DNA from: Gemmatimonadota bacterium
GTDB taxonomy: Bacteria; Gemmatimonadota; Gemmatimonadetes; Longimicrobiales; Gaopeijiaceae
Assembly: GCA_028874985.1 (NCBI GenBank)
Contig: JAPPGI010000027.1
Span: 1-49,296 of the forward strand
Reading direction: 5' to 3'
DNA: 49,296 bases
The notes under the pieces are model-generated. The model made no database searches. It saw only the letters and a program-made list of their open reading frames with translations, and was not told where the DNA came from. Numbering within the stretch: position 1 is the stretch's first letter; the number at the start of each line of letters is the position of its first letter. Positions 1-49,296 of the stretch are shown here, in pieces. Made by a program: the position numbers and the translations under genes.

Positions 1-563
1 ACACTCCGTGTGTCTCCCGGAGGGGCTGGCGGGGGGCTGCGCCCCCTCTGACCCCTGCGTTTCCGGCCCGCGACGGGAGCGGCGGGCGGCGAGGTGCTCC
101 AACCCCCCGAACCCCGTCGCGGGGGCCACGGTCGAGCGTAGCCCCGTCGTGGCCGACGACCCGGCCCGATGTGATCCCTCCGATGGCCCGCCAGCTGGGA
201 ACTTGGCCGTGACCGGCGCGGGCTTGAGGGTTCGGCGCCTTGGGTGGCTCCTTGGGCGACGGGTGGCAGCTATCCGAGCCCCTGCCCCCCCGAGCCCGGC
301 AAACCGCTCTCACGGCCATTCTGGGCGTCTTGGGGGCCGTTTGGCGGAATCCGAGGCCGTAGGATCCACTGTAACGCACGACCTCGACCCCAGGAGGGGT
401 AGGAGTACCCCCGGTTTCGGGCTTCCGGCCAAGGAACTCGACATCCTCGCGGTGGAGGATCGCGGCACCGAAACGGGTGGAGGCGTCGCTCTCGACGGCT
501 GAACGGCTGACTGGTGGCCCGCGGCGGCCCGTGCCCACGACCTGACGGGCGATCCTGTCCCGG

Positions 564-596
564 GGCTCGGCACCCGTTTCGGGCAGGTGCCGAGCC
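564..596. repeat. GC-rich inverted repeat, 11-bp perfect arms
   Basis: GGCTCGGCACC (564-574) is perfectly complementary to GGTGCCGAGCC (586-596) with an 11-nt loop; flanking C and G runs allow a few more pairs. No T-run follows, so it is not a classic terminator. The right flank (595-613), read on the reverse strand, resembles the repeat units at the right edge of the window (49249-49296). Confidence 0.6.
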
Positions 597-667
597 GGGA
601 CATTTCCGTGCCCATGGACATGGCGCGGGGATGCGGTAGAGGGTCCGGGGGATACCCCGGCCAGAGA

Positions 668-686
668 GTTTTTGTGAAACAAAAAC
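668..686. repeat. AT-rich perfect palindrome upstream of the integrase
   Basis: GTTTTTGT, then GAA, then ACAAAAAC: an 8-bp perfect inverted repeat with a 3-nt centre, inside a short AT-rich patch (about 666-697) that stands out from the GC-rich surroundings. It lies about 190 bp upstream of the recombinase start. It could be a binding site for the recombinase or a directionality factor, an attachment-site arm or a hairpin. No function can be proved from sequence alone. Confidence 0.6.
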
Positions 687-874
687 AAATCTCGCTCCTC
701 CACAAACCGCAGAAACCAGCGCCCCCGTGGCGGCTGCCCCGCAAGGCTGATCCTGCGCCTTCCCCCGGACGGCCGACCGTGCCGAAGACGGTCAGCCGAA
801 GACTAGCGGAAAGCCCCCGGCCCCGCGAGCTTTCATCCGCGCAGATCGTGCGGTCCATCACCGAGAGGAATCGA

Positions 875-2038
875 ATGATGGCACGCACGAAACGAAGTCG
901 GCGCTCGTACGGCGCCGGCGAATGGGGCCGGAACCGGGTCAGGATCTTCCCGGACCCGAAGACCGGCAACTTCCAGATTGAGTGGCGCGAGAACGGGCGC
1001 AGGCGCGCCCGGTCGCTGGGTCACCGCGATTGGGTGAGGGCGAAGAAGCAGGCGGACGAGTTCGCCGCGGGCTTCGTCGGCCCGGACCTGAACGGCAAGC
1101 AGGAAGCCGAGCCCGAGCCGCTCAAGCTGGGCGAGCTTTTTGACATCTACGGCGAGGAGGTGACGCCCACCAAGGGCTGGAAGTCTCGGCGGTACGACCG
1201 GACCGCCACGCGCATGTTCCTCCGTTTCTTCGGACGGAACCGCGACCCGGCTACCCTGTCACAGAGGGACTGGGACCGCTTCATCAGGGAGCGGCGGGCG
1301 GGCAGGATCGGTCCGAGCGGCAAGCCGGTGAGCGACCGGATGGTCGAATACGACCTGAAGTTCCTGATCGCGGTGCTCAATTGGGCCGCCCGGTCGAGGG
1401 ACGACCGGGGCCGCCTGCTCTTGGACAGGAACCCGCTCAAGGGGCTCAGGAAGCCCACGGAGAAGAACCCTAACCGGGTGGTGCTCACGGAGGAGGAGTA
1501 TCGGGCGCTGCTCGGAGTCTCCGGTAGGGTGGACTGGCGGTTCAGGGTCGCGCTCGTGCTCGCGCACGAAACCGGCCACCGGATCGGCGCGATCCGCCAG
1601 CTTCGGTGGTCCGACATCTCGTTCGAGGGAGGGATCATCCTATGGCGCGCCGAGCACGACAAGTCGGGGCACGAGCACGTCACGCCCGTCACCGCCGAAG
1701 CGCTCGAAGTTCTCGAAGAGGCGTGGAGGCGCAACCCCGGACCCGGGGAAGCTCCGGTGATGCCCGCGCCCAAGAGTCCGTCGAAGTGCATGGGATCCGC
1801 GCTGGCGCAAGGGTGGTGGGTCAGGGCCGAGAGGCTGGCGGGGCTGGAGCCCAAGCCGGGAAGGGGCTGGCACTCGCTTCGGCGGAAGTTCGCCAGCGAC
1901 CTGATGGACCAGCCGCTCAAGGTGCTGTGTGAGCTGGGCGGCTGGAAGACGGCCAAGACGGTGCTTCAGTGTTATCAGAAGGCCGACGAAGGACAGCTTC
2001 GGAAGGCGCTGGAAGCCCGCAGACGGTCTTGCGGCTAG
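875..2038 (+). CDS. Tyrosine recombinase / integrase
   Basis: Site-specific tyrosine recombinase of 387 aa. The catalytic set can be read directly: R236 (GHRIGA), K263 (HDKSGH), H333 and R336 in HSLRR, W357 (GGWK, at the place of the second catalytic His; Trp is a known alternative) and nucleophile Y367 (QCYQ). Residues 1-75 form a basic, AP2-like arm-binding region (MMARTKRSRR; IEWRENG), and 80-190 look like the SAM-like core-binding domain. I chose the ATG at 875 because GAGAGGAA lies 4 nt before it; an upstream in-frame start at 587 would add about 96 residues of non-protein-like sequence. The gene ends about 70 bp before a beta-propeller pseudogene whose 5' part is missing, so it probably sits at the edge of the element it mobilises. 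No excisionase or other phage gene is visible. Confidence 0.9.
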   Translation: MMARTKRSRRSYGAGEWGRNRVRIFPDPKTGNFQIEWRENGRRRARSLGHRDWVRAKKQADEFAAGFVGPDLNGKQEAEPEPLKLGELFDIYGEEVTPTKGWKSRRYDRTATRMFLRFFGRNRDPATLSQRDWDRFIRERRAGRIGPSGKPVSDRMVEYDLKFLIAVLNWAARSRDDRGRLLLDRNPLKGLRKPTEKNPNRVVLTEEEYRALLGVSGRVDWRFRVALVLAHETGHRIGAIRQLRWSDISFEGGIILWRAEHDKSGHEHVTPVTAEALEVLEEAWRRNPGPGEAPVMPAPKSPSKCMGSALAQGWWVRAERLAGLEPKPGRGWHSLRRKFASDLMDQPLKVLCELGGWKTAKTVLQCYQKADEGQLRKALEARRRSCG

Positions 2039-2110
2039 ATCCGCAATCGGCGGGAGCCAAACGGCTGGAATCCTCCCGTCCAACCTCGTAAGTTCAACAT
2101 CCATAGGCAG

Positions 2111-2993
2111 ATGAGAACTTACTCCCGTCCGCCGGACGGTCGGCTGGTCGTCCGCGATCCCGGAAACCAGCGGCTCGAGGTCTTCGTTCCCGGGACCGGG
2201 GAGACGGAACAGTGGGGGTACGTCGTGGGCGGCCTGCACTCGTTGTCTCCACTGTACACCGACGCTGGCGGCCGGACCTTTCTCCACACCCGGGACTACT
2301 CGCGGGAGGGCTTCGCCATGCACCTTGTCGTGTTCGGACCGGAAGGAACGCAAATCGACACGCTCCCGGTGCCATCGGACACCTATGAGCCCCCGCTCCT
2401 AGAGGGCGAGGAAGGAGGCATCTCGGCAAGTCATCCTGTGCCCTTCAGTCCCGAGCTGTTGTGGACGGTCCACCCCCAGCGGCCGTTTTCTCACCGGTTT
2501 CTCCTCCGACTACCGGATCGACCTCGCCCGGGACGACGGCGTGCTCAGAGTCGAGCGGGCCGCCGATCCCGTTCCGGTGCACGACGAGGAGTGCGCATAC
2601 GAGCGTGCGGTGGTGGTGGAGTACATGCGGCGCATGATCCCGGACTGGACCTGGAACGGGCCGCCGATACCGGAGCACAAGCCGTTCTTCCACGAACTGC
2701 TGGCAGGCCGGGACGGACGCATCTGGGTGAGGCTGGCGACCGAGGCGCATCCGGTCGAGAACGAGGATCACGACCCGGAGGATCCCTCTTCGATGCCGGT
2801 GGACTGGAGAGAACCGCTACGCTACGACGTCTTCGAACCCGACGGGACCTATCTCGGAGTCGTGGCGCCGCCGGAGGATTTCACGCACTGGGTGGAACCG
2901 GTCTTCGATGGGGACCACGTGTGGGCGGTGACCCGCGATGAGCTGGGCATCCAGCGGGTGGTGCGGTACCGGATCGAGGCGGGCGGGGGGTGA
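2111..2993 (+). pseudogene. Decapitated and frameshifted 6-bladed beta-propeller lipoprotein
   Basis: Paralogue of the two intact genes at 3998 and 5309. Homology to them starts abruptly around 2125 (PPDGRLVVRDPGNQR), so the signal peptide and roughly the first 130 residues are gone. A second lesion lies at the C-run 2473-2477: five Cs here against four at the matching place in the paralogue at 5309, shifting the frame. Removing one C restores HPSGRFLTGFSSDYR and continuous homology to the stop at 2993 (RYRIEAGGG). The loss of the 5' end coincides with the 3' flank of the recombinase gene, consistent with disruption by integration or recombination. It is not expected to make a functional protein. 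Confidence 0.85.
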
Positions 2994-3045
2994 CGGAACG
3001 ATTCGAAGGTGTGTGGACATACGCGAAACGGGCGGACACGGAGCC

Positions 3046-3576
3046 ATGCGCCCCCCTGCCGGCGCGGAGAAGGTCCGCGACCTCATGCGGCGCCTCGGGA
3101 ACGCCGCCCGCGGGGAAGGCAGGATATACCTGGTCGGGGGAAGTTCGGCGGTGCTTGTGGGGTGGAGGGAGAGCACGGTGGACATCGACCTCAAGCTCGA
3201 CCCCGAACCGCCCGGCGTGTTCGCCGCGATCGCGCGAGCGAAGGACGCGCTCGACGTCAACATCGAGCTCGCCGCTCCCGACGACTTCATTCCCGCGCTT
3301 CCAGGCTGGCGGGAGCGGAGCCGGTTCATCGCCAGGCACGGCCGCGTCGACTACTATCACTACGACTTCCATGCGCAGGCTCTCGCGAAGATCGAGCGCG
3401 GACATGAACTCGACCTTCTCGATGTCGGCGAGATGGCGCGCCGAAGGCTGATTCGGCCGGAGCGATTGGCGGAACTGTTCGAGGCCATCCAACCGGGTCT
3501 CGAACGCTACCCTGCGATTGATCCGCCGAGCTTTCGGGAGAAGGTGAGGCGGGAGATCATGGAGATGCGGTCATGA
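3046..3576 (+). CDS. Nucleotidyltransferase-fold protein (DUF6036/AbiEii-like)
   Basis: 176 aa. The N-terminal half carries the polymerase-beta-type nucleotidyltransferase signature: G31-G32-S33 on the first helix and D46-I-D48 (STVDIDLKLD). A third acidic residue could come from the DVNIEL strand. Length and arrangement resemble DUF6036 and AbiEii-type NTases, many of which act in toxin-antitoxin or abortive-infection modules by modifying tRNA or a partner protein. I chose the ATG at 3046 (CGGAG a few bases upstream) over a longer frame from 2938, which would overlap the preceding pseudogene. The stop overlaps the next start (ATGA), so the pair is translationally coupled. Whether this enzyme is toxin, antitoxin or housekeeping cannot be told; the fold assignment is fairly secure. 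Confidence 0.75.
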   Translation: MRPPAGAEKVRDLMRRLGNAARGEGRIYLVGGSSAVLVGWRESTVDIDLKLDPEPPGVFAAIARAKDALDVNIELAAPDDFIPALPGWRERSRFIARHGRVDYYHYDFHAQALAKIERGHELDLLDVGEMARRRLIRPERLAELFEAIQPGLERYPAIDPPSFREKVRREIMEMRS

Positions 3577-3929
3577 CATCCACGGAGAATGCGGTGGCCG
3601 GCCGCGCGGCGACGGGTGGCGCGGCCGTTCCCGGGGATCTCCCGGGCGCGGACCTCGTCGCCAGGGGGATCCGGGCGCTGCGCAACGGAGAGACGACTGT
3701 CGAAGCGCTCCTGGTCTCCGTGGGAGCGCCGCGGTTGCGGGCGGCGGGGCTGGACATTCCTCCCGGCCCACCGCTGCCGCACCCTCCCGAAATCTCGCTC
3801 TACCTCGCCATCGGCGCCGACGATCCCCGGGACGCGCATTCGCGCTACAATGCACTCATCCGCCGGCTGGTGAGTTTCGAGCGGGCGCTGGAGCGGCGGG
3901 TTCGCGCGGAATCGCCGGCCGGCTCGTAG
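3573..3929 (+). CDS. Hypothetical protein coupled to the nucleotidyltransferase
   Basis: 118 aa, starting in an ATGA overlap with the nucleotidyltransferase gene. I recognise no domain. It is predicted soluble, with no signal peptide or membrane segment. An N-terminal low-complexity Ala/Gly stretch (residues 1-25) is followed by an Ala/Leu-rich helical part (ADLVARGIRALRNGETTVEA) and a C-terminal amphipathic helix rich in Arg (IRRLVSFERALERRVR). There is no HEPN R-x4-6-H motif, so it is not an obvious MNT/HEPN partner. Strict coupling suggests it works with, or controls, the upstream enzyme. Confidence 0.6.
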   Translation: MTSTENAVAGRAATGGAAVPGDLPGADLVARGIRALRNGETTVEALLVSVGAPRLRAAGLDIPPGPPLPHPPEISLYLAIGADDPRDAHSRYNALIRRLVSFERALERRVRAESPAGS

Positions 3930-3997
3930 CGGCGAACCCGGAAAGGTCAACCACGGTTGCCGGAGTGTGAATCACCTCGTAATGGGAGGATCGGACG

Positions 3998-5251
3998 ATG
4001 AGAACATGTCTGCTGCTGTTGACGACGCCGTTCATTCCAGCGGCGTGTGGAACCGACGCGGGTCCCGCACCCGCCGGGCCGGAGGCGGTCGTCGACACCA
4101 TCGGCGACACCACTGTCGTCCGAACCCTGTCCGGGAGCCTCTGGGAGGGCGAAGCCACGCTGGTTCCGGAGATCTCGGTCGGCGAACTCGACGGGGCCGA
4201 GGAGTATCTCTTCGGCAGCATCTCGTCGATCGCCGTGAACGACAAGTGGGATCTCCACGTGTTGGACGGGCAGGCCCAGCACGTTCGGGTCTTCGACTCG
4301 GACGGGGGATACGTGGAGACGCTGGGCGGACGGGGAGAGGGGCCGGGCGAGTTCGGATACGCCGAGGCCGTCGCCCTTCTTCCGGACGGCCGCCTGGTGG
4401 TCCGCGATTCCCGCAACAACCGTATTTCGGTATTCGGTCCCGATCCCGGACAGACGGACCAATGGGGATTCGATGCGGGCAACTCCGGCTCGGACCTCCC
4501 GCTCCACACCGACGTGCAGGGCCGTACCTATCTGACAACCCGCGATCTGTCGAGCACCGATTGGGTCATGCACATCATCGTGCTGGGGCCGGACGGGACG
4601 CACCTCGACACGCTTCCGGAACCCTCGAGCCCCGTTGAGCGACCCATGCTGACGGCCGAGCACGCCGCCGAGTGGGGAACCAGCAGTACGAGCGCGCACG
4701 TACCCTTCAGCCCGGTGTTCCAGTGGACCGTTCACCCCGGCGGCCGCTTCATCTCCGGTCTGCCCTCCGAGTACCGGATCAACGTCCTCCACGATGACGG
4801 CGTGCTCCGAATCGAGCGCACCACAACTCCGGCGCCGATCCATGACGAGGAGCGCACCCGGGCGCGCGAACGCGTCGAGCGCAGCATGCGGAACACGGAC
4901 CCGGACTGGAGCTGGGACGGCCCGCCGATCCCGGAACACAAGCCGTTCTACCGGGAGCTGCTGGCCGGGCGGGATGGAAGGATCTGGGTAAGGCTGGCGA
5001 CCGAGGGACACCCCGTCGAGAACGGGAACCAGGACCCGGAGAATCCCCGTTCGGAGCCCGTGACCTGGGAAGAGTCGCTGCGCTACGACGTCTTCGAACC
5101 CGACGGGACGTATCTCGGGGTCGTGGTGCCGCCGTACGGATTCTCGCCCTTCGTTCAACCGGTCTTCGACGGGGACCATGTGTGGGGCGTGACCCGGGAC
5201 GAACTGGGGGTGGAGCGGGTGGTGCGGTTCCGGATCGAGGTGGGGCATTGA
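3998..5251 (+). CDS. 6-bladed beta-propeller lipoprotein
   Basis: 417 aa. A short hydrophobic signal ends in PAAC (Cys17), a slightly weak lipobox, so it is probably an exported lipoprotein. The body repeats beta-propeller blades (DLHVLDGQAQHVRVFDSDG; GRLVVRDSRNNRISVFG), each a short NHL-like sheet, with the GGRGEGPGEF loop typical of the DUF5128-type 6-bladed propeller family in Gemmatimonadota and Bacteroidota. No catalytic residues are evident; such proteins are generally thought to bind ligands or proteins at the cell surface. It is a close paralogue of the gene at 5309 and of the pseudogene at 2111, all in the same direction, so this is a tandem duplication. The start is the first in-frame ATG, preceded by GGGAGGATCGGACG. 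Confidence 0.85.
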   Translation: MRTCLLLLTTPFIPAACGTDAGPAPAGPEAVVDTIGDTTVVRTLSGSLWEGEATLVPEISVGELDGAEEYLFGSISSIAVNDKWDLHVLDGQAQHVRVFDSDGGYVETLGGRGEGPGEFGYAEAVALLPDGRLVVRDSRNNRISVFGPDPGQTDQWGFDAGNSGSDLPLHTDVQGRTYLTTRDLSSTDWVMHIIVLGPDGTHLDTLPEPSSPVERPMLTAEHAAEWGTSSTSAHVPFSPVFQWTVHPGGRFISGLPSEYRINVLHDDGVLRIERTTTPAPIHDEERTRARERVERSMRNTDPDWSWDGPPIPEHKPFYRELLAGRDGRIWVRLATEGHPVENGNQDPENPRSEPVTWEESLRYDVFEPDGTYLGVVVPPYGFSPFVQPVFDGDHVWGVTRDELGVERVVRFRIEVGH

Positions 5252-5308
5252 CTCCGTTCGAGCGACAGGACCACGGGACCCGGTGATTCCGGGGGAGAGG
5301 ATCGAAGG

Positions 5309-6559
5309 ATGAGAAGCAATCTTCTGCGATTTGGCGGGGCGGCATGCATGATCGCCCTCGCTGGCTGTGGAACCGAAGCGGGGCCTTCCGCCGCCGGGCC
5401 GGAGGTCTTCATCGACACCATCGGCGACACCACGATCGTCCGCACACTGGCCGGAAGTGTCTGGGAAGGAGAGGCCAGCCTGGTTCCGGAGATCTCGATC
5501 GGCGAACTCGACGGCCCGGAGGAGTACCTCTTCGGCAGGATCTTCTCGATCGCGGCGGACGATGACCTGAACGTGTACGTGTTCGACCACCAGGCCCAGC
5601 AGGTGCGCGTCTTCGACTCGCTGGGGACATACGTGGAGACGCTGGGCGGACCTGGCGAGGGACCGGGCGAGTTCAGCCGCGCCGAGGCCATCGCGCTGCT
5701 GCCGGACGGCCGGCTGGCGGTGCGCGATCCCGGCAACCAGCGCGTCCAGATCTTCGGTCCCGGGGCCGGTGAGACGGACCAGTGGGGATACAAGGTGGGC
5801 GGCCTGTACTCGGCGTCACCTCTGTACACGGACGTGAACGGGCGCACGTTTCTGCACACCAGCGATCTGTCCCGGGACGACTTCGTCATGCACCTCATCG
5901 TGTTCGGGCCCGACGGGGCGCAGGTCGACACGCTCCCCGAACCGTCGAGCGAGTATGAAGCCCCCATGCTGACGGCCGAGAACCGCGGGGCGACAACCTT
6001 GTTCGTGCCCTTCAGCCCCGTGTTGCAGTGGACGGTGCACCCCAGCGGCCATTTCCTTGCCGGTCTGCCCTCGGAGTACCGGGTCGACCTCGCCAGGGAC
6101 GACGGCGTGCTTCGAATCGAGCGCTCCGCCGACCCCATCCCGGTGCTCGACGGGGAGCGCGACCACGAACGCGAGCGGATCGAGCGCCGCATGCGGGAGA
6201 GGGACCCGAACTGGAGCTGGAACGGTCCGCCGATCCCGGACCACAAGCCGTTCTACAAGGAGCTGCTCGCGGGACGGGGCGGACGCATCTGGGTGAGGGT
6301 GACGACCGAGGGGTACGAGGCCGAAAACGAGTACCACGACCCGGAGGATCCCACTTCGATGCCGGTCGTCTGGAGGGAGTCGGTCCGCTACGACGTCTTC
6401 GAGCCGGACGGGACCTACCTGGGGGTCGTGGTGCCGCCGGACGAATTCACGCCCTACGTGGAACCGGTCTTCGACGGCGACCATGTCTGGGCCGTGACCC
6501 GGGACGAATTGGGGGTGGAGCGGGTGGTGCGGTTCCGGATCGTGACGGGTGGGGGTTGA
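5309..6559 (+). CDS. 6-bladed beta-propeller lipoprotein (tandem paralogue)
   Basis: 416 aa with a clear lipoprotein signal: basic N-terminus, hydrophobic core and lipobox LAGC (Cys20). The blade pattern and the GGPGEGPGEF loop match the gene at 3998 almost throughout (for example TIGDTT near residue 39, and the C-terminal ending DELGVERVVRFRI). The start is supported by GGGGGAGAGGATCGAAGG just upstream. It lies 57 bp after its neighbour and is probably co-transcribed. It preserves the reading frame that is broken in the 2111 copy and therefore served as reference for placing that lesion. Function beyond a surface propeller scaffold is unknown. Confidence 0.87.
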   Translation: MRSNLLRFGGAACMIALAGCGTEAGPSAAGPEVFIDTIGDTTIVRTLAGSVWEGEASLVPEISIGELDGPEEYLFGRIFSIAADDDLNVYVFDHQAQQVRVFDSLGTYVETLGGPGEGPGEFSRAEAIALLPDGRLAVRDPGNQRVQIFGPGAGETDQWGYKVGGLYSASPLYTDVNGRTFLHTSDLSRDDFVMHLIVFGPDGAQVDTLPEPSSEYEAPMLTAENRGATTLFVPFSPVLQWTVHPSGHFLAGLPSEYRVDLARDDGVLRIERSADPIPVLDGERDHERERIERRMRERDPNWSWNGPPIPDHKPFYKELLAGRGGRIWVRVTTEGYEAENEYHDPEDPTSMPVVWRESVRYDVFEPDGTYLGVVVPPDEFTPYVEPVFDGDHVWAVTRDELGVERVVRFRIVTGGG

Positions 6560-6692
6560 AGTGGCCGAGACTGGCGGCTGAGCAGGGCGATTCCCCCGCG
6601 AAGGAGAGCGGTGGAAGAGGGCGAAGGAATCCGGGGTCCGGATTGAAGACAGGGGCACAATGACAACTTCGGTTGCCATTTTGGCAGGAGGT

Positions 6693-7739
6693 TCACTCTT
6701 GTCCTCCCCAACTCCGTATCAGCACGATTCGAACGTGCATCGGCTCTCGACCTGGCAGCGGGACCTCCCTTTCCTCCCCCTCGTGAGCGCCGAGCAGCGC
6801 ATGGCCGATGGCCGAGTCGCGCGAGACCTCCCCCTTGTCCCAGTCGGGCTCGCCGCCCACGACCATTCGGACGATGATCTCCCGGGACTCAAAATCGTAG
6901 ACCCAAACCCTGTCGCCCACTGCGACGCGGCGCGCGGGCTTCGGGTCCGGGGGGTCCGGCGGCCAGCGAACCGAGCTGAGCTGGCCGCGGACAAAGCCCA
7001 GCGCCCTCCTTCGGTCGGCTGGGACGCCAACGGTCTCCTCCATTTCGCGTAGGAAACGGCGGATAACCTCGCGTCCCGCCACGGAACGGCGCCACGCCCC
7101 GCGAGCTTCGGCCGGAAAGCGCCGGTCCCTGTAGTCCAGCTCGGCCTGGCGGAATGCCTCCCCCGGCTTGACGGTGTGGAACGACAGGTATGTGTCGAGG
7201 GCTTCGGCTACGTCTTCCCTCGCGTCGTCCACGATGTGGCAACGGGCGAATTCCCGATTGCGGATGCTCCCTCGGCCCGCCGGAAAATGGAATCTCCAGC
7301 GGCGACCGTCCTCCGAGACCGCCAGCTGGATGGCCTGGGTGGAGCAGTCGTCGAAGGGGTGGTCGCACGGGGCGGCCGCCGATCCCGGGAGCGCCCCGAT
7401 CCTGACGAGGATCCGCGGATGGTCCGGAGGATGGCAGAGGGCGAAGTCGACCGCACCGGCCGGGGTCTCGAAGCCGGGCGTCACCACTGATCGATCCTCC
7501 ACATTCCATCCGAGGTGCCGCAGGAGAGGGAGGAGGACGCCATCCGCGATGTCGGTCCGAGCCGTGAAGCTCCCCCGATCGAGATCACCCGCCAGTACGC
7601 GCAGCCTCCCGGCAAGGGACTCGATGCGCCACTGGCGGTCGAAGAGGGGCAGCCCGCCGGCCGGGTCGTCCACGGGGCAGGGCTCCTCGTCACGGTCATG
7701 CGGTCTGTCCGTGTCCACGATGCTGCGGGTGTCCTCCAT
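6693..7739 (-). CDS. HsdR-N-like fold fused to GreA/GreB C-terminal domain
   Basis: 348 aa, no signal peptide. Residues about 60-140 resemble the N-terminal PD-(D/E)xK fold of type I restriction subunit R (VLLPLLRHLGWNVEDR, then VDFALCHP), but the strand that should carry E-x-K reads ILVRIGAL, so the catalytic Glu and Lys are missing and nuclease activity is unlikely. Residues about 265-345 match the GreA/GreB C-terminal FKBP-like domain (VGDRVWVYDF, SRDSAIGHALLGAHEGEE, VRIVLI). That domain docks on the RNA polymerase secondary channel rim in Gre factors; the Gre coiled-coil that stimulates cleavage is absent. The protein may therefore contact RNA polymerase without cleaving DNA. It lies 105 bp downstream of the gene at 7845-9266 on the same strand. 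The domain calls are by eye; the Gre part is the more secure. Confidence 0.65.
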   Translation of the reverse strand: MEDTRSIVDTDRPHDRDEEPCPVDDPAGGLPLFDRQWRIESLAGRLRVLAGDLDRGSFTARTDIADGVLLPLLRHLGWNVEDRSVVTPGFETPAGAVDFALCHPPDHPRILVRIGALPGSAAAPCDHPFDDCSTQAIQLAVSEDGRRWRFHFPAGRGSIRNREFARCHIVDDAREDVAEALDTYLSFHTVKPGEAFRQAELDYRDRRFPAEARGAWRRSVAGREVIRRFLREMEETVGVPADRRRALGFVRGQLSSVRWPPDPPDPKPARRVAVGDRVWVYDFESREIIVRMVVGGEPDWDKGEVSRDSAIGHALLGAHEGEEREVPLPGREPMHVRIVLIRSWGGQE

Positions 7740-7844
7740 CGCGTGAACGATCCCGGTGTGAAGCCCCTACGACAATCGGGACGGCTCGGCGCCGGGTCAA
7801 ACGCGGCACGCCGGCCGGTCGAGGTTTGCGGGGCCCTAGCTCCG

Positions 7845-9266
7845 CTACCTGCGCTTCCTCCTGCGCTTCTTCTTCCGCTTCCGCCGACTGCGGCGCTTCG
7901 ATCCGCGGCTGACCGTGGACACCGCCCGCGGGCCCGGTCGCGATCCCGCTCTGTCCAGCCCGCCATCCTCCTGGCTCCCCGAATCCGCCGGCGAAGACCC
8001 CGTGAGGCGCTCCAAACCCGGCAACCTGTAGCCCACCTTCCTCCAACGACGGTCCACGTCGGCCACGAGCTCCGCCATCACCCCGGCTCGGATCCAGTGC
8101 TTGCGGTTCGCCTTCAGCACGCGGGCGCGCGGCGGCCGCTCCGTCAAGGTCAGACCCGCGAAGCGCCTGAAGCTGAGACGGTCCAGGACCAGGAACTCCA
8201 GATCGTTGTCGGACACTTCGTAGACCGCTCCCAGGAGGATGCACTTCCACGTCACCAGCGCATCGTCCGTCAACGCCTCGTCCGCGAGCGCCAGGTCGTG
8301 GGGGAAGGTGCGCGGACCCTCCAGCCGTGCGCGATAAAGCTCCCAAGGAACCGCCTCGTTCAGGATGTGCAGCGAGCTGAACCTCGGCGCGCGCCTCGCG
8401 AGGGACTCCATCCTCTCGTGCGCCTCCTCGATCTCGAGGTCGGCGAACGTCCCCTGGCGAACGATTCCCGACGATGCGCGCAGGTCCGCCACCGACCTGA
8501 CGGCACCGTCCCCGGCCCAGCCGGGAGGCGGCCGTCTCCGGGGCTTGCGGGCCGGGAAGCTTGTCGCGTCGCGAACGACGGTCACCCGGTGGCCGCGCGC
8601 CAGCAGCGGGTCCACCGACGAAGCCAGCGACCCCTCTTTCGCGAACCCAACGACCAACACCTCCGCGGGCCGTCGGTACTTCTCCTCGATGGCCGCAAGA
8701 AAGGACTTGCAGGCCGGGCTCCGGGCGAAGTCGCCGCCACTCGGTCCGCTTGCAACGACGGCCCGCCCCTCGTCCAGGGCGCGGTGCGCCATGTCCTCCC
8801 CCTCGTCCTCTCCCGCGTCGTGGCTCAGCCGCAGGGGATTCACCGGGCGAACGAGATCGTACACATGGGAACCCCCGGCGCCGTCCCCGTCCGCCACATA
8901 GACCATGACGATACAGCGGGCTGCCATCCAGTCCACGGCCTCCATCAACGACTCCCCCGCCCTGCGCGCCGCCACGCGCCTCAAGCCGCCGGCGCCGAAG
9001 ACGTGGAGCCGACCCGTCGCGTCCAGGATCTCTTGCAGCGCGTCCGCGACCCAGCCGACGCGGACGGGCGGCAGGTCATCCCACTTCGCGGAGGAGCGTT
9101 GGCCTTCGTCCGTGTCGTTCGGTGATGGTGACGGATCGGGCGCGCGAGCGGGAGGCAGGGGGTCGGGGTTGGTCGGGTCGGAGCCGGTAGCGGCGGGGTC
9201 GTCGTTCTGGGTCATGAGCGGGTGCGGGGGTGGGCGGACATGGGCAACCGTCCGGCGTCTCGGCAA
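7845..9266 (-). CDS. Degenerate isochorismatase-like domain fused to IS5-type DUF772 region
   Basis: 473 aa from the upstream start; an ATG at 9215 (MTQNDDP) is a likely alternative, since the first 17 residues look non-coding. After a Pro-rich linker, residues about 70-235 resemble the cysteine-hydrolase (isochorismatase) Rossmann-like fold: AEVLVVGFAKEGSLASSVDPLL aligns with the segment that normally holds the nucleophilic Cys, but Ser stands there and the catalytic Lys region is also changed. Residues about 280-410 resemble the N-terminal DUF772 part of IS5 transposases (TWKCILLGAVYEVSDNDLEF, DRLSFRRFAGL), with no DDE catalytic domain after it. The last 20 residues are almost all Arg/Lys, a likely nucleic-acid-binding tail. 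This looks like a domesticated, non-transposing protein; its role is unknown. Confidence 0.55.
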   Translation of the reverse strand: MPRRRTVAHVRPPPHPLMTQNDDPAATGSDPTNPDPLPPARAPDPSPSPNDTDEGQRSSAKWDDLPPVRVGWVADALQEILDATGRLHVFGAGGLRRVAARRAGESLMEAVDWMAARCIVMVYVADGDGAGGSHVYDLVRPVNPLRLSHDAGEDEGEDMAHRALDEGRAVVASGPSGGDFARSPACKSFLAAIEEKYRRPAEVLVVGFAKEGSLASSVDPLLARGHRVTVVRDATSFPARKPRRRPPPGWAGDGAVRSVADLRASSGIVRQGTFADLEIEEAHERMESLARRAPRFSSLHILNEAVPWELYRARLEGPRTFPHDLALADEALTDDALVTWKCILLGAVYEVSDNDLEFLVLDRLSFRRFAGLTLTERPPRARVLKANRKHWIRAGVMAELVADVDRRWRKVGYRLPGLERLTGSSPADSGSQEDGGLDRAGSRPGPRAVSTVSRGSKRRSRRKRKKKRRRKRR

Positions 9267-9506
9267 GGGTCGGGGGCGGTGGCCGGATTCGCCTTGAGGG
9301 AAGATGCGGACAACCGGGACAAGGGCAACCCAGGCAGCCTGCCATCAAGCAGTCCGTGGACAAAGCCGCGCGAGCACCGAGAGACGGCGAGGGGCCGGGC
9401 TGGCAAGGCGCGACGAGAGGGGAATAGCGCTATTCGCCCGTGGAGCAACGCAGAGCGGAGCGTTAGCGGGGGCTGAGGGCGGCGGTTGCCGGTCGCCGGC
9501 GCCCGG

Positions 9507-11069
9507 CTATTCGTCGGACCACTCTCTTCGCGGCGACCTCACCATCGGCAGTCCCTCCTGCTCCGAAGTCGCCGGCACCGGGTACCGCCCCGTCCCCCGC
9601 CGCCCCTCAACCGCCGCCAACACTCTCTTCCCGGCTGCGGTGGCCCGATACATCTGCATCCTGCTCGTGGGCTTCTCCGGGATAGTCATCTCGATCCATC
9701 CAGCGTCCATCAGCGGTCTGAGAACCTGGTTCCTGAACTTGGTGCGATTCGTTCTTCCCATCACCGCCATCAGTTCCGTCATGGGCCGCGCCGACAATGA
9801 CTTGCGGAGAATCTCCACTTGGTCCCGACTTGGTCCCGACTTGGTCCCGACTCGGTCCCGACCCGGTCCCTCGGAAGTCGCGCCCGAAGCCTCGCCCCGC
9901 TTTCGCATGCCGACGCTCTCCAGATAGTCATCCGAAAACCTGAACTCGAACCAGAGGCCGCCGGGCTCCAATCGGATCTCCGGTTCCGGAGTCCCGGCCC
10001 TTCTGCAAGCGCGGAGAACACGGTCGATGCCCCGTCCCCACGACTCGATTTCGCCCGCCCAGAAGAAGGCATTCGCGATGTCCGGGTTGTAGGGCTGAGA
10101 CGGGTGGGGGCCCAGCAGCTTCTCGAGCGTCCAGCCCACGGGTAGAGAACCCGGGTTGTAGATGCGCAGGCGGTCATCGTGCACGCGAATCTGGATAGGG
10201 GCGGGGACCGCGTAGTCCCGGTGGACGACTGCATTGAGGAGCGCTTCCCGCAGCGCCGGCTCGGGCATCGGGTAGCTCTCCACCCTGTAGATCCCGTCGT
10301 AGGTGATGCCCGCCTTCAGATACTTGAAGAGCAGAACTTCCATGGTCTTGTCGACCTGGGCGAAGAGATCGCCGGAAATCACATCGTGAAAACGCACGTC
10401 CCAGTCGTTCCGGAAGTAGCCGACCTTCACGTGCGCGCCCGCCACAAACCGCTCCGGGTCGCGATGGAACAGTAGAATCGCTGCCTTGGACAGGTAATCG
10501 CCGTGCTTGAGCCGCAACTTGTCGACGAGACCGGCATCGTCGTCGGCGAGCGCGTTCTTCGAGAGCCTTCTCTCCCTGTTTGCCCGCTTGCGAAATCCCG
10601 CCATCGCGCCTGGATCAAGGTCGTCCAGCGCAACCCGCGGGTCCGGCATCCCGTCCCAGCACCTACCGGTCTTCCCGAGCAGGAAGCGGTCGAGGGCGGG
10701 GCCGCGGAGTATCTGATTCGTGCTTCCGCTGCGCTGGTAGTAGACGCCCCGGTAGCTGATCGCCACGGGGTACGGTTCGACGACGATGCGCAGGCAGGAG
10801 AGACCGTCATCCTCACGAACGTCCATGGGGGCGACCATGCCGAGGAGGTCGCGGAGCTTGTTGGGCAGCTCCTCCAGCAACCGCCTGCGCTCCCCGGCAC
10901 CGACGCCTACGACCTTGCCATCGTCGCCGCGTCCGATCTCCAGCGTGCCGCCACTCGCATTCGCGAAGGCGCACACCGTTTTCAGGTGGTCGTCACGCCA
11001 GGAGGCTTTCCATTCGAGCTGCTGTCCTTCGGTCAAGCGGGTCACTCCGGTCTCCGGTGAGGTCGTCAT
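9507..11069 (-). CDS. AlbA_2/Schlafen-like ATP-binding transcriptional regulator
   Basis: 520 aa. The N-terminal AlbA_2 (Schlafen AlbA_2) domain is at about residues 12-130 (EGQQLEWKASW; FANASGGTLEIG; YYQRSGSTN). A GHKL-type HATPase_c_4 region lies at about 280-385 (REALLNAVVHRDYA; IYNPGSLP; WGRGIDRVL), and a C-terminal winged helix at about 430-500. The family is widespread as putative regulators and is often found with mobile elements or defence genes. I chose the ATG at 11069 (MTTSPETG) over the longer frame because the extra 18 residues look like translated leader. The linker before the winged helix (GRDRVGTKSGPSRDQVE) is encoded by an 11-bp tandem repeat, annotated separately. It is a monocistronic-looking reverse gene next to the divergent TetR gene. 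Confidence 0.8.
   Translation of the reverse strand: MTTSPETGVTRLTEGQQLEWKASWRDDHLKTVCAFANASGGTLEIGRGDDGKVVGVGAGERRRLLEELPNKLRDLLGMVAPMDVREDDGLSCLRIVVEPYPVAISYRGVYYQRSGSTNQILRGPALDRFLLGKTGRCWDGMPDPRVALDDLDPGAMAGFRKRANRERRLSKNALADDDAGLVDKLRLKHGDYLSKAAILLFHRDPERFVAGAHVKVGYFRNDWDVRFHDVISGDLFAQVDKTMEVLLFKYLKAGITYDGIYRVESYPMPEPALREALLNAVVHRDYAVPAPIQIRVHDDRLRIYNPGSLPVGWTLEKLLGPHPSQPYNPDIANAFFWAGEIESWGRGIDRVLRACRRAGTPEPEIRLEPGGLWFEFRFSDDYLESVGMRKRGEASGATSEGPGRDRVGTKSGPSRDQVEILRKSLSARPMTELMAVMGRTNRTKFRNQVLRPLMDAGWIEMTIPEKPTSRMQMYRATAAGKRVLAAVEGRRGTGRYPVPATSEQEGLPMVRSPRREWSDE
9819..9870. repeat. 11-bp tandem repeat inside the AlbA_2 gene
   Basis: About five consecutive copies of TTGGTCCCGAC, the last two with point changes (TCGGTCCCGAC, CCGGTCCCT). 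Since 11 is not a multiple of 3, successive copies are read in different frames and give the irregular linker between the ATPase part and the winged helix. A change in copy number would shift the frame and remove the DNA-binding end, so the tract could act as a slippage switch, though I have no evidence that it does. Confidence 0.8.
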
Positions 11070-11257
11070 ACAGAGAAACCTAACGCGCCGGTGGTCGCCT
11101 CCCGGCCCTGGTCCGGAATGCACCCCCTACGCCCGCACGCCTCGCGCATCACCCGCAGCGCGTTGAGCCCCTGGGATTCGTTCCCCGCGCTCCCGAGCCG
11201 TGTCCGCGCGCCAGGAGCATCTCGGCGAGAATGCGAGACCGAACGGGGTCGGACCGG

Positions 11258-11316
11258 TTGACAACACCTATCGAAGTGACGATACTCTATAGTCTCATTT
11301 AAGATGATAGTGTATC
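11258..11316 (+). promoter_or_regulatory. Promoter and operator-like inverted repeat of the TetR gene
   Basis: TTGACA (11258-11263) is followed after exactly 17 bp by GATACT (11281-11286), a good -35/-10 pair, in an AT-rich patch of an otherwise GC-rich region. The -10 box lies inside the left arm of an inverted repeat: GATACTCTAT (11281-11290) and ATAGTGTATC (11307-11316), 9 of 10 positions complementary, spaced by 16 bp and ending 4 bp before the regulator's ATG. A repressor bound there would cover the -10 box and transcription start, so autorepression by the TetR protein is the natural reading (inference). Confidence 0.65.
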
Positions 11317-11320
11317 ATTC

Positions 11321-11881
11321 ATGGCGCTGGCGACGAAAGAACGAATCCTGGAGGGGGCGGTTCGGGCCCTGTCGGAGAGCCCGAACGCGACCGTGGACCG
11401 GATCGCGGCCGAGGCGCGGGTCGGACGGGCCACGGTGTTCCGCCATTTCGAGAGCCGTGCAGGGTTGCTGAGGGCGCTCGCGAGGCGAGCCATCGCCGAA
11501 ACGGACAGGGTGACCCGGCAGGCCATGGCCCAGGCTTGCACGGCGACCGACGCCCTGAGATTGGCCACGAAAGCCGTCGTGGGCGCGGGCGAGTCCTTTC
11601 GATTCCTCGGAGCGGCCCCCGAACTCGACGACGAGCCGGAGATCGCCGGGGCCTACGGCCGGCAGATGTCGGAGTTGGCGGACCTGGTCAGGGCTTCGCG
11701 GAGGGAGGGGTTCATTCGTCCGGATGTGCCAGTGGCCTGGGTCGTGGCAAGCATCGACGGCCTGATATGGGCCGCGTGCCGGGCCGTCGGCGAGGGTGAG
11801 CTGGGCCGGGTTCAGGCGCAGGATCTTGTCTGGGACACGATCACGAGCGGGCTTTCGACCGTTGCGGCAGAGGAGTCTTGA
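11321..11881 (+). CDS. TetR/AcrR-family transcriptional regulator
   Basis: 186 aa, normal length for the family. The N-terminal helix-turn-helix is clear at about residues 6-50 (TKERILEGAVRAL; TVDRIAAEARVGRATVFRHFESRAGLLRA, where the VFRHF motif corresponds to the usual YYHF). The remainder is the all-helical ligand/dimerisation domain. The gene is preceded by a promoter and an operator-like repeat and followed closely (7 nt) by a small membrane protein and a sterol-desaturase-type enzyme, which are probably its targets. The ligand is unknown; given the neighbours it may be a lipid or hydrophobic compound (inference). Confidence 0.88.
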   Translation: MALATKERILEGAVRALSESPNATVDRIAAEARVGRATVFRHFESRAGLLRALARRAIAETDRVTRQAMAQACTATDALRLATKAVVGAGESFRFLGAAPELDDEPEIAGAYGRQMSELADLVRASRREGFIRPDVPVAWVVASIDGLIWAACRAVGEGELGRVQAQDLVWDTITSGLSTVAAEES

Positions 11882-11888
11882 ATCGAAA

Positions 11889-12125
11889 ATGTCAGGCAGC
11901 AAACCGAACCGACTCTCCTTCCCGGCGCAGATCCTGACGACGGGGATCATCGTGGGCGCCCTGGTCTGGGCCGCCCGGTCGGTGAGCTCCGAGGCGGACT
12001 CCAGGGCGTTCGACGAGGCGGCGGAGCAGACACGGTCTCAGCTCGAAGGAGCCGCCCGAGGAGTCGGCCGGGTCGACGATGCAGGTGACGAGGCCGGGGA
12101 GGGAAAGGAGCGCCGGGACCCATGA
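11889..12125 (+). CDS. Small single-span membrane protein
   Basis: 78 aa. One predicted membrane segment at about residues 11-31 (FPAQILTTGIIVGALVWAA), then a charged, Glu/Arg-rich soluble tail. The stop overlaps the start of the next gene (ATGA at 12122), and the start is 7 nt after the TetR stop, so it sits inside the operon. It is too short for a recognised enzyme family. It could be an accessory or electron-donor-docking subunit of the hydroxylase downstream, but that is only suggested by the coupling. Confidence 0.6.
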   Translation: MSGSKPNRLSFPAQILTTGIIVGALVWAARSVSSEADSRAFDEAAEQTRSQLEGAARGVGRVDDAGDEAGEGKERRDP

Positions 12126-13003
12126 TCGACGCGATCACGAAAGCGCTGAACTGGGACGCGGTCATGGGCTGGTTCCACGTATTGAACGACCTGAGCCTCG
12201 TGTACGTGATCATCCCGTTCTTCTTCGTCGAACTGATCCGCTACGCGTTCGTCAAGCGCCTGAGCCTCGACGTCATAGGCGACTCGGTGGCGAACGTCAT
12301 CACCTTCGTTTCGTTCGTGGTCATCGAGTACGCGCTCGGCATTCTCTTCGTCACCAAGCTCTACTTCTGGATCTACGAGGACTTCAGCCTGGCCCACCTG
12401 TCGCTGAACTGGGTCACCATCGTCACCTGCGTCCTGCTGGCCGATCTCACGTACTACTGGGATCACCGCATGATGCACAGGATCGGGGTCGGGTGGGCAA
12501 CCCACACGGTTCATCACAGCTCACCCCACTTCAACATGTCGGTGGCGTACCGTTTCGGTCCCCTCGACGCGGTGTTCCCGCTCCTGTTCTCCTTTCCGAT
12601 CGTCATGCTGGGATACCACCCGATCCTGGTGCTCCTCTCCGAGGTCCTCGTCCAGCAGTTCCAGGCGATACTGCACACCGAGGTCATCCGGAAGCTCCCG
12701 CGGCCGATCGAGTTCCTGTTCAACACTCCCTCGCACCACAGGGTGCACCATGGGTCGAACCGGCAGTACTGGGACAGGAACTACGCGGGCATGCTCATCA
12801 TCTGGGATCGCATGTTCGGCACCTTCGAGCCGGAGGTCGAGCGGGTGGTGTACGGCATCGACCAGCCGATCAACTCGAACAACCCGATCAAGGTGTTCCT
12901 ACACGGGATCCAGCGCCTGATTCTGAAGATCTTCCGTACGAGAGGAGTCAGGAACAAGCTGCGGGTGCTGGTGAAGCCTCCCGATTGGAGTGCATCGGAG
13001 TAG
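12122..13003 (+). CDS. Sterol desaturase / fatty acid hydroxylase family protein
   Basis: 293 aa integral membrane di-iron enzyme. The three family histidine clusters can be read: HRMMH (about residues 117-121), HTVHH (about 129-133) and HHRVHH (about 204-209), embedded among four or more hydrophobic segments (such as YVIIPFFFVELIRYAF near the N-terminus). Family members use O2 and an electron donor to hydroxylate or desaturate sterols, carotenoids, ether lipids or fatty acids. The substrate cannot be told from sequence. It is translationally coupled to the small membrane protein and under the TetR gene. The length is typical and no key residue is missing. Confidence 0.88.
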   Translation: MIDAITKALNWDAVMGWFHVLNDLSLVYVIIPFFFVELIRYAFVKRLSLDVIGDSVANVITFVSFVVIEYALGILFVTKLYFWIYEDFSLAHLSLNWVTIVTCVLLADLTYYWDHRMMHRIGVGWATHTVHHSSPHFNMSVAYRFGPLDAVFPLLFSFPIVMLGYHPILVLLSEVLVQQFQAILHTEVIRKLPRPIEFLFNTPSHHRVHHGSNRQYWDRNYAGMLIIWDRMFGTFEPEVERVVYGIDQPINSNNPIKVFLHGIQRLILKIFRTRGVRNKLRVLVKPPDWSASE

Positions 13004-13084
13004 AGGGCCCTCCCTGCGCCCCCCAACACCTCGCGCAACACCGGCAGCGCGCGAGCCGCGGCGATCGTGGCCGGGATCCACCCC

Positions 13085-13984
13085 TCACTTCATCCTGGAC
13101 AGCCCTCCGAGCCTCCGCTCGATATTGAACCCGAACCGCCACGACCCCGTGTCGAGGAAGTCCTCGGCCGCGCCGGCCAGCGCCTGTGTCGGATTCATCT
13201 GATGCTGATTGGTGACCAGGAGCTTGAAGAAGTGCCCGCCCGTGCGGATTTCGGCGCCGAAGGACCCGGAATCGTACTCCTGACCCTTCCGGCCGTGGCT
13301 TACGATCCACTCGCCGATAAGGCTCCACGTGCGGTCCAGGTACAGCTGGCCGTTCAAGCCCACTGAAACGGTGGTCTCCGCGTCGCGGCTCTGAATCCGG
13401 GGATTCCACAGCAGAGTGGGCACGATGCCCAGCGCGAAGCGACCGGCGAACAGCGCGTTCGCCATCACCTGCCCATAGGCCTGCATCTCGTTGTCCTCGG
13501 CCAGTTCGTCGTCGCGAGCGCCTCCCGCGTCGCCGCCCGGCAGAATATAGTGCTGATGACCCCCGTGATCGTCCACGGTGTCGGTTTGCAGGTTCCACGC
13601 CACACCGGCCTGCAGTGCGAACTCGACGGGGCCCGTCGCGGCATCGAAGGCCAGTCCCGCGAAACGGGCGTTCAACTCCAGGTTGTCCATGCTGTTGGAA
13701 CGGAGAATCCCCAGGGCGAAGCGGTCGTGGAGTGCGAACGCCAGGCCGAGGCGATTGAGCACGAACCCGTCCAGCCCCCAGAGATCGCCGGCCCCGTCCG
13801 ACAGGTGGCCGAACCGGTGGGAAACCTCGACCAGGATGACCCCCGCGTCGACCGCGGCCGCGGTCGGCAACGTCGCCGAATGCGTGGAGGCGAAGACGTT
13901 CTGGGCCGAGGCCGCGGCCGGGATCGTCAGGCCCGCCGCGGACGCGCAGAGGCTCACGCATGTCTGCTTGACAATCTTCGTCAT
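13085..13984 (-). CDS. DUF5777 family outer-membrane beta-barrel protein
   Basis: 299 aa with a signal peptide ending AAASAQ (about residue 28). The body alternates short amphipathic strands; the pattern ILVEVSHRFGHLSDGAGDLWGLD near residue 50, the GIxRS motif and the closing GFNIERR match the DUF5777 family, known mainly from Bacteroidota and related phyla and lying in genomes near cytochrome or redox-sensing genes. Function is unknown. The gene is convergent with the desaturase operon (80 bp between the ends). A His-rich loop (DDHGGHQH, about residue 140) could bind metal, but this is speculative. Confidence 0.75.
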   Translation of the reverse strand: MTKIVKQTCVSLCASAAGLTIPAAASAQNVFASTHSATLPTAAAVDAGVILVEVSHRFGHLSDGAGDLWGLDGFVLNRLGLAFALHDRFALGILRSNSMDNLELNARFAGLAFDAATGPVEFALQAGVAWNLQTDTVDDHGGHQHYILPGGDAGGARDDELAEDNEMQAYGQVMANALFAGRFALGIVPTLLWNPRIQSRDAETTVSVGLNGQLYLDRTWSLIGEWIVSHGRKGQEYDSGSFGAEIRTGGHFFKLLVTNQHQMNPTQALAGAAEDFLDTGSWRFGFNIERRLGGLSRMK

Positions 13985-14105
13985 GCCGGAATGCTAAACC
14001 CCAACCTTGGCGACCCGCAACCGTTTCCGGTGGCCCGGGAGGCCCGTGGACAGAATTGGCCCCTGGTCACTCCCTGCCGGCCCCGGCGCCTCGTCGACAC
14101 CTCTC

Positions 14106-15005
14106 CTAGTTTCCGAATGCGTACGAGAAGTTGACGGTCGGTAGGCAGCACGCCGCGTCTTCCCCTGTGACCGCACCGAAGACAGCGACCTCGGTGGCGA
14201 AGCGGTCACCGATGATACGTATCCCTCCCGAGAGAATGGTGCCCACCCGGTCAGGCAGGATGTAGTTCTCCGTGATGAGCTTGATCCGCCGGCTGGCCCG
14301 GGTCTCGCCACCGACCATGATCGCCGGCTCGCGTGCCAGGTCGTCCCCGGAATAGAAGTAGCCGACGCCGGCGGACAGTGCCTCGTCCGCGCTGCCGAAT
14401 GTCCCGACACCGTAGGCGATCCCGACCACCTCGTCGTCGAAGAAGAAGGCGAGCGTCCCGAGCGAGATCTGCACGGTCGGGCGCTTGACAATCAACACCT
14501 TGGGAGCAAAGTACAAGGGCTCCAACTCCCCGAAGAGAACAGGCGCCCCTCCGCCGATCGTGACACGGTCGGTAACCCCGAATGCGCCGAACGGCAGGAA
14601 GATGAGGTAGGTGCCGAGGTAGGACTCCCCCTCGCGAAGCGTTCGCCCCGTAGCGGTAAAGAACAGCCGGGTGCCGCTCGGATCCTCGTTCCGGAACTCG
14701 CCGTTCACGACTGTCCCGGCGGCCGGCTTGAGGCTGGCGATGTAGGATCGTTCGATCTCGAGGCGACCGCCGGATACGGTGGTGAGGACCACGTTCTCCC
14801 GATCCACAGCCACGATTCTCGCAAAGGTCACGGTACCGTCCGTGAGCCGGACCTCGTAGATGGTGTCGCTCGGCGCCGGAACGTCCGGCTCCACCTGGGC
14901 GCGGGCCTCGGTTGAGACGAACGGCGCCGCCGACAGCAGCCCGGTGGTGAGTAGGAGATTCCGCACAGTTGGCGTGGACAGCAGGTGGATCGGGTTGCAC
15001 ACCAT
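14106..15005 (-). CDS. Exported hypothetical protein, probable beta-barrel
   Basis: 299 aa. A signal peptide of about 36 residues ends in ARAQ. The mature part starts with a small domain (IYEVRLTDGTVTFARIVAVDRENVVLTT), an LSm/SH3-like fold often found in exported Bacteroidota and Gemmatimonadota proteins, followed by a strand-rich region with aromatic-glycine alternation that ends FSYAFGN, as in outer-membrane barrels. I chose the ATG at 15005 because AAGGAAG lies 7 nt upstream; an ATG at 15038 has no ribosome binding site. The frame stays open far upstream only because of high GC. Specific function is unknown. Confidence 0.7.
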   Translation of the reverse strand: MVCNPIHLLSTPTVRNLLLTTGLLSAAPFVSTEARAQVEPDVPAPSDTIYEVRLTDGTVTFARIVAVDRENVVLTTVSGGRLEIERSYIASLKPAAGTVVNGEFRNEDPSGTRLFFTATGRTLREGESYLGTYLIFLPFGAFGVTDRVTIGGGAPVLFGELEPLYFAPKVLIVKRPTVQISLGTLAFFFDDEVVGIAYGVGTFGSADEALSAGVGYFYSGDDLAREPAIMVGGETRASRRIKLITENYILPDRVGTILSGGIRIIGDRFATEVAVFGAVTGEDAACCLPTVNFSYAFGN

Positions 15006-15139
15006 GTTCTTCTTCCTTGTTGACAGTTCGTGGATCATGCCGCGCGAACACCGGAAGCTAAGCCATGGGGGCGCGGAATGCCCGCCTTCCTGGCCGGCGC
15101 GAGGATCGGCATCGGAATCGGGTTTCGGTAGAGGTCGGG

Positions 15140-17401
15140 CTAGAAGAACGCATCCCCCAGCAGATGCACCCGCAGTACCGGCTCCGATCCCCCCTCCCTC
15201 CCCCCCCGAATCCCCCTCGCCACGTCCAGCCGCAGGACCCCGTCCATGAACACCAGCCCCGCGCCCACGGCGTAGTGGTCTTCCCCGCCGGCCCTCGCCC
15301 AGTCGCCGAAGATCGACAGCCGCAGGAATCCCAGCGCCCGCTGCAGGTCCGCCCTGCCCATCGCGATTCGGGGCGCCCGCACCGCGTCCTCGTGCCCCCG
15401 CAGCCAGTCGCCCGCCGCACCGATGCGCCACAGGTCCTGCCGCGCCGGGTCGCCCCAGATCCGCGCCGCGCCCGCCTGTAGGCCCAGCGACATGCGGTCC
15501 GGCCCGGGGACCGGGACCACCAGCACGCCCTCGACCAGGGCCTTGACGTGAGCGTTGTCGCCCACCGACCCCTTCACGCGCGCGCTGCCGCCGCCACCCA
15601 CGGACCCGAACCGGGCGCCGCCCCACCACGGCCGCCACCTCAGCGACGCCCCCGCCCGGTTGCGCGTCGTGTCGCTGCCGATGTCGGTGTCGTGTTCGGC
15701 GAAGAGGCGGAGCGACAGCCGGTTTCTGTCGCCGCTCGCGGGGAGGATGCGGACTGCGGCGCCGTGCGACCAATGAAAGTCCGAGGCGTCCCCGCTCTCG
15801 TAGAAACCCGGCGAATCGTCGCCGTCCCCGCCCGGGCTGACGCCCCTGAGCGCCCGGTAGAAGGAGACCAGGACCCGGCGGCGGGGATGGTCGCGCAGCA
15901 GCGTGAGGTCGATGTCCGGCGCCTCCAGGCGGGCCGTCCCGATTCTGCTTGTCAGCACCGCGGTTCCCCAGCCGAAGTCCCGGCCCAGACGGGTGCCCAG
16001 CGCGACACGTTCCACCGGGTTGTAGCGCAGCAGCCTGAGAGTCTTGCCGGGGGGTTGGAAGTACCAGGGACCGGTGGCCTCCGGGTTGCCTCCGCCTTCT
16101 CCGGTGCCGATGGCCTCCAGCTCGGAGGCGATCCCGGCCAGGATGGCTTCGTCGTCGCTGCGGTCTTCGTCCCAGAGCGTCGGCGGCAGGAGGTCGCTGA
16201 CGGCCAGCGCTTCGCGGTCGGCGGGGGTGATCGTCACCGTTTCCGCGGGGTCTCCGGATCCCACGTCGCCGCCGATGCTGTCGCCCTCCCGTCGCCAGAG
16301 GCGGAGCGCCTCGGCGGCCGATTCCGGCATTCCGGGGACCGCGTCGGCGCCCCGCTCGCGGATCTCCTCGATTTCCAGCGTCCAGTCGATGGTCATCGGG
16401 ACATCGGGAGGAACGGCGCCCGTGGCGTTGATACCTTCGTTCACGCCCGCGTACCCCTTCCACCTGACGCTCCGGGGCAGCCAGTGGCGCATTTCCCAGA
16501 GCCCGTAGTCCGCGACGACCGTCGTGATGTCCATCTCGACTCGCGGCATCGCGTTGTTGAAGGCGCCGCTGACGAGCCGGCCGAGAAGGCCGGGGAGACT
16601 GTCCCTCGGACCGGATGCGGACTCGCCGCTGTCCGGCTCGGACCTGATCCACAGCCCGAGACTGCCCCGCCCCACATGCCAGTAGGCCTCCCGGTCGATC
16701 TTCTTGGCCAGCCGGTAGGCGACGCGCGCAACGGCGAAGGATTCGGGGTCGATCCACAGGATGGCGGAGACGAGGCGGATGCTGCGATAGCGCGGGATCG
16801 CGGTGACGGCTACGGCCTGCACGATCCGGCCGTCCGCGAACCGCACCGTGAGGGTATCGCCCGAGCGGTACTGGTAGTACTGCTCCGAGCCGGACTGCAG
16901 CGGGCTGCGCAGGGTGGCGGCGGTGGTGTCGGTGCCCGTGAAGACGGCCACGCCGAAGTTGAAGGGATCGCCGAGCGGGTCGGCCGCGTACCGCTCCGAG
17001 CGCAGGCCGAAGAAGAACTCCGAATCGCCGGGCGCGGTGCCCGGGTGCCGTAGCCGCGCCCCGAGGACGTGGGCCACGTTGGGCTCCTCGCGCGACCACC
17101 TGACGCGCACCGCGCGCTCCCCGCTCACCCAGGGACGGTCGCGCCGGAAGCTGGGAGCCTCGACCCCGACCCGCTCCCGGATGACGGCCGTGTAGGCGTC
17201 GATGGTGTGCCGGGAGGTGTCGCGGGCGGCCCTCGCACCGAGCACGAGGCGGCGGGCCGTCCCGTCGAGGTAGGCGTCCCCTGCGGGGTCGGGGGGGAGG
17301 GGGTCGGGGGGCTGCGCCGAGGCCGCGCCGTGCAGGGTGGCGGCGAGGAGGAGGGGGGGGAGGAGGGGGAGTGCCCGGAAGAAGCGGCGCGAGCATCGCA
17401 T
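15140..17401 (-). CDS. Large outer-membrane beta-barrel protein (paralogue A)
   Basis: 753 aa. The signal peptide (MRCSRRFFRALPLL, about 30 residues, ending ASAQ) supports the start at 17401, not the longer frame to 17872. Residues about 35-330 form a globular part with the segment VTAIPRYRSIRLVSAILWIDPESF, reminiscent of lipoprotein-carrier-like folds; the C-terminal half is a run of amphipathic strands ending LLGDAFF, with the terminal Phe expected of BAM substrates. It shares order and many blocks with the protein at 31058-33187 (PRYRSIR, WIDPESF, LLRYNPVE/LVRYNPVE, DFGW, KPWWGG/RPWWGG). It is probably an envelope protein; the exact role is unknown. A 53-bp part of this gene recurs at 30884-30936. 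Confidence 0.75.
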   Translation of the reverse strand: MRCSRRFFRALPLLPPLLLAATLHGAASAQPPDPLPPDPAGDAYLDGTARRLVLGARAARDTSRHTIDAYTAVIRERVGVEAPSFRRDRPWVSGERAVRVRWSREEPNVAHVLGARLRHPGTAPGDSEFFFGLRSERYAADPLGDPFNFGVAVFTGTDTTAATLRSPLQSGSEQYYQYRSGDTLTVRFADGRIVQAVAVTAIPRYRSIRLVSAILWIDPESFAVARVAYRLAKKIDREAYWHVGRGSLGLWIRSEPDSGESASGPRDSLPGLLGRLVSGAFNNAMPRVEMDITTVVADYGLWEMRHWLPRSVRWKGYAGVNEGINATGAVPPDVPMTIDWTLEIEEIRERGADAVPGMPESAAEALRLWRREGDSIGGDVGSGDPAETVTITPADREALAVSDLLPPTLWDEDRSDDEAILAGIASELEAIGTGEGGGNPEATGPWYFQPPGKTLRLLRYNPVERVALGTRLGRDFGWGTAVLTSRIGTARLEAPDIDLTLLRDHPRRRVLVSFYRALRGVSPGGDGDDSPGFYESGDASDFHWSHGAAVRILPASGDRNRLSLRLFAEHDTDIGSDTTRNRAGASLRWRPWWGGARFGSVGGGGSARVKGSVGDNAHVKALVEGVLVVPVPGPDRMSLGLQAGAARIWGDPARQDLWRIGAAGDWLRGHEDAVRAPRIAMGRADLQRALGFLRLSIFGDWARAGGEDHYAVGAGLVFMDGVLRLDVARGIRGGREGGSEPVLRVHLLGDAFF

Positions 17402-17514
17402 GCGGCGACACGCCGGGAGAAGTGGCGGCCGACCGTGTGGGGCCGTTTCGGGCCGCCGCGATCGGGTCCGGATGCACAGCCGGTCGAAAAGAGGTGGCAT
17501 TCCGCTGATTTCGA

Positions 17515-17748
17515 TCACCCCGCACGAGCGACAACGGCCGTCTCCGGTACCGCCGGCGATGCCGCCACCCTTCGGACTGGGATCGCCGACGGTGGGGCGG
17601 CCGCAGTGGTCGCCGGTGCCGCCGCCTTCGGCTCCGGAATGAACACCTCCTGGCAGTGGGGACATTCGATGCCGCGAAACCTCTTGAGTTGCTTCCGGTA
17701 CACGCTGGTAACGTGCGCCGACGGTGCCGAAGCGGCAGGTGTCGTCAA
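17515..17748 (-). CDS. Small CxxC protein, TTG start
   Basis: 77 aa. A single CPHC knuckle (ECPHCQEVF, about residue 29) preceded by a basic patch (YRKQLKRFRG) and followed by an Ala/Pro/Val-rich tail. It resembles one half of a zinc ribbon, so zinc binding would need dimerisation or a partner. The start is a TTG at 17748 with a strong GGAGGAG 7 nt upstream, which is the main reason to believe it is real. No homologous family is recognised. Confidence 0.4.
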   Translation of the reverse strand: MTTPAASAPSAHVTSVYRKQLKRFRGIECPHCQEVFIPEPKAAAPATTAAAPPSAIPVRRVAASPAVPETAVVARAG

Positions 17749-18408
17749 TTCTGTTCTCCTCCGGGTTCAGGACCACCACCACCCCGGCTAACCTTCGGCT
17801 GAAACGGGCTCGTACCCTTTGGTGGTAGGCTCTCACCTCCAAGGGGCCCCTGAACATACGAAGAGCCGCCACACGGGGTCACCCCCCGGCCGAGGGCTTT
17901 TTCCGTCCTGCCCTCCGCTAGCCGCCGATCAACGCCCGCATCACCACCTTGATCCCCTGCCACAGCAGGACACCGACACCGAAACCCGCCGCCCACGAAG
18001 ACAGCAGCAGCAGCCTTCGGGTGGTTCGGGTCAACTTCATCGGACCTGCTGGTTCCGCTTCGATCCCCGGTTCGGCACCGTCGTCGCGAACTCCCGCGTC
18101 GCCTGGAAGGTGCGCGAGAGTTCGGGACGAGGATACGCGATCTTCCGCGTGACCGGGCCTGGAGATGGACGGCGGGCGCCCCCCGGGGCTCACGATCAAG
18201 TACCGCCGCCACGACATCGGCGACGATCTCGCGGGCACCGATACCCGCCACAGCCCGCCTTACCCCAGGGTGTACCTCGAAATCGAGGACGGCAGCCTGC
18301 AGACGGACTCGGCGGGCTGCGCGTGGGATGTCAGCGCCCCGCCGGATCTGGTCATCGACGTGAACGCCGCCTGCCGGGCAGAGCACCTGACGCCCGAATC
18401 CCGGCAAC
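17749..18408. other. Largely non-coding interval
   Basis: Only one plausible short gene is seen here (17918-18040, reverse). The other open frames on both strands are Arg/Pro-rich and lack convincing starts. Confidence 0.4.
17918..18040 (-). CDS. Possible 40-aa membrane peptide
   Basis: A 40-aa frame starting MKLTRTTRR, with a hydrophobic stretch (LLLLSSWAAGFGVGVLLW) and a short basic end. Basic residues before a single membrane span would give an N-in topology. The upstream AGCAGGT is a weak ribosome binding site. Many such peptides occur by chance, so this is tentative. Confidence 0.25.
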   Translation of the reverse strand: MKLTRTTRRLLLLSSWAAGFGVGVLLWQGIKVVMRALIGG

Positions 18409-19689
18409 TTATTGGATCATCGGAACGACCCTGCGACCCACGACATATGGCACATCCAGCGAGTCCTTCCAAATCCCCCACACATGCGTTTTCGTCGCAT
18501 CATGGAGCGCTAGAGATTGCGGGAGGAGAATCCGCCGGGGTTGGCCGGTCAAATCGCCCCTTTGGATCGCATAGTAGACAGCGAGCGTGTCGGACCTCTC
18601 GAATGTCGTCAGCCAGACTTCGCCGGACGCGGTAAGGAGGATCCCCTTCGCCGCAGGCAGGTATTCGGGCTTGTAGAGCCCAGTCTCCCATGCCTGCCGT
18701 AACGCGCGCGGCGACATTCCTGGGATCGCGACGTTCGCTAAGACGAAGTCACCGCGGTCTCGTATCATTTCGGGGGTCAGCTCTTGTGGCTCGAACGTGA
18801 GCCGGCGCGACCAAGCAGTATCCCCATCTTGGTCCAATTCGATCAACTCAACGACACCTCCTCCCCCCGTCCGGCGCCCGACTACCGCCGTAGCCGGTTC
18901 AAACCACGTCAGATCCGAATCTCCGAATACCTGACCCACCCACGCCGTTCTACCCTCGCCCAACTCGATCGGGTGCTCACGGTTTCGGCTGTTCAGCCAG
19001 AATATCGGTTCGGGGGCAAGCCATTGCCCGCTGTCGGAACGCCGCACACGCAACATCGGGTAGCGGTCGATTCCGCGCTCCACGAAAAAGCTCGACCCGA
19101 TCTGCGGCAGTCCGAGGTAACCGCCGTCGCCAGTGGGGGCCTCCAGCTTCAGCCCATAGTCCTCGTACCGGAGCAAGGTGGGTGTGCCGGGGTTGGTGTC
19201 AGCAAGAGTGCCATCGGCCGCGTAGTAGGTGAATCGGGATCCCCATCCTTCCCGCACATAGAAGCTACCACTGTCTATGAATTCCACCCGTGTCGGGAAT
19301 GTGAACTCTCCCGGTCCCTGACCCCTTCCTCCAAGCACGAAGGACAGCGAACCGGCAGGGGTCCATACACTCAATTCCGCATCCTGCAAATCGAGCACAA
19401 ACACCCGGTCTCGGTACGGATCCGCCCGGAGAACTCGAACTTGGGAGAAGAGCACGTCCTGTTCCGGGTCACCACTGAACCTGTATTCGGCTTCCGTCAC
19501 CCAAGTCACAGAGTCGGCGGCCCCAGAACCGCCTTCACCGCAAGCCATCGCAAGAACGGCCGTGATGAATGGGATTACGGCACGTCGGAGCCGAACGCTC
19601 AGTGTCTCCCGGGCCGACTGTCGCCGGGGCGTTATCCCTGTCGCGAGGCGAGCAAAAACCACGGTGTCACCAGAGCCGATCAACACCAA
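18409..19689 (-). CDS. 6-bladed beta-propeller lipoprotein, divergent
   Basis: About 426 aa if the TTG at 19689 (or the overlapping GTG at 19686) is used; the true start is uncertain because no ATG precedes the signal. A hydrophobic segment (AVIPFITAVLAMAC, Cys about 50) looks like a lipoprotein signal with a weak lipobox. The body has the propeller pattern (RDRVFVLDLQDAELSVW; GGRGQGPGEFTFPT) shared with the genes at 3998 and 5309, but with much lower similarity. Function is unknown; probably a surface scaffold or ligand-binding propeller. This gene has visibly more A/T than its neighbours, perhaps a later arrival. Confidence 0.7.
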   Translation of the reverse strand: MVLIGSGDTVVFARLATGITPRRQSARETLSVRLRRAVIPFITAVLAMACGEGGSGAADSVTWVTEAEYRFSGDPEQDVLFSQVRVLRADPYRDRVFVLDLQDAELSVWTPAGSLSFVLGGRGQGPGEFTFPTRVEFIDSGSFYVREGWGSRFTYYAADGTLADTNPGTPTLLRYEDYGLKLEAPTGDGGYLGLPQIGSSFFVERGIDRYPMLRVRRSDSGQWLAPEPIFWLNSRNREHPIELGEGRTAWVGQVFGDSDLTWFEPATAVVGRRTGGGGVVELIELDQDGDTAWSRRLTFEPQELTPEMIRDRGDFVLANVAIPGMSPRALRQAWETGLYKPEYLPAAKGILLTASGEVWLTTFERSDTLAVYYAIQRGDLTGQPRRILLPQSLALHDATKTHVWGIWKDSLDVPYVVGRRVVPMIQ

Positions 19690-20035
19690 GTATTACTCTT
19701 CCAGGATTCCGCGGCGCGGGTTGGTGGCGGCAATGTGTCCCTCGGGTTGTTGCTCTGTTCGGCCGATGGCGAGGAGCCCCGCTCGATACATCCGCGCCCC
19801 CGGCGCCTCAAGCCTGGCCGAGCCGGTCAGAAGCACTATGGGACGCCAAGATGCTTCCTGTCAACATTCTCATCCGACGGGCGAAAACGCCCCGCAGCAT
19901 GACATTTCCAACGTGAAGCCCGGTAACAGCATGTCGTATCAGCACATACACCCAGGGAGCCCGGCCTGACCCCTTCCGCTTTCGCACGCGCACACCGCAT
20001 TCCGCTCAAGGGCTTGCGAGGTGCGCCCGGCGCGC
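19690..20035. other. Intergenic interval without a recognised gene
   Basis: About 345 bp between the end of the lipid operon (20036) and the start of the beta-propeller gene. Open frames here are short and not protein-like. It must hold the promoter of the 18409-19689 gene, but I cannot point to a convincing -35/-10 pair. Confidence 0.4.
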
Positions 20036-20773
20036 CTATCCGCCCGACAACGCGTCCAGACCGTCCAGGATGTCCAGATGAATGTAATCTTCGTAGACGT
20101 CCCGCACCGGGAGCCAAAGCGCCTTCTCCAGCATCTCCATGGCCCTTTCCCTGCCACTCTCCGCATCGAGCCTGGGCAACCTGATCCCGTATTCGTACAG
20201 CAGGATCTTCGAATCCGGGACTTGTTCCAGAGCGCGCTCGTAGTGGTAGATCGCCTTTTTCCGGTTGGCACCGTAGATCCTGCGGGCGAAGAATCCCGCC
20301 TCGGCGACGTCGGCGTGCCAGCCGCCCAGGGTCAGGTGCGCTCCGGGGTAGTCGGGGTCGATATCCAGGGCCGCCTCGAGTGCATCGCGGACCTTCCCCG
20401 CAAGGCCCTTGCGAAGCGCTGTGATAGTGCCCACCCGCTGCGCGTAGCGGCCGACGGCATGGGCGTATTGGCAATGCGCCTCGGGATTGGCCGGATCGGC
20501 GCGCACCGCCTCCTCGCCCATGCGCATTGCTCGCTCGATGACCTCGTCCCACTCCTCGTCCGCCGCCACATAGTGGGCGTGGACCGCGAGTGCCTGCGCC
20601 GCCAGGGTGTAGCCGTCCGAGGTTCCCAGGGCTTCGCCGATATCGGCGGCTTCCCGGAAACGACCGTCCGCGAAGGCGGATCTCGCATCTTCAATCGACT
20701 GTGCCCTCGCGTTCGCCGGTTGAAGAACGAGGGTGCCGGCGATGGCCAGCCGGACGATCGAGGCATGGGTCAT
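20036..20773 (-). CDS. Exported tetratricopeptide-repeat protein
   Basis: 245 aa. A signal peptide of about 24 residues ends ARAQ. The mature part is helical with TPR-like units (AIGEEAVRADPANPEAHCQYA-type, ALEAALDIDPDYPGAHLTLGGW, AIYHYERALEQVPDSKILLYEY), a fold used for protein-protein contacts. It is the last gene of the reverse operon, 8 bp after the phytol/dolichol-kinase-like gene, so it is probably co-transcribed and may act as a periplasmic scaffold for the pathway. Start ATG at 20773; the longer frame upstream only reads through the preceding gene. The substrate or partner is unknown. Confidence 0.75.
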   Translation of the reverse strand: MTHASIVRLAIAGTLVLQPANARAQSIEDARSAFADGRFREAADIGEALGTSDGYTLAAQALAVHAHYVAADEEWDEVIERAMRMGEEAVRADPANPEAHCQYAHAVGRYAQRVGTITALRKGLAGKVRDALEAALDIDPDYPGAHLTLGGWHADVAEAGFFARRIYGANRKKAIYHYERALEQVPDSKILLYEYGIRLPRLDAESGRERAMEMLEKALWLPVRDVYEDYIHLDILDGLDALSGG

Positions 20774-20781
20774 GCCGCGGG

Positions 20782-22146
20782 CTAAACCAGCCAACGCAGC
20801 CCCGCCACGACCGAGGCCACCGCGCCCAGGGCGGCGACAGCCGGCTTTATGGCGCCCTCGCGCATGGGCGGACCGTAGATCCGCGGCACCAGCAGGTAGA
20901 AGACCGCTCCCGCGAGACCGACCGCCAGCAGACCGAGGCCGAGGTCGATCAGCAGTCCCGGAACACCCCAACCGCCCCCTTCCATCGCGACACCGCCGAC
21001 GAATGCGATGAGCAGGATGGGGCATTGAACAACCAGCCAACCGAGCCCGGTGTCGCCGAGCAAACGCCGCAGAGGTGACCCACGGTCGGGCTGGTGCGCG
21101 ATCCGCGCGACTCCGTACAGGGTCAGCTGGGCTGCGAACGAACCGGTAAAGGGGACCAGCAGCCACTCCTTCCCGGTGACGGAATACGCGAAAAGCCAGC
21201 ACATCCCGGCGGCCGTCGTCGAGAGAATGTCGTAGACGGTGTGGGGGCGATCCTCCGTGGAGCGCGGCCAGACCAGACTCACGGCGAGGAAGAAAGCGAA
21301 CGGTCCGAGAAACCACAACCAACCGCCGAGCGTGGCGGCGGCGAAGCCGAAGAGGGCGCCCCCGACCAGGGCGCTGTCGTCCAGCCTGCTGCGACGCCGC
21401 CAGGCCAGCGTGAAGACCACCATGAGCGCGGCGGCCAGGAGGTGAGCGAGGAGAAGCCGGGTGTCCGAGTCCTGGTAGAGGCGCAGAAAGGCGTGGGCGC
21501 CGAGAGGGATCAGAAGGTTGTCGAGCCCCCGCCACGAAATGAACTCGAGCATCATGACGAGGAGCGCGAGGATCGCCGCGATGAGAACGGCCTCGGCCCG
21601 GCCCGTGTCGGTCAGGAGCAGAAGGGGAAGGTGGGCGCTGAAGAAGGCCACCAGGAAGAACGCGAGAGACCCCTCGAGGCTCTTCTTCCCCTCCGAGGTC
21701 TGGTACTGGAACAGCCCGTAGCGAACTCCCACCAAGGCCGCGACGGCGTCCGCCAGCGTCAGCGTGAGGATCGGAACGACGTAGAGCAGCCAGTCGCCGC
21801 GACCCAGGACGAAGAGGACGGTGACGGCGACGGGGAAGTAGATCTCACCCAGGGTGTCCCGCCCCACCCCGCCCAGCACCGTCCCGATGCCGCCGCGCAG
21901 GCTGCGGATCGAGCGAGTGGCCACCATGGCGGCGCAGGCAAGGGCCGCCAGCACGACAACGGGCCATGCGCGGTCAAAGACCCACGGCAGCGGCAAGACG
22001 ACCATCCCCATGCCGACGTGGACCCCCTTGCGCAGCGACTCGGGATGGAGGCGGCCCCGCTTTTCCGCCGCCTTGAGGACGACCAGGAGAATCGCCAACG
22101 CGGCGAGGAGGGCGGCCATGGCGAGGAGGTTGGCTGTCAGGGTCAT
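20782..22146 (-). CDS. Phytol/dolichol-kinase-like membrane kinase
   Basis: 454 aa with about a dozen hydrophobic segments. The N-terminal half carries the hallmarks of the SEC59/VTE5/DGK1 branch of CTP-dependent lipid kinases: RKGVHVGMGM near residue 40 and DAVAALVGVRYGLF followed by GKKSLEGSLAFF at about 140-170. These enzymes phosphorylate polyprenols, phytol, farnesol or diacylglycerol. The C-terminal half adds more membrane helices than the shortest relatives have; it may be a second membrane domain, and ends near KPAVAALGAVASVVAG. The start overlaps the stop of the DUF3419 gene (ATGA, 22143-22146), so it is translationally coupled. It is the expected activator of an alcohol-type lipid intermediate in the pathway (inference). 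Confidence 0.78.
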   Translation of the reverse strand: MTLTANLLAMAALLAALAILLVVLKAAEKRGRLHPESLRKGVHVGMGMVVLPLPWVFDRAWPVVVLAALACAAMVATRSIRSLRGGIGTVLGGVGRDTLGEIYFPVAVTVLFVLGRGDWLLYVVPILTLTLADAVAALVGVRYGLFQYQTSEGKKSLEGSLAFFLVAFFSAHLPLLLLTDTGRAEAVLIAAILALLVMMLEFISWRGLDNLLIPLGAHAFLRLYQDSDTRLLLAHLLAAALMVVFTLAWRRRSRLDDSALVGGALFGFAAATLGGWLWFLGPFAFFLAVSLVWPRSTEDRPHTVYDILSTTAAGMCWLFAYSVTGKEWLLVPFTGSFAAQLTLYGVARIAHQPDRGSPLRRLLGDTGLGWLVVQCPILLIAFVGGVAMEGGGWGVPGLLIDLGLGLLAVGLAGAVFYLLVPRIYGPPMREGAIKPAVAALGAVASVVAGLRWLV

Positions 22147-23258
22147 TGTGGTCCCGCCCCGGCCTCCACCGTCTCGACGACGAACCGGCTGTAGAAGAAC
22201 GCCTTGTCCTCCAGGTGAAGCCGCTCGGAAAGCTCGGGGTCGGGAACGAGCATGTCCGCCAGCTCCGGCGGCCGGCTGCGCGGCACCAGCATGTTCCAGT
22301 AGGCGAAACGGGCCCCCGGCCGCGCTCGTCCGGCCAGGGTGGCGAGCAGCCGGCGGAAGCTCTCGTCGGACATGTACTCGAAGATGTCGCTCAGGTTGAA
22401 GCAGTCGAAGTCGAGCCCGGGCTCCGATGCGAGAAGCTCTTCGATAGACAAGGGGTGCCATTCGAGCCGGTCGAGGTTCTTCCTGATGGCGTCGAAGTTC
22501 TCCCTGCGCAGGGCGTGTGGCAGGGCGGTGGTGTGGCGGCCGGTGAGGATCCACTGCAGATAGGGGTTGGCCGCGGGGTCGAGCTCGGTGAGGGCGTGCC
22601 TGGTGCGCTCCAGGATGCGTTCCGCCACCGACCCCTCCACGTAGCGGAAGAAGGCCGGATCGCGTCCCATGCGGCCCATCACGAAGCGGGAGAAGAAGAG
22701 CCGGAAGAGGAGACGCCAGCGCAGGTTGTCCCAGTGATGGGCGTAGAAGCGGTGGCGCTGCTTCAGGGTGCCGCCCGCCAGAAGCCGGTCGACCCGGCGC
22801 CGGGGGTGGATCCACGGCAGCAGGCGCGTGCGAAATGCGGCGAAGTAGCGCTCGAACTTGCCCGCCGCGCCGATGCCCGCCCGGATCAGCTCCGGGTGGG
22901 CGTCCCAGAAGTCTCGGGCCTCGCCGTCGAGGACGCCCCGACAACGTCTGTAGAGGACCTCCCGGTCGGCGCATTCCCGCGAGCCGACGAGTTGCAGCAG
23001 TTCGTGGTGCTCGAGCACGCGGTAGGCCGCGACCCGCAATGCGAGACATGCGAGCTGCGCCGGGTTCATGTCGACCGCGATCACGCGCGCCGGACCGCAC
23101 GACAGGAGCGAGAGCGAATTGTCCCCCGCCGAAGCGATCGAGAGACAGATGTCCCCTTCGCGAACATCGAGGGCTTCCAGGAGAACGTCGGCGTCCTCCC
23201 AGCACTGCGCATAGCGGACGAAGGAGAAATCGGCGCGCGCCGCGGCCTCTGTGCTCAT
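22143..23258 (-). CDS. DUF3419 family, BtaA-like SAM:3-amino-3-carboxypropyl transferase
   Basis: 371 aa soluble protein. The BtaA pattern is clear: FVRYAQCWEDADVLLEAL at the N-terminus, then LSIASAGDNSLSLLS and VIAVDMNPAQLACLALRVAA, an altered SAM-binding motif, and NLSDIFEYMSD near residue 290. BtaA transfers the 3-amino-3-carboxypropyl group of SAM to diacylglycerol, forming a homoserine ether lipid. The partner methyltransferase BtaB is not in this operon, so the product may be non-methylated, or the acceptor may differ. ATGA overlaps join it to the genes on both sides (23255-23258 and 22143-22146). The family call is strong; the exact acceptor is unknown. Confidence 0.82.
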   Translation of the reverse strand: MSTEAAARADFSFVRYAQCWEDADVLLEALDVREGDICLSIASAGDNSLSLLSCGPARVIAVDMNPAQLACLALRVAAYRVLEHHELLQLVGSRECADREVLYRRCRGVLDGEARDFWDAHPELIRAGIGAAGKFERYFAAFRTRLLPWIHPRRRVDRLLAGGTLKQRHRFYAHHWDNLRWRLLFRLFFSRFVMGRMGRDPAFFRYVEGSVAERILERTRHALTELDPAANPYLQWILTGRHTTALPHALRRENFDAIRKNLDRLEWHPLSIEELLASEPGLDFDCFNLSDIFEYMSDESFRRLLATLAGRARPGARFAYWNMLVPRSRPPELADMLVPDPELSERLHLEDKAFFYSRFVVETVEAGAGPQ

Positions 23259-25936
23259 GGGACGGCGCCCGGATCCAGCTTCACCGTGCCGCGCGCGCCG
23301 TCCATCTCCACCCGGCTCCCACTCTCGATTCTCGTGGTGACGCCGGCGATCGAGACGATGGCGGGAATCCCCATCTCGCGGGCCACGATCGCCGAGTGCG
23401 AGAGCAGGCTGCCGCGCTCGACCAGAATCCCGGCGGCGGCCGGAAAGAGCATGATCCATCCCGGGTCGGTGCGCTCCGCGACCAGGATCTCACCCTGCTT
23501 GAGTTCCGCGCCGCGCGGATCGCGAATCACCCGCGCGCGACCGCGGACGACGCCCGGGCAACAGCCGAGGCCGCGGAGCACGTCGTCTCCATCGGCTTCG
23601 TCCGGGTCCGCCGACCTCGAATCGCTCCCCAGATAGCTGTTGGCGATGTACGGAGCACCGAAGGTCTCGAAACGGTCGGCCGGAGCCTCCAGTTGGGCGT
23701 AGCGTTCGAAGGCGCGGCGGCGAACGGCGGCGAGACCGCGCAGGTCGTCACAGGCCGCGGCCCCTTCGACGTAGGCCACGATTTCGTCGAGTTCGAGGTG
23801 GAAGACGTCGCGCGGGTCGTCGAGGACCCCCTCCGCGTGCAACCTGCGCCCGACCTCGAGGAAGATCCTCCGCACCCGGCCGAAGAGGCGGGTGCGCTCG
23901 AACCGCAGATTCTCGCGGTCCCGCACCCGTCCGCGGGCGTTGCGCAACACCCAGGCGAAGATGGCGCGGCGCAGGGGCCGTCGCGCGAGGGCCCGGCGCA
24001 CCTTCGCTTCCGCCTCCTCGCGCACGGTCGACTGATGACCGGAATCGAAGCTCTGACCGCGCGCGATCCGGGCGGCGGCGTGTCCGATCGAGCGCAGCAG
24101 CGGCTCCGGATCGTCGAAGAGCGTGGTCGACTCGAGCTTGAGCTCGTCGAGGCAGCGATCACCGAAGGTGTCGAGATAGTCGTCATAGAGCCGGGCCAGC
24201 TCCTCGTGGCGGCGGAGCGCCTGCACGGCGGCCGGCACCGCGCCGCTGCAGAGAACCTCGGTCAGCTCGGCATCGAGCGCCGCGACGGTGGCCATCTCGA
24301 CGATGCGCCTGGCGGGCTCGGCGCTGATCATCCCCCCCTGGTCGCATACCAGGTCGTTGTGCAGCGACCCCTGCCCGTCCTCCTCGCCGGGGCACCACCC
24401 GGCCGTGAGGCGGCCCAGCACGCCGAAGAAGATCATGGCGAAGAAGTCGTTGATGAGCGGCGCGTCCCAGCGCGTCAGCAGACTCGACTCCAGGGCGCGG
24501 TAGTCGTCGACCAGCTGGTCCAGCCGCCTGAAACGGAGAGGTGGATCCCGGGGTGCCAGCGCGTGGTTCAGGCGATCGTAGAACCGGTCGATCATGCGGG
24601 GCAGCCGCACCTGGTTGACGACCAGACCCGCCATTGTGCGGCCCAGCCGCAGCAGATCCAGGAAACGCGCCGACCGGGACGCGCTCGCTGCGGCGGCGGT
24701 GATCTCGTCGGGAAGACTCTCCCGCACGCCCATCATCTGTTCCATGAAGCGGCGGTTGAAGGTGTAGCCCGGGAGCAGCGCGATGACGCGGTACCAGTTG
24801 AGGAGGTTGTAGTAGACGCGGCCGCGCACCAGGCCGAGCATGCGGCGGAAGGTGAGGTCGTTGGCTGCGATCCTGCTCCTGCTCACGCCCAGGAGGCGGC
24901 AGAACTCGCGGTAGACCCCTTCGTAGGCGTGCAGCGCGAAGCTGAAGGTCAGGGGGGTGGTGACGCCGCTGTAGCTCTCGACGATGTTCGAGTTGTCCCA
25001 GATGGTGTGGACGGCGTCGGGATCGGGGGTCCGGGCCAGGGAGGTGACCGGGCGGGACTGGAGCAGGAAGATCTCGCCGCCGCGCATCGCCCATTCGATG
25101 TCCTGCGGCCGTCCGAAGTGCCGCTCGGCCCGGCGCGCGAGTTCCGCGACCCGGGCCGCCTCCTCGTCGGTAAGGGCCGGTGCCGACGCGGCGGGTTCGC
25201 CGATCTCCCGTGCCGCGACGCCCTCCGCACCGTCGGGCGACGGCCGGTGCGCCAGGCGCTTGGCCACGATGTCGCGCTCGAGGATCGTCCCGTCGAACTG
25301 GACCCGCCACGTATCGGCGTCGGCGTCCCCCCCGACCAGTGCCGTGCCCAGACCGTGAAGCGCCGAGACCACCGCCACCGAGCGGCGACCGGTCACCGGG
25401 TCGGCGCTGAAGGCGACCCCCGACACCTCGCTGTCCACCATCTCCTGCACCAGGACCGCCGGTGCCTGCGGCAGCCCTTCGAGGTCGTTCTCGCGGCGGT
25501 AGGCCAGCACGCGTTCGCTGAAACCCGATCGCCACACGTCGACGATCCGGGCCGGCAGGCGCTCGCGGGTGACGGACAGGTAGCTGTCGAACTGGCCGGC
25601 AAAGGAGTGCTCGACGCCATCCTCCTGTACGCCGGACGAGCGCACCGCGACGAAGCGGGTGTCGCCGCGCAGGGTCGCAAAGCGCTCCCGGACCTCCTCG
25701 AGAACCCGTGGCGCGGGCGAGACCCTGGAGAACAACTCGTGAAGGTCCTCCTGTTCCTCGGCCCGGAGGAGGGCCTGGCGCTGGTCCGGCGAGAGACCCG
25801 CTTCGAAGGCGGACGGCGAGATCACGAACCAGGCCGGGATCCGCAAGCCCGTGCCGGCCAGGGAGGAGAGGGCCGCCGCCTTGCCTCCCATGCGGGAGAG
25901 ATCGACGCCGTCCGAGGACGAAAGGACGAAGCTCAT
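23255..25936 (-). CDS. PEP-synthase/rifampin-phosphotransferase-like enzyme
   Basis: 893 aa. Residues about 1-310 form a PPDK-type ATP-grasp nucleotide-binding domain (GGKAAALSSL; AVRSSGVQEDG; QEMVDSEVSGVAFSADPVTG; QDIEWAMRGGEIFLLQSRPV). The middle (about 320-760) is helical and not like PEP synthase. Residues about 790-893 are the mobile phosphohistidine domain, with catalytic H847 in GSLLSHSAIVAREMGIP. The classical PEP/pyruvate TIM barrel is lacking, as in rifampin phosphotransferases and PigC-type ligases, which use ATP to phosphorylate, or condense onto, a small molecule through phospho-His. It therefore probably phosphorylates or joins a pathway intermediate. It overlaps the UbiA gene (25933-25936) and the DUF3419 gene by 4 nt each. 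Confidence 0.8.
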   Translation of the reverse strand: MSFVLSSSDGVDLSRMGGKAAALSSLAGTGLRIPAWFVISPSAFEAGLSPDQRQALLRAEEQEDLHELFSRVSPAPRVLEEVRERFATLRGDTRFVAVRSSGVQEDGVEHSFAGQFDSYLSVTRERLPARIVDVWRSGFSERVLAYRRENDLEGLPQAPAVLVQEMVDSEVSGVAFSADPVTGRRSVAVVSALHGLGTALVGGDADADTWRVQFDGTILERDIVAKRLAHRPSPDGAEGVAAREIGEPAASAPALTDEEAARVAELARRAERHFGRPQDIEWAMRGGEIFLLQSRPVTSLARTPDPDAVHTIWDNSNIVESYSGVTTPLTFSFALHAYEGVYREFCRLLGVSRSRIAANDLTFRRMLGLVRGRVYYNLLNWYRVIALLPGYTFNRRFMEQMMGVRESLPDEITAAAASASRSARFLDLLRLGRTMAGLVVNQVRLPRMIDRFYDRLNHALAPRDPPLRFRRLDQLVDDYRALESSLLTRWDAPLINDFFAMIFFGVLGRLTAGWCPGEEDGQGSLHNDLVCDQGGMISAEPARRIVEMATVAALDAELTEVLCSGAVPAAVQALRRHEELARLYDDYLDTFGDRCLDELKLESTTLFDDPEPLLRSIGHAAARIARGQSFDSGHQSTVREEAEAKVRRALARRPLRRAIFAWVLRNARGRVRDRENLRFERTRLFGRVRRIFLEVGRRLHAEGVLDDPRDVFHLELDEIVAYVEGAAACDDLRGLAAVRRRAFERYAQLEAPADRFETFGAPYIANSYLGSDSRSADPDEADGDDVLRGLGCCPGVVRGRARVIRDPRGAELKQGEILVAERTDPGWIMLFPAAAGILVERGSLLSHSAIVAREMGIPAIVSIAGVTTRIESGSRVEMDGARGTVKLDPGAVP

Positions 25937-26850
25937 CCCAGCTCCCTCCAGAGAAGGGGCGCAGGCCCCAGGCCGAGATAGAGCACCAGCGTCCAGACCC
26001 CGGACCAGTTCTCGATCCATTTCCCGGCTCCCGGCGTCTGCCGCCGCAGGAAGCGGGACCCGATCAGAACCGCGGCACCGAACGTTGCGCCGAGCGCCAT
26101 GACGAGCGGTAGGGCGAATCCGATGCGGCGCGCGGCCAGGCAGGCGCAGGCAAGCGCGAGCGCCAGCACCGTCCACCAGGTGCCCACCGCCCGCCCACGG
26201 CCCCACACCACGGAATAGGTGGCCACCCCCTCCTCTTCATCGTGGGGACTGCGGATCTTGCGACCGATCTCGATCACCATCCCGTTGAATAGGCTGGCCA
26301 GCAGAAACCAGCCGAGCCCGGCCGGCGCATGCCCTTGGAAGACCAGCCAGTCGGTGCCGGTGGCGTAGAGGTCGATGAGCGGCATTATGGCCATGTGGGT
26401 GACCATGTAGAGGAGGTGTTTGCCGCGCAGCCAATCGCCGACGAAGAACTCCTTGCTCATCAAAGCGAGATAGGTCCAGGTGACCAACAGCAGGACGAGA
26501 AGCCGCGCATCCAGCCACAGGGCAAGGCCCAGCTGCAGCACGCCGCCGAGCACGAACAGCCAGCCCAGCTCGCGCAGCGTCACCAGCCCTCGGGGCACCG
26601 GGCGGTAGGGCCGGTAGAGCGCGTCCTCCTCGTCGTCCTTGAACTCGTCCGCGATGCGCAGCTGGAGGAAGAAGATCAGGCAGGAACCGAAGGCGACCAC
26701 CGCCGAAACCGGACTGGGCCATCCCGTGGAAGAGCGCAGCATCCAGGAGAAGGCGACGGCGCTGAAGCTGAAGGCGAGGATCGGCGGCCCGTGCCGCACG
26801 AGCGGGAAGCGTTCCCCCTGATACACCCACCAGCGGCGAACGGCGCTCAC
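25933..26850 (-). CDS. UbiA-family prenyltransferase
   Basis: 305 aa, eight or nine membrane helices. First Asp motif: D68, D72 and D76 in RIADEFKDDEED, followed by YRPYRPVPRG. The second motif region is EIGRKIRSPHDEEEG at about residue 215. Both bind Mg2+-prenyl diphosphate in UbiA enzymes, which attach prenyl chains to aromatic, quinone, haem, sugar or glycerol-phosphate acceptors. The start is a GTG at 26850 overlapping the HMG-CoA reductase stop (GTGA), with GGAGG upstream, rather than any start in the long frame that runs on through the reductase gene. The acceptor is not predictable; in this operon a lipid acceptor seems likelier than a quinone. Confidence 0.83.
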   Translation of the reverse strand: MSAVRRWWVYQGERFPLVRHGPPILAFSFSAVAFSWMLRSSTGWPSPVSAVVAFGSCLIFFLQLRIADEFKDDEEDALYRPYRPVPRGLVTLRELGWLFVLGGVLQLGLALWLDARLLVLLLVTWTYLALMSKEFFVGDWLRGKHLLYMVTHMAIMPLIDLYATGTDWLVFQGHAPAGLGWFLLASLFNGMVIEIGRKIRSPHDEEEGVATYSVVWGRGRAVGTWWTVLALALACACLAARRIGFALPLVMALGATFGAAVLIGSRFLRRQTPGAGKWIENWSGVWTLVLYLGLGPAPLLWRELG

Positions 26851-28163
26851 GCCGGGTCCTCCGATGGCCCCTTCTTCCGCTCCTCCGGCACTCCCCGCGC
26901 CAGCGTCCGGTGGGCCCGCGTGAAGTGACCCGCCGCCAGCGCGGCGCTGATCGACAGTTCGCCCGCGAGCACCAGCGCGGCGCAAACCTCGGCGAGGGCG
27001 GCCGCGTTGCCCGGCCCGGAGAGTCGCAGAATATCCAGGCAGGCGCTCTGGCTCGGCAGACCCGTGCCGCCGCCCACCGTTCCCAGGATGAGGTTGGGCA
27101 AGGTGACGGAAGCGTAGAGGCCACCATTCGCCGCAGCCTCGAAACGGGTCACCCCGACGGCCGACTCGGCCACGCAGGCGGCGTCCTGGCCGCAGGCGAT
27201 GTAGAGCGCCGCCATCCCGTTGGCATAGTGTCCCTGCAGCCCGATGTTCCCGCTCATCACTCCCCCGATTGCGGAGACTCGGTAGAAGTCCAGCATTCGG
27301 CGGGCGCTTGTCTTCAGGCGTCGTTCGAGAATGTCGGGTGTGAGCGTCACCTCGGCGGTGACCTTCCTCCCGCGAACGTTCTGGAAGGAGAGATGCGAGG
27401 CCTTCTTGTCTCCCGAGTGATTCCCCTCGACGAACCAGTAGGCGGGCCGCACCGGTGTCCGATCGAGAATGAACCGGCACACGGCGTCGGTCGCGATCGT
27501 GACCATGTTCTGCCCCGAGGCGTCTCCGGTGGAGTATTCGAAGATCAGGTAGACGTGGTTGCCCTCCATGTTGAAGCGGGTGCGCAGGAGTTCACCATGA
27601 CGTGTGGTCGATGCGGCGATATCGCGGAACGTCTGCGCGTGCTCGCCGGCCCACATGATGAACTTGCCGACGTCGATCAGGCTGTCGAACGCGAAGACGG
27701 GGGCCCGTGTCACACCCTCCCAGATCGCAGCCGCCGTGCAGCCGCCGGCCTGTGTGATGGCCTGCGCCCCTCGTGTGTAGGACGCCACCAGCGCGGCCTC
27801 CGTCGTCGCCAGCGGCACGTAGTAGTCCCCCCCCGCAAACAGCCCCCTCATCCGCAGCGGACCGGCCAGTCCGACCGGAAGCTTCACGGTGCCGATGAAG
27901 TTCTCGATGTTCCTGGCATAGAGGGGCATCTGTCGGCGTGCGATGTCGTCCAGAAGCCGGTCCCTCACGGACGCCTCGACATCGAGCAGCCGCCAGCGTC
28001 TCTTCACCGCCCGGGCGGAGATCGTTCCGGGCGCGCCGCCGCGGGGGAGGCTTGGCGGCATGTCTTCCAGCGAGGGCGTCAGGTCCTGCTCGATTTCCCC
28101 TTGAGAGCGTTCGGCGAGGAGGCGCTCGAAGTAGCCGGCCACGCCTCGGAGATCAGTTGCCAT
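26847..28163 (-). CDS. hmgA: Class I HMG-CoA reductase
   Basis: 438 aa. It makes mevalonate from HMG-CoA with 2 NADPH in the classical reaction. Active-site residues are all present in class I context: E122 (LATTEAALVAS), K253 (GDKKASH), D327 (ACGQDAAC) and H418 (TRAH); also the IENFIGTVKLPVGLAGPL loop, DASGQNM and the NADP-binding GTVGGGTGL. There is no N-terminal membrane anchor. It overlaps its upstream neighbour, the ligase gene, by 11 bp and the UbiA gene by 4 bp. No other mevalonate-pathway gene is in the window, so either the rest lies elsewhere or the enzyme reduces another acyl-CoA here. Family identity is secure; its substrate in this context is inferred. Confidence 0.9.
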   Translation of the reverse strand: MATDLRGVAGYFERLLAERSQGEIEQDLTPSLEDMPPSLPRGGAPGTISARAVKRRWRLLDVEASVRDRLLDDIARRQMPLYARNIENFIGTVKLPVGLAGPLRMRGLFAGGDYYVPLATTEAALVASYTRGAQAITQAGGCTAAAIWEGVTRAPVFAFDSLIDVGKFIMWAGEHAQTFRDIAASTTRHGELLRTRFNMEGNHVYLIFEYSTGDASGQNMVTIATDAVCRFILDRTPVRPAYWFVEGNHSGDKKASHLSFQNVRGRKVTAEVTLTPDILERRLKTSARRMLDFYRVSAIGGVMSGNIGLQGHYANGMAALYIACGQDAACVAESAVGVTRFEAAANGGLYASVTLPNLILGTVGGGTGLPSQSACLDILRLSGPGNAAALAEVCAALVLAGELSISAALAAGHFTRAHRTLARGVPEERKKGPSEDPA

Positions 28164-29760
28164 GGCGGTTCAGTTCCCTTTCCAGTGCGGGGTAGTCCAC
28201 CTTTGCGTTGTGGCGGCGGTCTACCGGTATTCGAGGTAGTCGCACGACCCGGTCGAGCCGTGCCCAGGAAAGCGTCTCCCGCACCTGCCGCGCCGCGTCG
28301 GCCGGGGCGCGTGGTCCCAGCTCCACCGCCAGCAGACGCTCGCCATGGCGACCGGCGAGAGCGCTCCGCTCGATCCAGGGCAGCCGGCTCGCCGCGCACT
28401 CGGCGGCGAACGGATGGATCGCGCCGCGTTCGTCGCGAATGACGGCGCCGGCGCGTCCCAGAAGCCACAGCCGCCCTAAGGCGTCGAGGTGGCCGGCGTC
28501 GCCGGTGCGGTGCCACACCTCGCCCTCGACCCGGAACTTGGTCTCGTCGTCACCGACCCCGTTCAGGTAGCCGGCGAGGACGTGGGGGCCGCTGACCACG
28601 ATCTCGCCGCTCTCTTCAGGAGGAAGCGCGAGGCCCGCGAACTCACCTGCCGTCATCGCCTGAATGGGCGCGCCCCACCGGTTGGGCAGGATACGCAACT
28701 CGATCTGGTGCACCGGCCTCCCGACCAGGAGCCCGCGTCCGGCGTTCATGGCGTCGAGGTCGGCGGGTTCCGCCTCGCTCCAGTCGAGGTGGGCGATGGG
28801 CTCGGCCTCGGTCGACCCATAGACGACGATCACCCGTCCCCGTGGAAGTGCTGAACGCAGCTCCCGCAACAGGGGCGGAAAGACGGGGGCACCGCCGGTG
28901 TAGAGCTTCCTGAGCCGGCCGAGCCGCGACTCATCGTTCTTGCCGCCCGCGTCCGCGGCGGCACCGCTCCCGCGCAGCAGCCTCTCGTACAGCGCAGGCG
29001 AGCCGACCGTCCGGGTGACGCGATGACGCTCGATCTGCTCGAGAACCGGCCCCGGCTCCACGAAGCCGGGACGCCGCAGGTCGCATTGCGGTATGACCGA
29101 CGTCACGCCCGAGGCCAGGTTGGCGAGCACGAAGATCGGCAGGGTGGAGAGGTCCACCTCGCCGGGTTCGAGTTCGATCGAATCGGCCAGAACGGCGTGT
29201 TGCGCCAGCAGGAAACCGTGGCTGCGGACCGCCGCCTTCGGGACACCCGTGCTTCCGCTGGTGAAGGTGAGCAGGGCGTCGTGGGACGAATCGCAGTCGG
29301 CGATCGGGTTGAGCGGCGCAAGGCGCTCGAGACTGGACCAGCGGGTCGCGCCCGGGACCCGGCCGGCGGTCACGAAGTGCCGTCGGATTCGACGCAGACC
29401 CCGGACGGCGAACCGAAGGAGGTGTGCCCGGGCCGGGCCGAGGAACCCGTTGGGGCGCGCGATGCGGCAGCACTGCTCGATGTGGCGGCGCCCGGCGGAG
29501 GGATCGAGTACGGTCGCCACCAGGCCGAGTCGGAAGATCCCCAAGAGCGCGACGTAGAGTTCGATGGACATCGGCTGGAAGACGAGTACCCGGTCGCCCT
29601 CGCGGAGTCCCGCCTCGTGGAACAGCGCGGCGGCCCGCGCCGAGCGTTCCGCGAGGTGGGCGAAGGTGAGCGTGCGCGTGTCCCCGGCCGCCGCCTCGAT
29701 GATGGCGGGCTCGTGGGGCCGTCGCGCGGCCTGATCGATCAGAACCTGACTTATGTTCAC
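28153..29760 (-). CDS. AMP-dependent acyl ligase (ANL superfamily)
   Basis: 535 aa. Standard adenylation motifs in order: LLTFTSGSTGVPKAAVRSHG (about 168-187, ATP-binding loop), YGSTEAEP (about 315), HRTGDAGHLDALGRLWLLGR (about 415-435) and the catalytic Lys near the end (RRHNAKVDY, about 523). Such enzymes activate a carboxylic acid as adenylate and load CoA or another acceptor. The overall sequence resembles fatty-acyl and OleC-type ligases more than acetyl-CoA synthetase, but the substrate is open. It overlaps the HMG-CoA reductase gene by 11 bp and follows the GNAT gene by 4 bp. In the operon it probably supplies the activated acyl group. Confidence 0.85.
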   Translation of the reverse strand: MNISQVLIDQAARRPHEPAIIEAAAGDTRTLTFAHLAERSARAAALFHEAGLREGDRVLVFQPMSIELYVALLGIFRLGLVATVLDPSAGRRHIEQCCRIARPNGFLGPARAHLLRFAVRGLRRIRRHFVTAGRVPGATRWSSLERLAPLNPIADCDSSHDALLTFTSGSTGVPKAAVRSHGFLLAQHAVLADSIELEPGEVDLSTLPIFVLANLASGVTSVIPQCDLRRPGFVEPGPVLEQIERHRVTRTVGSPALYERLLRGSGAAADAGGKNDESRLGRLRKLYTGGAPVFPPLLRELRSALPRGRVIVVYGSTEAEPIAHLDWSEAEPADLDAMNAGRGLLVGRPVHQIELRILPNRWGAPIQAMTAGEFAGLALPPEESGEIVVSGPHVLAGYLNGVGDDETKFRVEGEVWHRTGDAGHLDALGRLWLLGRAGAVIRDERGAIHPFAAECAASRLPWIERSALAGRHGERLLAVELGPRAPADAARQVRETLSWARLDRVVRLPRIPVDRRHNAKVDYPALERELNRHGN

Positions 29761-29764
29761 GTTC

Positions 29765-30757
29765 TCATGGCAACGCTCTCTCGTAGAGCGTGTAGCGCCG
29801 GATCGTAGTGCCGTAGCGTGCGGAAATGCTCCGTGACCGGTTGGTCTCGTGCATCAGGGCGTGAATGGTCCTCTCGAACCCGAGCTTCCTTGCGGCCCGC
29901 TGGCAGTCATCCATCAGCAGCCCGCCCAGGCCTTTTCCACCGCACGTCGGATGTACCGCCATCGACTTGACGATCATCGTGCGCAGCGGCTCGCCCCGGC
30001 CCGGCTCCATGAGATCCGGAATGCCGAAGATGAATCCGAGGAGCCGCCCGCCCCGTTCCGCGAGCAGGACCAGCTCGGGCACCAGATGGGGACGGATCGG
30101 AGTGTAGGAGGCGAGGAACGCGTCGAGCCCGATGGGGCTGTAGAGAAGGTTGTCGGCGAACGCCGCCAGCGACATTTCGTGAATGGCCGCGAGTTCGGCG
30201 TCGAAGCGCCCGACATCGATCGTGCGCAGGGTGATGCCGTCGCGTTCGAGCTCGACCCTTCGCGTGTCGGAGCGCGGGTCGCAACGGGAGAGGTCCGCGT
30301 TGAGCGCCGAAAAGTAGGTGGCCAGCGGCGCGAACCCGGCGTCGGTGAAGTGCCGGGGCCAGTCGTCGGGATTGTCGGGCTCCAGGAAGAAGGTCGGTTC
30401 CGTACCGCGCTCGGTCAGCAGGCGGTAGCGATGCCAGGTGGAGCCGTCCATCGGACCGATGGCCCGTTCGCAACCGTCCGCCCGGTGCCGGTCCAGGGCA
30501 TGTGCCAACAGTTCCCCGCCGGCGTCCGCGTCGAGGGCGGCGTAGTGGCCGATCAGGCCGGCAGTGGTCGGTGCGCCGCGGGCGTCGCGGGCCCTCCACA
30601 GCGAACAGCGCGCGATCAACCGGCCTGCCGGGTCCTGGAGCGCAAGATGACGGGAGGGGGTGGTGAGGCGGAAACCGGCTGGCTCCAACGGCTCCACCGG
30701 GCCGGCCGGCAGCGACGACAGATCGTCGGGGTGGTCGATGTCGGATATCGTCGCCAC
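29765..30757 (-). CDS. GNAT-family acyltransferase, first gene of the lipid operon
   Basis: 330 aa. The acetyl-CoA-binding motif A is near residue 265-290 (IVKSMAVHPTCGGKGLGGLLMDDC), with the Gx(G)xG/A turn in a slightly changed form (CGGKGLG), and the last strand ALMHETNRSR. The N-terminal 150 residues form a second domain, in part GNAT-like, so this may be a double-GNAT protein like those acting on lipids or amino acids. Starts at GTG (30757) with AGGGA upstream. It is the leading gene of the reverse operon; the acyl acceptor is unknown. Confidence 0.75.
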   Translation of the reverse strand: MATISDIDHPDDLSSLPAGPVEPLEPAGFRLTTPSRHLALQDPAGRLIARCSLWRARDARGAPTTAGLIGHYAALDADAGGELLAHALDRHRADGCERAIGPMDGSTWHRYRLLTERGTEPTFFLEPDNPDDWPRHFTDAGFAPLATYFSALNADLSRCDPRSDTRRVELERDGITLRTIDVGRFDAELAAIHEMSLAAFADNLLYSPIGLDAFLASYTPIRPHLVPELVLLAERGGRLLGFIFGIPDLMEPGRGEPLRTMIVKSMAVHPTCGGKGLGGLLMDDCQRAARKLGFERTIHALMHETNRSRSISARYGTTIRRYTLYERALP

Positions 30758-30777
30758 TTGTCCGTTTCCCTGACTGG

Positions 30778-31029
30778 TCAGAACCGCAGCCTGCCCCCCA
30801 ATTCGACGCCGAAGCGGCCGCTGCCCACCGCAAGAACAATAGCGGGGGTCGCGCCGCCGCCCGCAACCGCAAGCGCTTCCGAGCGGCCACGCCGAAGTTG
30901 AAGGGCTCGCCGAGCGGGTCGGCCGCGTACCGCTCCCGCCGCAGGTTGCGCGAGGGCGTGGCCGGGCGGGGCGCAGGCTAGGACGAAGAGAGCCCGCAGC
31001 ACCCGCCGGCCCCGCCGGGGGCGCCGCAC
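30778..31029 (-). pseudogene. Remnant of a third large beta-barrel paralogue
   Basis: Frame of 83 codons from a GTG at 31029. It begins with an export signal (VLRALFVLACAPPGHALAQP) and ends GVELGGRLRF, like a barrel's terminal strand. Between them is a 53-bp tract (30884-30936) that matches 16945-16997 in the intact paralogue with one difference; there it encodes ERYAADPLGDPFNFG, but here it is read in a different frame. Most of the gene is thus deleted, leaving head, one block and tail. It ends 20 bp before the GNAT start, so the operon promoter may be embedded in it. It could be read as a small secreted peptide, but decay is more likely. Confidence 0.5.
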
Positions 31030-31057
31030 CGGCGGGTTCTCGACGAGCGGCGGCTCC

Positions 31058-33187
31058 TCAGAAGAGATTGTCCGCCAGCACATGGAACCTGAGGACCGCG
31101 TCGGGTCCGCCGTCGCGTTCCTCGGTGAGCCCCTGCGCGACATCCAGCCGCAGGAGCCCGTCGAGCAGGACCAGCCCCGCGCCCGCCGCCAGGTATTCCC
31201 CGCCTTCCGCGGACGCCCGGTCGGCGAAGAGTGACACGCGTGCGTAGCGGGCCGGAAACTGCAGGTCCGCCCGCGCCATCCAGGCCCGCGAGGTGGGGAT
31301 CGCCTCGGAGTGTCCGCGGAGCCAGGCTCCGGTGGCGCCAAGGTCCCAGAGGTCCTGCGGCAGGGGATCGCCCGAAACGTCCGCCACACCCCCCTGCAGG
31401 CCGAGCGAGATGCCCGCTGAGAGCGGGAGAAGGAGCGCGCCTTCGACCATCGTCCTGACGTGCCCGCGGTCGCCCGCCGCCACCCGCACGCTCACCGTGC
31501 CGCCCGCGCCGATCGCTTCGCGGCCCAGGCCGCCCCACCACGGCTTCCACGCCAGTTCGGTGCCGACCCGGATTCGTTCGTCGCCGTCCTCGATCTCCCG
31601 GTCGCGCTCGGCGAAGAGGCCGAGCGAGAATCCGAGCCGTTCGCCGCTTCCGGGCAGGAACCGCAGGGCGGCGCCCGTCGACCGGTGGAAGTCGAGGGAG
31701 TCGCTCTCGAGGATGAGGGGGAGCGGGAAGCCGTCGATGCCCCCCGCGCCCAAGGCGCCGGTGCGGAGCGCGCGGTAGACGGAGAACTGCATGCGGCTCC
31801 CGGGCCGGTCGCGCTGCAGGGTGAGGTCGAGGTCGGGGATCTCCCGCCACTCGCGGGTGGCCGCCCGCACCGTCAGCACCGATCTCACCCACCCGAAGTC
31901 GCGTCTGGCCTGGGCGCCGATCGACACGCCCTCCACCGGGTTGTAGCGGACCAGGTTGAGCGTCCAGACGGGCGGGTACAGGTACCAGGGGCTGGCTGCC
32001 TCGCCGGCGTCGCCGCGAGCGGCGGCGGCGCCCGTGCCGATGCCGGCCAGGGTGTCGCCGAGATGGAGGGCGCCGGCCCGGGCGCGCGCCGGGTCCCACG
32101 GACGGTGCGCGGAAGGCGGGCCGGTCCCCGATTCCCCGCTGTCCACGGGCCCCTCCGCCCCGCTAGCTTCGGCGGCGCCCCTCGTCGCGGGCTCCAGCGT
32201 CCAGTCGATGACGAACGGGAGGGTGGGGACTACGGAACCGGTCGAGGTGACGCTCTCGATGCCGGTGTAGCCGGTCCATTGCACGTGGCGGGGCAGCCAT
32301 CGGCCCGGCCGCACGGGGGCGAAGTCGACGATCACCGACGAGATGTCGGTCTCGATGCCGAGGAGCACGGCGGTGAAGGTCTCGTTGATGAGCTGTCCGA
32401 ACCAGCCCGGTTGCCTGGCCGCCGGGGCGGACGGGACGGTGTCGCCGGCCGTCACGTTGAGCCCCAGCCACCAGCCGCCGGCTTCGCGGAGGACGCCCGT
32501 CACCTCGTGGTCGATCCGCTTGGCGGGGCGGTAGGCGGCGCGCACGAGGCCGAACGATTCCGGATCGATCCACATGATCGCCGCGGCGAACCGGATGCTG
32601 CGGTAGCGGGGAATCGCGGTGACGGGGATGGCCCGGATGGTGCGGCCATCCTCCAGCGCGAGCGTGGTGGTGTCACCTGACCGGAACTGGTAATATCGCC
32701 CGGCGTCGGCGCCCAGCGGGCTCCGTACGGCGATGGCGGCCGCGCCGGCACCCAGAAAGGGGGCGAGGCCTAGGGTGAAGGGGTCGGCGAACGGGTCGAC
32801 GGGCAGGTGGCCGGCGCGGAGACCCTGAAAGTAGCGGGGTGTGGAGGGGCCGACGCCGGGGTGGCGGAAGTGCTCCTCGAGGAGGTCGAACGAGCCGGGT
32901 CCGGAGCCCGACCAGCGGGCGCGGAGGAGGCGCTCGCCGCGCATCCAGGGGCGGTCGTGCCGTCCGGTGGGGGCGTCGAAGGCGAGGCGTTCGCGGACGA
33001 GGGCGGTGTGGGTGCGGACGGCCTGCCGGGTGGCGCCCTGGGCCGAGCGCGCACCCGCCACGAGGTGGCGGGCCGTCTCGTCGAGATAGGCGTCCCGCGT
33101 GGGGTCGGGGGGCTGGGCGGTGGCGGGTGGGGGGGGGAGGAGGGGGAGGAGGACGGCGAGGAGCGGTCCGTGGTGGCGGGCGTTCAA
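31058..33187 (-). CDS. Large outer-membrane beta-barrel protein (paralogue B)
   Basis: 709 aa. A signal peptide of about 24 residues ends TAQ; the start is TTG (33187) with GGAGAGA 7 nt upstream. The architecture is the same as 15140-17401: a globular N-terminal region (VTAIPRYRSIRFAAAIMWIDPESF about residue 190) and a C-terminal strand-rich part ending HVLADNLF with terminal Phe. Many blocks are shared with paralogue A, but overall divergence is substantial. It overlaps the upstream gene (33184-34083) by 4 nt, so the two are coupled. Location outer membrane; function unknown. Confidence 0.74.
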   Translation of the reverse strand: MNARHHGPLLAVLLPLLPPPPATAQPPDPTRDAYLDETARHLVAGARSAQGATRQAVRTHTALVRERLAFDAPTGRHDRPWMRGERLLRARWSGSGPGSFDLLEEHFRHPGVGPSTPRYFQGLRAGHLPVDPFADPFTLGLAPFLGAGAAAIAVRSPLGADAGRYYQFRSGDTTTLALEDGRTIRAIPVTAIPRYRSIRFAAAIMWIDPESFGLVRAAYRPAKRIDHEVTGVLREAGGWWLGLNVTAGDTVPSAPAARQPGWFGQLINETFTAVLLGIETDISSVIVDFAPVRPGRWLPRHVQWTGYTGIESVTSTGSVVPTLPFVIDWTLEPATRGAAEASGAEGPVDSGESGTGPPSAHRPWDPARARAGALHLGDTLAGIGTGAAAARGDAGEAASPWYLYPPVWTLNLVRYNPVEGVSIGAQARRDFGWVRSVLTVRAATREWREIPDLDLTLQRDRPGSRMQFSVYRALRTGALGAGGIDGFPLPLILESDSLDFHRSTGAALRFLPGSGERLGFSLGLFAERDREIEDGDERIRVGTELAWKPWWGGLGREAIGAGGTVSVRVAAGDRGHVRTMVEGALLLPLSAGISLGLQGGVADVSGDPLPQDLWDLGATGAWLRGHSEAIPTSRAWMARADLQFPARYARVSLFADRASAEGGEYLAAGAGLVLLDGLLRLDVAQGLTEERDGGPDAVLRFHVLADNLF

Positions 33188-34083
33188 GTCTTCTCTCCGT
33201 GTCGGTCGAATAGTTCGCGTGTGCGCGCGGGCAGGAGGAGGTTGTCGGCGATGGCCGCGATCTCTTCCGCCTCCCTCCAGGCCTGTTCCAGTATCCGGAG
33301 TTCGCCTTCCAGCGCGCGGCGTTCCTGTTCCTCATTCAAGGCCATCTCCAGGGCGAGGGTGCCCGGCTGGGACATCCTTGCCATCTCCACCCCCGGCTTC
33401 GTCCAGCGGGACATCCTCCTTGCGGCCTGCTGCCTTATGTAACGATCCGGGTGTCCGCTGCGCTCGATTTCGGATACCGCCTCCCGGATCGTCCTGCCCG
33501 TGCCGCCCGCGGCGTTGATTCTTGGAAGGATGGCATTCAATACGCGCAGAGCGTCCTCACCTTCGAAGAGTTGCTTCTTCTTGCTCAGGAAGTCCCTGGC
33601 CGTCGCCTCCACCGCAAGATCGGACCGGTCGCCCGGCAGGCTGATCCGGGCCTGCACCATCGCGGCCCGGTTCATCCACCTGACCCTTCCATCCGCCGGG
33701 CGAAAACGAGCCGATGGACCGAAGGTGCGCCAGAAGTTGACGTAGTGGAAGAGGCTTGCCGCCCCGGTGGCGGCCCCCAGCCCACCGAGCACACCGGCGG
33801 TCACCGCACCCCCCGCCAGTCCGATACCGGCGACGGTCCACATCGCGACGCTCCGTCTCCGACGCCTGCCGAACTGGTCCCCGTAGCGCCACGCCGCGAA
33901 CTCCGGCCGCAGCGGCCTGCCGATCCGCACCAGTTCAAGACCACCGGGGTGGCGGGCCAACCCGATGTTCTCGGACGAAGTGCGGATGCGAGTGTCACGA
34001 AACAGCTTCTCGCATATCTCCACCGCCTCCCAGCGCTCCTCGAGCGGGGTGAGATTCCAGCGCTCGCATCGGCGGCAAACCAC
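33184..34083 (-). CDS. Conserved hypothetical membrane-associated protein
   Basis: 299 aa from a GTG start; the in-frame upstream codons give no better ATG. It begins with CRRCERWNL, half of a zinc-ribbon knuckle, then a segment ENIGLARHPGGLELVRIG. One hydrophobic hairpin (MWTVAGIGLAGGAVTAGVLGGL, about 80-105) may be membrane-inserted. The second half is helical and charged. I recognise it as a type seen in Gemmatimonadota genomes but cannot name a function. Coupled by a 4-nt overlap to the beta-barrel gene downstream. Confidence 0.65.
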   Translation of the reverse strand: MVCRRCERWNLTPLEERWEAVEICEKLFRDTRIRTSSENIGLARHPGGLELVRIGRPLRPEFAAWRYGDQFGRRRRRSVAMWTVAGIGLAGGAVTAGVLGGLGAATGAASLFHYVNFWRTFGPSARFRPADGRVRWMNRAAMVQARISLPGDRSDLAVEATARDFLSKKKQLFEGEDALRVLNAILPRINAAGGTGRTIREAVSEIERSGHPDRYIRQQAARRMSRWTKPGVEMARMSQPGTLALEMALNEEQERRALEGELRILEQAWREAEEIAAIADNLLLPARTRELFDRHGEKT

Positions 34084-34193
34084 ATCCAGCTCATCCTCGG
34101 CCCCACCGGGGAATATAGCCTACCCGACCTCGTGGACCTCGATTCCGCGGGGGCCGACAGGAAGCCCGGTGCCGCTTCTCGCCGGAGACACCC

Positions 34194-34667
34194 TCATATC
34201 GTCGGTTCGTAGTCGTTCACAAGCCGCCACAGACGGGTGTCGTGCTCGCCGACCACACGCGAAACGGCGCGGACCGGCATCTCCTTCACCAGATTCACCA
34301 CGTGGGTTTCGAACGCCCGGGTGTATCGCTTTCCCGGACGAGCCCAGGGTACGGCTGCACGCCGGACCCCGCAGTCCGGGCAGTTGACCCGCGGGGAGTG
34401 CGCGTACAGATGGCACGGACGACCAAGGAAGTCGAGGTGTCGCCAGCTCTTCCGCGCCGTGTCGTAGGCCTTGCACCCCTCTTTCCCGCACGCCGCGCAA
34501 GCGAAGGACCCCCCCCTCTCGAAGTTCAGGTGGACCGCCAACCCCGTGCTCACCGGCACGAACTCGATTCGTTCCACGTACCACGGCCCGGCCAGATCCA
34601 GGGCCTGGCTCAGCAGGTCGGCCGCGGTCGGTTCCGTCCCGTGCGACCCGGAGTCCGACTCGGTCAC
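34194..34667 (-). pseudogene. Truncated ISL3-family transposase (N-terminal part)
   Basis: The N-terminal zinc-ribbon/HTH half of an ISL3 transposase is clear: FACAACGKEGCKAYDTA and a later CPDCGVRR for the zinc ribbon, SWRHLDFLGRPCHLYA, PRVNCPDCG, and a helix-turn-helix ending VGEHDTRLWRLVNDY. The frame then stops (TGA at 34194); the DDE catalytic part is missing and I see no continuation downstream. The start is taken as a GTG at 34667. So this is a dead relic of an insertion sequence. Confidence 0.8.
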
Positions 34668-34936
34668 AAGGCCTCTCGCACGTGCGGCAGGGTCCGTTGA
34701 CGGGGTGACGTGCGTGTGCGCATCCTGGGAGGTCTCCTTGCTCTCAACCCCCGGCTTCGACAGCCTTTCCAGCGAATTCTCGGTGGTCGGCCCGCGAATT
34801 CCAGGTAGATGCGTTACAATATATGGGTTGAATTCTAATCCATGGGCGATATTTCGGGCTGTTTCGATGAACTCTTGGCGATAATCTGCCCCAAACCCCG
34901 CGCCCGCGTGCGCCGGCAACCCGAGGAGGATGACCG

Positions 34937-37297
34937 ATGACGAGAGACTCCGCCGCACTGCGCCAACGGGTAGAAGTACTGCAGGATCGTATCTCCGACC
35001 TCTGCGGCGCCATCCTGCGGATCAGCGCCAGCCTTGAACTCGATGCCGTTCTGCGGGAGATCGTAGACAGCGCCCGCGCGTTGACCGATGCCGACTACGG
35101 CTGCATCACGACCATCGACGAAGAGGGTCGGCCCGAGCATTTCATCACTTCCGGCATCACGGCGGACGAACACCGCCGGATCACGGAATGGGACGAAGGG
35201 CCAAGGTTGTTCGAGTACTTTCGGGACCATCCCAGAGTGTTGAGAGTCCTGGACATACCCGATTTCCTCGGGCGGCTCGGGTTTTCCACCGAAGTGCTGC
35301 CATACATGACCCTGCAGGGCACGCCGATCCACCACCGCGGGCGGCACGTCGGCAGTTTCTTTCTTGCCCATCTGGACGACGGGCGGGCGTTCACCGACGA
35401 GGACGAAGAGGTGCTTGTCCTGTTCGCCTCGCAGGCGGCCACGGCGATCGCCAACGCCCGCACCTACCGGGACGAGCGGCGGGCCCGGTCCCATCTAGAG
35501 GCACTCGTCGACACCACCCCGATCGCGGTGGCGGTGTTCGACGCCAGGACGGGCAGGATGGTGTCGCTCAACCGCGAGCTGAAGAGGCTCGTCGGGAATC
35601 TGCACATGCCCGACCATTCCGAGGAGGAGCTTCTGGAGGTCATGACCTGCCGGCGGGCCGACGGACGCGAAGTCGCCCTGAAGGAATTCGCGCTGACGCA
35701 GCAGTTGAGGAGTGGCGAGACGGTTCGAAACCAGGAGGTCGTGGTCTCGATTCCCGATGGCCGCTCCGTCAGGATGCTGGTCAACGCCACGCCGATCCTC
35801 TCGCCCGAGGGCGAGGTCGAATCGGTGGTCGTCACACTGCAGGATCTGGCGCCGTTCGAGGAGCTCGAGCGGATGCGGACCGAGTTTCTCGCGATCGTGA
35901 GTCACGAGCTGCGCGCCCCGCTCACCTCCATCAAGGGCTCCGCGGCCACGGTCCTGACCGCCGCGCCGGGCTTCGCCATGGCGGAAATGCTGCAGTTCTT
36001 TCGCATCATTGACGCTCAGGCGGACCAGATGAGCGGCCTCATCGGCGACCTGCTGGATGCGGGACGCATCGCGACGGGCACGCTGTCGGTCTCGCCCCAA
36101 CCGTCGGATGTGGCCGTGCTGGTGGACCAGGCCAGGAACACCTTCCTCAGCGGCCGCGGCCGTCACGTGGTTCTCGTGGATATTCCTCCGGACCTGCCCC
36201 GCGTCATGGCGGACCGGCAGCGCATGCCTCAAGTCCTGAACAACCTCTTCACCAACGCCGCCAGCCACGCTCCGGAGTCGTCGCCCATCCACGTCGCCGC
36301 ATGGCGCGAGGGAGTTCACGTCGCGATCTCCATCTCCGACCGGGGCAAGGGGATTCCACCGGAACAGCTCCCGCACCTGTTTCAGAAGTACGCCGGTGTC
36401 GGCGAGGGAGCGCACGGCCTCCGCGGAGGCCTGGGCCTGGCCATCTGCAAGGGGCTGGTCGAAGCTCACGGAGGGCGCATCCGGGCCGCGAGCGATGGAG
36501 AGGGCCGGGGAGCCAGGTTCACATTCACGATCCCGGTGGCCGGCGGGGTCGGCGGCGACCCCGCGGGGTTGAGTTCCACGCCGGATCGCAAGCCGGCGCT
36601 CCGGGAGGGACGGAAGCGGCAGAAGATCCTCGTGGTGGACGACGACCCCCAGACGCTGCGCCATGTGCGCGACGTGCTGACGGCGTCAGGCTACTCGGTA
36701 TTCGCCACGGGCGACCACGAGGAGCTGTCCCGCTTGATCGGCGCCGAGAGACCCTCCCTGGTCCTGCTTGACCTGATGTTGCCCGGGACCGACGGCATCC
36801 GGTTGATGCGACGCGTTCCCGCGCTGGCCGATCTGCCGGTCATCTTCATCTCCGCCTACGGGCGTGACGAGACGGTCGCGAGGGCGCTCGGCGCGGGAGC
36901 CGCCGACTACATAGTCAAACCGTTCTCGCCAACGGAACTCACGGCGAGAGTCCGGGCGGCGCTGCGGAGCCGCGCCGACCCCGCGCCGTTCGAGTTCGGC
37001 CGACTGCGCATCGACTATGACCGGCGCCGCGTGACCGTGGCCGGCCGCCCGGTGGAGCTGACCGCCACCGAGTACGAGGTGCTGCGCGTCCTGTCGACCC
37101 TGGCGGGACGCGTAGCGACCTATCGGTCACTGCTACGCCAGGCTTGGCGACGGTGTCCGGACCGCGCCAACCCGAAGCTGGTGCACGCCGTCGTAAAACG
37201 GCTGCGCAACAAGCTGGGCGAGGACGGCAGCCGGGCGGCCTACATCGTCAACGAACGCGGAGTCGGCTACCGGATGCCGGCGCCGGGTGAGGAGTAG
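34937..37297 (+). CDS. One-chain two-component system: GAF-PAS-kinase-REC-winged helix
   Basis: 786 aa, no membrane segment. A GAF domain is at about 22-175 (LDAVLREIVDSARALTDADYG; ATAIANARTY), a PAS-like domain at about 185-310, HisKA with H323 (VSHELRAPL), and HATPase with N440 (NNLFTNAAS), SDRGKGIP and LRGGLGLAIC. A receiver domain follows with D568 and phosphoacceptor D612 (VLLDLMLPGTDG). Last is an OmpR-type winged helix at about 685-782 (FEFGRLRIDYDRRRV; VKRLRNKLGE). A kinase and its DNA-binding response regulator are thus fused, so the sensor itself could bind DNA. GAGGAGGAT precedes the ATG. The SulP gene downstream is a candidate target. Confidence 0.88.
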   Translation: MTRDSAALRQRVEVLQDRISDLCGAILRISASLELDAVLREIVDSARALTDADYGCITTIDEEGRPEHFITSGITADEHRRITEWDEGPRLFEYFRDHPRVLRVLDIPDFLGRLGFSTEVLPYMTLQGTPIHHRGRHVGSFFLAHLDDGRAFTDEDEEVLVLFASQAATAIANARTYRDERRARSHLEALVDTTPIAVAVFDARTGRMVSLNRELKRLVGNLHMPDHSEEELLEVMTCRRADGREVALKEFALTQQLRSGETVRNQEVVVSIPDGRSVRMLVNATPILSPEGEVESVVVTLQDLAPFEELERMRTEFLAIVSHELRAPLTSIKGSAATVLTAAPGFAMAEMLQFFRIIDAQADQMSGLIGDLLDAGRIATGTLSVSPQPSDVAVLVDQARNTFLSGRGRHVVLVDIPPDLPRVMADRQRMPQVLNNLFTNAASHAPESSPIHVAAWREGVHVAISISDRGKGIPPEQLPHLFQKYAGVGEGAHGLRGGLGLAICKGLVEAHGGRIRAASDGEGRGARFTFTIPVAGGVGGDPAGLSSTPDRKPALREGRKRQKILVVDDDPQTLRHVRDVLTASGYSVFATGDHEELSRLIGAERPSLVLLDLMLPGTDGIRLMRRVPALADLPVIFISAYGRDETVARALGAGAADYIVKPFSPTELTARVRAALRSRADPAPFEFGRLRIDYDRRRVTVAGRPVELTATEYEVLRVLSTLAGRVATYRSLLRQAWRRCPDRANPKLVHAVVKRLRNKLGEDGSRAAYIVNERGVGYRMPAPGEE

Positions 37298-37443
37298 CGC
37301 TCACTCCCCGGGCTTGTGCACCTTGACGGGCTCCGCTCGCGCGGGTCAGTTGCCGTAGCAGCCTCCGGGGCGGCCCCATCCCGGGTAGCGCGGCGAAATG
37401 GTGGCGGGCCGGAGCGGCCGCCACACCGGTTTCGGGTGAAAGG

Positions 37444-37457
37444 GAGACGCACGTCTC
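37444..37457. promoter_or_regulatory. Palindrome at the SulP ribosome binding site
   Basis: GAGACG-CA-CGTCTC, a perfect 14-bp inverted repeat immediately before the SulP ATG at 37458. Its left arm overlaps the GGGAG ribosome binding site. In RNA it could form a 5-bp stem that hides the site; in DNA it could be an operator. No direct evidence for either. Confidence 0.5.
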
Positions 37458-39089
37458 ATGAGATTGCCCCGCATCGACTACGACCTCGGCATCTTCCGCG
37501 GGGACCTGTTCGGGGGACTCACGTCGGCCGTGGTCGCGCTCCCCGTCGCGCTGGCCTTCGGTATCGCATCCGGCATGGGTGCCGCCGCCGGCCTGTACGG
37601 AGTGATAGCGGTCGGCTTTTTCGCGGCCGTCTTCGGTGGCACGAAATCGCAGATCTCCGGCCCCACCGGTCCGATGACGATCGCCATGGCGGTCGTCATC
37701 ACCACGCACGCGTCCACCCTGGCCGAAGCCCTCACGGTGGTCATCCTGGGAGGCCTCATCCAGGTGTTGCTGGGTGTGCTGCGCATGGGACGCTTCGTGG
37801 TGTACACCCCGTACGTGGTCATCTCCGGGTTCATGTCGGGAGTGGGACTGATCATCATGTCGATCCAGGCCCTGCCCTTCCTCGGTGCCCCTCCCGCCCC
37901 GGGCGGACCGATGGGGGCGCTCCGGGCGATCCCGGAGGCGGTCGCGGGCATGAACACCAGCGCCTTGGCACTCGCGGTGGTCGCCCTGGGCGTCGCGATA
38001 TTCTGGCCACGCAGACTGGGCAGACTACTGCCCGGCCTCCTGGTCGCTCTTCTCGCGGGTACGGCACTCAGCGTGCTGTGGCTGACCGACGTGCCGGTCA
38101 TCGGAGACATCCCCCGAGGTCTCCCCTCGATGCACCTGGAGCTTCCCACCCTCGGCTTTCTGGTGCGGGCGCTGCAGCCGGCACTCATCCTGGCCCTGCT
38201 GGGCTCCGTGGACTCTCTGCTGACCTCGCTGGTCGCGGATTCGCTGACCGGCACCCAGCACAATCCCAACCGGGAACTGGTGGGCCAGGGCATCGGCAAC
38301 GCGGTGTCCGGCCTGTTCGGAGGCCTGCCCGGCGCGGGCGCGACCATGGGCACGGTGACCAACATCCGGGCGGGCGGCACCACGCAGGTGTCGGGGGCGT
38401 TCCGCGCGCTGCTTGTGCTCGCGCTCCTCCTGGGACTGGGCCGGTACGTGGAGCCGATCCCCCACGCGGTCCTGGCCGGGATTCTCATGAAGGTCGGCTG
38501 GGACATCATCGACTGGCCCCTCCTGACGCGCGTCCACCGCATCCGGCGCGAACACCTCTTCGTCATGGTGCTCACCCTGGGGCTCACCGTGTTCGTGGAC
38601 CTGGTGACCGCCGTGGCGATAGGGCTGATCGCCGCGGGGATGGTGCACGCCCGCCAACTCGAGGGGCTGGAACTCGACAGCGTGGTCTCGGTGCCTCTGC
38701 TGGATCACGTCTTCTTCGCGGGGCACGAGGAGGCGGACCGGATGGACCCCTACGCCGCGCGGGTCGGTCTGGTGCGTCTCAAGGGGAGTTTCACGGTCGC
38801 GTCCTCCCAGAAGCTGTACAGGGTGATCGGCGGCGACATCAAGGACCACGATGTGGTGATCTTCGACTTCTCAGGCGCCACCTACATCGACGACAGCGCC
38901 GCCATGACGATCGGCCGGCTTCTCGCCACCGCCTCCAGGGAGGACACCGAATGCATCGTGGTGGGTCTCTCCGGAAAGGTCGCCGGCATCCTGCACACCC
39001 TGGATGTCCTGCGCGACCTGCCCCCGGGCCACGAGGTGCGGGCGATGGACGAGGCTCGCAGCGTGGCGATCGGCCTGTTGGAGGGGTGA
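37458..39089 (+). CDS. SulP-family anion transporter with STAS domain
   Basis: 543 aa. The membrane part is about residues 15-400 with roughly 12-14 helices, including the family motifs near the N-terminus (GLTSAVVALPVALAFGIASG; GGTKSQISGPTGPM). The C-terminal STAS domain at about 430-540 has the FDFSGATYIDDSAA motif. SulP proteins move sulfate, bicarbonate or other oxyanions with Na+ or H+; length and fold fit, the ion cannot be told. It lies 160 bp after the hybrid sensor/regulator gene, and a palindrome overlaps its ribosome binding site. Its 3' end faces that of the gene at 39095, 5 bp apart. Confidence 0.87.
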   Translation: MRLPRIDYDLGIFRGDLFGGLTSAVVALPVALAFGIASGMGAAAGLYGVIAVGFFAAVFGGTKSQISGPTGPMTIAMAVVITTHASTLAEALTVVILGGLIQVLLGVLRMGRFVVYTPYVVISGFMSGVGLIIMSIQALPFLGAPPAPGGPMGALRAIPEAVAGMNTSALALAVVALGVAIFWPRRLGRLLPGLLVALLAGTALSVLWLTDVPVIGDIPRGLPSMHLELPTLGFLVRALQPALILALLGSVDSLLTSLVADSLTGTQHNPNRELVGQGIGNAVSGLFGGLPGAGATMGTVTNIRAGGTTQVSGAFRALLVLALLLGLGRYVEPIPHAVLAGILMKVGWDIIDWPLLTRVHRIRREHLFVMVLTLGLTVFVDLVTAVAIGLIAAGMVHARQLEGLELDSVVSVPLLDHVFFAGHEEADRMDPYAARVGLVRLKGSFTVASSQKLYRVIGGDIKDHDVVIFDFSGATYIDDSAAMTIGRLLATASREDTECIVVGLSGKVAGILHTLDVLRDLPPGHEVRAMDEARSVAIGLLEG

Positions 39090-39094
39090 AGGCC

Positions 39095-40441
39095 CTACTT
39101 CGCGACGCGACGCGCCTGCGCCCGCCCCATCCCGACCGACAGCGCGATCCACATCGCGGCCAGCGGCGCGGTCGACGTCGCCACCCACACCAGCGTCAGC
39201 CCGAGCGCCGCGAAGAGTCCGTCGATCCCCGCTCCGGCCGCGTCGCCGAAGCGGTACAGGAAGACATCGACGACGGGCTTGGCCTTGTACTTCTCCGAGG
39301 GCGTCACGACGCTGAAGAGCGTCTCCCGGGAGGGCCTGGAGATGGCGTAGCGGGTCGCCCGGTGCACGGCGCCGAAGATCAGCATCACCCCGTAGACGGG
39401 CCACACTGCGAGGACCGCGAAGCCGGCCAGGGTGACGAGCGGCAGCACGGCCAGGGTCCACCCCACGCCCACCCTTCGGATCAGGTGGGTGGTGATTAGG
39501 ACCTGCGTGATGAGCGTGGCGAACTGGGCTACGTAGTCGAACTCGGCGAAGTTCCCGACCAGCTGGCTGAAGGTGTCGGAGTCCGTAAGGATTATGTTGG
39601 CCTGGGTGAAGTAGATCATCGTGTTGGCCACCGCCATGAAAACCACCCAGAGGCCGACGCCGAGCAGGTAGGGGGAGGTGGCGACCGCCAGCAGGCCATC
39701 CCGGAAGGAGCCTCCGATCTCGTCGCCCGCGTCCCGCATCGCCATTCCCTCGCCCGGCTCCGGCACCGCCGTGTCGCGCGCCCCCGCCCCGGCCCCGCCC
39801 AGAGACGACGCCTCCGAGCGCACCGCCATCCTGTCCAGCACGAGCATGACCGCGATCGCCAGCGCATAGCAGCCGGCCCCGATCAGCATCAGCCCCGCGG
39901 GCAGATAGGGAGTCTCGGTCACCGTGCTGATCCGGTTGGCCGTCCACCCGCCCGCGAGCGCCCCGAGCGTGCCCCCGACCCCCACGAACGCGAACAGCCG
40001 CTTCCCCTGGTCCACGTCGAAGATATCGACCATGAAGGCCCAGAAGACGCTGGTGGTGAAGAGGTTGATGACGGTGAGCCAGACGTAGAAGGTGTAGCCG
40101 ACGCCCCGCGACAGCCCGGTCTGGCTATCCGTCCCGATCAGCCCGCCCCCCGCGCGCACATCCTGAACGAGTAGCGCGGCGAACCCGATCAGGCAGACGA
40201 TCACGAACAGGTAGGCGACCGGAATGAAGCGGCGGCGGTTCATGCGGGCCACGACCCCGCCGAATGCGAGCACGGCCCCGAGCGCCGTGACCGATGTCAC
40301 CACGAAGAGCCAGCGCAGTTCCTCCATCCCGCGCGCCACGCCCATCGCTTCGCGCACCGGACGCAGGAAGAAGTAGCCGCAGAGAACCAGGAAGAAGAAG
40401 AGGGCGGACGCGAGGGCGAGTGGAAGCTCGCCGCGCCGCAT
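39095..40441 (-). CDS. Npt/Tlc-like MFS transporter (paralogue 1)
   Basis: 448 aa from the only in-frame ATG (40441). The open frame continues upstream to a TTG at 40513, and comparison with the sister gene suggests that a few more N-terminal residues belong to the protein. About 12 membrane helices. Patterns such as GYFFLRPVREAMG, NLFTTSVFWAFMVDIFD and KYKAKPVVDVFLYRFGDAAG match the nucleotide-transporter (ATP:ADP antiporter, NPT-like) branch of MFS found in free-living bacteria, where substrates are generally unknown. Divergently oriented to its paralogue at 40610. Confidence 0.75.
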   Translation of the reverse strand: MRRGELPLALASALFFFLVLCGYFFLRPVREAMGVARGMEELRWLFVVTSVTALGAVLAFGGVVARMNRRRFIPVAYLFVIVCLIGFAALLVQDVRAGGGLIGTDSQTGLSRGVGYTFYVWLTVINLFTTSVFWAFMVDIFDVDQGKRLFAFVGVGGTLGALAGGWTANRISTVTETPYLPAGLMLIGAGCYALAIAVMLVLDRMAVRSEASSLGGAGAGARDTAVPEPGEGMAMRDAGDEIGGSFRDGLLAVATSPYLLGVGLWVVFMAVANTMIYFTQANIILTDSDTFSQLVGNFAEFDYVAQFATLITQVLITTHLIRRVGVGWTLAVLPLVTLAGFAVLAVWPVYGVMLIFGAVHRATRYAISRPSRETLFSVVTPSEKYKAKPVVDVFLYRFGDAAGAGIDGLFAALGLTLVWVATSTAPLAAMWIALSVGMGRAQARRVAK

Positions 40442-40609
40442 GTTGAGGAGTCGGTTCAAGGGTTTGCCCGGCCTTGTCGGCAAGCGACCATCGACTTGCC
40501 CGGACGTACGCAACGCGCCCGGGGATTGACCTTCTCGAAAAGAATCCCATCCTCCAACGGAGACAAGCAGTCCACGGCCGACCGGCCACCGAGCCCGGGT
40601 TCCACACGC

Positions 40610-41908
40610 ATGAACGCAATCTCACGCGACACACCCCGCAGGATCGTGGCCCGCCTGACCGGCGTCCGCCCGGACGAAGCCGGGGTGGTCCTGCTCTCGG
40701 GCGCCTACTTCTTCTGCGTCCTGTCGGCCTACTACGTCATCCGGCCGATCCGCGAGGAAATGGGCGTGGCCGGCGGCGTGGATAACATCCCCTGGCTCTT
40801 CACGGGCACGCTGGCCGCGATGCTCCTTGCGCACCCCGTCTTCGCCGCGCTCGTGTCCCGCTGGCCGCGGCGCCGGTTCGTCACGGTGACCTACCGCTTC
40901 TTCATGCTGTGTCTGGTCGTCTTCTTCGCCGTACTGAACGCGCTGCCCCAGGGCGGGGCGGCGGCGATCTGGACCGGGCGGTCGTTCTTCGTCTGGATCG
41001 CCGTCTTCAATCTGTTCGTGGTGTCGGTCTTCTGGTCCTTCATGACCGACATCTACCGGGAGCGGCAGGGGCGGCGGCTGTTCGGCCTGATCGGGGTGGT
41101 GGGTACGCTGGGCGCGGTGCTCGGATCCTCGATTACCGCGTTCCTGGCCGAGATCCTGAGTCCCGCCACGCTGCTCTGGTTCTCGATCGTCCTGCTCGAG
41201 TGCGCCGTGGCCTGCATGAAGGGGCTGGACGGGAGGGTGGGGGGAAGGAGGGCGGACGCCGCTTCACCGCCTCCGGACGACACCGTCATCGGGGGGTCCC
41301 CTCTGGACGGGATCAAGCGCGTCCTGGCCTCACCCTACCTGCTGGGCATCTGCGCCTTCATGCTCCTCTTCACCGTCGGGTCCACCTTCCTCTACAACAT
41401 CCAGGCGGAGATCATGGAGCGCACCTTCGCCGACCCCGCCGAACGCACGTCGGTCTTCGCGCGCATCGACCTGGCCGTCAACACCCTGACGCTGCTGACC
41501 CAGCTGTTCCTGACCGGGCGCATCATGAAGCGGTTCGGAGTCGCGCTGACCCTGGCGCTCCTGCCGCTCCTGAGCATGGTCGGCTTCCTCGCGCTGGGCG
41601 CGGCGCCCGTCTTCGCGGTCTTCGTGGTGTTCCAGGTGCTCAGGCGCGCCGGAAACTTCGCGCTCGCGGTACCCGCGCGCGAAGTGCTCTACACCGTGCT
41701 CCCCCGCCGCGACAAGTACAAGGCCAAGAACTTCAACGACACCTTCGTGTACCGCGTGGGCGACCAGGTGGGGGCGTGGTCGTTCCGGGGACTGGGAGCG
41801 CTGGGGCTGGGAACGGCCGCGATGGCCTGGTTGATGGTGCCGGTCGCGGGTGTGTGGCTGGGGGTGGCGGTGTGGCTGGGAAGGAAGCAGAGGGGGCTGG
41901 CGGGGTAG
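40610..41908 (+). CDS. Npt/Tlc-like MFS transporter (paralogue 2)
   Basis: 432 aa, about 12 helices. Shares the order of motifs with the gene at 39095: YVIRPIREEMG near residue 40, NLFVVSVFWSFMTDIYRE, and KYKAKNFNDTFVYRVGDQVGAW near the C-terminus. The start is the ATG at 40610 (MNAISRD), which aligns with the sister protein; the upstream part of the frame is not conserved. The two genes diverge from a shared region of about 170 bp, suggesting joint or opposed control. Substrate unknown. Confidence 0.77.
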   Translation: MNAISRDTPRRIVARLTGVRPDEAGVVLLSGAYFFCVLSAYYVIRPIREEMGVAGGVDNIPWLFTGTLAAMLLAHPVFAALVSRWPRRRFVTVTYRFFMLCLVVFFAVLNALPQGGAAAIWTGRSFFVWIAVFNLFVVSVFWSFMTDIYRERQGRRLFGLIGVVGTLGAVLGSSITAFLAEILSPATLLWFSIVLLECAVACMKGLDGRVGGRRADAASPPPDDTVIGGSPLDGIKRVLASPYLLGICAFMLLFTVGSTFLYNIQAEIMERTFADPAERTSVFARIDLAVNTLTLLTQLFLTGRIMKRFGVALTLALLPLLSMVGFLALGAAPVFAVFVVFQVLRRAGNFALAVPAREVLYTVLPRRDKYKAKNFNDTFVYRVGDQVGAWSFRGLGALGLGTAAMAWLMVPVAGVWLGVAVWLGRKQRGLAG

Positions 41909-42024
41909 AGGGGCGGACTCCGCGCCTCGTCCCCACCGCTCGCGACGGCACGGCTCCCCGCTGCGCGCCGCGCAGTCAAGCTCAAGCTTGTACGGACTTC
42001 GGCACGGAGGTACCTTGGTGGGTC

Positions 42025-42990
42025 ATGTGCAGCAGATTTCCTCACCTCCCGCCGCTGCCCTTCCTCCTGCTCCTCCCGCCCATCCTCGTCACCGGGTCCG
42101 GGTGCGCGATTGGCGAAGCCGAGCGCACGAGGCGTCTGCGTTCCGCCTGCGCCGGCGGCGACTGGAGCGCCTGCGAGGAGATCGGTCTCAAGCTTTTCCA
42201 CGGTCGGCGGGTCTTTCAGGACGAAGCCCGTGCGATCCCCTTCCTCGGCCAGGCGTGCGACGGGGACCGGTGGGAGGGGTGTCTCGAACTGGGCAGGGCG
42301 TACCGGGACGGCCGCGGCGTCGGCGCGGATTCGCGGCAGGCCGCGCGGTACTTCGAGCGCGCGTGCACCGGGGATTTCGGCGAGGCGTGCGCCGAACTGG
42401 GCCTCCTCCATGAGGCCGGAAACGGAGTACGCCGCGACCTGACGCGGGCGGCCGACCTCTTCGAGAAGGCGTGCGAGAGCGGGCTCACCGAGAACTGCGT
42501 ACGGTTGGCCGCCGCCTTCGAGGACGGCCGGGGGCGAGCGCGCGACCCGGTCAGGGCGGCGGAACTGTACGAGGACGCGTGCACCGGGAACGACTACGCC
42601 GAAGCCTGTCTGAGACTGGGCCGCCTGTACCGCGCAGGCGACGGCATCTCCCGGGATCCGGTTCGGGCGGCCTCCCTGTTCGAGCACGGGTGCAACGCCG
42701 AGAATGCGGAGAGCTGCGCGGAGCTGGCCCGCCAATACGCCGACGGCGAGGGGGTCGACCGGGACCCGAAGCGAGCCGAGGAGCTGTACGGGCAGGCCTG
42801 TGGCGGACCGAGGTGGTGGGTTGACGGGGGAGACGGAGAGAGCTGCTACCGCCTCGCCGAGATGTACCGGACCGGGACGGGGGTCGAGCGCGACGAGGAG
42901 AGAGCGGACGAGTACTTCTTCCGGGCCTGCCGGCGCGGCTACCGGCTCGGGTGCGCCCCCCCTCCCCCACCCGCGCCCGATTCCGCATGA
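42025..42990 (+). CDS. Sel1-repeat lipoprotein
   Basis: 321 aa. A hydrophobic signal ends in GSGC (Cys27), a loose lipobox. The rest is a row of about seven Sel1-like repeats, each roughly 36 residues with paired Cys (CDGDRWEGCLELGRAYRDG; CTGDFGEACAELGLLHEAG; CESGLTENCVRLAAAFEDG), like the Cys-rich Hcp family with a disulphide per repeat. It is probably exported, working as a protein-binding scaffold. CGGAGG lies 14 nt upstream of the ATG. The stop overlaps the first ABC ATPase start (ATGA), so it belongs to that operon. Confidence 0.8.
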   Translation: MCSRFPHLPPLPFLLLLPPILVTGSGCAIGEAERTRRLRSACAGGDWSACEEIGLKLFHGRRVFQDEARAIPFLGQACDGDRWEGCLELGRAYRDGRGVGADSRQAARYFERACTGDFGEACAELGLLHEAGNGVRRDLTRAADLFEKACESGLTENCVRLAAAFEDGRGRARDPVRAAELYEDACTGNDYAEACLRLGRLYRAGDGISRDPVRAASLFEHGCNAENAESCAELARQYADGEGVDRDPKRAEELYGQACGGPRWWVDGGDGESCYRLAEMYRTGTGVERDEERADEYFFRACRRGYRLGCAPPPPPAPDSA

Positions 42991-43937
42991 CCACGACGCC
43001 CGAAACCGGCGCGCTCATGACGCTGGGCAAGGTCACGAAGCAATACGCCGCCACGGTTGCCCTGCACGAGGTGGACCTCTCCTTCACGGAGGGCATCACC
43101 GGCCTGCTCGGAGAGAACGGCGCGGGCAAGAGCACGACGATCAAGATTCTCCTCGGCCTGATCCCGCCCACCTCCGGTTCGGTGCGGGTGCTCGGCGAGG
43201 ACGTGACCCGCAACCCCCTCGTTCGCTCCAGACTCGGATACATGCCGGAGCACGACTGTCTTCCGTTCGAGGCGCCCGCCGCCGAGTTCCTCTGCCACAT
43301 GGCCGAAGTCAGCGGATTGCCCGCAACCCGGGCCCGCATGCGGGCGGCGGACACGCTCAGGCACGTCGGCCTCTTCGAGTCGCGGCACCGTCCCATGGGC
43401 ACCTACTCGACCGGGATGAAGCAGCGCGTGAAGCTCGCCCAGGCGCTCGTGCACGATCCCGACATCGTGCTCCTGGACGAACCCGCGGCCGGCCTCGACC
43501 CCGCGGGCCGCGACGACATGCTCGACCTGGTGCGCAAGACCTACCGCGAGTTCGGGATCACGGTGGTCTTCTCCTCCCACCTCATGTCCGATGTCGAGCG
43601 CACCTGTGACCGGATCACGGTCCTGCAGGGCGGCCGGGTCGCCAGGTCGGGAGAGGTCGCCGAGTACACCGCCGAAACGCGGACCCTCTTCGTCGAGGTG
43701 GACGGGAACCGGGAGCGCTTCGTGTCCGCGTTGAAGGCGAGGGGGGTGGCGGTCGGGGTGGGGAAGGGCGGCGTGGCGGTTCAGGGGTCCGACGAGGATC
43801 TCTTCGATCTGGTGAGGGACGCGCTGGTGGAGGCGGAGGCGCCGCTGCGCCGGATGGCGCCCCGCCGGCGGGAGCTGGCTGAACTCTTCACCGGTGTGGG
43901 CGAAGACGGCGCTGAACCGGGGCGGGGCGGCCGATGA
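42987..43937 (+). CDS. ABC-2-type transporter ATPase 1
   Basis: 316 aa. Walker A GENGAGKST, Q-loop region near YMPEHDCLPFEAP, signature YSTGMKQRV, Walker B IVLLDEPAAGLDP and H-loop SSHLMSD are all intact. The C-terminal 90 residues form an extra regulatory domain common in ABC-2 exporters. ATGA overlaps link it to the lipoprotein upstream and the permease downstream (43934). It powers the first of the two half-transporters in the operon; the substrate is unknown. Confidence 0.88.
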   Translation: MTTTPETGALMTLGKVTKQYAATVALHEVDLSFTEGITGLLGENGAGKSTTIKILLGLIPPTSGSVRVLGEDVTRNPLVRSRLGYMPEHDCLPFEAPAAEFLCHMAEVSGLPATRARMRAADTLRHVGLFESRHRPMGTYSTGMKQRVKLAQALVHDPDIVLLDEPAAGLDPAGRDDMLDLVRKTYREFGITVVFSSHLMSDVERTCDRITVLQGGRVARSGEVAEYTAETRTLFVEVDGNRERFVSALKARGVAVGVGKGGVAVQGSDEDLFDLVRDALVEAEAPLRRMAPRRRELAELFTGVGEDGAEPGRGGR

Positions 43938-44908
43938 GCGACGCGACCACCGCGAAGGCCGGCGGCGATCCGAAGGCGGGAGGGGTCGTCTTCGACATCC
44001 GGTACCAGCGCTACGGCGGGCCTCGCGAGGGCCGGCGGCGCGCCCGGCTCGCCGTCTACAAGGACGGGTTCCGCAAGGTGCTGGGTCTCGGGCGGGGAGC
44101 GAGGGCGAAGCTGCTTCCCTGGGCCTGCATACTGCTCATGGTCGGCATCAGCACCGTCCTGGCTTCCATGGCCGGGTTCGGACAGCGGACCCTGGGAGAC
44201 GTGGGGGCCGAGATGGTTCCGGGAACGTCCCACTACTTCCTCTACTCGTTCTCGATCACCATCCTCTTCGTGTTCGCGGCCCTCATGGCTCCGAGGCTCC
44301 TATGCCCCGACCGCCGCAACGGGACGCTTCACCTGTACCTCGTCCGGCCGCTCACCGCCAGCGACTACGTGCAGGCGCGGTGGGCCGCCTTCCTGACGGT
44401 GATGGTGTCGGTCGCGTGGCTGCCGCAGTTCGTACTGCTCGCCGGCCGGGTCCTAGGTCATCCGGAACCCCTGGCCTATCTGGACGCCAACTGGACCGAC
44501 ATCCCGAAGTTCCTGCTGGCCGGGGCCGCCGTCGCCGCGATGGTCACCGCCGTCTCCATGCTCGCCTCGGGGCTCGCCACGCGGCGTGGCTACGCCTCGG
44601 TCCTCCTCATCGCGCTCTTCGTGGTTCCGAACGCGGTGACCGCACCCTTCGCGCTCAACCCGCAACTCCAGTGGGTGTCGATGTTCAGTCTCGGCGACGT
44701 TCTCGGCGAGACGAACAAGCTGATCTTCAACGGGACCGAGCAGGCCGCGGAGGCCGGAGCGCAGGTGGAGCCAGCGTTCCGGGGACCGGACGACATGGAT
44801 TCCGTCCCGACGCAGTTCTCCCCCCGCCTTCTCCTGGCGGCGTACCTCGGTTGGCTCATCGCTCCGGGAGCGATCCTGTGGATGTACTACCGCAGGCTGA
44901 CCCCGTGA
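43934..44908 (+). CDS. ABC-2-type permease 1
   Basis: 324 aa with about six hydrophobic helices after a polar N-terminal stretch of 60 residues (for example WACILLMVGISTVLASMAG; YSFSITILFVFAALMAP). The segment RRNGTLHLYLVRPLTASDYVQARW is typical of ABC-2 permeases of the NatB/YhaP kind. It overlaps both neighbours by 4 nt. With the ATPase at 42987 it likely forms an exporter or a mechanical (lipid or peptide) pump. Confidence 0.8.
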   Translation: MSDATTAKAGGDPKAGGVVFDIRYQRYGGPREGRRRARLAVYKDGFRKVLGLGRGARAKLLPWACILLMVGISTVLASMAGFGQRTLGDVGAEMVPGTSHYFLYSFSITILFVFAALMAPRLLCPDRRNGTLHLYLVRPLTASDYVQARWAAFLTVMVSVAWLPQFVLLAGRVLGHPEPLAYLDANWTDIPKFLLAGAAVAAMVTAVSMLASGLATRRGYASVLLIALFVVPNAVTAPFALNPQLQWVSMFSLGDVLGETNKLIFNGTEQAAEAGAQVEPAFRGPDDMDSVPTQFSPRLLLAAYLGWLIAPGAILWMYYRRLTP

Positions 44909-45849
44909 CCACCCCCGCGGCGGCGCCCGTGATCCGGACCGAGCGCCTGACCCGCTGGTTCGGGAACATAGTCGCGGTCAACGACATCACCCTGGACATC
45001 CGCCCCGGCATCACGGGGCTGCTCGGTCCGAACGGTGCGGGAAAGAGTACCCTGATCCGCATGATCGCGGGACTCGCCCGGGTCTCCAGCGGTACCGTCA
45101 CGCTCTTCGGCGAGCCCGTGCGCAACAACCCCCCGCTCTCCAGGCGGATCGGGGTCATGCTCGAGCACGAGACGGTGTACGGGTTCCTGACCGGGCGCCA
45201 GTTCGTGAGGCTGATGGGGGAGTTGCGGGAGGTGACACCCCTCGACGAGGCCGTGGAGCGGGCCATCGGCCATGTGGAACTCCACGATGCGGCCGACCGG
45301 AAGATCCGCACCTATTCCCGCGGCATGCGCCAGCGAATCCGCCTCGCCGGGACGCTCGTCCACGATCCCGAGGTCCTCCTGCTGGACGAGCCGCTCAACG
45401 GCGCCGATCCGAAGCAGCGCATACACTTCCAGCGTCTCCTGAGAAGGTTCGCGGGCGAGGGACGCACCATCGTGATCTCGTCGCACATCCTCGAGGAGGT
45501 CGAACGCATCGCCGACACGGTTCTCCTTCTGGTCAACGGAAAGCTGGCCGCCTCGGGGGACTTCCGCGCGATCCGGGCGGCGCTCAACGAGCGGCCCTAC
45601 CATGTGCTCGTGGCGTGCGATTCGCCCCGGGCCCTCGCGGCGGCGGTCGTTCGGCTCGACTCCGTGGAAGCCGTCAAGCTGGACCCGGACGGTAGGATCG
45701 TGATCCTCAGCCGCAACGTGCGCGACCTCCAGCTCGAGCTTCCGAAGCTGGCCCAGCGGAACTCCGTCACCCTGCGCCGGGTCGTGCCCCTCGACGATTC
45801 GCTGGAGAGCGTCTTCGGCTACCTGGTGGACGGCGGGGGCGAGCGATGA
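44905..45849 (+). CDS. ABC-2-type transporter ATPase 2
   Basis: 314 aa from a GTG start overlapping the permease stop (GTGA). Walker A GPNGAGKST, signature YSRGMRQRI, Walker B VLLLDEPLNGADP and H-loop SSHILEE are intact. The C-terminal extension carries a small alpha/beta domain. Similar to, but clearly distinct from, the first ATPase (different switch and Q-loop surroundings), so the pair may form a heteromeric transporter with the two permeases. Confidence 0.87.
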   Translation: MTTPAAAPVIRTERLTRWFGNIVAVNDITLDIRPGITGLLGPNGAGKSTLIRMIAGLARVSSGTVTLFGEPVRNNPPLSRRIGVMLEHETVYGFLTGRQFVRLMGELREVTPLDEAVERAIGHVELHDAADRKIRTYSRGMRQRIRLAGTLVHDPEVLLLDEPLNGADPKQRIHFQRLLRRFAGEGRTIVISSHILEEVERIADTVLLLVNGKLAASGDFRAIRAALNERPYHVLVACDSPRALAAAVVRLDSVEAVKLDPDGRIVILSRNVRDLQLELPKLAQRNSVTLRRVVPLDDSLESVFGYLVDGGGER

Positions 45850-46559
45850 AGACACTCTTCCTGCTCACGCTCCGAAGGGTCCTCACCCCCTCGCGCATCC
45901 TGACGATCGGAGCCCTGGCGTTCGTGCCCTTCGCGGTGACGTCGTTGATCCTGCTGATCCCGGACGCGCCGGAAGTCGCGATGTTCGAGGAGCTGATCCT
46001 GAACACCCTGCTCGCCGGTGCGATCATCCCTCTGGCCACTCTCGCGACGGCCAGAGCGGCGTTCGGGGACGAGATCGGCGACCGCACCCTGGCAAACGTC
46101 ACGCTGACACCCAATCCCCGCTGGAAGATCGTCCTCCCGAAGCTGCTGGGGGTCGTCTGCGTGCCCGCCCTGGTCATGGCGGCCACCACGTGGCTGACCG
46201 GTTACGCGGGCTACGGCGCCGATCTCGCCGCCACCTGCGCCGTGACCATCGGCGCGCTGGCGGCGGTCGTCCTCTACTGCTCCCTGTTCGTTTGGCTAGA
46301 CCTGTTGACACCCCACGCGGTCGGCATCGGCCTGGCCTACATCGTCGTGTGGGAGGGGCTCTTTTCGCGCTTCGTGTACGGCGTGCGTTTCTTCAGCATC
46401 CGCAGCCATGCGATCTCGGTCATGCACGGGGCCGACGAGCGGAGGTTCGCGGAGGGCGCGCACACGGCGCCGGGGCTGACCGCGGCGGTGGCGGCGGTGG
46501 TGGTGGTCGTGCTCTTCCTGCTGTCCGTGCGGCGGTTGCGAACGATGGATTCGCCCTGA
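45846..46559 (+). CDS. ABC-2-type permease 2
   Basis: 237 aa, about six membrane helices (ILTIGALAFVPFAVTSLILLI; TAAVAAVVVVVLFLLSV). The cytoplasmic stretch DEIGDRTLANVTLTPNPRWKIVLPK is the ABC-2 permease coupling-type segment. It overlaps the second ATPase by 4 nt and is the last gene of the operon; a hairpin terminator follows about 20 bp later. Confidence 0.8.
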   Translation: MKTLFLLTLRRVLTPSRILTIGALAFVPFAVTSLILLIPDAPEVAMFEELILNTLLAGAIIPLATLATARAAFGDEIGDRTLANVTLTPNPRWKIVLPKLLGVVCVPALVMAATTWLTGYAGYGADLAATCAVTIGALAAVVLYCSLFVWLDLLTPHAVGIGLAYIVVWEGLFSRFVYGVRFFSIRSHAISVMHGADERRFAEGAHTAPGLTAAVAAVVVVVLFLLSVRRLRTMDSP

Positions 46560-46576
46560 GGGGAATGTCACGTCCG

Positions 46577-46597
46577 CCCCTCCGGGGGAGGGGATTT
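46577..46597 (+). terminator. Hairpin terminator after the ABC operon
   Basis: CCCCTCC (46577-46583) pairs with GGAGGGG (46587-46593) over a GGG loop and is followed by ATTTT. A 7-bp stem with a short T-run 18 bp after the last stop fits an intrinsic terminator of modest strength. Confidence 0.55.
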
Positions 46598-46730
46598 TCC
46601 CCGCATGGCGCCACCGGGACTTTCCCGCCCGAATTACCGGGCTTTCCCTCTATTGGGAGCTGACATGCGTTGTCGACATTGAACTACCGGTCCGGAACCC
46701 GCCGGGCCGACCACGCGGAAGGAGGCTGGC

Positions 46731-46982
46731 ATGATCGTAGCAATCAGAGTCCGGCAATCGCCCCCGGACGGCGAGTACGAATCCGTCCGGCTCGCCGAGG
46801 TAGCGACCATCGGCGAGGTCTTCGCGGAACTCACCGCCGCAGCGCGACACTACACGAACGTCCGGCAGGAGCGCCACCGGGCGACAGCGTGGACATCCTG
46901 CGGCAGGGTGCTGGCGACCGTGAGCATGAGCCCCCAAGTCCGTACCCAAACCGCCGGGATGGCCCGGCAGAAACGAGTGTAA
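46731..46982 (+). CDS. Small hypothetical protein
   Basis: 83 aa, not recognised. Soluble, no signal peptide. The first half is mixed (MIVAIRVRQSPPDGEYESVR), the second basic and Ser/Thr-rich. A strong ribosome binding site (AAGGAGG, 5-6 nt upstream) and close spacing (4 nt) to the lipoprotein gene that follows support it as real. Confidence 0.5.
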   Translation: MIVAIRVRQSPPDGEYESVRLAEVATIGEVFAELTAAARHYTNVRQERHRATAWTSCGRVLATVSMSPQVRTQTAGMARQKRV

Positions 46983-46986
46983 CCCG

Positions 46987-47574
46987 ATGTCAGCAAGAAC
47001 CCGTCAAACAACACTTTCCGGGCTCGTTCTCACCGTCATGTTGGCGGCGTGCGGGGACGACCCCGTGGACCCGGTCGACGCGCTCACCAAAACCGAAGCC
47101 CTGGCCTTGTTCAAGTCGATCACGGAGGGCCTGGAACTCCTCCCCGGTGACGATATGGAGCCCGGCCCCGTGGACATCGCGGTCCCCTGCCCGCTCGGAG
47201 GTCAGGCGAAGATCGTGGGAACGATCACGGTCAATCCGGTCGCCGATACGATCCGGCAGGAGGTGGAAGCGGTGGTCACGCCCACGGGCTGCAAGCTGTC
47301 GGGCGACGCCATGACGTTCACCGTGGACGGCGACCCCAGCATGCGCGTCGAGATGTCCGTCGATGTCATCGCGCTCCAGACGATCGTCATGGGCGGCGGT
47401 GTCGAGGGCAAGGTCAAGTGGCAACTGGAGGATCGGTCGGGGGAATGCGCCATGGACCTGCCGCTCGATGCGACGGCCGATTTGTCGGACCCCACGAACC
47501 CCAAGGCGACGGGGGGTTACAAGGGGAAGATGTGCGGCCACGACATCGAACTCGACGTCACGCTCATCGACTGA
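46987..47574 (+). CDS. Hypothetical lipoprotein
   Basis: 195 aa. Typical signal with lipobox LAAC (Cys22), then GDDPVDPVD, an acidic Pro-rich tether as in outer-surface lipoproteins. The mature part is strand-rich, with four further Cys (CPLG, GCKL, GECAM, MCGHD) that could form two disulphides. No family recognised. Preceded by the small gene at 46731 by 4 nt. Confidence 0.75.
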   Translation: MSARTRQTTLSGLVLTVMLAACGDDPVDPVDALTKTEALALFKSITEGLELLPGDDMEPGPVDIAVPCPLGGQAKIVGTITVNPVADTIRQEVEAVVTPTGCKLSGDAMTFTVDGDPSMRVEMSVDVIALQTIVMGGGVEGKVKWQLEDRSGECAMDLPLDATADLSDPTNPKATGGYKGKMCGHDIELDVTLID

Positions 47575-47718
47575 CCCGGCTTGCCGGCACGGGGCACGGC
47601 CCGCGGTCCATAGCAGTCCGTGGATTCCGACTTGGGCGAGCCCGTGGAGCTTCCCCGTCAGGGGCCGGGCAACCTCAAGGCCGTGTTGCACAGCCCGCCG
47701 ATTCGACAGAGTCTTGCC

Positions 47719-47818
47719 TTGACTTGACCCTCCAGAAGATACCACGCACATTGACCCCGCTTCGTCCCCACCGCCACGATGTACGGGAAGAGCCCCACAA
47801 TCTTCACTGTCAAGTCAA
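47719..47818. repeat. Inverted repeat TTGACTTGAC...GTCAAGTCAA upstream of 47832
   Basis: Two perfect 10-bp arms, 47719-47728 and 47809-47818, 80 bp apart; just inside them, GAAGAT and ATCTTC (less exactly spaced) extend the symmetry. The right arm ends 13 bp before the next ATG. It could be a small non-autonomous element, a looping operator, or a long RNA hairpin in the leader. Confidence 0.55.
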
Positions 47819-47831
47819 AGGCTAAGGACCC

Positions 47832-48410
47832 ATGACAAGGACAATCTGCTTCCGCGCCTTCATTCTCACATCGGCCTGGATTGCCCTCTCAGCCGCCGAG
47901 CGCCCGGTCACGGCCCAGGAAGGAGAGAAGTCCTCCTCCGCGCCCGAAGTGGGCATCCTCATGGGATTCGCCCATTTTGGCGACTACACGGTGATAGGGT
48001 TACCTGGCGGTGCTCTTCCGGAAGCTGCCGGTCCGCTCTACTTCTCCGCGCCGGTCAGGGACCGCTTGTCCCTTCGAGTGGAAGCGAGGTTCTTGCGGAT
48101 CAGAGAAGAGGGGGAGCGGGAGGCGGATTCCTTTTTCGGCCTCGGGGGATACGCGACCGTGTCGCTGGGAGGCGGCGCCCCGGGTCCCTACATACTTGCC
48201 GGCGGCAGTCTTCACTCCAGCCCCAACTTCAATATTGACGAAACCGAAACCGGAACCTTCGTGGCGGGCGGACTGGGCACCGGTCTTGTCTTCGGATCAG
48301 GCCTGGTCGCCCGTCTGGAGACCCGTTATCACCGGCTCCTCTCGGGCTCGGACATCTTCGCTACGAACACCATTCAGGTTTTCGTCGCATTGGGCATCCG
48401 GATTGGGTGA
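47832..48410 (+). CDS. Small outer-membrane beta-barrel protein
   Basis: 192 aa. A signal peptide of about 28 residues ends VTAQ. The mature chain has about eight amphipathic strands (LSLRVEARFLRIREEG; FFGLGGYATVSLGGG; GLVARLETRYHRLL), closing VFVALGIRIG, like small OmpW/OmpX-type barrels, although the last residue is not Phe. AAGGA precedes the ATG; the inverted repeat at 47719-47818 lies in its leader. Function unknown. Confidence 0.72.
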   Translation: MTRTICFRAFILTSAWIALSAAERPVTAQEGEKSSSAPEVGILMGFAHFGDYTVIGLPGGALPEAAGPLYFSAPVRDRLSLRVEARFLRIREEGEREADSFFGLGGYATVSLGGGAPGPYILAGGSLHSSPNFNIDETETGTFVAGGLGTGLVFGSGLVARLETRYHRLLSGSDIFATNTIQVFVALGIRIG

Positions 48411-49242
48411 ACCGAACGGCCCTTCAACGCATACCCTGCGCGCAATCCGCATCACCACCCCGCCTGTCCGCGAGACGAACCGGTTCATCGCCGCAACCGA
48501 CCACCTGATGGCCGTCGATCCGGTCGCGCCTGAGTCCGACCGGCCTGGTCGAATCGGTAGCGGCGGCCGCAGTCGGCGAAGCTGTTGATTCGCGAGGATG
48601 CGGTCCGCGAGCATGTCGTGCAGGACGACGTTGCAGAGGCGGCCGCCGCGGTGGTGGAAGGCGTCGTGGTGGGATAGCGGGGTGTAGCCGAGGGTGGTGA
48701 GGAGGGGGTGGGTGGGATGGGGCTCGGGGGGGGTCATGGGGGAAGATTCCGTCTCGATTGCTCTGGAGCAATGAGTGGGCCGGGCCGAGTATCGGCAGAA
48801 GCTGCTGGACGAGGGGCACCTGACGTTGCAGTAGAGAGGCTGCTCGATCGGCGTGCCCCCAGCAGGTGGACGGCGGACCGGTACGACCGCCTCCCACCCC
48901 TCCTCCTCCGGCAGAATCGCGACTTGCCGGCGACTGGGACTCGTCGGCCGGGCACTCCAGAACGACCAGCACCAGCGGGACCGCCCGCTGGGTCACGCTC
49001 GATATCCATGGGCGCGCTCATTGAAGAGAGCCTGGAACTGAGAGGCATCCTCCCGTTGGACACGGCGCGGGATAATCGTCGAGCGCGCGCACTCCAGCGC
49101 CGGACTGAGCGACAAGGAGGCGAAGGCCATCGCGGTGCGCGAGACCCGGCGTCATCGGGCAGGGGGGGACGGTGACGGGCGGCATCGGGAGTTCCCCCGG
49201 CGCGGATCCTCGACGCGATGCTCGATCGGCGCATCGTACATC
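48411..49242. other. Gene debris between the last barrel gene and an IS end
   Basis: No intact gene is convincing. A possible HsdR N-terminal fragment (48594-48737, reverse) is annotated separately. The remaining open frames are Arg/Pro-rich and lack homology that I recognise. Together with the mobile-element end to the right this looks like a hot spot of insertions and deletions. Confidence 0.45.
48594..48737 (-). pseudogene. Possible fragment of a type I restriction HsdR N-terminus
   Basis: The first 48 codons after the ATG at 48737 read like the start of an HsdR subunit: LLTTLGYTPL, then CNVVLHDMLADRILAN. After that the frame turns into Arg/Pro-rich nonsense, and no nuclease or helicase motif follows. 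It is thus at best a stump. The call rests on a short resemblance and could be wrong. Confidence 0.3.
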
Positions 49243-49296
49243 TGTCAATCGGCACGTAAAATGTCCCGGTTATCGGCATGGAAAATGTCCCGGTTC
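49243..49296 (+). mobile_element. Probable end of an IS21-family element (cut by window edge)
   Basis: Starts with TG and contains two copies of a 24-bp unit (49249-49272 and 49273-49296), each with the core AAAATGTCCCGGTT; they differ at three positions. Multiple terminal repeats with the AAAATGTCCC core are characteristic of IS21-family ends. The body, with istA and istB, would lie beyond the right edge. Confidence 0.55.

Follow-up and report, generated by a model that had tools for sequence, protein, structure and literature searches.

Host-transposase fusion genes are described from eukaryotes, with CSB-PGBD3 and SETMAR as examples (PMC3459987, PMC8327481). The gene reported here shares with these two a transposase-derived part that was captured in frame by a host protein and then retained. 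In contrast to them, it is bacterial, a dead enzyme makes up its host part, the transposase contributes its N-terminal region only, and DNA binding is putative. Two features that mark such fusions were found: a single in-frame ORF carries host and transposase domains in several species (four genomes, whose copies form a single clade), and the fused protein is under purifying selection, which is stronger in the transposase part and partial in the enzyme part. The gene is a host-transposase fusion, a known kind, with a pseudoenzyme as the partner; what sets it apart are its occurrence in bacteria, its component parts, and intermediates that can be traced. An isochorismatase-transposase fusion was not found described in the literature.

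The two halves have relatives of their own. The nicotinamidase/isochorismatase-like hydrolase family (PF00857) is homologous over its full length to residues 49 to 250, and the closest relatives of this half are the divergent nicotinamidases of the same bacterial class. Compared to the PF00857 enzymes, the fusion retains the Asp but has the catalytic Lys and Cys replaced, the metal motif lost or deleted, and an extra domain joined. IS5-family transposases with DUF772 (PF05598, NF033581, NF033551) align with residues about 252 to 427, from the transposase N-terminus through DUF772. Unlike these transposases, the fusion has no DDE core and falls far short of the equivalog cut-offs, and no terminal inverted repeats were found at the gene.

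The gene lies in a 49,296-nucleotide stretch of a Gemmatimonadota genome (G000), referred to here as the window. It was compared with copies in three other genomes (G010, G014, and G018) from a set of 23 genomes of the same genus.

Gene structure and source of the two halves

The minus-strand ORF at 7845-9266 was confirmed and encodes 473 residues if read from the TTG at 9266, the start taken in the first-pass annotation. All four orthologues, however, share an M-[TS]-[QH] start, which in the window is the ATG at 9213-9215. Because this start is conserved, the fusion protein is 456 residues in length and the earlier start was placed 17 codons too early. The features of the locus are collected in Table 1.

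Table 1. Features of the fusion gene and its surroundings, in window coordinates.
Feature	Position	Strand	Evidence
Fusion gene, 456 aa	7845..9215	-	Four orthologues with the same start, both domains, and tail; purifying selection, no stops
Residues 1-48, Pro-rich acidic low-complexity leader	9072..9215	-	Fastest evolving part, dN/dS about 0.8-1.4
Residues 49-250, nicotinamidase-derived pseudoenzyme domain	8466..9071	-	hhalign 99.9%, tree, active-site alignment
Residues 251-427, IS5-family transposase N-terminal part, ends before DDE core	7935..8465	-	hhalign 99.3% to transposase on contig C3; plasmid IS5 transposases
Residues 322-385, DUF772 (PF05598)	8061..8252	-	Pfam E=1.9e-8
Residues 437-456, poly-Lys/Arg tail, 17/20 basic	7848..7907	-	Fusion-specific among 23 genomes
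Interval absent from otherwise collinear G021 locus (about 36 bp there)	7747..9497		Locus comparison
Neighbouring gene, inactive HSDR_N-like nuclease domain and GreA_GreB C-terminal domain	6693..7739	-	Adjoins fusion in 3/4 genomes
Upstream neighbour, SLFN_AlbA_2 / HATPase_c_4 / Fic-like_C protein	9507..11123	-	Outside conserved pair in G018

Using Pfam alone, the Isochorismatase match in the fusion is weak (E=0.14). A profile-profile comparison (hhalign) of the N-terminal half with 28 stand-alone nicotinamidases of the class gave a probability of 99.9% over 201 columns, with homology spanning the whole domain, so that the isochorismatase-like domain proposed in the first-pass annotation can be specified as nicotinamidase-derived. 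Asp22, Asp73, His75, His97, Lys152, and Cys191 are conserved throughout the stand-alone enzymes, in which none of these columns has more than one exception. The fusions retain Asp22 (Asp58 of the G000 protein), but Lys152 is replaced by Gly, Gly, Gly, or Arg, and Cys191 is replaced by Ser, Ser, Ser, or Thr, which breaks the Asp-Lys-Cys triad. The Ser that had been noted at the nucleophile position is Ser196 (codon 8628-8630), which indeed faces Cys191 of the intact enzyme. The metal site (D73-W-H75 and the PPH97 region) is deleted or replaced in all four fusions. A 31-residue loop containing part of this site is absent from the G000, G010, and G014 proteins; the G018 protein still has a scrambled loop of about 31 residues, which is an intermediate state.

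The C-terminal half has a different source. DUF772 scores above the curated Pfam cut-off (E=1.9e-8 in G000 and E=3.5e-10 in G018), and weak NCBIfam matches to IS1182/IS5 transposases, far below cut-off, cover the same stretch. Residues from about 253 to 427 match the N-terminal end of a fragmentary IS5-family transposase encoded on another contig of G000 (C3) at 34% identity with an hhalign probability of 99.3%, and plasmid IS5 transposases match residues 254 to 427. The alignment begins at the transposase's own N-terminus (RQGTFAD versus KQLSFAD), directly after the last nicotinamidase residues, and the junction thus consists of an essentially complete enzyme followed by a transposase start. 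The homology stops near residue 427, close to the first catalytic Asp; D1 is not conserved, and D2 and the Glu are absent. Both active sites having been lost, known chemistry leaves no room for catalysis. Terminal inverted repeats around the fusion gene were looked for and none were found, which rules out a mobile element with its own ends.

The protein ends in a strongly basic tail. A pattern scan of the 23 genus genomes for a basic run before a stop codon found clear Lys/Arg tails at real stops only on the G000, G010, and G018 fusions; the G014 fusion has a slightly different basic tail, and the remaining matches were low-complexity sequence, a non-stop TGG, or a single TGA match in G004. 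The basic character is kept even in the G018 copy, which is about 43% identical. The DUF772 region, the missing DDE domain, and the nearly all-Arg/Lys last 20 residues had each been read from the window before these comparisons, and all three stood.

An AlphaFold2 prediction on a three-row alignment had a mean pLDDT of 36.9 and the model was unusable; in its predicted secondary structure, strands and helices are ordered as would fit an alpha/beta domain and then an all-helical one. PDB searches with the fusion, nicotinamidase, C-terminal half profile, and transposase as queries gave no significant match, and the fusion was unmatched by PADLOC.

Distribution, selection, and locus

The full architecture, including the tail, is present in 4 of the 23 genus genomes, with the copies in G010, G014, and G018 having 85%, 76%, and about 43-45% identity to that of G000. 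The occurrence of the same architecture in four independent genome bins argues against chance and rules out an assembly chimera. The first-pass annotation had named two outcomes that would count against it, namely rejection of either half by separate domain searches and a lack of homologues with the same full-length fusion. Since both halves were accepted in separate profile searches (hhalign for each, Pfam for DUF772) and three further genomes carry the fusion, neither outcome was observed. A C-terminal half profile search of 394 class genomes and 395 phylum genomes, in which the best few candidates per genome were scored and weak relatives could be missed, found no further fusions. The fusion was not found in a collection of viral contigs, and among the matches listed from a plasmid collection there were only IS5 transposases matching the C-terminal half, none covering 80%. 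The best reading is that the fusion is young and genus-restricted. The bin names of G010 and G014 hint at the sponges Coscinoderma and Rhopaloeides, which suggests sponge-associated bacteria; both sponges are reported hosts of Palauibacterales (PMC10469786), a group to which this genus may belong.

In a phylogenetic tree, the nicotinamidase halves of the four fusions form one clade with support of 100/99 and long branches, which makes a single fusion event followed by fast evolution likely. G000 encodes an intact stand-alone nicotinamidase-like protein of 247 residues, its gene located beside a nicotinate phosphoribosyltransferase-like gene. Each of the four genomes with a fusion also encodes an intact nicotinamidase, which makes the fusion an additional copy.

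To describe selection, dN/dS was estimated by the Nei-Gojobori method, a simple method applied here to sequences with strongly GC-biased base composition. The IS-derived part has dN/dS of 0.31-0.50 in all pairs (0.33-0.47 in DUF772), and synonymous differences exceed non-synonymous ones significantly in each of the pairs compared (p 0.013 to 1.7e-6). The enzyme-derived part has values of 0.44-0.56 among G000, G010, and G014 and of 0.75-1.0, near neutrality, versus G018; its synonymous excess reaches significance within this closer trio alone (p 0.026 to 0.0005). None of the four divergent copies contains an internal stop or frameshift. In a simple neutral simulation, <2% of the replicates were still stop-free after 0.2 substitutions per site, as were 0 of 400 after 0.4; nearly all replicates had acquired a stop at the divergence observed. 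Taken together, the selection tests and the stop-free copies indicate that the encoded protein is being preserved, with the clearer signal in the transposase part, and they agree with the earlier view of one fused protein. A plain pseudogene is ruled out by the selection tests.

Slow decay has to be weighed, in which the gene is a transient chimera, translated but functionless debris left by an enzyme duplicate and a transposon. The patchy presence (4 of 23), the decayed active site with its loop deleted in three copies, and the near-neutral pseudoenzyme half in comparison with G018 are all expected from such a gene. However, four divergent copies without a stop or frameshift, significant purifying selection on the transposase part in all pairs and on the enzyme part in the closer clade, and a tail that was kept basic speak against it, and we consider decay unlikely, although it deserves serious weight.

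The genomic setting differs among the copies. In the species G021, the AlbA_2 gene is followed directly by the gene for the Gre-domain protein; where G021 has about 36 bases, G000 has about 1750 extra bases with the fusion, which is a clean insertion relative to G021. In G018, this pair of genes lies in swapped order between a fatty-acid hydroxylase gene and an outer-membrane-like gene, and these flanks, about 3.8 kb apart in G018, are only 72 bp apart in G000 (window 13006-13078). The pair is adjacent in the G000 order in G010, and the two genes are on different contigs in G014, such that the fusion is beside the Gre-domain gene in three of four copies. In their behaviour the two genes resemble accessory genes of a variable region. 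At 56% identity or more, the Gre-domain gene occurs in 9 of the 23 genus genomes and therefore does not depend on the fusion. The N-terminal domain of its product is homologous to HSDR_N-type PD-(D/E)xK proteins that keep D...ExK (relatives L049 and L050). In all seven complete genus copies the Asp is kept and ExK is lost, making this protein a second dead-enzyme fusion.

Other features of these loci were also observed. A dispersed repeat of ∼115 bp at window 9348-9464, of which the genome has at least 42 copies (79-94% identity), contains the palindrome GAATAGCGCTATTC and is perhaps a REP- or MITE-like element. On the plus strand, window 2479-6559 encodes tandem paralogues of six-bladed beta-propeller (DUF5128/NHL) proteins, three similar copies of which are found at the G021 locus. 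In G010, the fusion/Gre pair is followed (L036, 2697-6470) by a 733-residue protein without a clear Pfam match, HSP90-type ATPase-like by eye, and by an AAA_14/DUF4143 protein that matches the phage-defence candidate PDC-S01 (E=3.9e-84), suggesting that the G010 fusion region is variable and possibly defence-related.

Origin and possible function

Our current hypothesis is that a nicotinamidase gene was duplicated and that one copy became fused in frame, through its C-terminal end, to the beginning of an IS5 transposase gene truncated ahead of the catalytic core. This would have happened a single time, in the ancestry of part of this Gemmatimonadota genus. Judging from sequence, we find it somewhat probable that the product is a functional, co-opted nucleic-acid-binding protein (DNA or RNA). 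Selection has preserved the DUF772 region and the basic tail, together with an altered yet constrained hydrolase fold, and nucleic-acid binding by a protein that assembles through this fold would be the simplest reading. The presence in only 4 of 23 genomes, the near-neutral evolution of the pseudoenzyme half versus G018, the neighbour linkage lost in G014, and the gene order swapped in G018 are points against co-option. As a non-catalytic nucleic-acid-binding factor, the protein could use its nicotinamidase fold as an assembly module, or possibly as a small-molecule-sensing module. Isochorismatase-fold enzymes are often oligomers. DUF772 would be a helical DNA-recognition or dimerisation module, with DNA binding assumed from its place in transposases, and the Lys/Arg tail may serve as an electrostatic clamp.

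The fusion may act with the neighbouring dead-nuclease/Gre-domain protein on host transcription or DNA. A speculative extension, to which we assign a low probability, is that the fusion and this neighbour (a dead PD-(D/E)xK nuclease combined with a Gre C-terminal domain) together constitute a new module for the control of transcription or DNA. If true, sponge-associated Gemmatimonadota would possess a two-protein module built wholly from inactivated enzymes, the DNA-recognition part of a transposase, and an RNA-polymerase-binding domain.

Two other functions are less compatible with the data. One is a role in NAD salvage as sensor or decoy, in which the pseudoenzyme would bind nicotinamide or associate with its intact counterpart and the signal would be relayed to DNA by the C-terminal part. 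The fold and the Asp are kept, and the same genomes encode the intact enzyme (next to nicotinate phosphoribosyltransferase in G000), but the motifs for ligand and metal contact are mostly lost, three copies lack the metal loop, and the fusion is unlinked to NAD genes, which makes this role improbable. Truncated transposases are known as inhibitors of transposition, and the retained N-terminal region with truncation before the catalytic core would suit a protein that binds the ends of a related element or acts as a poison of the element's transposase, multimerising through the enzyme fold; however, we regard this as very improbable and less likely than nucleic-acid binding in general because almost no related IS5 is present, with one distant fragment in G000 (C3, 34% identity) and none found in G010, G014, or G018.

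Regardless of its exact role, the fusion, which we favor as a nucleic-acid-binding protein, adds a bacterial case to a class documented mainly in eukaryotes, and it can be dated to within one genus. Because the parental families are found in the same genome, the metal loop is degenerate in G018, and an empty site is known, the birth of this protein is traceable and testable. It offers a case in which a new, probably DNA-binding protein was born from a metabolic enzyme and an insertion sequence.
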